The notes under the pieces were generated by a model. It ran no database searches. It had not been told where the DNA came from and worked only from the letters and a program-made list of their open reading frames with translations. A DNA stretch of 49,320 nt from a virus: the IMG/VR virus record IMGVR_UViG_3300030430_003611, positions 1 through 49,320 of that record; one strand, 5' to 3'. This document shows, piece by piece, positions 1 through 49,320 of the stretch (position 1 is the stretch's first letter; the number at the start of each line of letters is the position of its first letter). The position numbers and the translations under genes were made by a program.

Positions 1-1
1 C

Positions 2-1615
2 GGCGGGTCAAGCACCGTGGGTGCATATCAAATCAATGTTGGTCTAGACTCGACGGTTGGCGGTACAGGTTGGGGTGCAGGCTTGTATGGCGGCGTGGCG
101 GCAGGCGCTCTTGAGACCACCATCAACGAGGGCGGTACGTTTTCTGATTCCGACACTACGCTTACCGTGACTAGTGGCACAGGCATAGCCACTAATGACC
201 TGATATTAATCGACAACGAAATATTAAAAGTCACCAACGTATCGACCAACGATTTGACTGTAACACGCGCACAGTCTGGCACAGAAGCGTCAACACATGC
301 CAACGGTGCTACCGTGACTTTGATTGAGGGCAATGCTAACTCTGACAATGATTATTTTGGTTGGGGTGATGCAGCGTCCGGCGGTCTGACAACAACGACA
401 CAGATTCGTCTTTGGTCACACGACAATTTTGGTGAAGATCTGCTAATCAATGCACGGGACAGCAACATCTTTTACTGGGATCGCACAAACAATCTGTCCA
501 CACGCGCCATCGAACTATCCACGCTTACCGGTACAAAGACAAGTGTTCCGCAAAAAGCAAAACAGGTGCTTGTCTCAGATCAGGATAGACATGTCATCGT
601 GTTTGGTGCGGACGGTTTGGGTGCAAATTCTAGCGCCACACAGGGTGATGGCGTACAAGACCCCTTATTGATACGGTTCTCCAGCCAAGAAAATCCTATC
701 GACTTTTTTCCAACAACTACTAATACCGCAGGTGATCTTCGTTTGGGTGCGGGATCAACTTTTGTTCAAGCTGTCGAAACAAAGCGTGAGATTCTAGTTT
801 GGACTGACACGGCTTTGTTCTCGATGCGGTTTATCGGTCCACCGTTTACATTTGGTCTATCGCAGCTTGCTTCCAACATCACGATCATGGGTCCAAGCGC
901 AGCCGTAGCCACAGAGGACGTTGTATATTGGATGGGCATAGATAACTTCTACATCTATGCCGGTCGTACGCAGCAGCTTCCATGCACCGTGCGGCAAAAA
1001 GTATTTGGTGACTTCAACCGTTCTGAATCTGATAAGGTGACTTCTGGTATCAACTCTGAGTTTAGCGAGATATTCTGGTTCTACCCGTCAGCTAACGCCA
1101 CGGAGAACGATAAGTATGTGATATATAACTACGGCGAAAAGGTGTGGTACTTTGGCAGTTTAGCTAGAACAGCATGGCTGGATCGCGGAACAAGAGCCAA
1201 TCCCTTAGCGGCTGGTAATCAATACATATTCAACCACGAGATTGGCTTTGACGATGACGGATCAGCCATGACTTCGTTCATTGAATCTGCCGCGATTGAT
1301 ATCGGTGATGGCGACAAGTTCACATATATCAGGCGCGTGATACCAGACTTGACGTTCTTGGGATCGACTAACTTGAGTAGTCCTCAAGCGGTGTTTACCG
1401 TAAAGTCTCGACGATTTCCCGGTGCATCATTTGATAATACAGATGCAGGAACTACAATCGGATCAATATCAGGTGACGTTGAAACATTTACAGAGCAGTT
1501 GCATTTACGTTCACGTGGACGATCTTTTGCTGTTCGTGTAGAAAGCACAGCGCTTGGGACTAAATGGAAATTAGGAAGTCCTCGTATTGATTTACGTCCT
1601 GATGGGAGACAATAG
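2..1615 (+). CDS. Tail structural protein, 5' truncated
   Basis: The reading frame is open from the first full codon at base 2, so the N-terminus lies outside the window and the GTG at 17 is not a credible start. The visible part begins with a Gly/Ser-rich linker and then a GTGWGAGLYGG segment, a kind of sequence that sits mid-protein in large tail proteins of marine podovirus-like phages. A beta-rich, Thr/Ser-rich region follows, with no enzyme motif. It opens the block of virion genes that continues to 9.6 kb. The role as a tail tube or tail-fibre-associated structural protein is inferred from context and general character. It ends in TAG overlapping the GTG of the next gene. Confidence 0.7.
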   Translation, partial: GGSSTVGAYQINVGLDSTVGGTGWGAGLYGGVAAGALETTINEGGTFSDSDTTLTVTSGTGIATNDLILIDNEILKVTNVSTNDLTVTRAQSGTEASTHANGATVTLIEGNANSDNDYFGWGDAASGGLTTTTQIRLWSHDNFGEDLLINARDSNIFYWDRTNNLSTRAIELSTLTGTKTSVPQKAKQVLVSDQDRHVIVFGADGLGANSSATQGDGVQDPLLIRFSSQENPIDFFPTTTNTAGDLRLGAGSTFVQAVETKREILVWTDTALFSMRFIGPPFTFGLSQLASNITIMGPSAAVATEDVVYWMGIDNFYIYAGRTQQLPCTVRQKVFGDFNRSESDKVTSGINSEFSEIFWFYPSANATENDKYVIYNYGEKVWYFGSLARTAWLDRGTRANPLAAGNQYIFNHEIGFDDDGSAMTSFIESAAIDIGDGDKFTYIRRVIPDLTFLGSTNLSSPQAVFTVKSRRFPGASFDNTDAGTTIGSISGDVETFTEQLHLRSRGRSFAVRVESTALGTKWKLGSPRIDLRPDGRQ

Positions 1616-1845
1616 TGGCACAGGTACAAAACCCACCGCCCAGATTGCCAGAAGCTCCTGAAGATTATGACCCACAATATATGGCAGATTTGCTTCGAGC
1701 TTTAGAAATATTTATTTCGCAAGAACGAACGCCCGGTGAGATGCGTGGCACAAAGTTAACTTTAACAGACTTACCTACAAGTGCCTCTGGATTAGAAACT
1801 GGTGCTTTATATAATGACAGCGGCACTGTCAAAGTTGCAACATAG
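1615..1845 (+). CDS. Small protein of the tail module
   Basis: A 76-residue protein starting with GTG in a TAGTG overlap with the upstream tail gene, which suggests translational coupling. The N-terminal third is Pro-rich (PPPRLPEAPEDYDPQY), followed by a predicted helix (MADLLRALEIFISQE) and a short C-terminal part. Small proteins of this build commonly follow the large tail protein in marine phages. No catalytic motif is visible and no function is assigned. Confidence 0.6.
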   Translation: MAQVQNPPPRLPEAPEDYDPQYMADLLRALEIFISQERTPGEMRGTKLTLTDLPTSASGLETGALYNDSGTVKVAT

Positions 1846-1896
1846 AGTTTGTGAAAAAACTCTAACAAGGGTATCTTTAGTTTTGAGGTATATATC

Positions 1897-2940
1897 ATGA
1901 CTGCTCCATATCAAGAAGTTGCTAACGGATTAGCTTCTCTTGGTCGTTTTGAGGACAATTACATTGTTCACGCGGCTGAGGGCGAAACAGTTATTCCTGC
2001 AGAGGTTCTTGAGTCGAATCCACAGTTAAAAACAAGCCTGTTTAATCAAATGCGGGCTATGGGAATTGATCAGCCTGAGCGTTATGTTGTAGGCAACGAA
2101 CTAAATTCTATTAACCCTCAAACTGGTCAGCCTGAATTTTTCTTTAAATCTATCGGTAAAACTTTAAAAAAAGCCGCGCCGATTATTGGTTCCGTCGTTG
2201 GCGGGGCTATAGGCGGTCCTATAGGGGCGGCTATAGGCGGGGGCTTAGGTTCCTTAGCTGGCGGCGCTTCGCCCGAACAGGCGCTTATAAACGCGGGATT
2301 AAGTTTTGCTGGTGCTAAATTTATTGGACCGGGACTAGATAAGGCTCTAGGTCCAACGTCAACAGGTATTGTTGGACCGGGTACAGCAGGAACAGTTGGT
2401 AGTCTTTTACCTCAAAACGTCGCGAGTGCGCTTCCAAGTCTTGGAAGTATGGGCATAGGTACAGCTGCCGCTCTTGCGCTCGCTCCTGCAGCTAGCGGTA
2501 TGATTTCTGACGCGTTAAAACCAGAAGAAGTCGCAGAGCCAAATAGACGTTCCGTCGTTGATGAATATTATGCAGCGTTAGCTAGAGGCGAAAACCCTCC
2601 TTTACCGCCTGAATTAACACCACCGCCACAAGACTCGTTGTTTGGATTAGAAACTCAAGCACCGCCGCCTACTTACGATGACGTTCTTGTCGATCCTGTT
2701 TATGGGCGTCCGATGTTTAGACAAGCAGCTTATGGCGGATATATAAAAGGTCCGGGAGGTCCACGCGACGATAAAATTCCTACATTACTTTCTAATACAG
2801 AATTTGTACAAACTGGTAAGGCAGTAGCTGGCGCGGACCCAACTGGTCAAAACAACCCTGATAGGGGTGCAAAAACTATGATGGGGATTATGCGAGCGTT
2901 TGAACAAAAAGCTGATCAAAACGCAAGAGCGATGGCTTAG
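1897..2940 (+). CDS. Virion structural protein with Gly-rich segment
   Basis: A 347-residue protein preceded by a TTTGAGG ribosome site. The N-terminal part (about 1-75) has the DNYIVHAAEGETVIP and RYVVGNELNSINPQTG signatures of a widespread family of phage virion proteins. A small-residue Gly/Ala-rich segment (about 95-125) could insert into a membrane. The C-terminal part carries a GGYIKGPGGPRDDKIPTLLS stretch, typical of phage structural proteins that combine GPGG with an (S)DxIPALLS-like motif. It lies in the tail/internal-protein operon. A role in tail structure or DNA ejection is inferred; no enzyme motif is seen. Confidence 0.7.
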   Translation: MTAPYQEVANGLASLGRFEDNYIVHAAEGETVIPAEVLESNPQLKTSLFNQMRAMGIDQPERYVVGNELNSINPQTGQPEFFFKSIGKTLKKAAPIIGSVVGGAIGGPIGAAIGGGLGSLAGGASPEQALINAGLSFAGAKFIGPGLDKALGPTSTGIVGPGTAGTVGSLLPQNVASALPSLGSMGIGTAAALALAPAASGMISDALKPEEVAEPNRRSVVDEYYAALARGENPPLPPELTPPPQDSLFGLETQAPPPTYDDVLVDPVYGRPMFRQAAYGGYIKGPGGPRDDKIPTLLSNTEFVQTGKAVAGADPTGQNNPDRGAKTMMGIMRAFEQKADQNARAMA

Positions 2941-2949
2941 GGGTTTACC

Positions 2950-3876
2950 ATGGCACAAACACAAACCGTAGAACAAATTACACGCCTCGCTCCGTTTATG
3001 GAAGATTATGTCCGGAAACTTTTAGAGTCCGGATATCAACGCGTAAAAGACCCAGTAGATATCCCAACTCAACAAGTAGCGGCATTAACACCAGAACAAA
3101 TAAGAGCAGGTCAATTAGTCGATCAAGGTATTGGTACATATCAACCTTTACTTGATGAATCAAAAGCAATGATTGGTAGCGGCACTGGACTTGTCGGACA
3201 AGGTGCGGCCATGATGGCGGACCCGAACGCATACCGTTCGTTTATGAGTCCGTATACTAGCGAAGTTATTGATCGCGTAGGTCAAGATATCGCTGAACAA
3301 ACTCGCATGCAACAAAATCAATTAGGTGCTACCGCAGTAGGCGCAGGAGCGTTTGGTGGCTCACGACAGGGTATTGCAGAAGGAGAAATAGGAAAAGCAG
3401 GGTTAAGATCTTTTGGAGATGTGGCTTCTCGTCTACGCGAATCTGGTTTTCTAAACGCGCAAAATTTAGTTGGGCAACGAGCTGCTGGTCTTGGTGCGTT
3501 TGGTGGTCAATTAGCTGGTTTCGGTGGTCAACTTGCAAACTTAGCTGGTCAAACCCGACAATTAGGACAGCAAGATATTTCCAATCTTCTCGGAATAGGT
3601 TCGCTCGGTCAACAGCAAAACCAAGCTGTGCTTGATGCCCAGCGTGCGACAGCGCTTCAAACAGCTTACGAGCCGTATCAGCGCCTTGGTTTCTTTAGTG
3701 ATCTTGTTCGTGGCGTACCAACTACGCAATCTACGATCGGTATGACAACCGCACCTAGCCAAAGCCCATTATCCCAGATCGCTGGTATTGCTGCTACCGG
3801 TCTTGGTTTAGCTGGTCAATTAGGTTATCGGCCTTTTGGTAATCCAACTGCATTTACACAGCCGGGAGTTATCTAA
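2950..3876 (+). CDS. Virion/tail-associated structural protein
   Basis: A 308-residue protein rich in Gly, Ala and Gln. The middle has the pattern SPYTSEVIDRVGQDI followed by AGAFGGSRQGIAEGE, recurrent in phage tail-associated or ejection proteins of this position. The C-terminal half is a low-complexity LAGFGGQLANLAGQ-type repeat that probably forms an amphipathic or coiled helix. Its TAA overlaps the ATG of the next gene by one base, so the two are likely coupled. Function is inferred from order and composition. Confidence 0.65.
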   Translation: MAQTQTVEQITRLAPFMEDYVRKLLESGYQRVKDPVDIPTQQVAALTPEQIRAGQLVDQGIGTYQPLLDESKAMIGSGTGLVGQGAAMMADPNAYRSFMSPYTSEVIDRVGQDIAEQTRMQQNQLGATAVGAGAFGGSRQGIAEGEIGKAGLRSFGDVASRLRESGFLNAQNLVGQRAAGLGAFGGQLAGFGGQLANLAGQTRQLGQQDISNLLGIGSLGQQQNQAVLDAQRATALQTAYEPYQRLGFFSDLVRGVPTTQSTIGMTTAPSQSPLSQIAGIAATGLGLAGQLGYRPFGNPTAFTQPGVI

Positions 3877-6650
3877 TGGCTCTTGATCCAAGACTGTTGA
3901 CTCCAGCTGCATTAATGAATCGTTCATTACCCCCTACAATTCGCGGTAATGTACGCCCCGGTGTTGACCCCTCCGGTGTAGCGTCTGTGTTTCCCGGTAG
4001 ACGAGGAATGAATATACCATTAAGGCCAATGTCTAGTGCAGCAGGCTCCACGGGGTTAGAGTCTTTATCTCGTGAGCAATTAGCTGCTATGCAAATTCCC
4101 GGTGCTAAAATACCGACTAACATGCCTAATCAAAACTTTGATCAGTTTGCTCAGTCAATGGGGTTGCCGAGTGCGTTACTAGAAACAACACCCCAAGACG
4201 ATGAACAGGCAAAAGCTATTGGTGGTGAACTGATCGGTGATCCTGAATTTTTTGGTTTATCCGAAGAAAATATCGCTTCGATGGCTACCGATGATATTGA
4301 AAAGGTAGATGACAACGCTAAGAAAGTTTGGTCTGAAAGAGGTCTTATTGCTCAAACTCAAGGTGCGTTAACTAGGCTTCAAACAGCTTCTGATGCAGCT
4401 AACCTCGCCTTATTCAACGAATTAATGAAGCCATCGCCGTCGCCTGAAAAATCGAAAGAGGCAGTAAATAAATTCTTTGGTCTTGACCCGGCGCAAGAAA
4501 CGCCGGTTTGGGCGGATGTTGCTGTTTCGATCGGTCTTAGCTTACTTCGCGGCGAAGGTAAAAAACAAGTAGGGGATTCCGACCTTGGTGCTTTCCTAAA
4601 AGATGTAGGTGTTGCAGGTGAGCGCGGATTAAAAGTCGCGAGGGAAGGCCGTGCTGCGAAAGCAAAAAGAAAGCTGACTTTAAATAGTCTAGCGTTTAAC
4701 GCTTATCGCGAAGATGTAAAAAACCGCAGTACACTGATAAAACAATATCAAACTGCTGCGGATACGGCTGCTAAAAACTTATCTGATTCTACTTTTAAAG
4801 TAATCAAAGCATTGAACGATGAAGCTAAATTTAATGATCAAGAACTCAATAATATTTCTGACGCGATGCAGCAGACTGTAAAACTGTATCCGGAAGAGTC
4901 TCGCGCTTCTTTAATGACTTTAATTGAACAAAATCCCTCCCTGATCAAAAACAAAAATGCTGCTGAAGTTACTCTAGCGATTATGGGGTTAGCCGATAGC
5001 GCTAATATTGATATGTCTTCAGGTCAGGCATCAAATATAACGTCACGTGAATTTGAAATTACTGATGCTGCAACTTTTAACGCGTTAAAGGCAAAATTTC
5101 CTGACCTTCCTATTTTTCAATCGTACCCAGAGTTTAAAGAGGGAATGTCATTTAAGGTCAACGGTGTCGCTGATAAAACAGCCGCTGGATCGCTTATTGA
5201 CACTCTTCAACAGCCTACGGTTAGCGCAAAAAATACAACGCCCAACAGTACGGTTGCTAAACTTCATAGAGATATTGGAAGTGCAATAAAAAAGCGTAGC
5301 GCGTTTACGGTAGGTTCAGAAGACTATAACAACGTAACAGCTGAAATTGAACAGCTTAAAACAGCACTTAAAAACGCACTCCAAGGTTCAACTCCAGATA
5401 TCGTAAAAACGCAAACCGCACTACGAGACGCTGAGGCTGAATTAGAGGCGATCGAAGCCGGGAACTATACTGGATCGAAAACAAAAGAAGTAGTCGAGCG
5501 GGAGATTCAACAGCTAAAGGATAAATTAGCTGCGTCTGGTCCTCAAGTTTCTCAAGTAATTCTTGGGGCAGATGGAACTTATGAATCATATACTGGTCCA
5601 GTTAGAGCAATCGACGCGGTTAGAGATTCACAAAAGATACAAAGATTGCAAGAATCTCAGGCGCAATTTACCCGTGCTGCAAAAATCGGTGATAGTATTT
5701 TATATATTCTTGCCGACCCTGCCGCTCAACAAGGTCAAGGTGCATTTGCACAGCTTGGCGGTGCGTTAAAAGCTGTAAGCGATCAATTTAATAATTTTGC
5801 TGGGTTAGGCTCACCTGAGTTTGCGGCTCAACAAGATCGTTATACAGGCGGGTTAACCGCTCTTGATAATATTCTAGCTGGGCCTACTGGTCGTGGCGAT
5901 AGAACAGGTTATGCTGCAAGTATTACAGATGCTGAAGTATCAAAAGTTTTTGAAGCGTTTCGTGCAGCGGCAGTAAAAGATCAAGATGTCGCGTCTGCCG
6001 TCCTCGATTACGCTTTTGCTCTAGCTTCTTCACGAGAAACCGGCAAGTTGACTGATAAGGACGTAGCAGCGGCACTTAAAACATTGGGCGGCGATAATAT
6101 CGACGGGTTGTTTACAAATCGCGATAGACTAATCGCAGGTGTTAGTAATGCTATCAACTTAGCTCAGTTCGATCTTGGTTCGAAGATGAACTCGCAGTAT
6201 AAAATATCTGTAAAAGCTGCAAAAGAGGCTAATAAAAAACTACCTGTAGCAGAACAACGAACAGATGCAGAAATTGAAGCGGAGTATCGCTTTGATCCGA
6301 TAAAAATTATTGCAGGCGATGATGCTGAATTAGCAAAACGCATGGTTTATGGACAAACGCGAACTGCACCATTAGGTCTTTCGTACCAGTCGATTGGTAA
6401 ATATCGCGAGCAGTTTTATGGAGGTCCATCCGCTGCTGGACAAGGTCAACAATTCGGTGCGGGGGCTGCTCTTTTAGGAAATCTTTATAACACTAACCCC
6501 GGTCTGTTTAGGGAGTACGACGCATTTAAACAGTTGTTTGATAGGTATCAGCAATATCCAACCTCAGCTAATCTAAAAGCATTTAACGATGCGCGAGCTC
6601 AAGCCTCACCTGAGCTCCTTGACCTTATATCTAGACTTTCGAATCTATAG
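3876..6650 (+). CDS. Large internal virion-type protein (924 aa)
   Basis: A 924-residue, largely alpha-helical and Ala/Gln/Lys-rich protein with no recognisable catalytic motif. A predicted coiled coil (about residues 465-570) is rich in Ala, Glu and Lys. Length, composition and place between tail-associated genes and the lysis block match the giant internal or ejection proteins that podoviruses carry in place of a tape measure. The assignment is by context only. It is followed by an AGGAGATG ribosome site for the next gene. Confidence 0.6.
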   Translation: MALDPRLLTPAALMNRSLPPTIRGNVRPGVDPSGVASVFPGRRGMNIPLRPMSSAAGSTGLESLSREQLAAMQIPGAKIPTNMPNQNFDQFAQSMGLPSALLETTPQDDEQAKAIGGELIGDPEFFGLSEENIASMATDDIEKVDDNAKKVWSERGLIAQTQGALTRLQTASDAANLALFNELMKPSPSPEKSKEAVNKFFGLDPAQETPVWADVAVSIGLSLLRGEGKKQVGDSDLGAFLKDVGVAGERGLKVAREGRAAKAKRKLTLNSLAFNAYREDVKNRSTLIKQYQTAADTAAKNLSDSTFKVIKALNDEAKFNDQELNNISDAMQQTVKLYPEESRASLMTLIEQNPSLIKNKNAAEVTLAIMGLADSANIDMSSGQASNITSREFEITDAATFNALKAKFPDLPIFQSYPEFKEGMSFKVNGVADKTAAGSLIDTLQQPTVSAKNTTPNSTVAKLHRDIGSAIKKRSAFTVGSEDYNNVTAEIEQLKTALKNALQGSTPDIVKTQTALRDAEAELEAIEAGNYTGSKTKEVVEREIQQLKDKLAASGPQVSQVILGADGTYESYTGPVRAIDAVRDSQKIQRLQESQAQFTRAAKIGDSILYILADPAAQQGQGAFAQLGGALKAVSDQFNNFAGLGSPEFAAQQDRYTGGLTALDNILAGPTGRGDRTGYAASITDAEVSKVFEAFRAAAVKDQDVASAVLDYAFALASSRETGKLTDKDVAAALKTLGGDNIDGLFTNRDRLIAGVSNAINLAQFDLGSKMNSQYKISVKAAKEANKKLPVAEQRTDAEIEAEYRFDPIKIIAGDDAELAKRMVYGQTRTAPLGLSYQSIGKYREQFYGGPSAAGQGQQFGAGAALLGNLYNTNPGLFREYDAFKQLFDRYQQYPTSANLKAFNDARAQASPELLDLISRLSNL

Positions 6651-6658
6651 GAGATGGT

Positions 6659-9646
6659 ATGTCGTCTTTACCACCATTAGGACAGTCTATTCCGATAGAT
6701 CAAGCTTTTTTGAACGCTATGACACAAGGTTTACAGCAGTCGCAACAATCGGCGGCGACATCCGCTGCTGTCCCTTCTGTTACTACGCCAGCTCCAGTTA
6801 GTCCTGCTTATTCACCGGGTAGTGGCCTTACAACAGGAACAATGGGTTTATTTAACACAGACCCATTTGCCGATGTTGGTCTACCCGATAAAATTTCTAT
6901 GGAACAACAACTTTCTGAAGCGGGAATTAGTAATGAAGGCGCACCTTTTCAATTAAGAGCTGAAGTTAGTCGAGCGGGTTTAACAGACCCAGCAAATCAA
7001 AAATCTGTTGTTGAGTTTAATCTTCGAAGATTCTTTAAAGACAAAGGTTTAATCGGCGACGATTATGATTTTGGTGTTCGTCTTGGCGGTATTAGTAATC
7101 GTTTAGAATTTAAAGATCCTCGTAATAATGGTCAATATACTGTTTTTGATCCCTACGGCGCGGGTGATATCGTAGCGGATTTATTCGCTGATCTCCAAGG
7201 CGATGCTATGGTCTTAGGACCAGAAATAGCAACGTCCTTAGCTGCTGGCGCTGTCGGAACTATGGGAGGTGGACCGGCTGTTGGCGGTACAGCAGCAATT
7301 ATAACTGGCGCAACGACAGCATGGGCAGCGGAGGTTTTGAGACTTTTATCTGCAAGACGTCAAGGACTGCTTCCGGATACGATTACAGACGATGTAATTT
7401 ATGATCAGGCGTTAAACACAGCTAAATGGAGCGCACTTGGAGGTGCGGGTGGTGCATTAGCGTTTAAGATTCTTCGCCCTTTAGCCGTTAAACTTGGTTT
7501 GGCCACACCCAGACTTCGTATGGATATTGACGAAGAGACTTTTATTCGAGCATACGAAGATTACCAAACAAGCGCTGCTGGTCAAGCGGCTGCAAATATA
7601 GGTATCATTCCATCTTCCGCTCAAGTTGTTGCTAGTTCTATCGATCAAGTTACTCAACCCGGTGAAGCTGCAGCTCGACAATTTTTAGCAGGTGATTTAC
7701 AGGAAATTGCTAGCAGGGTTGCTCGTTCAGAAGACCCAAGCCGAGCATCTTCTGTAATCATTCCTGAAAGACAGGCAGCTATCGAAGGCGAAGCTGCGTT
7801 AACTGCAGCCGCTGAAAAAGGATCACCTCCAGGAGTTACAATTTCTTCTGCGGGTAGGGACAGTGGCGAACGAGAATTCCAACGGCTCGGCGAAGGGGTC
7901 GTAACTAATCTTGATCAACAAGCAGTTCAGTTGCGTCAACAGGCAGAAGCAACCTTACAAAATGCAGCAAATGATATTGATGCAGCAATCCAAGCGGCAG
8001 CTAATGTGCCTATCGGCACTGCGACTAGAGGTGATATTGGCGAAGTTGCTCAGCAGGTTATTAGAGACGCCGAAAAAGCGGCAGCTGCTGGCTTTAACGA
8101 TTTATACTCAAATATTTTTCAGCGCTGGTCTCAGGCAACAGGCGTTGGCGTTGATGAAGTTGTTCTTACTGGCAAGAATCGTATTACACTAAACAAACTG
8201 GTAAATGTTGCGAAGGAAGAATTAAGAACAATTAAAAGCGGTGCGATCTATAACGCAGAAGATCGACAGCTTCTTGAAACTATTATTAACCGTTATGTAG
8301 ACCCAACAGACGCTAGAAAAAGAGTCCCTGTTAGTTTAGAGACACTAAACAATGATCTTCGCGAACTTCGGGCGCTTGAACGTAGAGCGTTTAAAAAATC
8401 TCAGTCTGGTGAAGAGGCACCGTACCCGCGCACTATCAAAGCGCTTACTGATGCGATCGAAGAAACACGGGACGCGCTGTTTCGTCGTAAGGGCGTTCCA
8501 GACGGATTAGCTGATGAATTACGAGCTGCTGATGATTTATTTACAGAATCAGCGACAATGTTTAAAGGCAAGCAAGTTTCTGCTATTGCCGCATTGCGCA
8601 ACGCTCAAAGACCAGAGGCTATGTTTAAAGCGATCATTGGGCCTGATAAAAAATATACAGCTGAACTAGCCGCGATTTTAAAAAAGAACCCCGAGAACGC
8701 AGACCTTGTAAATGATATTGGCGCTGCAATCCGTAGAGAGTGGCTAGAAACTGTTTATAAACCTGCCGGTCGTACAGGAACTCGAGAAGTTAATAACGCT
8801 GCGCATCAAAGATTTATGCAACAGTATGGTGATGTTATGCGGCATTACCTTACAGATGCAGAAATCGCAACCATGGATGACGCAGCTGGATTAGCTAGCA
8901 GAATGTTAGATGCCCAAAATTCATATAAAACAGCGCTTAGTGAAGTTAACAAATCATTACGACTAGCTGGCGGCGATGCCATAGATAATCCTGACAAGCT
9001 CTTCAAGTATGTTTGGCAAGGCGATACGATTACGCCGCTTGATAAGATTATGCCAATTTTAAATCGAGAGCCACGTTTGAAAGCCTCGTTTCAAGCGTTA
9101 GTCTTACGCGATATGGCAGGGACTCGAACAAAGAAGTTAAACGGTTGGGATATCCCAGACGTAGACGCATGGCAAACTTATCTAAACGAAAACCGTGATA
9201 AGCTGAACAAAGTTTTTGGTAACGATTACAGCGAAAACCTTCAGACAGTATTAGATGGAATTCGTCCTGCGTTTACAGATGTTAGTGCGCGAGCAAAAGA
9301 AACGGGTATGAATCCGTTTTTAGCTGCTCTTCGTGGTATTGTTGGAACTCTTACAAGAGCTGGTCGAGCTTTGACCTTTGCTCAAAAAGTAAGAATTAAT
9401 TTGCAGCGGGACGCGATTACGCAAGCCCTGACCGATCCGAGGGCTATGTACGAGATGGCAAAGGTAACTCGTAAGGCTTCAGGTCGTGTTATAACGCAAA
9501 GAGAAGTCGAACGCAGTATTGGTAGAATTTTTCAGTTTGATCTTGATGGCATAGGATTTGAAAACAGGGGTGAGCCGAGTGATTCGTCTTTACCTATTAA
9601 ACGATCCAGTGCCGCTGAAATCCTTAATGATATGATGACACGATGA
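6659..9646 (+). CDS. Large internal virion-type protein (995 aa)
   Basis: The longest gene in the window. The N-terminus is Ser/Gln/Pro-rich. Residues about 185-230 form a Gly/Ala-rich hydrophobic segment that could span or enter a membrane, as expected of ejected proteins that reach the host envelope. A long helical region with several heptad-like stretches follows. No lytic transglycosylase motif was recognised. With the preceding 924-residue protein it makes a pair of giant helical proteins, consistent with an ejection complex. That role is inferred. Confidence 0.6.
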   Translation: MSSLPPLGQSIPIDQAFLNAMTQGLQQSQQSAATSAAVPSVTTPAPVSPAYSPGSGLTTGTMGLFNTDPFADVGLPDKISMEQQLSEAGISNEGAPFQLRAEVSRAGLTDPANQKSVVEFNLRRFFKDKGLIGDDYDFGVRLGGISNRLEFKDPRNNGQYTVFDPYGAGDIVADLFADLQGDAMVLGPEIATSLAAGAVGTMGGGPAVGGTAAIITGATTAWAAEVLRLLSARRQGLLPDTITDDVIYDQALNTAKWSALGGAGGALAFKILRPLAVKLGLATPRLRMDIDEETFIRAYEDYQTSAAGQAAANIGIIPSSAQVVASSIDQVTQPGEAAARQFLAGDLQEIASRVARSEDPSRASSVIIPERQAAIEGEAALTAAAEKGSPPGVTISSAGRDSGEREFQRLGEGVVTNLDQQAVQLRQQAEATLQNAANDIDAAIQAAANVPIGTATRGDIGEVAQQVIRDAEKAAAAGFNDLYSNIFQRWSQATGVGVDEVVLTGKNRITLNKLVNVAKEELRTIKSGAIYNAEDRQLLETIINRYVDPTDARKRVPVSLETLNNDLRELRALERRAFKKSQSGEEAPYPRTIKALTDAIEETRDALFRRKGVPDGLADELRAADDLFTESATMFKGKQVSAIAALRNAQRPEAMFKAIIGPDKKYTAELAAILKKNPENADLVNDIGAAIRREWLETVYKPAGRTGTREVNNAAHQRFMQQYGDVMRHYLTDAEIATMDDAAGLASRMLDAQNSYKTALSEVNKSLRLAGGDAIDNPDKLFKYVWQGDTITPLDKIMPILNREPRLKASFQALVLRDMAGTRTKKLNGWDIPDVDAWQTYLNENRDKLNKVFGNDYSENLQTVLDGIRPAFTDVSARAKETGMNPFLAALRGIVGTLTRAGRALTFAQKVRINLQRDAITQALTDPRAMYEMAKVTRKASGRVITQREVERSIGRIFQFDLDGIGFENRGEPSDSSLPIKRSSAAEILNDMMTR

Positions 9647-9653
9647 GGAAATT

Positions 9654-10100
9654 GTGTTAGCAGAGCTTGCAGCCGCAAATGCAGCATTCGCAGTAATTAA
9701 GCAATGCGTGCAAAACGGAAATGATATCGCTAAGGCTGGAAAAGCCATTGGCGATTTTGTTTCTGCAAAAGACGAGCTGGCGAAGTCTGGTAATAAAAAA
9801 CGAGCGCGGGGTGTCGGAGGTAACGATCTCGAAGAGTTTATGGCTCTTGAACAGATTAAACAAAAAGAACAGCAGTTAAAAGAACTGATGATCTACGCTG
9901 GTCGCCCCGGTATGTGGCGAGACTATCAAAAATTTTGTGAAGAAGCTAGAAGTGGGCGTGCTGCCGCTAAAAAAGCTGCACAGCGCCGTGCCGCAGAGTT
10001 AAAAGAAAAGATAGGTCTGGGGATCGTTGGACTAGCTTTGGCTGGGGCTGTAAGTGTCTTAGTTTGGTTTATTGTCTTCTTAAAAGGTTTAGATAGATGA
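9654..10100 (+). CDS. Small helical protein with C-terminal membrane segment
   Basis: A 148-residue protein starting at GTG; GAGG sits about five bases upstream. The body is Ala/Lys/Glu-rich and helical, with a probable coiled coil (residues about 60-115) and one clear C-terminal transmembrane helix (IGLGIVGLALAGAVSVLVWF). Proteins of this shape occur beside holin genes of marine phages. It overlaps the next small membrane gene in an ATGA-type junction. A lysis or virion-membrane role is possible but unproven. Confidence 0.65.
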   Translation: MLAELAAANAAFAVIKQCVQNGNDIAKAGKAIGDFVSAKDELAKSGNKKRARGVGGNDLEEFMALEQIKQKEQQLKELMIYAGRPGMWRDYQKFCEEARSGRAAAKKAAQRRAAELKEKIGLGIVGLALAGAVSVLVWFIVFLKGLDR

Positions 10101-10294
10101 GTGCTGAACAAGTATTACAATGGAAAATCCTTCCTCGTTTTATGATGTTTGTCATGACGATTATGTATATTCGTGTAATCGAATGGGGAATGTCACTTGA
10201 AGACATTACTACACAACAAAGTGCCATGGTGAGTGTCGTTAGTGGAGCAATGACTGGCGCGTTCGCAGTATGGTTAGGGTCTGAAAAGAAATGA
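10097..10294 (+). CDS. Small two-helix membrane protein, holin-like
   Basis: A 65-residue protein with two predicted membrane helices (about residues 14-32 and 43-60) joined by a short polar turn, and a Lys-rich C-terminus. It lies between a single-helix membrane protein and the 3-helix holin candidate, just upstream of the lysozyme gene. It may be a holin, an antiholin or a small virion membrane protein; the sequence alone does not decide. Confidence 0.55.
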   Translation: MSAEQVLQWKILPRFMMFVMTIMYIRVIEWGMSLEDITTQQSAMVSVVSGAMTGAFAVWLGSEKK

Positions 10295-10297
10295 TCA

Positions 10298-10525
10298 ATG
10301 GTTCATGCTTTTCTGTTACTGGTTTACTTAGGAACCGGTGATACTAGATCGTTAGTGAGCGGAGATATGTATTTCTACTCAGTTGTGGATTGTAACTATT
10401 TCGCCAACCAAGTTGCGAAACGGTACGGAAATTATCGAAGTATCGAAAATATCAACCCCAAAGACAGGGTTACTTCATATTGCGTACCGAAAAATGTTGA
10501 CCCCGAACTTGTCAAAATATATTAG
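10298..10525 (+). CDS. Small putative secreted protein
   Basis: A 75-residue protein. The first 11 residues are hydrophobic (MVHAFLLLVYL), like a short signal or anchor, followed by a soluble domain with two Cys residues that could pair in the periplasm. It lies inside the lysis block. It might be a lysis accessory protein, but there is no lipobox and no recognised spanin signature. An overlapping frame at 10383-10565 is a shadow. Confidence 0.5.
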   Translation: MVHAFLLLVYLGTGDTRSLVSGDMYFYSVVDCNYFANQVAKRYGNYRSIENINPKDRVTSYCVPKNVDPELVKIY

Positions 10526-10533
10526 AGGACAAA

Positions 10534-10911
10534 ATGATACAGGCTCTGATACCCGCGATAACTGAATTAGCTGGCGGTTGGCTCAAGGGTAAGGCAGAAG
10601 AAAAAGCTGCACAATCTAGAGTCAAGGTCGCTAAGGCAGAGGCCGAAGCAGAGGTGATGAAGGTCGCCGCTACGCATGAGGCTGGCTGGGAAAAGATTAT
10701 GGCTGAAGCCAGCAAGGATAGCTGGAAGGATGAAGCTTGGACAATTTTGTTTATTCTTATCATTGCAATGTGTTTTATACCGCCGCTTCAACCTTATGTC
10801 GATAGAGGTTTCGAAGTATTATCAACAACACCAGATTGGTTTCAATGGGCTATGTATGCGTCAATCGCAGCTTCCTTTGGACTCCGTGGGATAAAAGGAC
10901 TCAAGAAGTAA
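10534..10911 (+). CDS. Holin, three-TM / GTA-holin-like type
   Basis: A 125-residue protein. The N-terminus (MIQALIPAITELAGGWL) is an amphipathic helix, followed by an Ala/Glu/Lys coiled region, then DSWKDEAWTILFILIIAMCFIPP and a second hydrophobic segment (FQWAMYASIAASFGLRGIKG). This arrangement and the W-x-D-E/R-W motif before the membrane helix are typical of the 3TM holin family found in gene-transfer agents and marine phages. The stop codon abuts the ATG of the lysozyme gene, the classical holin-endolysin order. Confidence 0.75.
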   Translation: MIQALIPAITELAGGWLKGKAEEKAAQSRVKVAKAEAEAEVMKVAATHEAGWEKIMAEASKDSWKDEAWTILFILIIAMCFIPPLQPYVDRGFEVLSTTPDWFQWAMYASIAASFGLRGIKGLKK

Positions 10912-11355
10912 ATGGATACAGATAAACTAAAACGAGAATTAGAGGCAGACGAAGGCTGTGTATACTCTGTCTATCTAGATCATCTTGATCTTCCAACCTT
11001 TGGCATTGGTCACCTTATTCGTAAGAACGATCCCGAATATGGATTAGAGGTAGGAGCCGCTGTTTCTTCCGAACGTGTATTAGAAGCGTTTGAAGAAGAT
11101 ATTCAAGTCGTCCTTGACGACTGCGAAAATCTCTACCAAGACTTTGGTGATTTGCCTGAAGAAGCACAGTTGATCATAGCCAATATGATGTTTAACCTTG
11201 GCTACCCACGTCTGTCCAAATTTAAGGGTATGAAAGCCGGTGTCGACGCTCGAGATTGGCAAAAAGCCGCAGACGAGATGGTCGACTCACGTTGGTATAA
11301 GCAAGTAACTAACCGTGCTGAGCGGTTGGTTCAGCGGATGCGAGCGGTCGGATAG
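10912..11355 (+). CDS. Endolysin, T4-type lysozyme (GH24)
   Basis: A 147-residue peptidoglycan hydrolase of the T4 lysozyme family, which cleaves the MurNAc-GlcNAc bond at lysis. The catalytic triad can be read with T4 spacing: Glu14 (DEG), Asp23 (YLD) and Thr29 in a PTFGIGHL segment (T4: E11, D20, T26). The C-terminus has the usual NMMFNLG and W-R-A-E-R elements. There is no signal peptide, so export presumably depends on the holin directly upstream. Its 3' end runs 47 bases into the convergent XRE gene. Confidence 0.92.
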   Translation: MDTDKLKRELEADEGCVYSVYLDHLDLPTFGIGHLIRKNDPEYGLEVGAAVSSERVLEAFEEDIQVVLDDCENLYQDFGDLPEEAQLIIANMMFNLGYPRLSKFKGMKAGVDARDWQKAADEMVDSRWYKQVTNRAERLVQRMRAVG

Positions 11356-11533
11356 TGACCTCGTAACCCATCTTGTTTAGAACCTTATTGAAGTTCGACA
11401 AGGTGGGTTGCCGCTGTTTAGCTTCCCATGTGTATACAGTAATCAGGCTTACGCCCGTATCTTTGGAGACGTCTTTTTGAGAGAGTCCAGACTCTTTTCT
11501 AAGTTGTTTGAACTCATCAATTAGATCAGCCAT
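11309..11533 (-). CDS. XRE-family helix-turn-helix regulator
   Basis: A 74-residue protein. The start chosen is the ATG at 11533 rather than a TTG at 11542. Residues about 8-55 form a Cro/CI-type HTH (LRKESGLSQKDVSKDTGVS then ITVYTWEAKQRQPT). It is the second gene of a two-gene minus-strand operon, overlapping the end of the SNF2 helicase gene, and its 3' end is antisense to the lysozyme gene. It is a candidate for binding the GTTATGATAAC or CATAAT elements at 29.3 kb, or the promoter palindromes, but nothing here proves the target. Confidence 0.85.
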   Translation of the reverse strand: MADLIDEFKQLRKESGLSQKDVSKDTGVSLITVYTWEAKQRQPTLSNFNKVLNKMGYEVTIRPLASAEPTAQHG

Positions 11534-12969
11534 TTTTTCCAATCTTCCTCTAGCACTTCTGTTGCGATATTTATCTTCTTGCGTAGAGCACCGACTATCT
11601 TTTCGTCGACCGTGCCTTGTGCGATTAAGTCGATGTAGGTAACCGCGTTCGTTTGACCTATTCTATGCGCACGGTCTTCTGACTGTAACCTTACTTCAAG
11701 ATCGTAGCTGTTACTATAATAAATTACTGTTGATGCAGCAGTTAAGGTTAATCCATACCCGCCTGTTCTTGGCTGTCCAACAAAGAACCTTAGATCTTCG
11801 TCTGTTTGAAAACGCTCAACAATACCTTGACGTGCTTCACCATCTGTATCCCCAAAATAAGTAGCTACAGAATTTGAGCCATAGGCTCTTGCTAACTCCA
11901 TTTCGATAGCCATAATATCGTGTCGGTAATTAGCCCATATAATTGCTTTGCCGTTTACTTCTTCTAAAATAGCAAGCAGCTCTGGCATACGATTGTTGTT
12001 AAACCGCACGATGTTACCGTCGTCCGTATTTACAAAACCACAACTAATTTGATGTAGCCTAAGAAGCTGCGTAATGACGGCGTTCGCAGTTACCATTTCC
12101 ATGTCGTCTAACAACGCCACAGCGGTCTTCTTCATTTGGTTGTACATTTTCTTTTGTTCAGGCGTTAACTCGATCGAACGCCTCGTATATGTCTTTTCCG
12201 GTAAGTCGAGACACTCTTCTTTTGTAACTCGAAACGAATAAGGCTTAATAGATTCAGTAAGCTCGTCGAGGTTACGGAACCCAAGAATCTGATTATATTG
12301 ATGCGAACCACCCGCCGCGCTTCGTTTTATCATGTCCGCGTAACGGGCGCAAAAAGCATAATACGATTTGAAACCTAGTAGCTGTTCGCCCAAAAACTGA
12401 AACTGCGCAAACAAATCTAACGGTGTTTTAGTAATCGGCGATCCTGTAAGAATCCTCTTGTACTTACAGCGTTTAGCGATACGGATAGCGGCTTTCGTTC
12501 TACGCGCTTTATGGTTCTTAATTACTGTTGATTCATCTACAGCAATTAGTGTCGAACCACCGTGCGAAGAAATAAATTTGGTAGCGACTTCCTCAGCTTT
12601 CCCAGTAGATAACGCTTCGATATTCATAACGAGGATATGTAGGTTATCGTCTGGCCTCCATATTTCTCGGATGGCTTCTTTATGCGCTTTCGTCAAAGGG
12701 GATGCCCAATACGCAACTCTGTAGTTTGTTGTATCCGGCATATGGGCGGGGAGTTCCTTACCTACCCAGTTTTTGTAAACGCCCTTTGGAGCAAGGATAA
12801 TAGCTGAGTTAATTAAATCTTGGCTATCTAAGTACGCGATCGTGTCTACTAGAACCTTGGACTTTCCTGTCCCCATATCCATAAGCAACGCAAACGACTC
12901 GCTTTGGTAAGAGACTTTGAGCGCCTCTAGCTGGTGATTATACGGTTTGGTTCTAAAGGTGAATGTCAT
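11521..12969 (-). CDS. SNF2-like superfamily 2 helicase/ATPase
   Basis: A 482-residue protein with two RecA-like lobes. Walker A is DMGTGKSK (about 31-38), Walker B is the VDES motif followed by IKN, a SITKTP-like motif III follows, and motif VI is QSEDRAHRIGQ. This is the SNF2/Rad54-type set carried by many phages, which probably remodels protein-DNA complexes or helps replication or recombination. It is transcribed leftwards from the regulatory region at 12.97-13.2 kb, apart from the rightward replication genes, and is followed by the overlapping XRE gene. Confidence 0.9.
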   Translation of the reverse strand: MTFTFRTKPYNHQLEALKVSYQSESFALLMDMGTGKSKVLVDTIAYLDSQDLINSAIILAPKGVYKNWVGKELPAHMPDTTNYRVAYWASPLTKAHKEAIREIWRPDDNLHILVMNIEALSTGKAEEVATKFISSHGGSTLIAVDESTVIKNHKARRTKAAIRIAKRCKYKRILTGSPITKTPLDLFAQFQFLGEQLLGFKSYYAFCARYADMIKRSAAGGSHQYNQILGFRNLDELTESIKPYSFRVTKEECLDLPEKTYTRRSIELTPEQKKMYNQMKKTAVALLDDMEMVTANAVITQLLRLHQISCGFVNTDDGNIVRFNNNRMPELLAILEEVNGKAIIWANYRHDIMAIEMELARAYGSNSVATYFGDTDGEARQGIVERFQTDEDLRFFVGQPRTGGYGLTLTAASTVIYYSNSYDLEVRLQSEDRAHRIGQTNAVTYIDLIAQGTVDEKIVGALRKKINIATEVLEEDWKKWLI

Positions 12970-12991
12970 AAAAAAGTACCTACCTGTTTCC

Positions 12992-13012
12992 GAGTATATA
13001 ATATAGTATAGC
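12992..13012 (-). promoter_or_regulatory. Promoter-like AT palindrome for the leftward operon
   Basis: Read on the minus strand this is GCTATACTATATTATATACT, matching the CTATACTATATTA core of the repeated promoter element at 23751. It lies 23-43 bases upstream of the helicase ATG. It contains TATACT and TATATT -10-like hexamers. The -35 region is not clear. Confidence 0.6.
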
Positions 13013-13073
13013 GCTCAAGTAAAGCTAATGTTCCTGTGGTACATAAGTATTTGCTGTAACCTCGAAAGTCTCT

Positions 13074-13177
13074 CGCGACGGCTTATCTATCTCATAAAGT
13101 CATCGCTATTGTCATAAGAAAGTTATGCAGTTGTAACAGCTACTTAGTTCCTTTTTTATGAGATTATGAGATTATGA
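13074..13177 (-). promoter_or_regulatory. Regulatory cassette B (related in inversion to 29.26-29.38 kb)
   Basis: Between the leftward helicase and the rightward replication genes. It contains GCGACGGCTTATC (13076-13088), a CATAAG/GTTATG-rich middle, and an 8-bp-period array TTTATGAG ATTATGAG ATTATGAC (13155-13178). The same three blocks occur in reverse complement at 29265-29376. In both places the GATAAGCCGTCG block points to a gene about 105 bp downstream: here the helicase, there the small terminase. The stretch 13016-13268 holds no credible gene. Confidence 0.6.
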
Positions 13178-13268
13178 CGAGCTTTTACAGTAATACGACC
13201 TTTAAATACTGTGGTACAGACTATAGGGTACTTAGCTCTACGACCAACCTTTTAGAAGGGAGAAGACT

Positions 13269-13835
13269 TTGGTTAAAGACAACCTTGACGATATCCTCGG
13301 AGGCGAGGCGATAAACACCATAGCAGTCGAGGCAACCGACGGTGAAGTCCGTCGCATTGCTGAGTTGGCAAATAAACAACTCGATCTTGAGCGCGGCGTT
13401 GCCGATCTCGAGAGTCAACTGAAAGCCAAGAAGGAACAACTTCGTGTCGTACAAGAACACGACCTTCCTGATGCTTTGGCCGAAGCGGGTGTATCTGAGA
13501 TACGCCTAGCAGATGGCTCTAGGGTGAAAGCCGAACCGTTTGTTACAGCCCACATCACGAAAGCTAAATCCGAAGAGGCGCATGCGTGGCTCGTCGATAA
13601 TGGTTTTGGTGACATCATCAAAAGGGAAGTAACAGCAAAATTTGGTAAAAGTGACGATAACTGGATGATCGCAGTGGAAGCTCTGCAATCTAAAGGTATC
13701 AAAATAGAAACCAAAGAAGCGGTTCACCACTCAACTCTGAAGGCGTTTGCTAAAGAACAGATGGAAGCAGGAACAGATTTACCTGTTGATCTGCTTGGTC
13801 TGTATTCCGGCTTCAAATCAAAGATCGCTAAATAG
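13269..13835 (+). CDS. Hypothetical coiled-coil protein, first of replication operon
   Basis: A 188-residue protein starting at TTG, 5-6 bases after a GGGAGA ribosome site. Residues about 25-60 are a strong coiled coil (LANKQLDLERGVADLESQLKAK broken here into heptads of Leu/Ile), followed by a mixed alpha/beta domain with the DGSRVK and SEEAHAWL elements. Proteins of this shape precede SSB-like genes in several marine phages. It could act on DNA or as a nuclease inhibitor, but I do not recognise a family well enough to assign a function. Confidence 0.65.
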   Translation: MVKDNLDDILGGEAINTIAVEATDGEVRRIAELANKQLDLERGVADLESQLKAKKEQLRVVQEHDLPDALAEAGVSEIRLADGSRVKAEPFVTAHITKAKSEEAHAWLVDNGFGDIIKREVTAKFGKSDDNWMIAVEALQSKGIKIETKEAVHHSTLKAFAKEQMEAGTDLPVDLLGLYSGFKSKIAK

Positions 13836-13845
13836 GAGGTTTACC

Positions 13846-14634
13846 ATGGCGAAAAACGAAGTTGCAATCAAAAATGGCGGCGGTGCAGTCGCAGTAATAG
13901 ATGATGATCTGCTGTCCTTGGGTACAGGTCTAGAGGATACATCGTCTGATGACTTTGCTATCCCGTTCTTGCAGTTACTGCAAGCCCTCAGCCCCCAGCT
14001 CAACAAGAATGACGGTAAGTACGTCAAAGGCGCTGAGCAAGGTAACATCTTTAATACTGTTACTGGTGACGTGGCAGATGGAGATGAGGGTCTTATTGTG
14101 GTCCCTTGCTATTACAATAAGAAGTATCTTGAGTGGGCTCCACGCGAAAGCGGAGGTGGCCTTATCAATACACACGATAGCCGTGATATCTTAACGAAGA
14201 CCGTTAAGAATGAGCGGGGCCAGTTTGTGTTAGAAAACGGTAACTACATTAACGAAACAGCACATTTTTATGTGATGGTTTGTAATGCAGATGAAACCGA
14301 ATGGACGCAAGCAGTCATTGCAATGACCTCTACCCAGCTATCTAAAGCTCGTAAATGGGTTAGCCAGATGAAACAGCGGCGTGTAAAAAACTCTGCTGGA
14401 TCAATGGTTGAGGCACCTATGTTCTTGTTTAAATACCGGTTGAAGACGGTAGCAGAACAGAACGACCGTGGCTCATGGTACGGTTGGTCTATTGGTCTAG
14501 AGGGTCAGGCTACTAACCGCGATATGATTCTTGAGGGTGCAAACTTCCTCAAGATGATTAAAGCTGGTGAGGTACAGGCTAAAGACCCCGAGGCGGCTGG
14601 TACTTCCTCTGAAAAGGAAGATGTTCCCTTCTAA
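13846..14634 (+). CDS. Putative single-stranded-DNA-binding protein
   Basis: A 262-residue protein; the ATG at 13846 has an AGGAGG site 5-6 bases upstream, so in-frame sequence upstream is not coding. The middle is a beta-rich domain (about 50-220) with aromatic strands such as YYNKKYLEWAP and HFYVMVCN. The C-terminus is an acidic tail ending KEDVPF, closely like the D-x-I/V-P-F tip by which bacterial and phage SSBs recruit partners. It is followed by a strong terminator and the primase. SSB function is inferred from the tip, the operon and the overall build. Confidence 0.65.
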   Translation: MAKNEVAIKNGGGAVAVIDDDLLSLGTGLEDTSSDDFAIPFLQLLQALSPQLNKNDGKYVKGAEQGNIFNTVTGDVADGDEGLIVVPCYYNKKYLEWAPRESGGGLINTHDSRDILTKTVKNERGQFVLENGNYINETAHFYVMVCNADETEWTQAVIAMTSTQLSKARKWVSQMKQRRVKNSAGSMVEAPMFLFKYRLKTVAEQNDRGSWYGWSIGLEGQATNRDMILEGANFLKMIKAGEVQAKDPEAAGTSSEKEDVPF

Positions 14635-14641
14635 AAATGTT

Positions 14642-14669
14642 GGGGGAGCGTAACTCGCTCCCCCTTTTT
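14642..14669 (+). terminator. Rho-independent terminator after SSB-like gene
   Basis: A 9-bp perfect stem GGGGGAGCG/CGCTCCCCC with a 5-base loop and five T residues. It separates the SSB-like gene from the primase and probably sets their relative expression. Confidence 0.85.
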
Positions 14670-14691
14670 GGTTTGTTGGAAGGGAATGAGT

Positions 14692-16224
14692 ATGTCTACG
14701 AAAGATTTTGCAGAATTATTTTCAGGTTTACGGTTAGCGTATGGCTCTTATCGTCCTAATGAAGATAACGGCCCCGGTAAACAAAAGGGTCAATATCGTG
14801 TTGTTTCCGAAGACCTCGATGACGACAGGTTATTAGAACTTTGGGAAAATCATTTAGCTGGTCAAGAATCACTTGGGATCGTACCGATCCGAGAAGATAA
14901 CAGTTGTGTTTGGGGCGCTATAGATATTGACAGTTACCCGCTCAAACACGATGACTTAGTTGAGCGTTTAGTAAAAAGGAACGAACTTCCCTTTGTCGTT
15001 GCGCGTTCTAAATCGGGCGGCGCACATGTTTATTGTTTTGTATCGGAGCCTGTACCCGCGTCTGTAATGCAGGGTAAATTAAAAGAAATCGCTTCTGCGC
15101 TTGGTTATGGCACTGCCGAGATTTTTCCGAAACAAATAAAATTGCTCTTAGAGAAGGGCGACCGGGGCAATATCCTAAACATGCCTTACTTCGGCGGCAC
15201 GTCTTCAACACGTTATTGCCATAACGATGACGGTGAAGGTATTCTCGACCTAGAAGAATTTATCGAACACGCTAAGTCGAAGCGTATTACACGCCGTGAG
15301 TTAGAAAACTTATCGCCACAAGCCATCCATAACGCTGATGAGGATCCCGATCTAGAGGGTGCGCCGCCATGCTTACGATCGCTTTGTACGATGGGCTTTC
15401 CTGAAGGGACACGCAATAACGGTCTATTCGATCTTGGGGTGTTTGCTCGTAAGAAGTTTCAGGATACTTGGGAACGCAAGGTCGAAGAATTTAACTTCAA
15501 GTTTATGAAGCCACCATTAGGTGCTCAAGAAGTGTTGACCGTTATCCGCGCTTTGAATAATAAGGACTACCTCTACAAATGTAATGACCAGCCTATCGCG
15601 GCGTATTGTAATGCAGCGGTCTGTCGAACGTGTGACTACGGCGTAGGGTCGTCAGGTGGGTTGCCGCAGTTTGGTAATTTACAAAAGCAGGACTCCCAAC
15701 CTCCGATCTGGTTTCTTGACGTAGAGGGACACCGCTTAGAGTTGACAACGGAAGAGCTTCAAAACCAAACAAAGTTTCAACGTCGGTGCATGGACGCTCT
15801 TAATTTTATGCCACCGACCCAACGGCAAAATACTTGGCGCAATACGATGCAGTCATTACTCGATGCTGTTTCGATTATTGAAGTACCAAAAGACGTATCC
15901 GTTGAGGGACAGTTCATGGAGTTGCTAGAGTCGTTCTGTACTGAACGAGCGCAAGCTCAAAGTCGTGACGAATTACTGTTAGGTAAGCCTTGGACTGAGG
16001 AAGGTAAAACGTATTTTAGGCTCAAGGATCTTCTTGACTATTTTAGTAGACAGCAGTTTCGTGATTATGGTCGAAATAATATAGCCGCTCGTATTCGCGA
16101 ACTTGGTGGGAGTCATCATTTCTTTCATGTAAAAGGTAAGGGGATTACGGTCTGGTTTGTACCAGAATACACAGGCCAAGACGGTTCATTCGATACACCT
16201 GAAATGAAAGAAGAACCGTTCTAA
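14692..16224 (+). CDS. Archaeo-eukaryotic-type (AEP) primase
   Basis: A 510-residue protein. The ATG at 14692 is preferred because GGAAGGGA ends six bases upstream. The N-terminal domain carries AEP polymerase signatures: the DxD pair in AIDIDSYPL (Asp78, Asp80), the SKSGGAHVYCF segment with His112, and AEIFPKQ. It resembles the TOTE-type AEP primases of phages. A possible Zn-binding Cys cluster (CNAAVCRTC) sits near residue 310. It should make RNA or DNA primers for the family A polymerase. It ends in EEPF, a short acidic/Phe tail. The next gene starts at its stop codon (TAATG). Confidence 0.8.
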   Translation: MSTKDFAELFSGLRLAYGSYRPNEDNGPGKQKGQYRVVSEDLDDDRLLELWENHLAGQESLGIVPIREDNSCVWGAIDIDSYPLKHDDLVERLVKRNELPFVVARSKSGGAHVYCFVSEPVPASVMQGKLKEIASALGYGTAEIFPKQIKLLLEKGDRGNILNMPYFGGTSSTRYCHNDDGEGILDLEEFIEHAKSKRITRRELENLSPQAIHNADEDPDLEGAPPCLRSLCTMGFPEGTRNNGLFDLGVFARKKFQDTWERKVEEFNFKFMKPPLGAQEVLTVIRALNNKDYLYKCNDQPIAAYCNAAVCRTCDYGVGSSGGLPQFGNLQKQDSQPPIWFLDVEGHRLELTTEELQNQTKFQRRCMDALNFMPPTQRQNTWRNTMQSLLDAVSIIEVPKDVSVEGQFMELLESFCTERAQAQSRDELLLGKPWTEEGKTYFRLKDLLDYFSRQQFRDYGRNNIAARIRELGGSHHFFHVKGKGITVWFVPEYTGQDGSFDTPEMKEEPF

Positions 16225-17729
16225 TGGCTGGCGACCCAAGTACATGGTCGATTATCCTTGGGCCACCCGGCACAGGCAAAACGACGACGATCCTGAATCT
16301 TATCGAATTAGAAATGCAAAAAGGCACACCGCCTGACCGTATTGGGTATTTTGCTTTTACGAAGAAGGCTTCAGAAGAAGGGCGTGACCGGACGATGGAA
16401 CGCTTCGGATTAACCTCGAAAGAGTTACCGAATTTTCGTACGCTACACTCCCTTTGTCATCGGATGTTAGGTCTGTCGCGCAGTTCTGTTTTGAACGGTA
16501 ATTCATTGCGCGAGTTTAATGACATCATGGGGTTGCGATTATCTGGTCGTTCCGACATGGAAGAAGGTTCGATTTCCATGTTATCGAAAGACGACCGGCT
16601 CAGTTTTATCGAAGGTTTGTCGAGGCTCAGGTGCGTATCGTTACGAGAACAATGGCACCAGCATTACGACGAAGATATCGACTGGTTCGCGTTAGAACGG
16701 TTTCAGAAAGGGTTATATCAATTTAAGCAAGCAAGAGGCTTGCATGATTTCACCGATATGCTAGACCTCTGTGTTCAAAAACAGCTGGCTCCTAAACTAG
16801 ACGTCATGTTTGTAGACGAGGCGCAAGACCTCAGTCCCTTGCAGTGGAAGCTAGTAGAACTTTTGGCAAATAATTCGGAGCGCGTCTATATTGCCGGAGA
16901 TGACGACCAAGCCATTTTTAGATGGGCAGGGGCAGACGTGGATCATTTGGTTGCTTTGAGCGTGGGGAACGCTCGAGTGTTGGATCAAAGCTATCGTATC
17001 CCACGCAGTGTTCACCGTATCGCTGACAAAGTAATACGTCGTGTTAAGACACGAACAGATAAAGTTTGGAACCCCCGGCAGGAGGAAGGTCAAGTTGTCA
17101 GTGAAGCAAGTTTCGAGCATGTAGACCTAACAGCTGGTGATTGGTTAATCTTATCCCGATCGAATTATTTATTAAACGAACTTGACGCGCATTGTCGCAA
17201 CCTTGGTATATACTTTGAAAGGAAGGGCAATCCTTCTGTTTCTGAAAAGAAGATCGCTTCGGTTAAGGCTTGGGAGCGTTTACGCCGTGGTCATCTTGCG
17301 TATCCAGAAGACGCAACGTCAGCTGTCGCGTATATCAAGGGCGCGAAAAAGAAGAGCTTCGATAATTGCGCACCAACGGAAAGGCTCACGTTTTCGCAAG
17401 TATTACAGATATCGGGGTTGGATGAACCGTTAATCTGGCACGACATGTTCGATGCGATTTCAGTTTCTGAACGAAGCTATATGCTTTCTATTCTTAGACG
17501 TGGCGAAAAGATCACTGGTAAGCCACGAGTCAAACTTTCTACCATACACTCAGCAAAGGGGGGCGAGGCAGATAATGTTTTGCTCCTTACTGATATTCCC
17601 CACCGAACATGGAAAAGTTTTGAGAAGAATCCAGATGACGATACCCGTGTCTTTTATGTGGGCTTAACACGGGCAAAAAAGAACCTGCATATCGTACAGC
17701 CTATGAGCAATAAATATTTTCCAATGTAG
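16224..17729 (+). CDS. SF1 DNA helicase, UvrD/Rep-like
   Basis: A 501-residue ATP-dependent helicase. Motifs in order: Walker A GPPGTGKTT (residues 13-21), Walker B VDEAQDLSPLQW, motif III AGDDDQAIFRWAGAD, motif IV LDQSYRIP, motif V STIHSAKGGEADNV and motif VI VFYVGLTRAKKNLHI. It is shorter than UvrD or PcrA, as usual for phage versions. Coupled by a one-base overlap to the primase, it is the likely replicative helicase, since no DnaB- or T7-gp4-type gene is present in the window. Confidence 0.92.
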   Translation: MAGDPSTWSIILGPPGTGKTTTILNLIELEMQKGTPPDRIGYFAFTKKASEEGRDRTMERFGLTSKELPNFRTLHSLCHRMLGLSRSSVLNGNSLREFNDIMGLRLSGRSDMEEGSISMLSKDDRLSFIEGLSRLRCVSLREQWHQHYDEDIDWFALERFQKGLYQFKQARGLHDFTDMLDLCVQKQLAPKLDVMFVDEAQDLSPLQWKLVELLANNSERVYIAGDDDQAIFRWAGADVDHLVALSVGNARVLDQSYRIPRSVHRIADKVIRRVKTRTDKVWNPRQEEGQVVSEASFEHVDLTAGDWLILSRSNYLLNELDAHCRNLGIYFERKGNPSVSEKKIASVKAWERLRRGHLAYPEDATSAVAYIKGAKKKSFDNCAPTERLTFSQVLQISGLDEPLIWHDMFDAISVSERSYMLSILRRGEKITGKPRVKLSTIHSAKGGEADNVLLLTDIPHRTWKSFEKNPDDDTRVFYVGLTRAKKNLHIVQPMSNKYFPM

Positions 17730-17745
17730 AGGGTTTTCTACTTTA

Positions 17746-17781
17746 TTAAGAAAGTTTCCTAGTCTAAGGTTTTAAGAAAGT
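17746..17781 (+). repeat. Direct repeat TTAAGAAAGT x2
   Basis: TTAAGAAAGT occurs at 17746-17755 and 17772-17781, 26 bp apart, in the short gap between the helicase and the next gene and just upstream of its ribosome site. It could be a regulator-binding pair, or chance in an AT-rich leader. Confidence 0.4.
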
Positions 17782-17798
17782 AAGACCGGAGGTTGCTT

Positions 17799-18209
17799 AT
17801 GGGAGGTTGGATTCAAGTTGGACCCGACTCGTGGATGTATTCTAAAGACCACGATTTCGGGAAACAAGAAAAGTTCCCACGCCATAGGTGGCCGTCTAAG
17901 TATCATAAGGGAAAGAGGATAATGGAACCAGAGGTTATGGTGAAGGTAAAAAAAGCTGAAGCGGGTCGTAGCATTACGGGTCGTTTAAAAGTTGGTGCGA
18001 CCATCGTTTTCAATAAATACCCAGAAAAAGGACCGCGTCAGATGATGCTTATCCTTGAAAAGCTCGAAGAGTTTGGTGAGGGTGGTATCACTATTGGTAT
18101 GTTCTGGGAAAAGTTGGAGGGCCAGCTTCCGACTAAACAATCTGTAGACCGTGTCTACAAACACTATCATCGGGAGATGGTCGACAAGGAATACATCCGT
18201 ATTTCCTAG
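17799..18209 (+). CDS. Small winged-helix-like protein, member of a phage paralog family
   Basis: A 136-residue protein. The ATG at 17799 is chosen because GGAGG ends six bases before it. The N-terminus is aromatic and basic (GWIQVGPDSWMY, KFPRHRWPSKYHKGK). The C-terminal 60 residues (ILEKLEEFGEGGITIGMFWE, then TKQSVDRVYKHYHREMVDKEYI) align by eye with the C-terminal domains of the proteins at 30548 and 32043, suggesting a shared winged-helix fold. It probably binds DNA; its target is unknown. Confidence 0.65.
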   Translation: MGGWIQVGPDSWMYSKDHDFGKQEKFPRHRWPSKYHKGKRIMEPEVMVKVKKAEAGRSITGRLKVGATIVFNKYPEKGPRQMMLILEKLEEFGEGGITIGMFWEKLEGQLPTKQSVDRVYKHYHREMVDKEYIRIS

Positions 18210-18224
18210 CTAGTCTTTCGATGC

Positions 18225-18275
18225 GGGGGAGCGGCAGTGCGTTTTGCTTTCTCCTTGTAGGACTGCCGTTCCCCC
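18225..18275 (+). promoter_or_regulatory. Long hairpin between genes
   Basis: GGGGGAGCGGCAGT (18225-18238) pairs with ACTGCCGTTCCCCC (18262-18275): 14 pairs including one G-U, around a T-rich 23-base loop. It is not followed by a strong T run, so it may be a weak terminator, an RNA processing site or a leader structure for the gene at 18294. Confidence 0.65.
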
Positions 18276-18293
18276 ACCCTTTAGGAGTTCAGT

Positions 18294-18557
18294 ATGGAAA
18301 TAAAACTTGATGATGACGTCCCTGTACCTACCGGTTCAGATCGGCGTCCTGCTGAAAAGAAGTATCCGCTTTCTCAAATGAAAGTTGGCCAATCGTTCTT
18401 TCTTCCACTAGAAGAAGGAGACGACATCAAACGTATGGGTAACCGTATAAGCCAAGCGCGACAAGGGTTCCAAAAACGTAATGATGGCGTTCGTTTTACC
18501 CAAAGGATTTGGGAAGAAGACGAGGTGATCGGCATTAGAGTTTGGAGAGTAGAGTAA
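18294..18557 (+). CDS. Small conserved phage protein of unknown function
   Basis: An 87-residue protein with a TTAGGAG ribosome site. It has the pattern KKYPLSQMKVGQSFFLP followed by a basic helix (RISQARQGFQKRN) and a beta C-terminus (RFTQRIWEEDEVIGIRVWRVE). This YPxxxMxVGxSF-type small domain is frequent in phages, near regulatory or DNA-processing genes. It overlaps the methyltransferase start by one base (TAATG). No function is assigned. Confidence 0.65.
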   Translation: MEIKLDDDVPVPTGSDRRPAEKKYPLSQMKVGQSFFLPLEEGDDIKRMGNRISQARQGFQKRNDGVRFTQRIWEEDEVIGIRVWRVE

Positions 18558-19396
18558 TGGCTTCTATCCGCAAAAAGCTCGCGGTGAACGCGAATAATTC
18601 TAAAAACACTCGCATGGATATTGCGGGTGCTGGTACGCTGGCCAACTGGCGACCAGATGAGTTGGCTCATATCAGTCGGTTTTGTAAAATGGGCCAGCTC
18701 ATTATGGGAAAAGCTAAAGAATTAGGCAGACCTGTTGATATTCTTGAGATCGGGTGTGGTGAAGTTTGGACACTTCGTTATCTCTATAAGGCTTTTGTTA
18801 CCAAAAAAGAAACCATCGTTAACAGTTATACCGGCATGGATATTGACCCTGCGTGTTTGGTCGACTGGTGGGTTGATGATAACCTTGAGGTCACAGAACA
18901 TAAGTGGTTTCAAACCATGACCGGTAACAAAGGTCGGATCGTTCTTCAAGACCTAACTGTAGACCCTGAACCTCCTGTTGAAGATGAGTCTATGGATGTC
19001 TTCATGACTACGGAAGTAATCGAACATATGGGGAGAAAGTTCATTGAACCTTGGATCGAAGCATCGTGGCGTAAACTTCGTCCGAATGGCATTGCATATG
19101 TCTCGACGCCGAACCATGATGGGTCAAACGACGTCCTCCCAAAAGACCATGTCTACGAGTGGGGGTACGAAGAACTCAAAGAACTCCTCGAAAAATACTA
19201 CACCATCGAACGGCACTACGGCACGTTTACGCAAATGAATAATTTCAAGCGTAACCACCGTGCTAATTTACGTTGGCCTCAACATGTAATCGACGATATT
19301 CAAGGGCGGTTCGATAAGCACTGGCAACGTGTAATTCTTGCCACGGCGTACCCAGAGACAGCTAATAATGTCAACTGGATCTTGAGGAAAAAATAA
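18557..19396 (+). CDS. SAM-dependent methyltransferase-fold protein
   Basis: A 279-residue class I methyltransferase-like protein. Motif I is DILEIGCGE (residues about 61-69); an acidic residue after GMDIDPACL would bind the ribose; DVFMTTEVIEHM and RPNGIAYVSTPNHDG are the post-I and motif V/VI-type segments seen in Methyltransf_11/23-like enzymes. It is not a typical DPPY or cytosine-C5 DNA methylase. Its overlap with the hypermodification-type gene suggests it may act on a modified base or nucleotide, but the substrate is unknown. Confidence 0.75.
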   Translation: MASIRKKLAVNANNSKNTRMDIAGAGTLANWRPDELAHISRFCKMGQLIMGKAKELGRPVDILEIGCGEVWTLRYLYKAFVTKKETIVNSYTGMDIDPACLVDWWVDDNLEVTEHKWFQTMTGNKGRIVLQDLTVDPEPPVEDESMDVFMTTEVIEHMGRKFIEPWIEASWRKLRPNGIAYVSTPNHDGSNDVLPKDHVYEWGYEELKELLEKYYTIERHYGTFTQMNNFKRNHRANLRWPQHVIDDIQGRFDKHWQRVILATAYPETANNVNWILRKK

Positions 19397-20223
19397 TGGA
19401 ACCGATTGAACGGTTCTTTTGGTGGATGGAGGAGAGGCACCGTATCTTTCTCAAGAAGGATATGGGCCTCTCCCGCAACCATTGGACTGACGACGAGATT
19501 TTAAAGACGTATCGCTTTACTAATCCCTTTAGAGAGAACGACAAGACAACCGTTTGGTTTAGGGAAAAGATGCGTAATCCTTTGAACGGCGACGACGCTG
19601 TTCTTATGGCTACAGTCATCTTCCGCTGGTTCAATCTTATTGAAACAGGGGAAACCCTTCTTGCTAATAATCTCCACGTCGAATGGAACCCAGAGATTGC
19701 GCGAGAAGAAATCAAGAAGCAACCTAAATATGTGACCGGCGGGTACATAATTAAAACTCCTGACGGGATGGATAAAGTTGATGGGGTGATTTGGTGCATA
19801 AACCGTGTCTGGCCCCAACGTGAACAACTCGCCAACGATATCCGCTCGAACAACCTCCGAGGTTCTTGGAATACTGTTATGCAATTTCCGTACCTAGGCG
19901 CATTCATGGCATACGAATTAATTACTGACTTGCGTCATACACATTTTTTAAACGGGGCTGACGATATCTACACGTGGGCTAATGCTGGTCCCGGTGCGAT
20001 GCGGGGACTTAATCGCATACACGGTAGACCCCTGAACTTTAAGAGCCGTAAGCATAACTTTACGAAGGAGATGCACGAACTTTTACTATGCTCATCCGAA
20101 TATTTAGCTAAAGATTTCCTACCACGATTAGAGATGCGCGACATCGAGCATAGTCTTTGCGAGTTTGATAAATACGAAAGAGTGCGTAACGGCGAAGGCG
20201 CACCCAGAGGAAAGTACCCATGA
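19396..20223 (+). CDS. DNA base hypermodification-type protein (HMUDK-helical / aGPT-PPlase-like)
   Basis: A 275-residue protein. The N-terminal segment WTDDEILKTYRFTNPFREND (about 30-49) matches the signature of the family annotated as 5-hmdU DNA kinase helical domain or putative DNA base hypermodification protein, related to the alpha-glutamyl/putrescinyl-thymine pyrophosphorylase group. These accompany thymidine hypermodification in phages. No Walker A P-loop is visible, so it is not by itself a P-loop 5-hmdU kinase. It is translationally coupled (ATGA) to the thymidylate-synthase-fold gene, the expected partner that would make the modified dUMP. The family match is from memory of motifs, not a search. 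Confidence 0.65.
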   Translation: MEPIERFFWWMEERHRIFLKKDMGLSRNHWTDDEILKTYRFTNPFRENDKTTVWFREKMRNPLNGDDAVLMATVIFRWFNLIETGETLLANNLHVEWNPEIAREEIKKQPKYVTGGYIIKTPDGMDKVDGVIWCINRVWPQREQLANDIRSNNLRGSWNTVMQFPYLGAFMAYELITDLRHTHFLNGADDIYTWANAGPGAMRGLNRIHGRPLNFKSRKHNFTKEMHELLLCSSEYLAKDFLPRLEMRDIEHSLCEFDKYERVRNGEGAPRGKYP

Positions 20224-21212
20224 AAGTTATACAGGGCGTAAACGTCAATGAAGTTTTTCAAATTGCAGTTATGAACTTGCGAGAGAGCAGTCAACTGTTA
20301 GAAACAGACTCGCGTAATGGTCCAGTACTATCGTTCCCGACGCCCCTTACGACTGTTTATGAGCGGCCTGATGAGCGCGTTCTATTTAGCGCTGAACGTA
20401 ATTGTAATCCCTTTTTCCATTTTATCGAAGGGCTGTGGATGATAGCAGGTCGGCAAGACCTAAACACGTTAACGATGTTCGCTAAGAAGATGGCGGACTT
20501 TTCGGATGACGGTATTCTTGTAAACGGTGCGTATGGTTATCGTTGGACTGAATGGTTTGGACGTGACCAGTTATCTACTGTTATCGACTTACTGCGTAAA
20601 AATCCATTAGACCGACGCGCCGTACTTCAGATGTGGGATTGCACTCAAGACCTTGGTTCATCATCCAAGGACGTTCCGTGTAATACGCAAATTTTCTTGC
20701 GGGGCCGACCAGCTAGACTCGGTTATTATTTAGATATGACTGTAACGAACAGATCGAATGATTTGATCTGGGGCATGTATGGTGCGAACGCTGTTCACTT
20801 TAGTATGGTTCATGAGTATTTAGCCAGTTGCATAGGGATGGGACTTGGGCATTATTATCAAGTTAGTAGTAATCCGCATGTATATTTAGATGTATGGAGG
20901 CCACTTGATGAAAAACTTCCTCACGGGATTTATCCAGACCCTTATGAAGCGTATGGGGTTTATCCAGTTCCACTCGTCGATAAATGGGAAGAGTTCGACG
21001 TTGAAGTCTGCCTCTTCTTCGATTGGCTCCACCGTGGGGAGTCCCATGTGGGATATCAAAACCAGATCTTTCCGAAGACTGCAATACCTATGGTCGAAGC
21101 TTGGTGGCTCTGGAAAGAAAAAATGATAAACGAGGCTGTTGATAAAGCCCGTGAAATAGAATCACCTGATTGGAGGAAAGCCTGTGTCGAATGGCTCGAA
21201 AGAAAAAAGTAA
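20220..21212 (+). CDS. Thymidylate synthase-fold enzyme, possible dUMP hydroxymethylase
   Basis: A 330-residue protein of the thymidylate synthase fold. Visible elements: FIEGLWMIAGRQD (E-x-L-W-F/M), GAYGYRW, the catalytic Cys154 in DVPCNTQ, and TNRSNDLIWGMYGANAVHFS with Arg, Ser, Asp and the Asn that selects uracil over cytosine. The residue after the catalytic Cys is Asn instead of the His of canonical ThyA. The Asn in GAN favours dUMP as substrate. Either methylation to dTMP or hydroxymethylation to 5-hmdUMP is possible; the coupled hypermodification-type gene upstream favours the latter. The C-terminus holds the GTG start of the next gene. Confidence 0.8.
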   Translation: MKVIQGVNVNEVFQIAVMNLRESSQLLETDSRNGPVLSFPTPLTTVYERPDERVLFSAERNCNPFFHFIEGLWMIAGRQDLNTLTMFAKKMADFSDDGILVNGAYGYRWTEWFGRDQLSTVIDLLRKNPLDRRAVLQMWDCTQDLGSSSKDVPCNTQIFLRGRPARLGYYLDMTVTNRSNDLIWGMYGANAVHFSMVHEYLASCIGMGLGHYYQVSSNPHVYLDVWRPLDEKLPHGIYPDPYEAYGVYPVPLVDKWEEFDVEVCLFFDWLHRGESHVGYQNQIFPKTAIPMVEAWWLWKEKMINEAVDKAREIESPDWRKACVEWLERKK

Positions 21213-21504
21213 AATTCTACAGACCGTAGAGGACATCGCCGACGAAGATTGTGCTGGACTTACACGTTCAGAAGAGTCGTATGGTGACAGTTGGAAACAG
21301 CGCGGCGGTGTGGGTGCTTTCATGATGCTAGCGCGTAAATGGGACCGTATCGAAAAGCAGGTGCTTGGTCACCATTACGATATCTTCTCGGCTATGGATG
21401 AAGATCGTCGGCCCGAGGGTCTTGTCGATGATATCAGTGACTTACGTCGGTATCTCTTTCTTGTAGAGGCCGAGATGCGGAACAGGACTAGCCAAGGTGA
21501 CTAA
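21184..21504 (+). CDS. Small helical protein beside nucleotide-modification genes (Nmad1/DUF1599-like?)
   Basis: A 106-residue protein starting at GTG, with GGAGG about seven bases upstream and a 29-base overlap with the preceding gene. It has the conserved core EESYGDSWKQRGGVGAFMML followed by ARKWDRIE, then two more helices. The YGDSW...RKWDRIE pattern resembles nucleotide-modification-associated small helical proteins of phages (Nmad1/DUF1599 type). The match is by motif memory and not certain. Its place between the TS-fold gene and the DNA polymerase supports a link to nucleotide metabolism. Confidence 0.6.
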   Translation: MSNGSKEKSKILQTVEDIADEDCAGLTRSEESYGDSWKQRGGVGAFMMLARKWDRIEKQVLGHHYDIFSAMDEDRRPEGLVDDISDLRRYLFLVEAEMRNRTSQGD

Positions 21505-23503
21505 TAACATAGTAAGCTCTCATCAGACGCGATCTGACAAGAAGCCAGCTATGCCAAAGAACCCGCTTCAACAGCCTTTGTTCTCTCCTGATAGCGATTG
21601 GACCCCACCAGAACAACTTCCTGACCTCACTGCGGCGAAGGAAATATGTATCGACCTCGAAACCCGAGATCCTTCACTCAAAGAAAAGGGTGCTGGTTGG
21701 GCGAGGGGCGAGGGTCATGTTGTCGGTTACGCCGTAGCTACAGATTTTTGGTCAGGTTATTTACCAGTCAAACATGAAGCAGGAGGTAACCTCAATGAAA
21801 AGCTCGTTAAAAATTGGTTACAAACACAGATCAAAGGTGGCGCAGATATTGTTTGTCATAACGCTTCCTATGATATTGGTTGGATGCGCCGAGAGGGTAT
21901 CGAGTTGTGTGGAAACCGACTCATTGACACAATGGTGTCTGCCCCTTTAATTGATGAAAATAGGTTTAGCTATGCCCTTAATGCACTTGGTAAAACTTAT
22001 CTGGAAGAAAAGAAAGACGAAAGCCTCTTACGTGATGCCGCCGAAGCGTGGAATGTTGATGCTAAAGGGGGGTTACATCAACTACCCCCCATGTATGTAG
22101 GACCATATGCCGAGCAAGATGCGTCACTTACTCTTAAACTTTGGGAGTGGCAAAAGGGTGAAATGACCCGGCAAGATTTGTGGTCGATCTTCGACCTTGA
22201 ATCTTCTATAACACCTTTGCTTATCGAGATGCGGTGGTGTGGTGTACGAGTAGACTTAGATAAAGCTGACGAACTTTCTAAATGGTTTCGAGCTAAAGAA
22301 GAAGCGGCACTTCAACAAATAAAGAAATTATGCGGACGGAATATTGAAGTATGGGCGAATAAATCTATTCAAGAAGCCTTCGATGGTTTGAACTTAGAAT
22401 ATCCGCGTACAGAACTTGGCGCACCGTCTTTTCAACAAAGCTGGTTAGAAGGGCATCAACATGAGATGCCTAAGTTAATTGTTGAAGCGCGGAAGATGAA
22501 TAAAGCTAGGACGACATTCATTGACGGAATGATAATGTCGAACCAAGTTGATGGTCGTATCCATGCAGAACTCCATCCTTTGCGCTCAGACGACGGCGGT
22601 ACGGTAACAGGTCGGTTCAGTTATTCGAACCCAAACTTACAACAAGTTCCTGCACGTGACCCAGAGATCGGCACAAAGATTCGATCGCTTTTCATTCCAG
22701 AAGAAGGGTGTCAATGGGGCGCGTTCGATTACTCGCAACAAGAACCACGGATCGTGGTACACTACGCTAATTTGATGGGGTTACGCGGCGCTCAGGATGC
22801 CGTAGACGCCTTTCAACAAGACGATGCCGACTTCCACCAGATCGTAGCCGATATGGCAGGGATACCGCGTAAACAAGCTAAGAACATCAACCTTGGTTTG
22901 TTTTATTCAATGGGCGTTACTAAGCTCTCCGATAGCCTCGGACTTACATTAGAAGAAGGCAAAGAGCTGTTCGCACAATACCATGATCGCGTACCATTTG
23001 TAAAAGAGTTATCGGAGCGAGCAGTCCAGAGGGCTTCAAAACAAGGAAGTATTCGCACGTTGTTAGGGCGACGGTGCCGGTTCGATAAATGGGAGCCAGC
23101 TCAGTTTGGTACACGAAAAATTATGGACCACAAGACAGCGTATGCTGAACACGGCAACGCAATCAAAAGAGCATTTACCCATAAAGCGATGAATAGACTC
23201 ATTCAGGGAAGCGCGGCTGATATGACAAAGAAGGCCATGCAAATGCTCTACGACGAAGGTATCGTCCCGCATATTCAAGTCCACGACGAATTAGACTTTT
23301 CGATCGAATCTCCTGAGCAGATTGAAAAGATCAAAGATATCATGGAAAGCTGTGTCGAGTTAGCAGTTCCTGTCAAAGTAGACGTTGACCTTGGACCTAA
23401 CTGGGGTGACGCTAAGGAGATAGAAAAGGTGATCAGTCATGCCGAAAGTACGAGGGGTTGGACAAGGGGTGCGGAATCAAACTACGCGCCTCAAAGCACA
23501 TAA
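21497..23503 (+). CDS. Family A DNA polymerase with 3'-5' exonuclease
   Basis: A 668-residue replicative polymerase. The exonuclease domain has ExoI CIDLET, ExoII CHNASYDIGWM and ExoIII YAEQDASL. Polymerase motif A is FDYSQQEPR (Asp411), motif B is RKQAKNINLGLFYSMG and motif C is HDE (residues 596-598). In motif B, Arg458, Lys462, Leu466 and Tyr470 align with E. coli Pol I R754, K758, F762 and Y766, so the 762-equivalent is Leu. The GTG at 21497 (AGGA nine bases upstream) is used; an ATG at 21551 is possible. There is no 5'-3' exonuclease domain, as usual for phage Pol A. Confidence 0.95.
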   Translation: MTNNIVSSHQTRSDKKPAMPKNPLQQPLFSPDSDWTPPEQLPDLTAAKEICIDLETRDPSLKEKGAGWARGEGHVVGYAVATDFWSGYLPVKHEAGGNLNEKLVKNWLQTQIKGGADIVCHNASYDIGWMRREGIELCGNRLIDTMVSAPLIDENRFSYALNALGKTYLEEKKDESLLRDAAEAWNVDAKGGLHQLPPMYVGPYAEQDASLTLKLWEWQKGEMTRQDLWSIFDLESSITPLLIEMRWCGVRVDLDKADELSKWFRAKEEAALQQIKKLCGRNIEVWANKSIQEAFDGLNLEYPRTELGAPSFQQSWLEGHQHEMPKLIVEARKMNKARTTFIDGMIMSNQVDGRIHAELHPLRSDDGGTVTGRFSYSNPNLQQVPARDPEIGTKIRSLFIPEEGCQWGAFDYSQQEPRIVVHYANLMGLRGAQDAVDAFQQDDADFHQIVADMAGIPRKQAKNINLGLFYSMGVTKLSDSLGLTLEEGKELFAQYHDRVPFVKELSERAVQRASKQGSIRTLLGRRCRFDKWEPAQFGTRKIMDHKTAYAEHGNAIKRAFTHKAMNRLIQGSAADMTKKAMQMLYDEGIVPHIQVHDELDFSIESPEQIEKIKDIMESCVELAVPVKVDVDLGPNWGDAKEIEKVISHAESTRGWTRGAESNYAPQST

Positions 23504-23711
23504 GTTAAAGCGTCATGAAAAATATAAATCAACAATGTATGAAGTTGTTCTTATTACTGAGTTTACGCGTGTCCGTAAAATCAATGCTACGAGTGAAGAC
23601 CAAGCGATAAGTTTTGCTATAGAGCGTGAGCGCCGACGCAAAAATCCTATCGGGTATTCGTTAGGTGATATACATGTCATTAGCGCAAGCCAGATAGATA
23701 GTGAGCCATAA
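23439..23711 (+). CDS. Small basic hypothetical protein
   Basis: A 90-residue protein starting inside the last 65 bases of the polymerase gene, with AAGGTGAT about six bases before the ATG. The N-terminus is Arg/Lys/Gln-rich; the C-terminal half has a beta-alpha pattern (YEVVLITEFTRVRKINATSE, then DQAISFAIERERRRK) reminiscent of small phage proteins with a strand-helix repeat. Function is unknown. Confidence 0.6.
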   Translation: MPKVRGVGQGVRNQTTRLKAHKLKRHEKYKSTMYEVVLITEFTRVRKINATSEDQAISFAIERERRRKNPIGYSLGDIHVISASQIDSEP

Positions 23712-23720
23712 GTTTCACGT

Positions 23721-23772
23721 TTTTGCGCTTTTTTGACTAAACCCTGCCCCCTATACTATATTACTATAGTAA
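23721..23772 (+). promoter_or_regulatory. Promoter cassette copy 1
   Basis: TTTTG at 23721, a TTGACT -35-like hexamer at 23733, and CTATACTATATTACTATAGT starting at 23751, exactly 30 bases after TTTTG. TTGACT and TATATT (23757-23762) have an 18-bp spacer. It drives the gene at 23794, whose GGGAGG site follows. Confidence 0.65.
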
Positions 23773-23793
23773 TACCTTATCAGGGAGGCATAG

Positions 23794-24015
23794 TTGTCAG
23801 ATACCACTAAACACATACAGATTTCGCAGTCGCTAGCCGTTTGTATATGGCGAGCTTTGCGCGAGGAGGGTCGGTCCGAGGCCGACCTTTTCGCGTCAGC
23901 TATCATCGGTAGCGGCTTCGAGCCTGTCTTCGAGGATAACGCAGAGGGTCTCGATTTTTACCGCGAGTATCTTATCGCTCACGGTCTAGTCGAGGACGCC
24001 CCTAATAAACACTAA
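23794..24015 (+). CDS. Small hypothetical protein
   Basis: A 73-residue protein starting at TTG, five bases after GGGAGG. It is acidic and helical, with ICIWRALREEGRSEADLFA-like segments, and has no recognised motif. It is the first gene of the accessory region and lies directly behind the first promoter cassette, so it is probably expressed early. Possibly a host-takeover protein; that is inference from position only. Confidence 0.6.
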   Translation: MSDTTKHIQISQSLAVCIWRALREEGRSEADLFASAIIGSGFEPVFEDNAEGLDFYREYLIAHGLVEDAPNKH

Positions 24016-24025
24016 GGAGGAAGAA

Positions 24026-24331
24026 ATGGATAGTTACTTTGATTCGATGCTTGATGATTACGCTGGCCATATGAGGGATTATGGTCGGATGGTTGAGCGG
24101 CACCGCGAGATGCTTCGTGAGGCTCGATCCGCCCGTGTGTTTCCTTTAGCACACCACGCACCTCGAGAGAAACATGCTTTTAACTTACGGATGGCGGCAG
24201 ACACTCGTGTGATTGCTGGGATGTACCTTAGGTTAGCGAAGGGCCAGAAAAAAGCTCTGATGCAGCACGCTACTACTAGATTAGACGATGCGCATGATCA
24301 GTTGTATGGTCGACTTTATGCCGTATCGTGA
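24026..24331 (+). CDS. Small His/Arg-rich helical hypothetical protein
   Basis: A 101-residue protein with a strong AAGGAGGAAGAA ribosome site. It is Met, His and Arg-rich and helical throughout (MLDDYAGHMRDYGRMVERHR and further). No known family was recognised. It follows the gene at 23794 after 10 bases and is presumably co-transcribed from the cassette at 23721. Confidence 0.65.
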   Translation: MDSYFDSMLDDYAGHMRDYGRMVERHREMLREARSARVFPLAHHAPREKHAFNLRMAADTRVIAGMYLRLAKGQKKALMQHATTRLDDAHDQLYGRLYAVS

Positions 24332-24338
24332 CGACGAG

Positions 24339-24366
24339 GACGCCGAGATCAGGATATCTCGGCGTC
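24339..24366 (+). promoter_or_regulatory. 11-bp perfect hairpin upstream of the 24399 gene
   Basis: GACGCCGAGAT (24339-24349) and ATCTCGGCGTC (24356-24366) pair perfectly around a 6-base loop, 20 bases upstream of an AAAAGGAGAAAG ribosome site. There is no T run. It probably structures the mRNA between the two genes. Confidence 0.7.
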
Positions 24367-24398
24367 AATGGATGGACCCAGATCAAAAGGAGAAAGTA

Positions 24399-24803
24399 AT
24401 GGGCCGACTGAAACAAATGATGATGGATCCGAAGCCAATGTCTCAGGAGCTTATCATTGAGACATTCGTTAAATACCCTTTGATTGGATTTGGCGAGGCA
24501 TCGTTCTCTGACCTAGAGTCGTATCTCGGCCACCCCGATATCCACCCTGACCATTTCCCTAACGGTTTAGGTATCTCAGCCGGTGGAACATGGAAGCCAG
24601 ATAGCACTTGGGATCTTCGTTGCGCTTGGGGCTTTATCTGGGACGATGGTGAGCGGGTCGTTCTCCACGACCGTAATAGTCAGGTTAAGGAGCTTGAAGA
24701 CTTAAAGTACTGGCATATCACTGGGTCACGTGCAGCGTGGTATTTATTGACAGAGGGCTATCTTTTTGATCCGATATCTGTCAGCCTTGAAAAGGCGAAG
24801 TAA
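24399..24803 (+). CDS. Hypothetical protein
   Basis: A 134-residue protein. The start is set at the ATG at 24399 because it follows the AAAAGGAGAAAG site shared by many genes of this region; in-frame ATGs further upstream lie across the hairpin. It contains ELIIETFVKYPLIGFGEASF and a Trp-rich segment (GGTWKPDSTWDLRCAWGFIW), suggesting a compact alpha/beta domain. No family recognised. The stop codon is the loop of a GCGAAG-TAA-CTTCGC hairpin. Confidence 0.65.
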   Translation: MGRLKQMMMDPKPMSQELIIETFVKYPLIGFGEASFSDLESYLGHPDIHPDHFPNGLGISAGGTWKPDSTWDLRCAWGFIWDDGERVVLHDRNSQVKELEDLKYWHITGSRAAWYLLTEGYLFDPISVSLEKAK

Positions 24804-24852
24804 CTTCGCTTTTCCTCCCCAAACTAAGGCGGCTCTCGGGCCGCCTCTTTTT
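24795..24852 (+). terminator. Tandem terminators
   Basis: First hairpin GCGAAG-TAA-CTTCGC followed by TTTT (24795-24813), whose loop is the stop codon. Second hairpin AGGCGGC/GCCGCCT followed by CTTTTT (24827-24852). Together they close the first accessory transcription unit. Confidence 0.8.
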
Positions 24853-24869
24853 CCTCATAAAATAGTTTA

Positions 24870-24917
24870 TTTTGTTACTAAACTTCTTTAGCTTGATCGT
24901 TTACTATATTAATAGTT
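24870..24917 (+). promoter_or_regulatory. Promoter cassette copy 2
   Basis: TTTTG at 24870 and a near-palindrome ACTATATTAATAGT at 24903-24916, ahead of a GGGAGAAAG ribosome site for the gene at 24966. The spacing (34) is longer than the 30 bases of most copies, so this is a weaker match. Confidence 0.55.
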
Positions 24918-24965
24918 AATGAAGCGTTCATTAACGACAAAGTTGTCATATAGGGAGAAAGCTAA

Positions 24966-25517
24966 ATGACAAATATTGAGAGCCATAAGTCGGTGGCTGT
25001 TGAGATTCCGACTTACCGCGTCCTTAGGGCGATCGCAGAGAAAGAGTTCCGTACTCCTTCAAAGCAGATTGCTTTTCTTCTCGCTCAGAATTATCCCGAC
25101 GTTTGGGAAGAGTTCGCTGAGCTGGAGGCGCTTCCTGCTCCGGTTGCTAGTCAGGACGGCACGATAGTTCCGTTTCTTCATGACCGGGTCTCTAACGACC
25201 AGCGTTCGATGTATCGTACTTGGCAGGTTTTGATTTGCCTGTACCGTAATCGGTCGCTTGGGTTCTTGCGTACTTCTCAGTTGGCTTCGGCTATTGGGTA
25301 TATGCACGATAATTCGTTATCATCGGTACTTAGTCGTCCGCGTGATATTGGGTTGATTACTTCGCGTCCGATCTCTGCTGGGTCTCGTGACCTTGAGTGG
25401 TCTCTTACTGACTTCGGTAGGTATGTGTCGAAAGACCTTGATGATACCGTGCCTGTTAGGCTTACTCAGGTAATCCTCGACCAGTACCAGCGCGACTTTA
25501 TGAGGGCTGCGTCATGA
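24966..25517 (+). CDS. Putative DNA-binding regulator (RHH-like plus winged helix)
   Basis: A 183-residue protein. Residues about 8-40 (VAVEIPTYRVLRAIAEKEFR) resemble a ribbon-helix-helix strand and helix. Residues about 85-160 (TWQVLICLYRNRS, FLRTSQLASAIGYM, SLSSVLSRPRDIGLITSRPI) look like a MarR-type winged helix with wing strands. It stands behind its own promoter cassette in the accessory region. It is a candidate regulator of phage early or middle genes; the target is not shown. Confidence 0.6.
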   Translation: MTNIESHKSVAVEIPTYRVLRAIAEKEFRTPSKQIAFLLAQNYPDVWEEFAELEALPAPVASQDGTIVPFLHDRVSNDQRSMYRTWQVLICLYRNRSLGFLRTSQLASAIGYMHDNSLSSVLSRPRDIGLITSRPISAGSRDLEWSLTDFGRYVSKDLDDTVPVRLTQVILDQYQRDFMRAAS

Positions 25518-25783
25518 ATAAATCCCACGGTTCACCATATGACCGTGGCTCTGCCGACCGTTATTACGGTCGGCAGTTTGCACCACATTATTATAGAGAT
25601 GGTGGTCATGTGCGCGTTGAGATAGATTTGATGACTGCAGAAGAGATATTCGATTACAAAGTTGGCTGGAATGGCTGTCTTTGTCGAAAAGATTGGGGCG
25701 GCGGTATATACGCTCCAGAACAAAGTGATGTACCATTGATGGACATCCGTGATTTTAGGGATAAGGGGGGCGCAGACACATAG
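25514..25783 (+). CDS. Small conserved phage protein with GSADRYYGR motif
   Basis: An 89-residue protein overlapping the regulator by an ATGA junction. The N-terminus HGSPYDRGSADRYYGRQFAP followed by HYY is a recurrent motif in small phage and prophage proteins whose function is unknown. The middle (MTAEEIFDYKVGWNGC) fits the usual helix of this family. Translation is probably coupled to the regulator. Confidence 0.7.
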   Translation: MNKSHGSPYDRGSADRYYGRQFAPHYYRDGGHVRVEIDLMTAEEIFDYKVGWNGCLCRKDWGGGIYAPEQSDVPLMDIRDFRDKGGADT

Positions 25784-26161
25784 CACCTTTCCGTGGGCGG
25801 GGTGCCAAAGGTTCGACCTCGTCCCAGCTGAGTAAACACCACTGATGTTTTTTGGGGCGTCAGTAAAAGATGATAGCGGTGGAAACTGTGACTACCTTTG
25901 CTTCCTACCTCTGTACGCTAACCTCGAAACTACGAAAGTAGCCCTTCGAGACAGAGGCCGCGAAAGGTAGACGGTACTCGTAAGAGCCGTGGAGACGCCA
26001 ATGTCATCCGGTTAAGACGAAGTGAGATACAAGGCCGTGGCTTTCGGTCTATCTTCTCCCCCGAGGGGTCGATTTTACGTTTGGGTCGATCCTGTGATTT
26101 TGGGAGATAGCGCTGAATAAAAGATGGGTCTGCCTTAATACATGCACCATCAAAGCCACGG
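25783..26161 (+). ncRNA. Putative large structured non-coding RNA
   Basis: There is no credible gene in 25784-26251. The segment has nested complementarity. CTACCTTT (25892-25899) pairs with AAAGGTAG (25963-25970); inside it CCTCTGT (25908-25914) with ACAGAGG (25951-25957); inside that CTCGAA/TTCGAG (25923-25928, 25945-25950) encloses CTAC-GAAA-GTAG. Next to it, ACGG-TA-CTC-GTAA-GAG-CCGT forms a second GNRA-looped hairpin (25971-25990). CCGTGGCTTT (26035-26044) pairs with AAAGCCACGG (26152-26161), enclosing CTATCT/AGATAG. GGTGC (25801-25805) can close with GCACC at 25783 or 26144. I recognise no known RNA class. Strand is assumed from the genes around it. Confidence 0.55.
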
Positions 26162-26184
26162 AACACCTTCCATTATTTTGTTTA

Positions 26185-26234
26185 TTTTGAGATATTTTTC
26201 CTTTTTATGGTCGTCTATACTAATATAGTAAGAA
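26185..26234 (+). promoter_or_regulatory. Promoter cassette copy 3
   Basis: TTTTGAGATATTTTTC at 26185-26200, then 14 bases, then CTATACTAATATAGTAAGAA at 26215-26234 (TTTTG to CTATA distance 30). The 20-base palindromic block is identical to the one at 27466. It is followed by AAAAGGAGAAAGAA and the ATG at 26252. Confidence 0.75.
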
Positions 26235-26251
26235 TGTAAAAGGAGAAAGAA

Positions 26252-26473
26252 ATGAATTCCACTTTCACACCAAAGCCATCCATCGGTTACCTTGCTGTTT
26301 ATGAAGAAGGTACGCCTATCGAAATGGTCCACCTCAGCCATAAAGACGAAATCTCTGATATGCGTCAGCATCTTGAAGAGTTGTACCGCGTTGAAGAGCG
26401 GGGTCGTACCGTCGAATGGCACGATCTTGAAGAAGGCCGCGAGGTCTTCATTTATTCGAAGAGGGCGTCATGA
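26252..26473 (+). CDS. Small hypothetical protein
   Basis: A 73-residue protein with a perfect AAAGGAGAAAGAA ribosome site and promoter cassette. It has a beta-alpha-beta pattern (IGYLAVYEEGTPIEMVHLSH, DMRQHLEELYRVEERG, REVFIYSKRAS), like other short accessory proteins here (26470, 28758, 31167). Function is unknown; an early, host-directed role is plausible. Confidence 0.7.
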   Translation: MNSTFTPKPSIGYLAVYEEGTPIEMVHLSHKDEISDMRQHLEELYRVEERGRTVEWHDLEEGREVFIYSKRAS

Positions 26474-26736
26474 TGTATGCGGCTCAAGTTCATCTGTCAG
26501 ATGCTGAGGGTTTCTGGCTTACGCCTAACTGTCCTTCGATCAAACACCTTGAAGCGTATCTAACGAAAGCGTTCGACCCTGACGTCGTTGACCAGATCGT
26601 TGTCTTAAAAGCGCGTAAATACAAACTGCCTCAGATCCATGGCTTTTATGATTGGGTCGACGGTAGGTTGAAACTCGATCGTAATAAACCGATCGGTGTT
26701 CATAACGCGATCTTCTTTGGAGAGACTAATGACTGA
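26470..26736 (+). CDS. Small hypothetical protein
   Basis: An 88-residue protein starting in an ATGA overlap with the preceding gene. It has the same beta-alpha-beta style as its neighbour (YAAQVHLSDAEGFWLTPNCP, then KHLEAYLTKAFDPDVVDQIV). No family recognised. Transcribed with 26252 from cassette copy 3. Confidence 0.65.
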   Translation: MMYAAQVHLSDAEGFWLTPNCPSIKHLEAYLTKAFDPDVVDQIVVLKARKYKLPQIHGFYDWVDGRLKLDRNKPIGVHNAIFFGETND

Positions 26737-26950
26737 GAAAGATCCTTTCATGGACGATCTCGCCGAGGTCGTCAGCCGCTTAACTTTCATTGAGATCGAC
26801 CAGTTCGTCGATGCGATGTTTGCGAGAAGCGAAACCCTGCCCTACACTTTTAACAGGGCGATCCATTGTAACTTGAAGAAGCGAGAGGAGTCGTTAAAAA
26901 ATGAAGTGTTCGATTTGTCACGGACCTATCGACAGGCAGAGGCTCCCTGA
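26729..26950 (+). CDS. Small acidic helical hypothetical protein
   Basis: A 73-residue protein. The ATG at 26729 follows TTGGAGAGA and overlaps the upstream gene by eight bases; a start further upstream would cover that gene. It is helical (DPFMDDLAEVVSRLTFIEID, QFVDAMFARSE) with no recognised family. Its 3' end overlaps the Zn-ribbon gene by about 50 bases. Confidence 0.6.
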   Translation: MTEKDPFMDDLAEVVSRLTFIEIDQFVDAMFARSETLPYTFNRAIHCNLKKREESLKNEVFDLSRTYRQAEAP

Positions 26951-27101
26951 CGGGACTGTCTATTGGGCGAAAGGTCATAATGCTTGGCCGGTTAACGAAG
27001 GCCGATGCTGTTCGGATTGTAACTTTCAAGTTGTGCTACACGCACGGTTAAATCAAGTCAGACAATATACTGAGGAGATTGAAAATGGAACATCAAAGTA
27101 A
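26901..27101 (+). CDS. Small zinc-ribbon protein
   Basis: A 66-residue protein with a GAGGAG ribosome site inside the upstream gene. CSICHGPI and GRCCSDCN supply two CxxC pairs for one Zn ion. The spacer PDGTVYWAKGHNAWPVNEGR matches a small family common in marine phages and viruses, in which this zinc ribbon is followed by VVxxARL. The function of the family is unknown. Confidence 0.75.
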   Translation: MKCSICHGPIDRQRLPDGTVYWAKGHNAWPVNEGRCCSDCNFQVVLHARLNQVRQYTEEIENGTSK

Positions 27102-27270
27102 ACCATTGATGCGGTCATTGATGTACTTACATCTTAACCATACGACTAATGGTAACCGTGCTCCATTAGTTGTTCAAAAACCAAAGATCCTTCTTAGCAC
27201 GATCTTTTCTTGGGTTTTGGCTCTTCTAGCCGTCGTCTTCTTATCTGCCCTGTTCATCCCTAATGTCTGA
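27085..27270 (+). CDS. Small single-pass membrane protein
   Basis: A 61-residue protein. The ATG at 27085 follows GAGGAG by seven bases. The N-terminal half is polar; the C-terminal half is one transmembrane helix (ILLSTIFSWVLALLAVVFLS). It overlaps both neighbours slightly. Possibly an inner-membrane host-takeover or superinfection-exclusion protein, but there is no direct evidence. Confidence 0.6.
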   Translation: MEHQSKPLMRSLMYLHLNHTTNGNRAPLVVQKPKILLSTIFSWVLALLAVVFLSALFIPNV

Positions 27271-27514
27271 TGATCGTCAGGGCTTCGGTGATCCCGGAAG
27301 GATTCAGGGGGCATTGGATGCTGACCAATGCCCCCGTTGTTTAGTTGCATTCCGTGAGCCAAGGAAAGAAGGTGTGGCTCACTGTCTCGTTTGTAATTTG
27401 AAAATACATGATAATTATGTCGGTAAAAGGCAGCGTTTTGACGTTTTATTGCCGCGTGTTGCATACTATACTAATATAGTAAGAAGTAAGCTATGCAATC
27501 AAAGGAGAAAGTGA
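27263..27514 (+). CDS. Possible zinc-ribbon protein, doubtful 3' end
   Basis: An 83-residue frame starting at an ATG overlapping the upstream stop. It carries CPRC and, 18 residues on, CLVC, a plausible Zn ribbon. Against it: no good ribosome site, an 11-bp perfect hairpin (27307-27335) inside the frame, and the last 17 residues run through the promoter cassette of the next gene. It is either a real short gene with a fortuitously long tail or non-coding. Confidence 0.45.
   Translation: MSDDRQGFGDPGRIQGALDADQCPRCLVAFREPRKEGVAHCLVCNLKIHDNYVGKRQRFDVLLPRVAYYTNIVRSKLCNQRRK
27307..27335 (+). terminator. Strong hairpin inside ORF 27263
   Basis: GGGGGCATTGG/CCAATGCCCCC is an 11-bp perfect stem with a 7-base loop, followed by GTTGTTTAGTT. 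It would end the 26252-27270 transcription unit before the promoter at 27436. Confidence 0.6.
27436..27485 (+). promoter_or_regulatory. Promoter cassette copy 4
   Basis: TTTTGACG at 27436 and CTATACTAATATAGTAAGAA at 27466-27485 (distance 30), identical over 20 bases to copy 3. It drives the DUF932-type gene, whose AAAGGAGAAAG site follows. TTGACG to CATACT gives an 18-bp spacer as an alternative -35/-10 reading. Confidence 0.75.
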
Positions 27515-27515
27515 C

Positions 27516-28514
27516 ATGGCACATTTAGTTGAAACAATGGCTTATGCAGGAGCAGTTCCTTGGCATGGTCTCGGTGTTCCGGTTGATCCTAACTTGACAC
27601 CTGAAGAGATGATGCAAGCCGCTGATCTCGATTGGCCTGTATCTAAGCGTCCTGCTTATACGCTCACCGAGAGCGAGTGGCATGAGGGTGTTGGCGTTAT
27701 GCAAGCCGAAGGCCACCACTTCATTGTCCGCGATAGCGATAACCGCATCCTTTCGCATTGTGGTGACGACTACGTCCCTATCCAAAACAAGCAGATCTTC
27801 GACTTCTTCAAGAAGTTTACGGAGGCTGGCCACATGACTATGGAGACAGCTGGTTCGCTTCGCAGCGGTTCGGAAGTTTGGGGTCTTGCTAAGATTTCTG
27901 CCGACTTCCAGTTGCCGGGTGGCGATGAGGTCAAAGGTTACCTTTTGATTAACCAGCCGCACGTCGCCGGTAAGGCAATGGTCATCAAGTTTACACCGAT
28001 CCGTGTTGTATGTAACAATACATTGACCGTCGCCCTAAACGACGGCGGTGCAGCGTTCCGTATGCCACATATTCGTGAGTTCGATATGGATGTCCGTCAG
28101 GCTGCTGAGGAGGCTCTTGGTCTCTCTAAGGCTCGCCAGCAGGAGTTCCGTGAGCAGGCTGAGTTCCTCGCTTCGAAGCAGTTTACTGGTGAGTCGGTCG
28201 CTAACTTCGTTGCCGAGTTGTATCAGAAAGATCTGTTCGTCGAAAAGGCCAAAGACCCCGAGCTGGTCATGCGCGAGAAGTTTACGCGTACAGCCGACAT
28301 GGTCATGACAGCGATCGACCAGTCGCCCGGCGCTACGCTCAAAGCAGCCAAGGGTACATGGTGGGGCGCACTAAATGGTGTGACCTTCGTCGAGGACCAT
28401 ATGCGTCGCGGTCAGGAGACCGGTAACGCCATGCACTCAGCTTGGTTTGGTGCCGGTGCTTCGCGTAAGGCCCGTGGTCTTCAGAAAGCTATCGAGTACG
28501 CGGAAGCTGCTTGA
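27516..28514 (+). CDS. DUF932 / TIGR03299 phage-plasmid protein
   Basis: A 332-residue protein with the family's hallmarks: an N-terminal PWHGLGVPVDPNLTPEEMM, the DYVPIQNKQIFDFFKKF segment, GSLRSGSEVWGLAKI, and IRVVCNNTLTVAL. The family (DUF932, phage/plasmid-like TIGR03299) is common on phages and mobile elements; its biochemical role is not established. It has its own promoter cassette and strong ribosome site and is followed by a foldable segment, so it is probably well expressed early. Confidence 0.9.
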   Translation: MAHLVETMAYAGAVPWHGLGVPVDPNLTPEEMMQAADLDWPVSKRPAYTLTESEWHEGVGVMQAEGHHFIVRDSDNRILSHCGDDYVPIQNKQIFDFFKKFTEAGHMTMETAGSLRSGSEVWGLAKISADFQLPGGDEVKGYLLINQPHVAGKAMVIKFTPIRVVCNNTLTVALNDGGAAFRMPHIREFDMDVRQAAEEALGLSKARQQEFREQAEFLASKQFTGESVANFVAELYQKDLFVEKAKDPELVMREKFTRTADMVMTAIDQSPGATLKAAKGTWWGALNGVTFVEDHMRRGQETGNAMHSAWFGAGASRKARGLQKAIEYAEAA

Positions 28515-28523
28515 CGAAACGGT

Positions 28524-28683
28524 GGAGCCAGTGTTCCGCACGCTCACTGGCTCCATCAGGTCGCCCTGCACCTATGCAAGTTCAGGGACGTGAACCTAGG
28601 AGTCCGATAACTCTGGTACTAGGGATCCGAAAGAACAGAGTTGAACATTTAACTAGGGGTCAGTGTTCTTTGCGCTGGCCCCT
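28524..28683 (+). ncRNA. Foldable intergenic segment (terminator plus possible small RNA)
   Basis: GGAGCCAGTG/CACTGGCTCC (28524-28554) is a perfect 10-bp hairpin after the DUF932-type gene. Then CCCTG/CAGGG (28564-28587), nested CCTAG-GAGT/ACTC-CTAGG (28595-28623), and AGGGGTCAGTG/CGCTGGCCCCT (28655-28683, with G-U pairs) followed by TCCACTATTTT. There is no gene in 28515-28757. It may be terminators alone or a small structured RNA. Confidence 0.45.
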
Positions 28684-28690
28684 TCCACTA

Positions 28691-28738
28691 TTTTGGGGAT
28701 ATTTTTCGCGACGTTGATTTACTATAATAATATAGTAA
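28691..28738 (+). promoter_or_regulatory. Promoter cassette copy 5
   Basis: TTTTGGGGATATTTTTCGCG at 28691, then 14 bases after TTTTTC to CTATAATAATATAGTAA at 28722-28738. It contains a perfect TATAAT -10 hexamer (28723-28728). It is followed by CAGGAGAAAGA and the ATG at 28758. Confidence 0.75.
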
Positions 28739-28757
28739 ATATTTTACAGGAGAAAGA

Positions 28758-28997
28758 ATGATGTACGCACTCTTTGCCGAAAATGCCGAGACCAATAAGC
28801 GTAGGTTCATGGGTGGCCCATGGCTTAGTCTCAAAGAAATCGAGCGATATATCGAGCGGCTCGTCGAGCTAGGCACTTGGCCTGATGGTACTATCGCCGT
28901 CGCTGTAGACCTAGCTGACGACATGAATACGTTCGCGTATTTCTACGATCACGACGAGTGGGACCACGTCGGTCGTATGGTTCACGAGACTAACTGA
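28758..28997 (+). CDS. Small acidic hypothetical protein
   Basis: A 79-residue protein with promoter cassette and an AGGAGAAAGA site. Beta-alpha pattern: MMYALFAENAETNKRRFMGG, then SLKEIERYIERLVELGTWPD, then a beta strand IAVAVDLAD. It resembles its short neighbours at 26470 and 31167 in layout. Function is unknown. Confidence 0.65.
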   Translation: MMYALFAENAETNKRRFMGGPWLSLKEIERYIERLVELGTWPDGTIAVAVDLADDMNTFAYFYDHDEWDHVGRMVHETN

Positions 28998-29197
28998 TGG
29001 GAGAAAAAGTCGTGCTAAAAAAAGTTGGGAATGCTGGATATATCTCTGATGGCGGCTACGCGGTTACACCAATCATCGGTGCTGCACGGACTGTCGCTGG
29101 TATCCGGTGGAAAGTTCGTAAGACTGGCACCACGTTTTTCAAATATGTAAAGTCGCTCGATGAAGCGCGTGCCGTGATCTCTGACCATCGAGACTAA
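28997..29197 (+). CDS. Small basic hypothetical protein
   Basis: A 66-residue protein starting in a TGATG overlap with the gene before it. Mixed alpha/beta with Gly (GNAGYISDGGYAVTP) and a basic C-terminal half (WKVRKTGTTFFKYVKSLDEA). No family recognised; presumably translated by coupling. Confidence 0.55.
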   Translation: MGEKVVLKKVGNAGYISDGGYAVTPIIGAARTVAGIRWKVRKTGTTFFKYVKSLDEARAVISDHRD

Positions 29198-29199
29198 AC

Positions 29200-29219
29200 T
29201 TGGGGGCTTCGGCCCCCAA
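29200..29219 (+). terminator. TTCG-looped hairpin after 28997 gene
   Basis: TTGGGGGC-TTCG-GCCCCCAA, an 8-bp stem with a TTCG tetraloop just after a stop codon. It lacks a long T run. Almost the same hairpin follows the 31468 gene. Confidence 0.7.
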
Positions 29220-29264
29220 TGCTCTCCCCGTAGGTTTGAGTGAGTGACTCGTGTAAACCTCCAT

Positions 29265-29376
29265 CATAATCTCATAATGTCATAATTTCTTTGTAAGTGG
29301 TTCTTTTACCTTGGTTCTTGGTTATGATAACAATGGTTACTGTTATGATAACAGTCTCGAACGATAAGCCGTCGCG
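29265..29376 (+). promoter_or_regulatory. Regulatory cassette A (inverse of 13.07-13.18 kb)
   Basis: CATAATCT CATAATGT CATAATTT (29265-29288) is a three-unit 8-bp array. Two GTTATGATAACA copies follow at 29321-29332 and 29342-29353, 21 bp apart, each holding the 11-bp palindrome GTTATGATAAC. GATAAGCCGTCGCG follows at 29363-29376. Read in reverse complement, the iterons and the last block match cassette B at 13.1 kb. It lies 104 bp before the TTG start of the small terminase. Confidence 0.65.
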
Positions 29377-29415
29377 GAACAATCTTTCTAATTATGTTCT
29401 AAAACTCACTGGAGA

Positions 29416-29450
29416 TTGACATTGCGGCGGGTAAGATTTGTTGCTATCTT
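29416..29450 (+). promoter_or_regulatory. Putative promoter of small terminase
   Basis: A consensus TTGACA at 29416-29421 and a TGCTATCTT -10-like element (TATCTT 29445-29450). The 23-bp gap is longer than the usual 17, so the -10 assignment is uncertain. It is followed by TTGGAGG and the TTG start at 29480. Confidence 0.45.
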
Positions 29451-29479
29451 TACTTTGTTAAGTAGTTGGAGGCAACGTC

Positions 29480-30109
29480 TTGGCTAATGAAGTAACCACC
29501 TTGGAATCCCTTGAATATACGCCTATGGCTCCATCAGAGTGTGGCAATTATTGGGTTGCACCTGATGGTAAGAAACATCGTCCGCTCTCGCCACGCCACA
29601 AAAAGTTCTGTTCGCTGTATGTTCAAGGACTGTCTGGTGCTGAAGCCGCTCGCCGATCAGGGTTCACAAAACATAAATTTGGCGCAAAAGCTCAAGGTTC
29701 TGCCTTGCTTCGCAGGAATCCTCTCATCCGTAATCATATCATAGATTTGATGCGAAAAGAGGCCGAGCGTCAAAATGTCTCGATGCAATCGCATCTTACT
29801 GAACTTTCCCGTCTACGTGACGAAGCCGTGGATTCCGGTCAGATATCTTCGGCTATCTCTGCTGAGATCTCACGTGGCAAGGCTGCGGGTTTGTATATCG
29901 AGAAGAAGGAAGTCACCGTCAACAAAGTCGAGTCGATGTCCGATGAAGAACTAAGATCAAAGTTACAGGAATTGCTTGACGGTGGCAATATGCAAGTGGT
30001 GAACGATGTACCGTACCGAGAAGAAATTATACCAAGCATTGAAGACCAACCTACCCAAGGTTCATTGGCAGAGGATCGAGACGGGAGCGCTGCAGCAGGG
30101 AGTACCTGA
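29480..30109 (+). CDS. terS: Terminase small subunit
   Basis: A 209-residue protein starting at TTG after a TTGGAGG site. The segment LSPRHKKFCSLYVQGLSGAE followed by AARRSGF is the N-terminal HTH of Terminase_2/P27-type small subunits, which bind the packaging site. The rest is helical and charged. It lies 5.8 kb upstream of the large subunit, with accessory genes between. Its last 34 codons are also read in another frame by the nuclease gene. Confidence 0.85.
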   Translation: MANEVTTLESLEYTPMAPSECGNYWVAPDGKKHRPLSPRHKKFCSLYVQGLSGAEAARRSGFTKHKFGAKAQGSALLRRNPLIRNHIIDLMRKEAERQNVSMQSHLTELSRLRDEAVDSGQISSAISAEISRGKAAGLYIEKKEVTVNKVESMSDEELRSKLQELLDGGNMQVVNDVPYREEIIPSIEDQPTQGSLAEDRDGSAAAGST

Positions 30110-30398
30110 CGTCAACGGTTGTTGGTGTGGCCACGAGTTTTGGATTGAGCTCAAGTGTACCACAACTGATAATGTTTCACTGACTCCCTTTCAATGTTCT
30201 TGGCACATGCGACGGGCAGCAACCGGCGGTCGTTCATGGATCCTGATAGCTCATTCAAAACATAATGCTTTGACGTTACACCGTGGTGTTGATTCACTAC
30301 GATTAATGGAGCATGGTGCTTCATCATCATGTGCTTTCGAACATGTTGCCCCGATTGATTGGAAATTGATTTTGAGCCAGCTTTGCCTGACCGACTGA
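30006..30398 (+). CDS. PD-(D/E)XK nuclease (VRR-NUC / resolvase-like)
   Basis: A 130-residue protein. GVPDVNGCW and FWIELK give the catalytic Asp35, Glu48 and Lys50 of the PD-(D/E)XK fold, with an upstream RIETG that may supply another metal ligand. The remainder (LTPFQCSWHMRRAATGG, SWILIAHS) fits the VRR-NUC-like phage nucleases. It may resolve or nick DNA in replication or packaging. It begins 104 bases inside the terminase small-subunit gene in another frame. Confidence 0.8.
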   Translation: MYRTEKKLYQALKTNLPKVHWQRIETGALQQGVPDVNGCWCGHEFWIELKCTTTDNVSLTPFQCSWHMRRAATGGRSWILIAHSKHNALTLHRGVDSLRLMEHGASSSCAFEHVAPIDWKLILSQLCLTD

Positions 30399-30424
30399 CT
30401 GAGTGATAGACTGATTGACTGACT
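30387..30424 (+). repeat. TGAC/TGAT tetranucleotide repeat, copy 1
   Basis: A run of imperfect GACT/GATT units right at the nuclease stop codon. Related runs recur at 30951-30972, 30999-31010, 31045-31070, 31785-31798 and 31866-31910. Confidence 0.6.
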
Positions 30425-30457
30425 GCCGCCTTTTCTGGTGCTGATAATTTTGGTCTA

Positions 30458-30497
30458 TTTTGCGCTTTATTTCTTGGTCTTACTATACTATACTAAG
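30458..30497 (+). promoter_or_regulatory. Promoter cassette copy 6
   Basis: TTTTGCGCTTTATTTC at 30458-30473 and CTATACTATACTAAG at 30483-30497 (distance 25, shorter than the usual 30). It is followed by AAAGGAGAAAGCA and the ATG at 30548. Confidence 0.6.
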
Positions 30498-30547
30498 AGC
30501 ATGGTTAAGCGAGGTGCTTGGCCATAACAGTCATAAAGGAGAAAGCA

Positions 30548-30904
30548 ATGGCTGCAGCAGCAAAGAAGAAGGCCACTTCCACAAAGGCCAAGAAGACCGT
30601 CGCCAAGAAGACCGAGCTGACGGTTGTCGATCCCGCCGGTAACTCCGGCATTCCTGCACCGGCCCCGAAAGGGTTCAATGGTCGCAAGGTTAAGCTGATC
30701 ACCAAGACTGTCGAAAATCGCCGCCTTCCTAAGCAGGCTGGCATTATTCTCGATACGCTCGAGGCGCTCGGCGGCGAAGCTTCGCAAGAGCAGATCGTTG
30801 ATGCGCTGCTCGACCACGGTCTCGCGACTGTGCAGACACCGAAGCGCATTTATACCTTCTATCGCAAAGCGCTGATGGAAGACGGTTTCATCACCTACTC
30901 CTAA
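30548..30904 (+). CDS. Small DNA-binding-type protein: Lys/Ala tail plus winged helix
   Basis: A 118-residue protein; the ATG at 30548 has AAAGGAGAAAGC upstream. The N-terminus is a histone-H1-like Ala/Lys tail (AAAAKKKATSTKAKKTVAKK). The C-terminal domain (IILDTLEALGGEASQEQIVD, then TPKRIYTFYRKALMEDGFIT) is winged-helix-like and clearly paralogous to 32043 and, more distantly, to 17799. It has its own promoter and terminator. It probably binds DNA; whether it organises phage DNA or regulates genes is not known. Confidence 0.75.
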   Translation: MAAAAKKKATSTKAKKTVAKKTELTVVDPAGNSGIPAPAPKGFNGRKVKLITKTVENRRLPKQAGIILDTLEALGGEASQEQIVDALLDHGLATVQTPKRIYTFYRKALMEDGFITYS

Positions 30905-30911
30905 TATGACT

Positions 30912-30938
30912 GGGCGGTCGGTTCGCTGACCGCCCTTT
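30912..30938 (+). terminator. Rho-independent terminator
   Basis: GGGCGGTC/GACCGCCC, 8-bp stem, loop GGTTCGCT, followed by TTT, immediately after the gene at 30548. Confidence 0.8.
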
Positions 30939-30950
30939 CATCATCCCGTG

Positions 30951-31070
30951 CCGTTGAGTGACTGACTGACGGTGCCTTCATCATCATATGCTTTCGCTGC
31001 GTGACTGACTGACTTCCAAAACTTTGGTTTTGGAACCAAGTTTTGTTTGTCTGATTGATTGACTCGCGCT
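30951..31070 (+). repeat. Repeat-rich intergenic stretch
   Basis: It contains GAGTGACTGACTGAC (30954-30970), then a near copy (30971-30996) of the coding stretch 30315-30339 (GGTGCTTCATCATCATGTGC...), another GTGACTGACTGAC, a CCAAAACTTTGGTTTTGG inverted repeat near 31016, and CTGATTGATTGACTCGCGCT. There is no gene in 30905-31166 apart from these repeats and the promoter. Confidence 0.55.
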
Positions 31071-31092
31071 CGGGCTTTCGTAATTTTGCTGG

Positions 31093-31134
31093 TTTTGCGA
31101 TATATTTCGCTAACGGTGCTTACTATAATATAAG
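31093..31134 (+). promoter_or_regulatory. Promoter cassette copy 7
   Basis: TTTTGCGATATATTTCGC at 31093-31110 and CTATAATATAAG at 31123-31134 (distance 30, TATAAT -10), followed by AAGGAGAAAGAAAGCG and the ATG at 31167. Confidence 0.7.
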
Positions 31135-31166
31135 CCTAGGTTAACGCTTTAAGGAGAAAGAAAGCG

Positions 31167-31454
31167 ATGCTGATCATTGTAAACCACGGCAAGAAAAACT
31201 ACACCGTCGTACATACGGTGTCGATGTTCGAAGATATTTCTCGCATTCTTACCGGCTTAAATCAGCTGGGTGCACTCGACGACGGCGTAAAAATCTACCA
31301 CGTTACGCGAGTCGAGGGGGACGGAGTGACCTGCGAACAGTGGCGTCGATACGATCGCAAGCCGAGCGAAACATGGGGCTTTAGATTAGCCGAGTTTGCG
31401 CCGAAAGACGTTTCAGAGATTTGGAACGACTACGATCAATACGAAGTAGCGTAA
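31167..31454 (+). CDS. Small hypothetical protein
   Basis: A 95-residue protein behind a promoter cassette. It has a beta-alpha-beta pattern (MLIIVNHGKKNYTVVHTVSM, FEDISRILTGLNQLGALDDG) and a Trp-containing acidic C-terminus, like other short accessory genes of this region. Function is unknown. Confidence 0.65.
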   Translation: MLIIVNHGKKNYTVVHTVSMFEDISRILTGLNQLGALDDGVKIYHVTRVEGDGVTCEQWRRYDRKPSETWGFRLAEFAPKDVSEIWNDYDQYEVA

Positions 31455-31467
31455 GGAGGACGAAACA

Positions 31468-31743
31468 ATGGCAAGCACTCTTTATCTTGTGAACATTTAT
31501 GGCACCGGTCGCGCATACGGCGGACCGGAAGAAGGTGGTTGGTACTACGACTACCGTCATAACGGGGAGACCGTCATGGCGTATGTCACGCTCGGGCTTG
31601 CTCGTTACGTGGCCGACTGCATCAACACTACTGGTCGGATGCCTAGTGGCGAGGGCGGTGAGCTCAACACACGTTATTGCGAGGCGTTGGTCGAGGAGCA
31701 CGCACCTCGTGACTATCCGCCTTGTCGACCGCACTATGAGTAA
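31468..31743 (+). CDS. Small hypothetical protein
   Basis: A 91-residue protein with an AAGGAGGACGAAACA site, 13 bases after the preceding gene. Rich in Tyr and Gly (LVNIYGTGRAYGGPEEGGWY), followed by a helix (TLGLARYVADCINTT). No family recognised. It ends at a TTCG-looped terminator. Confidence 0.65.
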   Translation: MASTLYLVNIYGTGRAYGGPEEGGWYYDYRHNGETVMAYVTLGLARYVADCINTTGRMPSGEGGELNTRYCEALVEEHAPRDYPPCRPHYE

Positions 31744-31748
31744 GGGCT

Positions 31749-31768
31749 GGGGGCTTCGGCCCCCTTCT
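31749..31768 (+). terminator. Terminator with TTCG loop
   Basis: GGGGGC-TTCG-GCCCCC followed by TTCTCTTTT. The same loop and core stem occur at 29200. Confidence 0.8.
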
Positions 31769-31784
31769 CTTTTGCCTTGTGGTT

Positions 31785-31910
31785 TGAGTGACTGACTGGG
31801 CTTCATCATCCCTTCATCATCATCTAATGGTCCACCGACCGAGAGAGAACAGACATATGTGAGAGCTGTTGACTCGCGCTGTTTGTTTGTTTGATTGACT
31901 CACGGTGTGT
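31785..31910 (+). repeat. Repeat-rich intergenic stretch
   Basis: GAGTGACTGACTG, two TTCATCATC runs, and GTTGACTCGCGCTGTTTGTTTGTTTGATTGACTC, which reuses the TTTGT...TTGACTCGCGCT words seen at 31045. There is no gene in 31744-32042. Confidence 0.55.
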
Positions 31911-31951
31911 GGCCGAAAATGGGCGTAAAAAATTAATTTAAATAATTTTCG

Positions 31952-32019
31952 TTTTAGGGCTTGTAATACTAGATTAGCCCCCTATAATAGTAGGCACCTA
32001 AGGGGGTTGGCCCCTTAGG
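31952..32019 (+). promoter_or_regulatory. Promoter cassette copy 8 plus leader hairpin
   Basis: TTTTAG at 31952 and CTATAATAGTAGG at 31982-31994 (distance 30, TATAAT -10). The 5' leader then forms CCTAAGGGG/CCCCTTAGG (31997-32019, 9 bp). AAGAGGTGATG is the ribosome site of the gene at 32043. Confidence 0.65.
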
Positions 32020-32042
32020 GTTTCAACCTAAGAGGTGATGTA

Positions 32043-32402
32043 ATGACTAAGGTCAAAAAGCCTACCGCTAACGGCGCTACTGTAACCCCTACCGTTGACC
32101 CGGCTAGCGTGGCCCGGTGCGGTGTACCCGCCCCTAGCGCTAAGGGGCGCAATAACGTCAAGCTCAAGTTGGCCGATGACGTAGTAGCGCGGCTAGCGGC
32201 TCTTGATAAGCCGCTACCGGCTCAGGCTCAGGCTATACTATATGAGCTTGATCAGCTAGGCGCTAGCGCTACTCAGGCTGAGTTGATTGATAGGCTTGAT
32301 AGCCCTGAGTCAACCCTAGCTACTACTCAGGGCGCTACCCGTATTTTGACCTTCTACCGTAAGAAGCTCATAGACGCGGGGCTAATCACTACGGGGGCCT
32401 AG
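32043..32402 (+). CDS. Small winged-helix-like protein of aberrant composition
   Basis: A 119-residue paralog of 30548. They share GVPAPSAKG near the middle and a C-terminal domain AILYELDQLGASATQAELID, then TRILTFYRKKLIDAGLITT. The N-terminus is Thr/Pro/Lys-rich instead of H1-like. Base and codon use differ sharply from the neighbours: Ala is almost always GCT, Ser almost always AGC, and the tetranucleotide CTAG, usually rare, is dense here and in the flanks (31970-32500). This suggests recent acquisition. It is probably DNA-binding. Confidence 0.7.
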   Translation: MTKVKKPTANGATVTPTVDPASVARCGVPAPSAKGRNNVKLKLADDVVARLAALDKPLPAQAQAILYELDQLGASATQAELIDRLDSPESTLATTQGATRILTFYRKKLIDAGLITTGA

Positions 32403-32409
32403 CCCCTAG

Positions 32410-32493
32410 GGGCGGGGGTAACCCCGCCCTAACCGGCTTAAAACGCCGCTAATACCCCCTCTAGCCCGCGCCCTACCCGGCGCGGGCTTTTTT
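32410..32493 (+). terminator. Tandem hairpins after 32043 gene
   Basis: GGGCGGGG-GTAA-CCCCGCCC (32410-32429) without a T run, then a strong terminator GCCCGCGCC/GGCGCGGGC followed by TTTTTT (32464-32493). Apart from these I see no gene in 32403-32709. Confidence 0.85.
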
Positions 32494-32709
32494 AACCCCC
32501 TACCCCCTAAAAACGCGCCGCGCACATAAAAAAGTCTTTAGGCTTAGGTCGCTCGAATAATGCAGCATGAATTTTTGGATTAGGAACCTTCCGCCCTCAC
32601 CCCATAAAATAGTAAGAAAGTCCAAGGAACCTTCTCCTACCCCCATTTTATTTTTATTTTGATTCATGTATCTTGGTTAAAGATCCATGGTTCTTGGGCG
32701 ATCGTTCAT

Positions 32710-33825
32710 ATGGTGTATTCTTTAGGCTCTGGTAGAAATATCAAGACCGATTCGACTGGTCGTGTAACTTCTGTTGAATTAGACAGCGGTGAACGCGTAG
32801 GGTTTCAAGAGGCACAAAAGCGAGCATATGATCAAGCTGTCGCTGGGGGAGATCCTTCTGGTGGTGGTTATCGGTATCGTACTCCGGCGATTAATAGTCC
32901 AGATGATGTAATTGACGCGGCCCAGCGTTTTGGGATTACGCCTGAAAATCCGTATGGTACAGCGCGGCCTCCTTCTGCGGTTGGCGGATTTTTCCAAAGT
33001 TTAGCGAACGCGACGGGTGGTCAGGTTAATTACGATTTAACCCCGCGCCAACGTCAACAAGTTATGGACGTTGCTTACGCTAGAGCAATAAACCCTTTTA
33101 ATGATCCAAATTTACCGGGGTATTCTTCTGATGCCGGTGGTGATCCGTCTCGGGGTATTGGTCGTTCGGGGTTAAAAGCAGGCGAACGAACTACGAGCGG
33201 TATTGCAACGGCGTATCGCGCACCGATGTCAGGTGCTGATCGTTTAGCAGCAGGATTATCTACAGTATTATTACCGGGGGCGGGTATAGCGGCGGATCGT
33301 GCAACACGGGTTATGGGTGTTGGCGATATTGTTCCTGAAGGAGCGACACCATTACGCGGCGGTATTTTAGACGCGCTTACTGGTGGTCAGACTGATTTTT
33401 TACAACAGCAAGGTTCAAGGCTCTTAGATAAAGTTTCTACAAAAGCGGATGAAATTATTAATAGAGGTAGTGCGGTAAAAGAGGGTGAGCAGCAAATAAA
33501 AGGTGGTATTACAGGTACGCCAACGCAGCAAGCTCCAATAGAACCGATTCCCGGATCATTTGAAGTTGCAGATATAAGTTCCACTCTTAATAATCCCGGA
33601 CTTCAAAATTTACGGCGATTAGCAGAAGATTATTTAAAGGAAGATCCCGGTATAAAATTACGCGGTGGTACTCCTGATGGGCCGCGTTATCAATTAAATA
33701 TAAATCCGATGGGTCCGAATCCGGGCGCACGGTTTGATTTTAAAATGCCGTTACAAGATTTAGGTATTGGTAATTTATTTTCTCAAAACATGGACCCGCG
33801 TCAGAACTTTAACGTAACGGTGTAG
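32710..33825 (+). CDS. Virion-type protein upstream of large terminase
   Basis: A 371-residue protein. The ATG at 32710 (MVYSLGSGRN) is preferred to ATG 32659 because the intervening sequence looks like leader, but the ribosome site is weak either way. Gly/Pro/Gln-rich and low in hydrophobic core, with disordered stretches and a Gly/Ala-rich patch (SGADRLAAGLSTVLLPGAGI). It opens a run of three such genes directly before terL. Probably a virion component; the function is not recognised. Confidence 0.6.
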   Translation: MVYSLGSGRNIKTDSTGRVTSVELDSGERVGFQEAQKRAYDQAVAGGDPSGGGYRYRTPAINSPDDVIDAAQRFGITPENPYGTARPPSAVGGFFQSLANATGGQVNYDLTPRQRQQVMDVAYARAINPFNDPNLPGYSSDAGGDPSRGIGRSGLKAGERTTSGIATAYRAPMSGADRLAAGLSTVLLPGAGIAADRATRVMGVGDIVPEGATPLRGGILDALTGGQTDFLQQQGSRLLDKVSTKADEIINRGSAVKEGEQQIKGGITGTPTQQAPIEPIPGSFEVADISSTLNNPGLQNLRRLAEDYLKEDPGIKLRGGTPDGPRYQLNINPMGPNPGARFDFKMPLQDLGIGNLFSQNMDPRQNFNVTV

Positions 33826-33826
33826 T

Positions 33827-34762
33827 ATGGCGAAGAAGACGCCAGCGCAAGAAGCTGTTAGTGAAATACAGCAAAAAGCGGCAAGACGACAGTTTGCCCA
33901 AAATTATGCGCGGTCGCTTGGTGCATATCAAGATATGTACGGCGAAGCGCTTAAAGCACAAGAATACTTTTTTGATGAGAAGTCGCCAATGCTTACAGGC
34001 GACGAAAAATTTCGTGTGTATCGCGGAGAAAATTTAATTAAAAGCGCAGGTCAACCATTAAATACCCTTGAATCAGCGGGTAATTGGTATGGCTTTACTC
34101 CTCAAAAAGCAAGAAATTACCCGATGAACCCTCCGGATATGTTTTTGGGTGGAGCGGTTACACGATCAATGGAGGTGACGCCGTTAGAAATAATTGACGC
34201 AGCTAAAGCTGCGCAATACGACCACGCTAAAACAGTTCTCGATTTAAATTTAGAAAACGGTGTTCCTAGGAATATTGCTGAGGAGGAATATTATCGGTTT
34301 TTAAATAAGACCGATGATAACTTTTCTAACCTTCGTCGTTTATTATTAGAGGGTCGTCTACCCGCTGATGCGTTTCAAGACATGTTAGGACTCGTGATCG
34401 ACGAGGGGGTATTTTCTCCAGATAAACGCGGAAAGATAAATATAAAAGAAACTTTTAAGCGCGGTAATGTTGGTATCGCTGGTGCTTTAGCTGCAAGGGA
34501 CGCGGGTAAAGTAGCATTACCATATTTATTAAAAGGTGCGGGTATAGCGGCATTACCTTTAGATCTTATTGCTGGCGCTAACCGTACAGGGCTTGATCCG
34601 CAAGAAGAAGTTGCGCAAGCCTATGGTATTGACCCCGGCGTATTTTATGCGATGGAACCAGAAAAATTTCAAAAAATCAAGGACGCATACGATATGGAAG
34701 TTGCTCGTCAAATGCAGGCGGCACGAGATAGACGGAAAGGTCGTAATAGGCCAAGAAGGTAA
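33827..34762 (+). CDS. Virion-type protein of unknown function
   Basis: A 311-residue protein, strongly basic at both ends, with a Gln/Arg-rich N-terminus and an RDRRKGRNRPRR C-terminus. A hydrophobic Ala/Leu segment (YLLKGAGIAALPLDLIAGAN) near residue 240 may associate with membrane. It starts two bases after the preceding gene and is coupled (TAATG) to the next. Likely a virion or ejection component by position; no family recognised. Confidence 0.6.
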   Translation: MAKKTPAQEAVSEIQQKAARRQFAQNYARSLGAYQDMYGEALKAQEYFFDEKSPMLTGDEKFRVYRGENLIKSAGQPLNTLESAGNWYGFTPQKARNYPMNPPDMFLGGAVTRSMEVTPLEIIDAAKAAQYDHAKTVLDLNLENGVPRNIAEEEYYRFLNKTDDNFSNLRRLLLEGRLPADAFQDMLGLVIDEGVFSPDKRGKINIKETFKRGNVGIAGALAARDAGKVALPYLLKGAGIAALPLDLIAGANRTGLDPQEEVAQAYGIDPGVFYAMEPEKFQKIKDAYDMEVARQMQAARDRRKGRNRPRR

Positions 34763-35916
34763 TGGCAGAGCTACGCGCATATAATCCTACGTTTCGTGAG
34801 CGTTCTACTCAATACGTTGCAAATCTTTTGCGCGATAAGTTCGGTATGGATAATTATCGGTCTTACGATTTAGCGCGAGATATTTTTGGCGACGAAAGTT
34901 CGCCAACGATGCTTGGTTCTATGGGTATTGCTGATTTTACTCCAGCGGGAGCTATATTCGGCGGTCAAGAAGGAGCGCGGATGTACCAGCGCTCCGACGA
35001 TTTAGTTGGTAAAGGTCTCGGGGCTGGTATAGTTGGGTTAAGTGCGCTCGAAGGTCTTGGACCTTTGGGCCTTGCAATTAAAGCCGGAAGGAAAGTTTTA
35101 CCAAAAACGGCGGCACCAGATAACCCTGATTTACAGCGGCGAGCTGTTGTAAAAGGGTTAGCGGCATTACCTGTTGCAACGACAGCTGTAGCAAAAGGTA
35201 TTGCTGATTTACCGATAGGCGCAGCTGCAAAAGCAGCAAAAGCTGTACCGAATATTACAGGTTCGAAGTTGTTAGATAGTTTACCGTTTGTTAGAGAAAA
35301 ATTATCTAAAGTTTATGATGGTGTTCTAAAAAAGAGTTCTGATAATTATGTTAATATGGGGTTAACCGAAGAAAAATTATACCAAAATCTTTATCATTTA
35401 GATGATATGAGCGATGCCATAGACCGGTTAATTTCTCGTTACGAAAATTCGCCACAAGGAATGCCGAAGAATTTAGGAGAAATTGCAGACTTAGATTTTG
35501 ATACGACGAAAATAAATGTAGATGCTTTAGAGGATGAGCCTGTCGAAATGCTCAACAGTTATATCCTTTTAGACTTTATGAAACAAAATAAAAACCTTGA
35601 CTTGTTTGAAGCGCGACGTTTAATTCACGAAGAAAAAGGTAAAATTTTTACAGAAGCATATAAGCAGGGTGGTCTAGAGGATTCTATCCTCGCCAACACC
35701 TTAAAAGAAAAGGGTCCGGGTAGTTTAAGAGAATTTTATGGGTTTGCAGACGACGCTACGCCAGACGAAATAATTAAGGGTTTGATAGAAAAAGGCGACG
35801 GTACTTTAGATGCTAGTGCGGTACAGATGATGATGAATACTTTTGACGAGTTTTACGCTCCAAACCCCGATAACGCAGCAGCAATGGCAAGGCTTTTAGC
35901 TGAAGATGCTCGATAA
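34762..35916 (+). CDS. Virion-type protein of unknown function
   Basis: A 384-residue protein. The first 60 residues (FRERSTQYVANLLRDKFGMD, NYRSYDLARDIFGDESSP) recall N-termini of phage internal proteins; the middle has a Gly/Ala/Leu-rich stretch (GAGIVGLSALEGLGPLGLAI) and a second Ala-rich one; the rest is acidic and helical. It overlaps terL by 11 bases. The role is inferred only from position. Confidence 0.6.
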   Translation: MAELRAYNPTFRERSTQYVANLLRDKFGMDNYRSYDLARDIFGDESSPTMLGSMGIADFTPAGAIFGGQEGARMYQRSDDLVGKGLGAGIVGLSALEGLGPLGLAIKAGRKVLPKTAAPDNPDLQRRAVVKGLAALPVATTAVAKGIADLPIGAAAKAAKAVPNITGSKLLDSLPFVREKLSKVYDGVLKKSSDNYVNMGLTEEKLYQNLYHLDDMSDAIDRLISRYENSPQGMPKNLGEIADLDFDTTKINVDALEDEPVEMLNSYILLDFMKQNKNLDLFEARRLIHEEKGKIFTEAYKQGGLEDSILANTLKEKGPGSLREFYGFADDATPDEIIKGLIEKGDGTLDASAVQMMMNTFDEFYAPNPDNAAAMARLLAEDAR

Positions 35917-37384
35917 CCCCGACTTTTCTCACTTACCCCGCGAAAAAGCTGAACTTGCGTTTGTTATCGCCGAAGAGCTAAAACAACGTGAAGTCCGTAA
36001 ACAATCGCGCGAGGACTTTTTAACTTACGTTAGAACGATGTGGCCTTCGTTTATTGAGGGTGCGCACCATCGTAAAATGTCTCAGACGTTTAATCGTATT
36101 GCGCGTGGTGAATTAAAGCGCGTAATTATCAACATGGGGCCACGACATTCGAAGTCAGAAATGTCGTCGTATTTTCTTCCATCTTGGCTCTTGGGCCTTA
36201 AACCTGATTTAAAGATAATTCAGGCAACGCATACGGGCGAACTAGCGGTGCGTTTTGGTAGAAAGATTCGTGACCTCGTAGATACTGAAGACTATAAGAA
36301 AGTTTTTCAAGATGTTTCATTGCGAGCGGATTCTAAGGCTGCAGGACGATGGGAAACATCGAAGGGCGGGGAGTATTTTGCGTCTGGTGTCGGAGGTGCG
36401 ATCACTGGTCGTGGCGCTGATGTTCTTATTATTGACGACCCACATTCGGAACAAGACGCGATGAGCGAAACGGCCATGGATATGGCCTACGAATGGTATA
36501 CATCTGGTCCCCGGCAGCGTCTACAACCGGGCGGAACCATCGTTTTAGTCATGACGAGATGGTCAAAAAAGGATCTTACTGGCCAATTATTGAAGGCACA
36601 GGCTATGGATCCGAAGGCTGACCAATGGGAAGTTATAGAATTTCCTGCAATTATGCCGTCTGGGAACCCTTGTTGGCCAGAATTTTGGAAAATTGAAGAA
36701 TTAGAAGGTATTCGAGCCTCTTTGCCGCATCAAAAATGGGCTGCGCAATGGATGCAAGAGCCTACAGGCGGTGAAGGCGCGATAATTCAACGCGAATGGA
36801 TCAAAATTTGGGATAAAGTTGCCCCGCCGACGCCTGAATACATTATCCAAAGCTACGATACGGCGTTTTTGAAGTCACAAAGTGCTGATTTTAGTGCGAT
36901 CACGACTTGGGGCGTCTTTCGTAATGAACAAACGGATCAATATAACATAATGTTGCTTGATTCTATCAAGGATCGTTATGATTTTCCGGAGTTAAAGCGG
37001 GTCGCTTACGAAAGTTATATACACTGGGATCCTGATTCAGTTATTATCGAGTCAAAAGCGTCTGGTTTACCTTTGACGCAAGAATTACGGGCTATGGGTA
37101 TACCCGTACAAAATTATTCGCCTAACAGAGGGAATGATAAGATTGCTCGCACTAACGCTGTTTCACCCATTTTTGAGTCCGGGTTGGTCTGGGTGCCAGA
37201 AACACGTTTCGCGGAGGAACTTGTCGAAGAATTATGCGAATTTCCAAACGGAGAACATGATGACTTGGTCGATTCCACGACACAAGCCCTATTACGCTTT
37301 AGGCAAGGTGGGTTTATCCGCCAGCCGTCAGATTATGAAGACGAAGAGCTAGAATACAAGCTTAAAAAGTTTGTTTACTATTGA
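35906..37384 (+). CDS. terL: Terminase large subunit
   Basis: A 492-residue packaging motor. The ATPase has the phage-type Walker A GPRHSKS (residues 78-84) and Walker B LIIDD (Asp177/Asp178). The C-terminal nuclease has SYDTAFLKSQSADFSAITTW with the first metal Asp, IIESKASG, and the terminal EHDDLVDST acidic cluster. It cuts and pumps DNA into the procapsid through the portal encoded next. Its partner small subunit is 5.8 kb upstream. Confidence 0.95.
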   Translation: MLDNPDFSHLPREKAELAFVIAEELKQREVRKQSREDFLTYVRTMWPSFIEGAHHRKMSQTFNRIARGELKRVIINMGPRHSKSEMSSYFLPSWLLGLKPDLKIIQATHTGELAVRFGRKIRDLVDTEDYKKVFQDVSLRADSKAAGRWETSKGGEYFASGVGGAITGRGADVLIIDDPHSEQDAMSETAMDMAYEWYTSGPRQRLQPGGTIVLVMTRWSKKDLTGQLLKAQAMDPKADQWEVIEFPAIMPSGNPCWPEFWKIEELEGIRASLPHQKWAAQWMQEPTGGEGAIIQREWIKIWDKVAPPTPEYIIQSYDTAFLKSQSADFSAITTWGVFRNEQTDQYNIMLLDSIKDRYDFPELKRVAYESYIHWDPDSVIIESKASGLPLTQELRAMGIPVQNYSPNRGNDKIARTNAVSPIFESGLVWVPETRFAEELVEELCEFPNGEHDDLVDSTTQALLRFRQGGFIRQPSDYEDEELEYKLKKFVYY

Positions 37385-37395
37385 GGAAGCAACCG

Positions 37396-39756
37396 ATGGC
37401 AGTTGAAAAATCTATCGCGCAGCTCATGGCAACGCCCGAACCAGCTGAAGTCGAAGTAGAGGCTGTTATCGACGAAGAAGCACCAGTTTTTGCATCAGAT
37501 GATACAGTGATGTTAGAAGATGGGAGTGCGATAGTTGGTTATGTAGAAGAAGAAAAAGATTTTGAGGGCGATTTTTATTCCAACCTTGCTGAGGAAATGG
37601 AAGAAGGAGAGTTAGATGAGCTGGCTTCAGAGTTGCTTGCATCGTATAAAGACGATTTGGAATCGCGTCAGGACTGGCTTGATCAATATACAGACGGACT
37701 CGACCTCCTCGGAATTAAAACCGATGACAGGGAAGAACCGTTCCGTGGAGCAACCGGCGTCTACCACCCGCTCATCGCCGAAAGCGCCACGCAATTCCAA
37801 GCGGGGGCGTACAAAGAACTCCTCCCGCCCGGTGGCCCAACGCAAACGCGCATCATCGGGAACGAAACGCCGGAAGTAGTAGAACAAGCCGAGCGCGTCC
37901 GAAGTTATATGAATTTTATAGTTTTGGACGTTATGGAAGAGTTTGATCCTGAACTTGATCAAATGTTGTTCTATTTGCCACTTGCAGGATCTACTTTTAA
38001 GAAAACTTATTTCGACCAAACGCTAAATCGTCCAGTTAGCAAGTTTGTTATGCCCGACGATCTAGTTGTTTCCTATACAGAGTCGAGTTTAGAGACGACC
38101 CCACGCTTTACGCATGTCATAAATATGAGTTTAAATGACGTACGAAAGCTACAAGTTTCTGACTTCTATCGAGATATTGAATTATTTCCTGATGAAGCAG
38201 CAGATCTAGACGATGCTAAAGATAAGGTTCAAGACCTTACCGGTTTCCGTCGTAACGTGCAATCAAGTGATTCTATAACGCTGTTAGAAATGCACGTCGA
38301 CCTTGACTTGCCCGGTTTTGAGGAAAAAGACGAGGACGGTGTAGAAACAGGTATTGCTATTCCGTATATCGTTACTATCCACGAAGAAACTTCAGAAATA
38401 CTTTCTATCCGAAGAAATTTTGAAGAAAACGATCCGAAACGATCAAAAATTCGTTATTTTACACACTATAAGTTTCTACCGGGCCTTGGTTTTTACGGCT
38501 TCGGTCTAATCCACATGATTGGTGGTTTGACGAAGTCTGCTACGTCGATTTTGCGTCAGTTAATCGACGCTGGGACGTTAGCTAATCTTCCTGCTGGTTT
38601 TAAAGCCCGTGGTTTACGGGTTCGAGATGAAGATTTACCGCTTCAACCGGGGGAGTTCCGTGATGTAGATGCACCGGGATCATCTATTCGTGAAGCGATT
38701 ATGCCGCTACCATATAAGGAACCGTCTGGCACACTGCTTCAGATGTTAGGCGTTCTTGTCGATAGTGGTCGGCGTTTTGCGTCTGTCACGGATATGAACA
38801 TTGGCGAAGGTAGCCAAGCTAACCCTGTTGGCACTACTGTCGCGCTATTAGAACAGGGAACGAAAGTTCTTAGTGCTATTCATAAGCGCTTACATTACGC
38901 CCAGCGGCAAGAGCTTCGTATTCTTGCGAATGTAATCAAAAACTATCTTCCGCCAGAGTATCCTTATCAAACGTCTGGTGATGTTGGTCCAAGTGCAAAA
39001 ACAGACGATTTTGACGATCGGATTGATATTGTACCGGTAAGTGATCCGGCGATGTTTAGTATGAGCCAACGCGTTACTTTGGCTCAAACTCAGTTACAAC
39101 TCGCACAATCTGCGCCACAACTCCACGATTTGCATGAAGCTTATCGACGGATGTATCTGGCCTTGAATATTCAAAACGTCGATAAAATTTTGCCCCCGAG
39201 AGACGAGGCTGTTCCAAAAGATCCAGTTAGCGAAAATATGGATGCTCTCATGGGTAAAGCACTAAAAGCGTTTGAGTCACAAAACCATGACGCGCATGTT
39301 GCTACGCATAGCGCGTTTTTGCAAGACCCCAATGTTCAAAAGAATGCGATGGCTATGCAGTCCCTTATGGCTCATATGCAAGAACATTTAGCGTTAAAAT
39401 ACCGTCAACAGGTCGAACAGATCCTTGGGTTCCCGCTTCCAGCAGAAGGACAAGTTTTGCCGCCTGAGCAAGAGGCGATGCTTGCCCAAGCTACTGCTCA
39501 AGCAACAGCACAGATATCACAAATGGCACAGCAAATTGCAGGAACAGGTCAATTCGATCCGATCGTACAGCTAAAACAACAAGAGCTGCAAATCCAACAG
39601 CAAGAAGTTCAGCGTAAAGCAATGGCTGATCAAGCACGTAACCAGCTTGATGCGGCTAAACTTCAACAGGACGGTGAGCTTAAAAAAGCAGAAATTTCTT
39701 CTGACGAAGATATTGCTGCGCTCCGTGCAAATGTCACTCTAGCGACAAAGAGGTAG
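37396..39756 (+). CDS. Portal (head-to-tail connector) protein
   Basis: A 786-residue protein; the ATG at 37396 follows AGGAAG by six bases. After an acidic N-terminus, the core (about 80-560) has DLLGIKTDDREEPFRGATGV, YHPLIAESATQFQAGAYKEL, and the LPLAGSTFKKTYFD, FTHYKFLPGLGFYGFG and NIGEGSQANPVGTTVALLEQ segments typical of podovirus-like portals. The C-terminus is a Gln/Ala-rich helix. It forms the ring at one capsid vertex. Codons 37690-37900 are more C-rich than the flanks. Confidence 0.9.
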   Translation: MAVEKSIAQLMATPEPAEVEVEAVIDEEAPVFASDDTVMLEDGSAIVGYVEEEKDFEGDFYSNLAEEMEEGELDELASELLASYKDDLESRQDWLDQYTDGLDLLGIKTDDREEPFRGATGVYHPLIAESATQFQAGAYKELLPPGGPTQTRIIGNETPEVVEQAERVRSYMNFIVLDVMEEFDPELDQMLFYLPLAGSTFKKTYFDQTLNRPVSKFVMPDDLVVSYTESSLETTPRFTHVINMSLNDVRKLQVSDFYRDIELFPDEAADLDDAKDKVQDLTGFRRNVQSSDSITLLEMHVDLDLPGFEEKDEDGVETGIAIPYIVTIHEETSEILSIRRNFEENDPKRSKIRYFTHYKFLPGLGFYGFGLIHMIGGLTKSATSILRQLIDAGTLANLPAGFKARGLRVRDEDLPLQPGEFRDVDAPGSSIREAIMPLPYKEPSGTLLQMLGVLVDSGRRFASVTDMNIGEGSQANPVGTTVALLEQGTKVLSAIHKRLHYAQRQELRILANVIKNYLPPEYPYQTSGDVGPSAKTDDFDDRIDIVPVSDPAMFSMSQRVTLAQTQLQLAQSAPQLHDLHEAYRRMYLALNIQNVDKILPPRDEAVPKDPVSENMDALMGKALKAFESQNHDAHVATHSAFLQDPNVQKNAMAMQSLMAHMQEHLALKYRQQVEQILGFPLPAEGQVLPPEQEAMLAQATAQATAQISQMAQQIAGTGQFDPIVQLKQQELQIQQQEVQRKAMADQARNQLDAAKLQQDGELKKAEISSDEDIAALRANVTLATKR

Positions 39757-39758
39757 TT

Positions 39759-40130
39759 ATGGCTAATACACGTGTAAAAGATTTGATAGAGCAAATTAAA
39801 AATACAACTGATCCAGATATGCTTCAAATTTTAGAATTTGATCTAGCCGAAGCTATGGGTCGTAAAGACGCTGGGGTCAAAAAACCTCCTGTTAGAAAGC
39901 GTTCTGGTGGTGGTTCAGAAATGACAGATAAACAAAAGAAATTTGCTGCGTTAGCGGAACCGAGAGATAAGATCACTTATGCTGATAAACTAGCAGGAGC
40001 TGGTGTAAAGCGAGCTAGTGGCGGTGGTCAAGGCCGAGGTAGTTTTGGTGGAGACGAGGTTCTTGCTGCGGGGCGTTCAAGAGGTGGTCGCAAAGCGATC
40101 CGAGGAACTAAATTTTCAGGACTTTTCTAG
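39759..40130 (+). CDS. Small basic structural-module protein
   Basis: A 123-residue protein following the portal by two bases. The N-terminus is a helix (RVKDLIEQIKNTTDPDMLQI); the C-terminal half is Gly/Arg/Lys-rich (KRASGGGQGRGSFGGDEVLA, RGGRKAIRGTK) and looks disordered and nucleic-acid-binding. A head-assembly or DNA-contacting role is inferred from place. Confidence 0.65.
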   Translation: MANTRVKDLIEQIKNTTDPDMLQILEFDLAEAMGRKDAGVKKPPVRKRSGGGSEMTDKQKKFAALAEPRDKITYADKLAGAGVKRASGGGQGRGSFGGDEVLAAGRSRGGRKAIRGTKFSGLF

Positions 40131-40321
40131 TGGATCTTATCAGTTACTTGCTGGAAAAAATAGAAAAACGACAAGTAGAAATTAGCGAAACGCTGATGTC
40201 GAATGGTGTATCTTCTATGGAAGATTACCAACATTATATGGGCCGAGTTTCTGCTCTCGGAGATATAGAACAAATACTTAGAGAAACGCGTAAGCGTATG
40301 GAGACTGCCGACGATGACTAA
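40130..40321 (+). CDS. Small helical protein between portal and GroES-like genes
   Basis: A 63-residue protein starting at GTG in a TAGTG overlap. Nearly all helix with coiled-coil character (LLEKIEKRQVEISETLMSNG, RVSALGDIEQILRETRKRME). Small helical proteins in this slot are common in related phages. Function is unknown. Confidence 0.65.
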   Translation: MDLISYLLEKIEKRQVEISETLMSNGVSSMEDYQHYMGRVSALGDIEQILRETRKRMETADDD

Positions 40322-40802
40322 AAGGTTATACGTTCCTGACCGGGTAATAGAGGAACGCCGAGCCGCTAAAATTGTTGAAAACAACAAAGCGGAATCGCAA
40401 AAGAAGAAAGATTTGTTGAATCCGGCTACTTTTGCCTTATCAGAGGAAACAGACGAGACCCGACCTGCGTTGGAACGGCTCCCTAAACCTACTGGCTGGC
40501 GTATCCTTATCCTTCCATATACACTACCGCAGTCTACAAAAGGCGGTGTTATCCTTTCCGACGAAACACGTGAACGGAACCAGTTGGCGACTAACGTCGG
40601 TTATGTTGTTAGTTTGGGTCCAGATGCTTACCGAGATGACGGTAAATTTCCTGATGGTCCGTGGTGTAAAGCGGGAGATTGGGTGATGTTTGGTCGTTAT
40701 GCTGGTTCTCGTTTTAAAATCGACGGCGCAGAGCCTCGTTTGTTAAACGATGACGAAATTCTTGCGGTGATAGATGACCCGCGTGATATTATTGCTGTTT
40801 AG
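40314..40802 (+). CDS. GroES-like co-chaperonin
   Basis: A 162-residue protein. Residues about 60-160 show the co-chaperonin pattern: a start strand GWRILILPYTLPQSTKGGVI with a mobile-loop-like segment, then LGPDAYRDDGKFPDGPWCKA GDWVMFGRYAG, and LNDDEILAVI near the end. These match GroES/gp31-type beta-barrel features with phage inserts. It probably helps the host GroEL fold the capsid protein, as T4 gp31 does. It overlaps the preceding gene and lies between portal and scaffold. Confidence 0.8.
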   Translation: MTKRLYVPDRVIEERRAAKIVENNKAESQKKKDLLNPATFALSEETDETRPALERLPKPTGWRILILPYTLPQSTKGGVILSDETRERNQLATNVGYVVSLGPDAYRDDGKFPDGPWCKAGDWVMFGRYAGSRFKIDGAEPRLLNDDEILAVIDDPRDIIAV

Positions 40803-40810
40803 GAGACACC

Positions 40811-41701
40811 ATGTCGGACGTTAAAGAAAAAGAAGAAGTTGTTGAGCAGGGCGAGCTTGAGCTGGATATTCAAGTTGAAGAAGAGGATGAACAGTCAGGA
40901 GAGGCTGAAGTTTCTCAAGAAGCTGTTTCAACAGACGAAGAACATGAACAATATTCCGAGGGCGTAAAAAAGCGTATTGACCGTCTAACGTATAAAATGC
41001 GAGAGGCGGAGAGGCGGGAACAAGCCGCTCTTGATTTTGCTAAAAAGCTCAAAGAAGAAAACGAAAAGCTCAATAAAAATTACAACGAAAGCACCGCTGC
41101 ATTTATGACAGAGTCTGCTGGTCGTGTAAAAAGTGAGCTTGCTGAAGCGAAACGAGCTGTAAAGCTGGCGTATGAAGAAGGAGATTCAGAGGCTCTTGCT
41201 GATGCGCAAGAAATGGTTTCTCGATTAGCTGTAGAAAATGATCGTCTTACGCGAGACGAGATGCGGCTAAAACAGGAACAAGAAGCAGCTACTGAGGTCA
41301 CGCTCGACGAGCCAGAGGCTCCGCAAGCAGAACAACAAGCTCAAGTTGCACCAGATCCTCGCGCTCAAAGATGGGCGTCTGATAACGAGTGGTTTGGAAA
41401 AGATGAGGCGATGACCTTTACAGCATTCTCAATTCATCGTAAACTCATCGAAGAAGAGGGTTTTGACCCCGCTTCAGAGGATTATTATGCTGAGATAGAC
41501 TCTCGCATACGAAACGAATTCCCTCATAAATTTGAGGGTCAGAAATCAGGACAACGGAAACCCGCCCAAACTGTTGCCCCTGCTAATAGAAATGTAAAAA
41601 CCGGGCGCAGGACGGTTCGTTTGACTCAAAGTCAAGTGGCTATCGCTAAAAAACTCGGTGTTCCACTCGAGGAATACGCGAAACACGTGAAGGAGGCTTA
41701 A
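40811..41701 (+). CDS. Scaffolding protein
   Basis: A 296-residue, very acidic protein with an AGGAGACACC site. The N-terminus is Glu-rich; residues about 50-165 are a long coiled coil (KEENEKLNKNYNESTAAFMT and similar); the C-terminus is basic and helical (RTVRLTQSQVAIAKKLGVPL). This acidic-coil-then-basic-tail build and the place upstream of the capsid gene are typical of phage scaffolds. Confidence 0.8.
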   Translation: MSDVKEKEEVVEQGELELDIQVEEEDEQSGEAEVSQEAVSTDEEHEQYSEGVKKRIDRLTYKMREAERREQAALDFAKKLKEENEKLNKNYNESTAAFMTESAGRVKSELAEAKRAVKLAYEEGDSEALADAQEMVSRLAVENDRLTRDEMRLKQEQEAATEVTLDEPEAPQAEQQAQVAPDPRAQRWASDNEWFGKDEAMTFTAFSIHRKLIEEEGFDPASEDYYAEIDSRIRNEFPHKFEGQKSGQRKPAQTVAPANRNVKTGRRTVRLTQSQVAIAKKLGVPLEEYAKHVKEA

Positions 41702-42163
41702 ATGTCGGAAATCAACAAGAGGACTCCTCGCGCTTCTGAAACTCGCTCTAAAACTGAGCGCAGGAAACCTTGGAGACCAGCTTCGTCGCTAGAAGCACCG
41801 CAGCCGCCTGAGGGCTATAAATTCAGATGGGTTCGCACAGAAGTTCGTGGTCAAGAAGACCGCAAAAATGTTTCTGGTCGAATCCGGGAGGGTTATGAAC
41901 CTGTTCGCGCAGAGGATTACCCAGACTTCGATGCACCGACTATTGAAGATGGTCGTCATGCCGGAGTCATCGGTGTAGGTGGTTTGATGCTTACCAAGGT
42001 GCCAGAAGAGATCGCAGAAAGCCGTAATGAGTATTTTGAACAGCAAACGTCTGATCAAATGACGGCAGTCGATAATGATCTCATGAAGGAACAACATCCT
42101 TCCATGCCTATCTCACAAGATAGACAGTCTCGTGTAACCTTTGGTGGTCCTAACACTAAGTAA
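41702..42163 (+). CDS. Small head-module protein
   Basis: A 153-residue protein starting one base after the scaffold stop, with AAGGAGG upstream. Basic N-terminus (KRTPRASETRSKTERRKPWR), a middle with YKFRWVRTEVRGQEDRKNVS and VIGVGGLMLTKVPEEIAESR. This YKfRWvR...DrkNv... pattern is a recurrent small protein in marine phages, between scaffold and decoration genes. Exact role unknown. Confidence 0.7.
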   Translation: MSEINKRTPRASETRSKTERRKPWRPASSLEAPQPPEGYKFRWVRTEVRGQEDRKNVSGRIREGYEPVRAEDYPDFDAPTIEDGRHAGVIGVGGLMLTKVPEEIAESRNEYFEQQTSDQMTAVDNDLMKEQHPSMPISQDRQSRVTFGGPNTK

Positions 42164-42197
42164 GGCCGCTTTATTTCATCCCCTTTAGGAGGACAAA

Positions 42198-42764
42198 ATG
42201 GCAAATAAAGATTTTGCTTTTGGCTTGAGGCCAGTCCGTACTATGGGCGGTGTTGCGAACTTCACTGCGAACGAATACACCATTCCGTCTGGGGCATCTA
42301 ATGCCATTTACCAAGGTTCATTGGTAATTGCGACGGCTGATGGTGATATCGACATTGCAGCCGCTTCTTCGGCTGATATTGTCGGTGTGTTCTATGGTTG
42401 TTTTTATACCGATCCGACTACGGGCAAACCTACCTTTTCCAACTACTACCCCGGCAGTATCGCAGCTAGTGATATTGTTGCAACGGTATACGACGATCCT
42501 CGCATTGTGTTTGAAGTACAATGTGACGGCACTTTGGCGGATACTGCGGTTGGAGAAAATGCTGACACTACTTCAACGACCAGCGGTTCGACAGTGACTG
42601 GACTTTCGTCTACCGAAATTTCATCTTCTACTGGAGCAAGCGCTGCTCAGCTGCGTATTATCGGCATCTCTAAAGATCCTGACAACAGTGACACCAGTTC
42701 TGCAAATACGAATGCATACGTTTTGATAAACGAGCATGCGTATACGCAGACGGCTGGCACCTAA
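42198..42764 (+). CDS. Head decoration / capsid-associated protein
   Basis: A 188-residue protein with a TAGGAGGAC site. FAFGLRPVRTMGG followed by IPSGASNAIYQGSLVIATAD is the pattern of capsid-cement or decoration proteins that precede the major capsid gene in related marine phages. A Thr/Ser-rich beta domain follows. High Ala/Gly/Thr content fits a virion protein present in many copies. Assignment is by motif and position. Confidence 0.75.
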   Translation: MANKDFAFGLRPVRTMGGVANFTANEYTIPSGASNAIYQGSLVIATADGDIDIAAASSADIVGVFYGCFYTDPTTGKPTFSNYYPGSIAASDIVATVYDDPRIVFEVQCDGTLADTAVGENADTTSTTSGSTVTGLSSTEISSSTGASAAQLRIIGISKDPDNSDTSSANTNAYVLINEHAYTQTAGT

Positions 42765-42780
42765 TAGGGGGAGCTAGATA

Positions 42781-43689
42781 ATGCCTATTTCACGCGCACA
42801 ACTAGCTAAAGAGCTTGAGCCCGGTCTCAATGCCCTCTTTGGCATGGAGTATGGTCGTTACGAAAACGAACATGCTGAAATCTTCGACACAGAGTCTTCG
42901 GATCGAGCGTTTGAAGAAGAGGTGATGCTAACCGGTTTCGGTGCAGCACCTGCAAAAAATGAGGGTGGAGCGGTAAATTTTGATTCGGCACAAGAATCAT
43001 TCACCTCTCGCTACACTCACGAGACTATTGCTTTGGCCTTCTCTATTACTGAGGAAGCTATTGAGGATAACTTGTACGACCGCTTGGCGTCACGTTATAC
43101 TCGCGCACTAGCTCGTTCTATGGCCCATACAAAGCAGGTTAAGGCAGCTAATGTCCTTAACAATGCCTTTAACTCCAGTTTTACTGGTGGCGATGGTAAA
43201 GAGCTTTGTGCAACAGATCACCCGCTTTCGGGTGGCGGTACGTTGGCAAACGAGCCGTCTGTTGCGGCAGACTTGAACGAAACTTCGCTTGAGGATGCTA
43301 TGATTAGCATCTCTGGTTTCGTCGATGAACGCGGCCTTAAAATCGCCCTGCGGGGTATGAAGCTAATTATTCCTCCGGCACTTCAATTTGTTGCCGAGCG
43401 TCTAATGGCTTCGACTCTTCGTTCGGGTACTGCCGACAATGATGTGAATGCTCTTCGCAGCATGGGCATGCTGTCGGAAGGCTACGTCATTAATCACTTC
43501 CTTACTGATACCGATGCGTTCTTCATTAAGACTGACGCACCGAATGGATTTAAGCACTTTGAACGTGCTCCAGTCCGCACTCAGATGGAGGGTGATTTTG
43601 ATACAGGCAATATGCGGTTCAAGGCTCGTGAGCGTTATTCGTTCGGATTCTCGGACCCACGTTGTGTGTTTGGTTCGCCGGGAGCATAA
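42781..43689 (+). CDS. Major capsid protein (HK97/Mu-type fold)
   Basis: A 302-residue protein. ELEPGLNALFGMEYGRYENE at the N-terminus, the LAFSITEEAIEDNLYDRLAS helix, a LCATDHPLSGGG loop, and IIPPALQFVAERLMAST with a C-terminal FFIKTDAPNGFKHFERAP match Mu-F-like/HK97-fold coats of phages. It follows scaffold and decoration genes and is followed by a strong terminator, as expected for the most abundant virion protein. Confidence 0.9.
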   Translation: MPISRAQLAKELEPGLNALFGMEYGRYENEHAEIFDTESSDRAFEEEVMLTGFGAAPAKNEGGAVNFDSAQESFTSRYTHETIALAFSITEEAIEDNLYDRLASRYTRALARSMAHTKQVKAANVLNNAFNSSFTGGDGKELCATDHPLSGGGTLANEPSVAADLNETSLEDAMISISGFVDERGLKIALRGMKLIIPPALQFVAERLMASTLRSGTADNDVNALRSMGMLSEGYVINHFLTDTDAFFIKTDAPNGFKHFERAPVRTQMEGDFDTGNMRFKARERYSFGFSDPRCVFGSPGA

Positions 43690-43710
43690 AACTCCAAAAA
43701 CACTTTATCA

Positions 43711-43738
43711 AAGGGCGGCTTTTCAGTCGCCCTTTTTT
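43711..43738 (+). terminator. Rho-independent terminator after capsid gene
   Basis: AAGGGCG/CGCCCTT with a 10-base loop followed by a T run. The next gene has its own GGAG site at 43790; a small CAGC-GAAA-GCTG hairpin lies between. Confidence 0.85.
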
Positions 43739-43799
43739 GTTTTATAGTAAATTAATTCCTGACAGCGAAAGCTGACACTTGCCACGACAGGAGATTTAA

Positions 43800-44423
43800 A
43801 TGGCAAATACTACCTTTTCGGGTCCAGTCCGCTCAAAGGGCGGATTTAACGTAATCAACGAAAGCAGCACTACCGGTGCAATTACAGAAACAGGGTTTTC
43901 TGTTAATTCAACTGGGCAGCTTGTTTCCATGGGAACAAGGAAGATTCAATCTTTTGCTGGCTCTCTCGCTGCCACAACTGCGGCTAGCACTGCATATGCC
44001 GATGGGGACGTTCTTGTAGAACTTGGAACGCTTAACACAGATGCCCCTGACGGCCTCGTAACTCCTACAAAGTTTTTCATTCATAGGGCTTTGATTGGTA
44101 TTACAACCGCCGCTGGGCAAACTCTTGTAGGCAATCTTCAACTTAGTGCTACAAGCGGGACAGCGACAAACGCAGCTGTTTCTTCGGGAACAGAGATCGT
44201 TGGTGCTGGCGTCACATCATTCAATGAGCAGTTGAGCGCTACTCAGTCGATTACTGAGATCGACATTAACTTTAATGATACGGCTGGAAACTATCATATC
44301 TTTGTTCCCAACGTGACGGCAGCAATCGCAAGCAAAAATTTGTATGCGGCTGCTACAACCACTGTAAACGCTGATGTAACCGCTGGACGCTTCACGGTTG
44401 AACTAGAATACTCAGTATTCTAA
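43800..44423 (+). CDS. Virion structural protein
   Basis: A 207-residue, Thr/Ser/Ala-rich beta protein (TTFSGPVRSKGGFNVINESS at the start, then GAITETGFSVNSTGQLVSMG). Such proteins follow the capsid gene in several marine podovirus-like phages and are thought to be capsid-associated or tail-fibre-like. No enzymatic motif. It starts behind an AGGAGATTTAA site. Confidence 0.7.
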   Translation: MANTTFSGPVRSKGGFNVINESSTTGAITETGFSVNSTGQLVSMGTRKIQSFAGSLAATTAASTAYADGDVLVELGTLNTDAPDGLVTPTKFFIHRALIGITTAAGQTLVGNLQLSATSGTATNAAVSSGTEIVGAGVTSFNEQLSATQSITEIDINFNDTAGNYHIFVPNVTAAIASKNLYAAATTTVNADVTAGRFTVELEYSVF

Positions 44424-44433
44424 GGAGTGTCTC

Positions 44434-44706
44434 ATGGCCGGATCTGACGTAAGGGCAAAACGTATCACTGGCACCGGTTCTGTCGGTGTTGGTCCTGCTC
44501 GTATCAGACAGATACAATTAAAATCAGCTTCTGGCACACCTCGGCTAACTGTTACAGATGGTAACGGTGGCGCGACTGTGTTAGATTTAGATTTTAATGC
44601 ATCTGATACACACTCAGTAAACATCCCAGCAGAGGGTATAAAGGTAAGCGACATTCATGTCTCTACTCTTACAAATATCACTGCTGTGACGTTTTTCTTT
44701 AACTAG
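44434..44706 (+). CDS. Small structural protein
   Basis: A 90-residue beta-rich protein (AKRITGTGSVGVGPARIRQI, TVTDGNGGATVLDLDFNASD) ten bases after the preceding gene. The sequence suggests a small jelly-roll or decoration-like protein. Probably virion-associated by context; family not recognised. Confidence 0.65.
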   Translation: MAGSDVRAKRITGTGSVGVGPARIRQIQLKSASGTPRLTVTDGNGGATVLDLDFNASDTHSVNIPAEGIKVSDIHVSTLTNITAVTFFFN

Positions 44707-44713
44707 GTGCGTT

Positions 44714-44998
44714 ATGGCTCGCCGTAAGGCAAAAATGCCAAAGCGTAACAAAAAGAACTTTCGTCCTACTGAAAAGGGCGCGGGTATGACTAGAGCTGGG
44801 GTAGCTGCATATAGAAGGGCGAACCCCGGTTCTAAGTTAAAGACCGCTGTGACAGGAAAAGTAAAAAAGGGTAGTAAAGCAGCCAAACGACGTAAATCGT
44901 TTTGCGCTCGTTCTGCTGGTCAAATGAAAAAGTTTCCTAAAGCAGCAAAAAATCCAAACTCACGTTTACGTCAGGCTCGTAGAAGGTGGAAGTGTTAA
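44714..44998 (+). CDS. Small basic protein, DUF6321-like
   Basis: A 94-residue, extremely basic protein. The core AGMTRAGVAAYRRANPGSKL followed by KTAVTG, KGSKAAKRRKSFCARSAGQM and SRLRQARRRWKC matches a short family conserved in marine phages (as I recall, DUF6321). The Lys/Arg content and abundance in head modules suggest binding to packaged DNA or RNA. The last base of its TAA is the A of the next ATG. Confidence 0.75.
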   Translation: MARRKAKMPKRNKKNFRPTEKGAGMTRAGVAAYRRANPGSKLKTAVTGKVKKGSKAAKRRKSFCARSAGQMKKFPKAAKNPNSRLRQARRRWKC

Positions 44999-45156
44999 TG
45001 AAGGCCGAAGAAGTTTTAAAACTGCTAGAAAAGCACGAAGCCGAATGTAGTCAGCGTTATGGGGATATTCAAGATAAATTGAAGGCTCTCGATAACCGGA
45101 TGTGGGGACTCATGCTTTTAGTTGTTGTTGCTGCAGGTTTGGAGCAACTTATCTGA
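44998..45156 (+). CDS. Small membrane-anchored helical protein (52 aa)
   Basis: A 52-residue protein in a TAATG overlap, too short for most gene finders. The N-terminal 34 residues are a charged amphipathic helix (EEVLKLLEKHEAECSQRYGD); the C-terminus is one transmembrane helix (WGLMLLVVVAAGLEQLI). XhlA-like or accessory virion membrane proteins have this layout. Coupling on both sides (TGATG next) supports it as a real gene. Confidence 0.6.
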   Translation: MKAEEVLKLLEKHEAECSQRYGDIQDKLKALDNRMWGLMLLVVVAAGLEQLI

Positions 45157-45323
45157 TGGTGATTGGTCGCGCACAAATGCGGCAACAGGTTTCTAAACCT
45201 CCGCAAAAACGGAAGTGGAGTGCGAAAAGAAAAAAGTCTGTAAATTGCAGTCGACCGCGTGGTTTTAGTGAAAAGGCGTATTGCGCGGGGAGGAAAAAAC
45301 GTGGGAAGACGAAAAGATCCTAA
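45156..45323 (+). CDS. Very small basic Cys-containing protein
   Basis: A 55-residue protein starting in a TGATG overlap. Lys/Arg-rich, with the motif VNCSRPRGFSEKAYCAGRKK that recurs in short proteins of marine phage head modules, resembling the SFCARSAGQMKK tail of the 44714 protein. It may bind DNA or a metal through the two Cys. Function is not established. Confidence 0.6.
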   Translation: MVIGRAQMRQQVSKPPQKRKWSAKRKKSVNCSRPRGFSEKAYCAGRKKRGKTKRS

Positions 45324-45591
45324 AGTAGGAACAGGAAAGAAACCTAAAGGGTCCGGCCGAAGACTTTACACGGATGAAAACCCTAAGGATACTGTTAGAA
45401 TAAAATTTGCTACTCCTGCGGATGCTAGAGCAACCGTTGCAAAAGTAAAAAAGGTTAAAAAGTCTTTTGCAAGGAAAATACAAATACTAACAGTAGGTGA
45501 GCAAAGGGCGAAAGTTATGGGCAAAACAGAAGTTGCTAGAATTTTTCGTCAAGGTAAAGAAAGCATAAGGAGGACTAAAAAAGATGCCTAA
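45301..45591 (+). CDS. Small basic protein
   Basis: A 96-residue protein starting at GTG, seven bases after a GGGGAGG site, overlapping the preceding gene by 23 bases. Lys/Arg-rich N-terminus (GRRKDPKVGTGKKPKGSGRR) then a small beta/alpha domain (KDTVRIKFATPADARATVAK). Part of the run of basic proteins. Likely nucleic-acid-binding; no family recognised. Confidence 0.6.
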   Translation: MGRRKDPKVGTGKKPKGSGRRLYTDENPKDTVRIKFATPADARATVAKVKKVKKSFARKIQILTVGEQRAKVMGKTEVARIFRQGKESIRRTKKDA

Positions 45592-45874
45592 AGATGCTTG
45601 TTACAGAAAAGTTAAAGCTCGCTATTCGGTCTTCCCATCAGCGTATGCGTCTGGAGCGATTGCTAAGTGCCGAAAAGTCGGAGCAGCTAACTACGGAAAA
45701 TCTAAAAAACGTAAAAAATCGTCTTCTGGAGTCGCGAGAGCGACTGGAGGAGGCTATGGCAAAGCACTGGAACGTGCAGCAAATAGAAGAAAAAGAGCGA
45801 GTTCTCAAAAAAATGTTGCAAGAGGCTGCGGAAAAGTCATGTCGGATAGACGAAAAGTGACGAAGTACGCTTGA
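45584..45874 (+). CDS. Small basic protein with KARYSVFPSAYASGAIAKCRK motif
   Basis: A 96-residue protein with a strong AGGAGG site eight bases before its ATG. The N-terminal motif YRKVKARYSVFPSAYASGAI, then AKCRKVG, is shared by many small phage and viral proteins. The rest is Lys/Arg-rich and probably disordered. A virion nucleic-acid-binding role is inferred from charge and position. Confidence 0.7.
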   Translation: MPKDACYRKVKARYSVFPSAYASGAIAKCRKVGAANYGKSKKRKKSSSGVARATGGGYGKALERAANRRKRASSQKNVARGCGKVMSDRRKVTKYA

Positions 45875-45881
45875 GGATTTT

Positions 45882-46172
45882 ATGGCTGTTCGAAAAACAA
45901 AAGCTGGTCTTGCTCTTAAACGATGGTTTAAAGAAGATTGGAAGGATGTTCGTACAGGTAAAAAATGTGGTCGTCGAAAAGGTGAAAAAAGAGGCACACC
46001 GTATTGTAGACCCAGTAAACGAATCTCTTCAAAAACTCCGAAAACTACTGGTGAAATGACAGCTTCTGAAAAAAGGAGTAGGGTTAGACAAAAAATTAAA
46101 TTAGGTCAACCTGCAAAGGGCAAACCAAGGAATGTAAAACCTCTTCGTCGAAAAAGGAGAAAATCGAAATGA
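45882..46172 (+). CDS. Small basic protein, DUF5872-like
   Basis: A 96-residue protein with GAGGA upstream. The pattern LKRWFKEDWKDVRTGKKCGR followed by YCRPSKRISSKTPKT and a basic tail is that of a short family (DUF5872-like) seen in marine phages and giant viruses, with conserved Cys residues. It overlaps the next gene by ATGA. Likely a DNA-associated virion protein; unproven. Confidence 0.7.
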   Translation: MAVRKTKAGLALKRWFKEDWKDVRTGKKCGRRKGEKRGTPYCRPSKRISSKTPKTTGEMTASEKRSRVRQKIKLGQPAKGKPRNVKPLRRKRRKSK

Positions 46173-46489
46173 AGAAAAAAGGCATGGCTAAAGGCGGTTA
46201 TCGCGGCGGTGTAAAAAAGATGTCTAAAGGTGGAGCCGCTGGCGGCGCACCGAGGCGCATGGTAGCCGATCCCGCTGTTGAAGAACTTAATCCCGGTAAA
46301 ATTGTTGATGTTACAGAGATGGCCATGGGCGGTTTCGTAGATGACAAAATGGTTAATCGGATGATGGGCGGTGGGCGTCCTAAAGGAATGGCAAAAGGCG
46401 GTGCAGTTGGTGGTGTTCGTCGGAGATCCAAAGGTGGGTCTGCGGGGGGTCTTAATGCTGCGATAAGAAGAGTAAAAGCCGGGAAGTAA
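46169..46489 (+). CDS. Gly/Lys/Arg-rich low-complexity protein
   Basis: A 106-residue protein with an AAAGGAGAAAATCG site. It consists mostly of MAKGG, MSKGG and GGAVGGVRRRSKGG type repeats around a short acidic middle (DPAVEELNPGKIVDVTEMAM). Such MAKGG-repeat proteins are frequent in marine phage structural modules. Disordered and basic; it ends the run of small cationic proteins. Confidence 0.65.
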   Translation: MKKKGMAKGGYRGGVKKMSKGGAAGGAPRRMVADPAVEELNPGKIVDVTEMAMGGFVDDKMVNRMMGGGRPKGMAKGGAVGGVRRRSKGGSAGGLNAAIRRVKAGK

Positions 46490-46490
46490 C

Positions 46491-47171
46491 TTGCCATATT
46501 TACAAAGCAATATTTCGCATTTCAAGTGTTGGGTGCGAAGAGAGTACACGCATAACCACATGAAATATCATGGCGAGTTTTTACACGCTATGGCGATTGC
46601 TGTAACAACGATCCCAAGTCGTTGTTTGAGCTTTCAAGTTTTGTTTACAGGTTTCGAAGTGGACGGAGAAACCGATGAACAAAATGTTCATGGTGGGGCG
46701 ATGTGGGCGCGTATGCCTATTACCGCATTAGTTGGTGATACGCCGTTTGAAAAATGGCCGGAGCCAATGCCTGTGCATTTTGCTCAACCGTGGGATTGTA
46801 TGTCTCATACGCATGCAGTTTATCGTTTAGACCGAGCGCATCCGTGTCCGTGGTTAGCAAAAATTGACGGTGAGTTTTACCCTGCTAAATATTATTTTAC
46901 TGTTGATTATACAGAAAGTGAAGTAGCGGATGATCCCGCACAACACAAACAAAGTCATGTTTTAGAATTGCTCGATGCGGGTAGGTGGACAGGAAATATT
47001 GTAGCGCTACCTAATAATCGAGTTCGTGTTACACATCCAGCGTGGTTTGAAACCGGTAACGGCCCTCCAGACTTCCGTCCATCACAGCATATTCACTATT
47101 CAAAATCTGATTTAGACTATACCATGGACGTAAATCAAATTTTTGATAATCTGTATGCGAAAGATGACTGA
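46491..47171 (+). CDS. Conserved marine-phage virion-module protein
   Basis: A 226-residue protein starting at TTG. It has the strongly conserved segments ISHFKCWVRREYTHNHMKYH, GGAMWARMPITALVGD, QPWDCMSHTHAVYRLDRA, and AKYYFTVDYTESEVADDPAQ followed by HKQSHVLEL. These recur in a family found next to head genes in marine phages. The function is unknown; a structural or head-completion role is likely. Rich in His, Trp and acidic residues, so metal binding is possible. Confidence 0.75.
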   Translation: MPYLQSNISHFKCWVRREYTHNHMKYHGEFLHAMAIAVTTIPSRCLSFQVLFTGFEVDGETDEQNVHGGAMWARMPITALVGDTPFEKWPEPMPVHFAQPWDCMSHTHAVYRLDRAHPCPWLAKIDGEFYPAKYYFTVDYTESEVADDPAQHKQSHVLELLDAGRWTGNIVALPNNRVRVTHPAWFETGNGPPDFRPSQHIHYSKSDLDYTMDVNQIFDNLYAKDD

Positions 47172-47827
47172 TGGCTGTTTCAGATTCTCGAAATTTTAAT
47201 ATTGACGTTTCTGACGCAATAGAAGAGGCATATGAGCGGTGCGGGATCGAAGTGCGTGCTGGTTACAGTTTGCGCACTGCGAGACGTTCTCTAAACCTAA
47301 TGCTAGCAGAATGGGCTAATCGTGGAGTTAATTTATTCACGATTGAACAGGTAACAACAACGCTTACTGAGGGTACTGCAAGCTATACGCTTGGTGCGGA
47401 CACCATCGATATTTTAGAAATGGTTCTACGCAGAAGCGGAACAGATACCACAATGTCTCGAATTGGCAGGGGTGAGTATTTAAATATCCCCACTAAAAGC
47501 GATAAAGGTAAACCCTCTCAATTTTTTGTAGACCGGCAAGTAAATCCGGTTGTTAATTTGTGGCAAACTCCAGAAAATTCTACTGATCAAATTGTTTATT
47601 ATCGTTTAGTTCGTATTGATGATGCGGATACTTACACGAACGATTTCGACTTGCCGTTTAGGTTTTTCCCCTGTTTAGTTGCAGGGTTAGCATATTATTT
47701 AAGTATGAAAGTGGCTCCTGATCGAATCGCTGTATTAAAATCTGTTTATGATGAAGAGTTTGCTCGAGCCGCATCTGAAGATCGAGATCGTGCTAGTTTG
47801 AGATTAGTTCCGAGGATTATTAGCTGA
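47171..47827 (+). CDS. Head-tail connector / tail tube-A-like protein
   Basis: A 218-residue protein coupled (TGATG) to the previous gene. The N-terminal helix IEEAYERCGIEVRAGYSLRT followed by ARRSLNLMLAEWANRGVNLF is the hallmark of the adaptor or tubular-A-like proteins that join the portal to the tail in podovirus-like phages. The C-terminal part is the usual DLPFRFFPCLVAGLAYYLSM helix. High confidence in class, moderate in the exact subunit. Confidence 0.8.
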   Translation: MAVSDSRNFNIDVSDAIEEAYERCGIEVRAGYSLRTARRSLNLMLAEWANRGVNLFTIEQVTTTLTEGTASYTLGADTIDILEMVLRRSGTDTTMSRIGRGEYLNIPTKSDKGKPSQFFVDRQVNPVVNLWQTPENSTDQIVYYRLVRIDDADTYTNDFDLPFRFFPCLVAGLAYYLSMKVAPDRIAVLKSVYDEEFARAASEDRDRASLRLVPRIIS

Positions 47828-48327
47828 TGGGCTTCGCTACTGGAAAACACGCTAAATTTATTTCGGATAGAAGTGGTTTTGCATTTCCATATTCAGAAAG
47901 AGTACGGGAATGGAATGGAGCTATTGTTCATATTTCTGAATTTGAACCTAAGCACCCTCAGCTAGAACCGTCCATAGATTTATCCGATGATATAGCAATT
48001 AAAGACGCGAGAACAGATAGAACTGAACCAGCAGTCGCTCGTCTTTTAAATGTTGATCCGTTTCTATCTAGTTCTTCTGGCTCAGCTGTTATTACAGTTA
48101 TCGAAAACAATCATGGTCGTTCTAGTGGTGATACTGTGCGGTTTAGGGAGACAGTTGGCTTTGATGGGTTTACTAGCGACATTCTTGAAAACAGTTCAGG
48201 TTATTCAATCACGGTTACTACAACAGATCAATACACCTTTAGCGCATCAAGCGGAACAGCAACAACGGGTGGTAAACGCGGGGGTGGTGAAAATGCGACT
48301 GCGGGACCGGTGACGTTGGAGAATTAA
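47827..48327 (+). CDS. Tail-associated structural protein
   Basis: A 166-residue protein starting in a TGATG overlap. N-terminus with GKHAKFISDRSGFAFPYSER and WNGAIVHISEFEPKHPQLEP, then a Ser/Thr/Gly-rich beta domain (DQYTFSASSGTATTGGKRGG). Proteins of this order follow the adaptor gene in related phages. Function is inferred from position. Confidence 0.65.
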   Translation: MGFATGKHAKFISDRSGFAFPYSERVREWNGAIVHISEFEPKHPQLEPSIDLSDDIAIKDARTDRTEPAVARLLNVDPFLSSSSGSAVITVIENNHGRSSGDTVRFRETVGFDGFTSDILENSSGYSITVTTTDQYTFSASSGTATTGGKRGGGENATAGPVTLEN

Positions 48328-48975
48328 ATGGCGTTTACGTTTGCACAGTTAAAAACAGCCATACAAGAATACACAGAGAATACGGAGACTACATTCGTAA
48401 CGAATGTAGACGATTTTATTCGTTCGGCAGAGGATCGAATTTTTTATCTTGTAGATTTAGAATATTTTCGCAAAAACGCCACAAGCGCTGTAACTCAAAA
48501 CGATCCATTTTTATCGTTACCAACAGATTTTTTAGCTTCTTTTTCGTTATCCATAACGAATAGTAGCTCAAAAGAGTTTTTGTTAAAAAAAGATGTAAAT
48601 TTTATTCAGGAATTTAATCCTAACTCAGCTACAACAGGAACACCAAAATATTATGCTAGATTTGATGTGGACAACCTGATCTTAGCTCCGACCCCTGATA
48701 GTAACTATGTCTGTGAATTTCATTACTTCTATCGTCCAGCTTCGCTTACCGCAGGAGCAGACAGTGGCACGACTTGGTTGAGCACAAACGCCCCGAACGC
48801 CTTGCTTTACGGCTCATTATACGAGGCGTATATTTACATGAAGGGTGAACCAGACATGCTTCAATTATATGATAAGCAGTTCACCGAGGCACTTTCGAGA
48901 CTGAAAGATCTGGCGGAGGCTAGAGAAAACAGTGATGCGTATCGCAGGGGTCTACCGGATCGGCCTCGTACATAA
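48328..48975 (+). CDS. Head-tail adaptor/tail protein
   Basis: A 215-residue protein. FAQLKTAIQEYTENTETTFV, DDFIRSAEDRIFYLVDLEYF, then PTDFLASFSLSITNSSSKEF and FHYFYRPASLT are typical of a second adaptor-type protein common in marine phages. It lies between the structural protein at 47827 and a tail-fibre-like gene. It likely completes the head-tail joint. Confidence 0.75.
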   Translation: MAFTFAQLKTAIQEYTENTETTFVTNVDDFIRSAEDRIFYLVDLEYFRKNATSAVTQNDPFLSLPTDFLASFSLSITNSSSKEFLLKKDVNFIQEFNPNSATTGTPKYYARFDVDNLILAPTPDSNYVCEFHYFYRPASLTAGADSGTTWLSTNAPNALLYGSLYEAYIYMKGEPDMLQLYDKQFTEALSRLKDLAEARENSDAYRRGLPDRPRT

Positions 48976-48985
48976 GGAGTAGGAG

Positions 48986-49320
48986 ATGGCCACATCCAAC
49001 GCAGCAACTAACTATTTAGAGCGGAGAATTTTGGATTTTATATTCAAAAACAACTCGCTGAGTTTCTCCTCGCCAGGTGACAGCATTTATGTCGGCTTGG
49101 CAACTGCGGTATCTGCGGCAGAGACAGGATCTGTTACAGAGGCTGACTTCACGAATTATGCAAGAGTGCAGGTTACAGCTTCAAACTGGACCACGATTGG
49201 TTCCGACTCCACAGACACGCAGACAGCCACAAACGCAGCTAATATCGACTTTCCGGCGGCAGGCACTACCACAGCAGATGTGATAACTCACGCATTTATC
49301 GCGGACGCCTCGTCTAGTGG
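48986..49320 (+). CDS. Tail-fibre-like structural protein, 3' truncated
   Basis: The gene starts at the ATG at 48986 (AAGGAGTAGGAG upstream) and runs off the right edge; 111 residues are visible. AATNYLERRILDFIFKNNSL and PGDSIYVGLATAVSAAETGS followed by YARVQV are the family signature of small phage tail/capsid-fibre proteins; the VITHAFIADASSSG motif shows the end of the visible part is close to the C-terminus of the usual domain. The remainder is outside the window. Confidence 0.75.
   Translation, partial: MATSNAATNYLERRILDFIFKNNSLSFSSPGDSIYVGLATAVSAAETGSVTEADFTNYARVQVTASNWTTIGSDSTDTQTATNAANIDFPAAGTTTADVITHAFIADASSS

Follow-up and report, generated by a model that had tools for sequence, protein, structure and literature searches.

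A structured RNA with two predicted pseudoknots, absent from Rfam, in related uncultivated tailed phages

In the window, a 49,320-bp IMG/VR viral contig analyzed here at its full length, a predicted structured RNA of 403 nt occupies positions 25765-26167 of the plus strand, the strand of all its helices and joints, of the upstream gene and of the downstream spacer. It extends from a run of G residues at its 5' end to a conserved GAACACC and is represented by 11 sequences and two covariance models, R1 and R2. Upstream lies a gene for an 89-aa protein (25514-25783), whose final codons overlap the RNA 5' end and whose homologues occur both on several hundred viral contigs and in the named viruses Roseobacter phage CRP-901 and Dunaliella viridis virus SI2; downstream, a promoter-like spacer (26171-26251) with ACTAATATAGTAAGA at 26219 leads to the next gene (26252-26473). 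A sequence-only reading of this DNA had taken 25514-26252 to be gene-free and had let a segment of RNA-like complementarity begin at 25783. The absence of genes holds for 25784-26251 but not for 25514-25783, where the 89-aa gene lies, and the structured RNA is indeed present but with a 5' limit at ~25765, within that gene, and a 3' limit at ~26167. The start of the 89-aa gene (25525-25576) carries two perfect inverted repeats, CCACGGT/ACCGTGG and CTGCCGACCGT/ACGGTCGGCAG, and similar repeats, encoding HGSPYDRGSADRYYGR, are visible in its homologues.

The window phage is of a tailed, aquatic kind. Its gene products include a DNA polymerase, a terminase, a portal protein, a Mu gpT-like capsid protein, a 5-hmdU DNA kinase, and a thymidylate-synthase-like protein, and the nearest relatives of its terminase, at 56-62% identity, are found in DSL-LC04, 023Pt_psg01, and the Pelagibacter phages HTVC023P and HTVC027P. 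The kinase gene (PF18723) adjoins the thymidylate-synthase-like gene at 19396-21212, a neighborhood that suggests hypermodified phage DNA. Immediately 3' of the capsid gene is a Mu-gpT-DE RNA (RF03012; 43757-43802). A stretch at 24788-24860 resembles the suhB/mmgR sRNA (RF00519) at 24 bits, under the gathering score of 41, with a terminator at 24827-24846 as its 3' end, and sub-threshold matches to the same model recur in two homologous loci, at L015:3827-3895 and L123:6925-6992. The suhB/mmgR family is alphaproteobacterial, and the match is a possible hint to the host group.

The RNA family comprises 11 distinct sequences of 165-403 nt in at least 13 contigs, a count that includes the near-copies L041, L124, and L121 and the near-identical contig L002/L005. 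The syntenic contig L003 was reached through the 89-aa gene; its 310-nt gap holds ATACAAGGC, TGCCTTAA, and GAACACC together with complementary stem changes, and searches with DNA patterns and neighboring genes added L009, L015, L017, and L039/L041. When R1, which models the 3' core, was run on 80 loci carrying the 89-aa gene, five more distinct members came to light, L123 at 83 bits and L117, L136, L067, and L076 at 30-39 bits; the pseudoknot 5' strands, which lie outside R1, were afterwards located at the expected place in these distant members. The homologue sequences are metagenomic, and E-values of home-made covariance models such as these are rough. BLASTN searches of INPHARED (50,697 phages) with several members returned no homologue, the models being run on eight of its records. 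Weak model matches in HTVC027P, DSL-LC04, and G028 were rejected as chance because they lie inside protein genes, as were DNA pattern matches in bacterial genomes (L044-L055) and in L010, L011, and L042, which come without the other motifs. The RNA is present in G005 and G006, whose DNA polymerases are 51-55% identical to that of the window, yet missing from G001 and G002, at ~90% identity; it is thus old in the phage group and can be lost, and its absence from such close relatives indicates that it is dispensable.

Folded as a single sequence, the segment reaches -138.6 kcal/mol (z = -2.5), with one of 100 shuffles equally good, a value just moderately better than shuffles that proves nothing by itself, so that the weight rests on comparison. 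The stems proposed in the sequence-only reading are present, and covariation in the family alignment is strong. Central helix Pa (26035-26042 with 26154-26161) is 100% paired in the 11 sequences, with five of its eight pairs changing on both sides, and constitutes the first 8 bp of the long-range stem of that reading, a perfect 10-bp match between CCGUGGCUUU (26035-26044) and AAAGCCACGG (26152-26161). Hairpin Pb (26043-26117; stem 26049-26053/26106-26110) varies in its stem while keeping the pairing (CUAUC/GAUAG, ACACUG/CAGUGU, CAUCCUG/CAGGAUG, UUGCACCC/GGGUGCAA); its loop CCCCC (26058-26062) supplies the 3' strand of helix G, and 26066-26092 within it is a hairpin insertion particular to the window phage. 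Hairpin Pc (26123-26151; stem 26123-26127/26147-26151) is 92.7% paired, all five pairs changing on both sides, and its loop contains GUCUGC (26128-26133), the 3' strand of helix A, along with a conserved CUUAA..CAUG. The joints are conserved as well: the segment UACAAGG (26028-26034), immediately 5' of Pa, has a CAA invariant in 11 of 11 sequences, followed in distant members by a varying base and then G, and the 3' joint GGAACACC (26160-26167) reads GAA and then Y/R positions in all homologues.

Across the 11-sequence alignment, 97.2% of the cells of Pa and Pc are paired versus 74.1% after shuffling, none of 500 shuffles being as high; both bases vary in 10 of the 13 pairs, and a one-column shift of the partner lowers pairing to ~32-36%. 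As this alignment had been fitted to the structure, ungapped helix blocks placed beside conserved words were counted too, giving 88 of 88 pairs for Pa (at most 32 when slid) and 51 of 55 for Pc (at most 29). Two other pairings were discarded: a terminal AAGG/CCUU stem joining both ends (helix T), in which covariation is absent, and a match between AAGG at 26031-26034 and the CCUU of the Pc loop, which distant members do not keep.

How is the 5' end held to this 3' domain? Comparison shows two neighboring predicted pseudoknots that would tie them together, the 5' strand GGGGGG-GCAGAC bridging the loops of the adjacent hairpins Pb and Pc, which would sit side by side inside Pa. In helix A (pseudoknot 1), GCAGAC at 25772-25777 pairs with 26128-26133, and 66 of 66 positions are paired across the family, against at most 29 of 66 for slid partners and with none of 2000 shuffles as good; the pairs read GCAGAC/GUCUGC in the window, GCAAAC/GUUUGC in L015, AGCGGU/ACCGCU in L067, GGUGGC/GCCGCC in L136, and GGCAAC/GUUGCC in L003, with one base missing there from each strand. 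In helix G (pseudoknot 2), the G-run at 25765-25770 pairs with 26058-26062 (54 of 55, slid partners at most 41 of 55, none of 5000 shuffles as good), the 3' blocks having been picked by complementarity, which leaves its support weaker than that of helix A. Its pairs across homologues include GGGGG/CCCCC, GAGGG/CCCUC, AGGGG/CCCCU, and GCGGG/CCCGC, and what speaks for it most is the change on both strands from GAGGG/CCCUC to AGGGG/CCCCU.

Lengths run from ~165 nt in L117, the shortest member, to 403 nt in the window, and the spread falls mostly between the pseudoknot strand and UACAAGG. In comparison, this 5'-side domain (P8, P9, P10-P12) is nearly absent in some members, reaches ~200 nt in others, and is dispensable for the core. 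Its helices nonetheless vary in a compensated manner, with two-sided changes in P8, P9, P10, P11, P12, and a GAAA hairpin among the window, L009, L015, and L003. After helix A comes a conserved pyrimidine element, CACCUUUC (25784-25791), which is CUCCUUUC or ACCUCCUUUC in other members; CCTTTC is invariant in the seven longer homologues, and compact members have a CCUCC-type element. The CUCCUUUC/ACCUCCUUUC forms resemble the 3' end of 16S rRNA (anti-Shine-Dalgarno), a resemblance that is possibly chance. Hairpin P8 (25795-25825; stem 25798-25802/25817-25821) carries a T-loop-like GGUUCGACC and has the stem CGGGG/CCUCG in five sequences and GACGU/ACGUC in L003, and P9 (25841-25864) appears as ACUGAUG/CGUCAGU or ACCAUAG/CUAUGGU, each with seven of seven pairs. 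Arm P10 (25869-26008; 25869-25873/26004-26008 and 25878-25881/25996-25999), which encloses P11 and P12 and is shrunken or missing in short homologues, pairs as GAUGA/UCAUC versus GUUAG/AUAAC and as GGUG/CGCC, GGUG/CACC, or CUGUU/AGCAG. P11 (25892-25970; stem 25892-25897/25965-25970), CUACCU/AGGUAG versus UUGCC/GGUAA, contains the GAAA-tetraloop hairpin at 25930-25941, and the P12 hairpin (25971-25990) has a GUAA tetraloop at 25980-25983. Both tetraloop hairpins, of which the GUAA-capped one spans 25977-25986, had been seen before from the window by itself, and both recur in relatives with compensated stems and with the loops kept: CUAC-GAAA-GUAG in the window versus UCGC-GAAA-GCGA in L009, and CUC-GUAA-GAG versus UCU-GUAA-AGA in L015.

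The family is absent from Rfam. Searched against Rfam 15, the segment yields nothing at the gathering score and nothing credible at E up to 10 in the window and L015, and the RNA of the further homologue loci matches no family at E up to 3. ARAGORN reported no tRNA or tmRNA gene in the window. A literature search found no earlier account of the RNA, and an unlisted prediction in bulk surveys of viral contigs may exist. The sequence-only reading, which had looked in vain for tmRNA and RNase P and had proposed a large phage non-coding RNA of an unrecognized kind, is supported by these results, by the covariation, and by the lack of a conserved reading frame, the last two being the checks that it had itself set.

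The genomic setting of the RNA varies. In the window it closes a unit whose start is preceded by the strong terminator (24827-24846) and by a promoter-like stretch (near 24899). A motif around TTTACTATACTAATATAGTAAG is repeated at 26219, 27470, and 24899; nine promoter-like motifs occur in the window against 1.5 expected, and the one 3' of the RNA is kept in L009, L015, and L017. These repeats are probably the phage's own promoter set, and because a scan with the sigma-70 consensus is negative in the RNA region, the case for them comes from repetition and conservation only. The upstream neighbor is the 89-aa gene in the window, L009, L003, and L015, another gene in L039 and L123, and a zinc-ribbon gene in L117, L067, and L136, and downstream genes likewise differ among members, so that no one gene stays adjacent to the RNA on either side, a variability that speaks against a role in controlling any single gene. 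In L017, alone among the loci examined, a tRNA-Leu (TAA) gene (L017:4778-4866) separates the 89-aa gene from the RNA and ends ~11 nt upstream of the latter; processing of this tRNA would cut the RNA from the preceding mRNA. No window protein follows the RNA in being encoded by every contig that has it and by none that lacks it, several of these contigs being partial, and hence no protein partner is pointed to.

We consider it fairly probable that 25765-26167 is a free-standing, trans-acting structured RNA of a non-Rfam family in related uncultivated tailed phages. The kept structure, the change of both neighbors, and the presence of a tRNA on one side in L017 and of a promoter-like motif on the other all favor such an RNA, and we infer a discrete transcript from the locus. 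Since no promoter was recognized directly 5' of it, the RNA must derive from a longer transcript: it would be transcribed together with the upstream genes, freed by RNA processing, and act in trans during infection, as a folded RNA or as an RNA-protein particle. Its working surface would be the conserved unpaired patches, namely the CAA before Pa, the YUUUAA/CUUAA..CAU in the Pc loop, and the GAAY after Pa. More speculatively, and with the chances somewhat against it, we suggest that these sequences might represent an undescribed class of trans-acting phage RNA with a fold of its own, a 5' strand bridging two hairpin loops, serving as a ribozyme or RNA machine in infection.

The alternative that deserves most attention, although we find it unlikely, is that of a cis-acting element of phage mRNA between transcription units, whether a pseudoknotted leader, an attenuator, a processing site, or a structure protecting a 3' end. 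The RNA sits between genes on the coding strand, the window copy ends its unit just 5' of a promoter-like motif, and L117 and L136 have a start codon within ~25-30 nt 3' of the RNA, all of which would suit such a role. Neither neighbor is conserved, however, in the window group the promoter-like motif intervenes between the RNA and the next gene, and the upstream tRNA of L017 would detach the RNA from the upstream mRNA. At the other extreme, the likelihood that we are dealing with a short protein-coding region or with chance complementarity is close to nil: antisense ORFs of 62-90 aa do overlap the segment, but among homologues no frame is both open and conserved along it and no single one runs across them, and chance is refuted by covariation far above shuffled and slid controls. 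Weak protein-level matches are scattered over several frames of both strands, a pattern that plain DNA similarity would give, and a short ORF starting from a GTG/ATG before TACAAGGC was set aside since its frame is lost among homologues.

Two known catalytic RNAs have also to be weighed. A self-cleaving ribozyme, HDV-like or new, is favored by the nested pseudoknots, the G-rich 5' strand, and a helix order like that of HDV (A, Pa, Pb, A', Pa'); we judge it improbable, as the catalytic C expected in J4/2 is unconserved (the joint is AAA, and the preceding nucleotide is C, U, or G and paired in Pc), the pairing of the Pb loop falls upstream of helix A where that of P1.1 falls downstream, and there is no Rfam ribozyme match. 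A highly divergent RNase P RNA or derivative, for its part, is very improbable. Long members do share, by eye, co-linear strings with E. coli M1 RNA (GGGCRGGGUGCCARGGU, CAAGGCC, GCCU..AAU..AUG, GAAC.CC) and a cruciform-like 5' domain, the alignment of L009 to M1 RNA beats all 300 shuffles (121 vs 91 +/- 8), and in L017 a tRNA adjoins the RNA. But RF00010, positive in 11 of 14 control genomes, does not match the window at any E up to 10, R1 and R2 miss the E. coli rnpB locus, and other members align to M1 RNA at chance level or only weakly better. The universal P4 5' strand GAAAGUCC (partner ACAGAA) occurs in no member, the 3' end bears just a loose GAAC resemblance, and the compact members L117 and L067 lack the strings shared with M1 RNA. 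Having failed in model searches and in alignment to E. coli M1 RNA, this identity is largely refuted.

The free, trans-acting RNA that we favor would join a small company, as few structured RNAs are known from phages, and such examples as GOLLD and ROOL still lack a function. Its fold is unusual and well supported, and it is kept across phages whose DNA polymerases are only ~51-55% identical; the compact forms of ~165 nt are short enough for routine probing, crystallography, and cryo-EM, which makes a testable RNA available.

Among named systems, type A bacterial RNase P RNA recalls the present RNA in some strings and in a cruciform-like domain, both by eye, and departs from it in its pseudoknot order and its P4 CR-I sequence, absent here along with any model match. 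HDV-like ribozymes share the nested pseudoknot and a 5' strand pairing between two inner hairpins, whereas this RNA lacks a conserved catalytic C and has its second pseudoknot on the opposite side of the first. The nearest known RNAs in kind are GOLLD and ROOL, and the window RNA matches neither. Both are included in Rfam: GOLLD is a phage and prophage RNA with a conserved 3' region and a less conserved 5' one, often found near tRNA genes, and ROOL is a phage RNA with several pseudoknots, often close to tRNA islands (PMC12286853). The conserved 3' and less conserved 5' regions of a phage RNA are a likeness to GOLLD, which is often >800 nt long versus 165-403 nt here and has another helix layout; the present RNA gave no Rfam match at E up to 10. 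A multimeric RNA-only cage is a feature of the GOLLD and ROOL class. With ROOL it shares multiple pseudoknots in a phage RNA; no Rfam match links the two, and what sets its core apart is the 5' strand that would bridge two hairpin loops.
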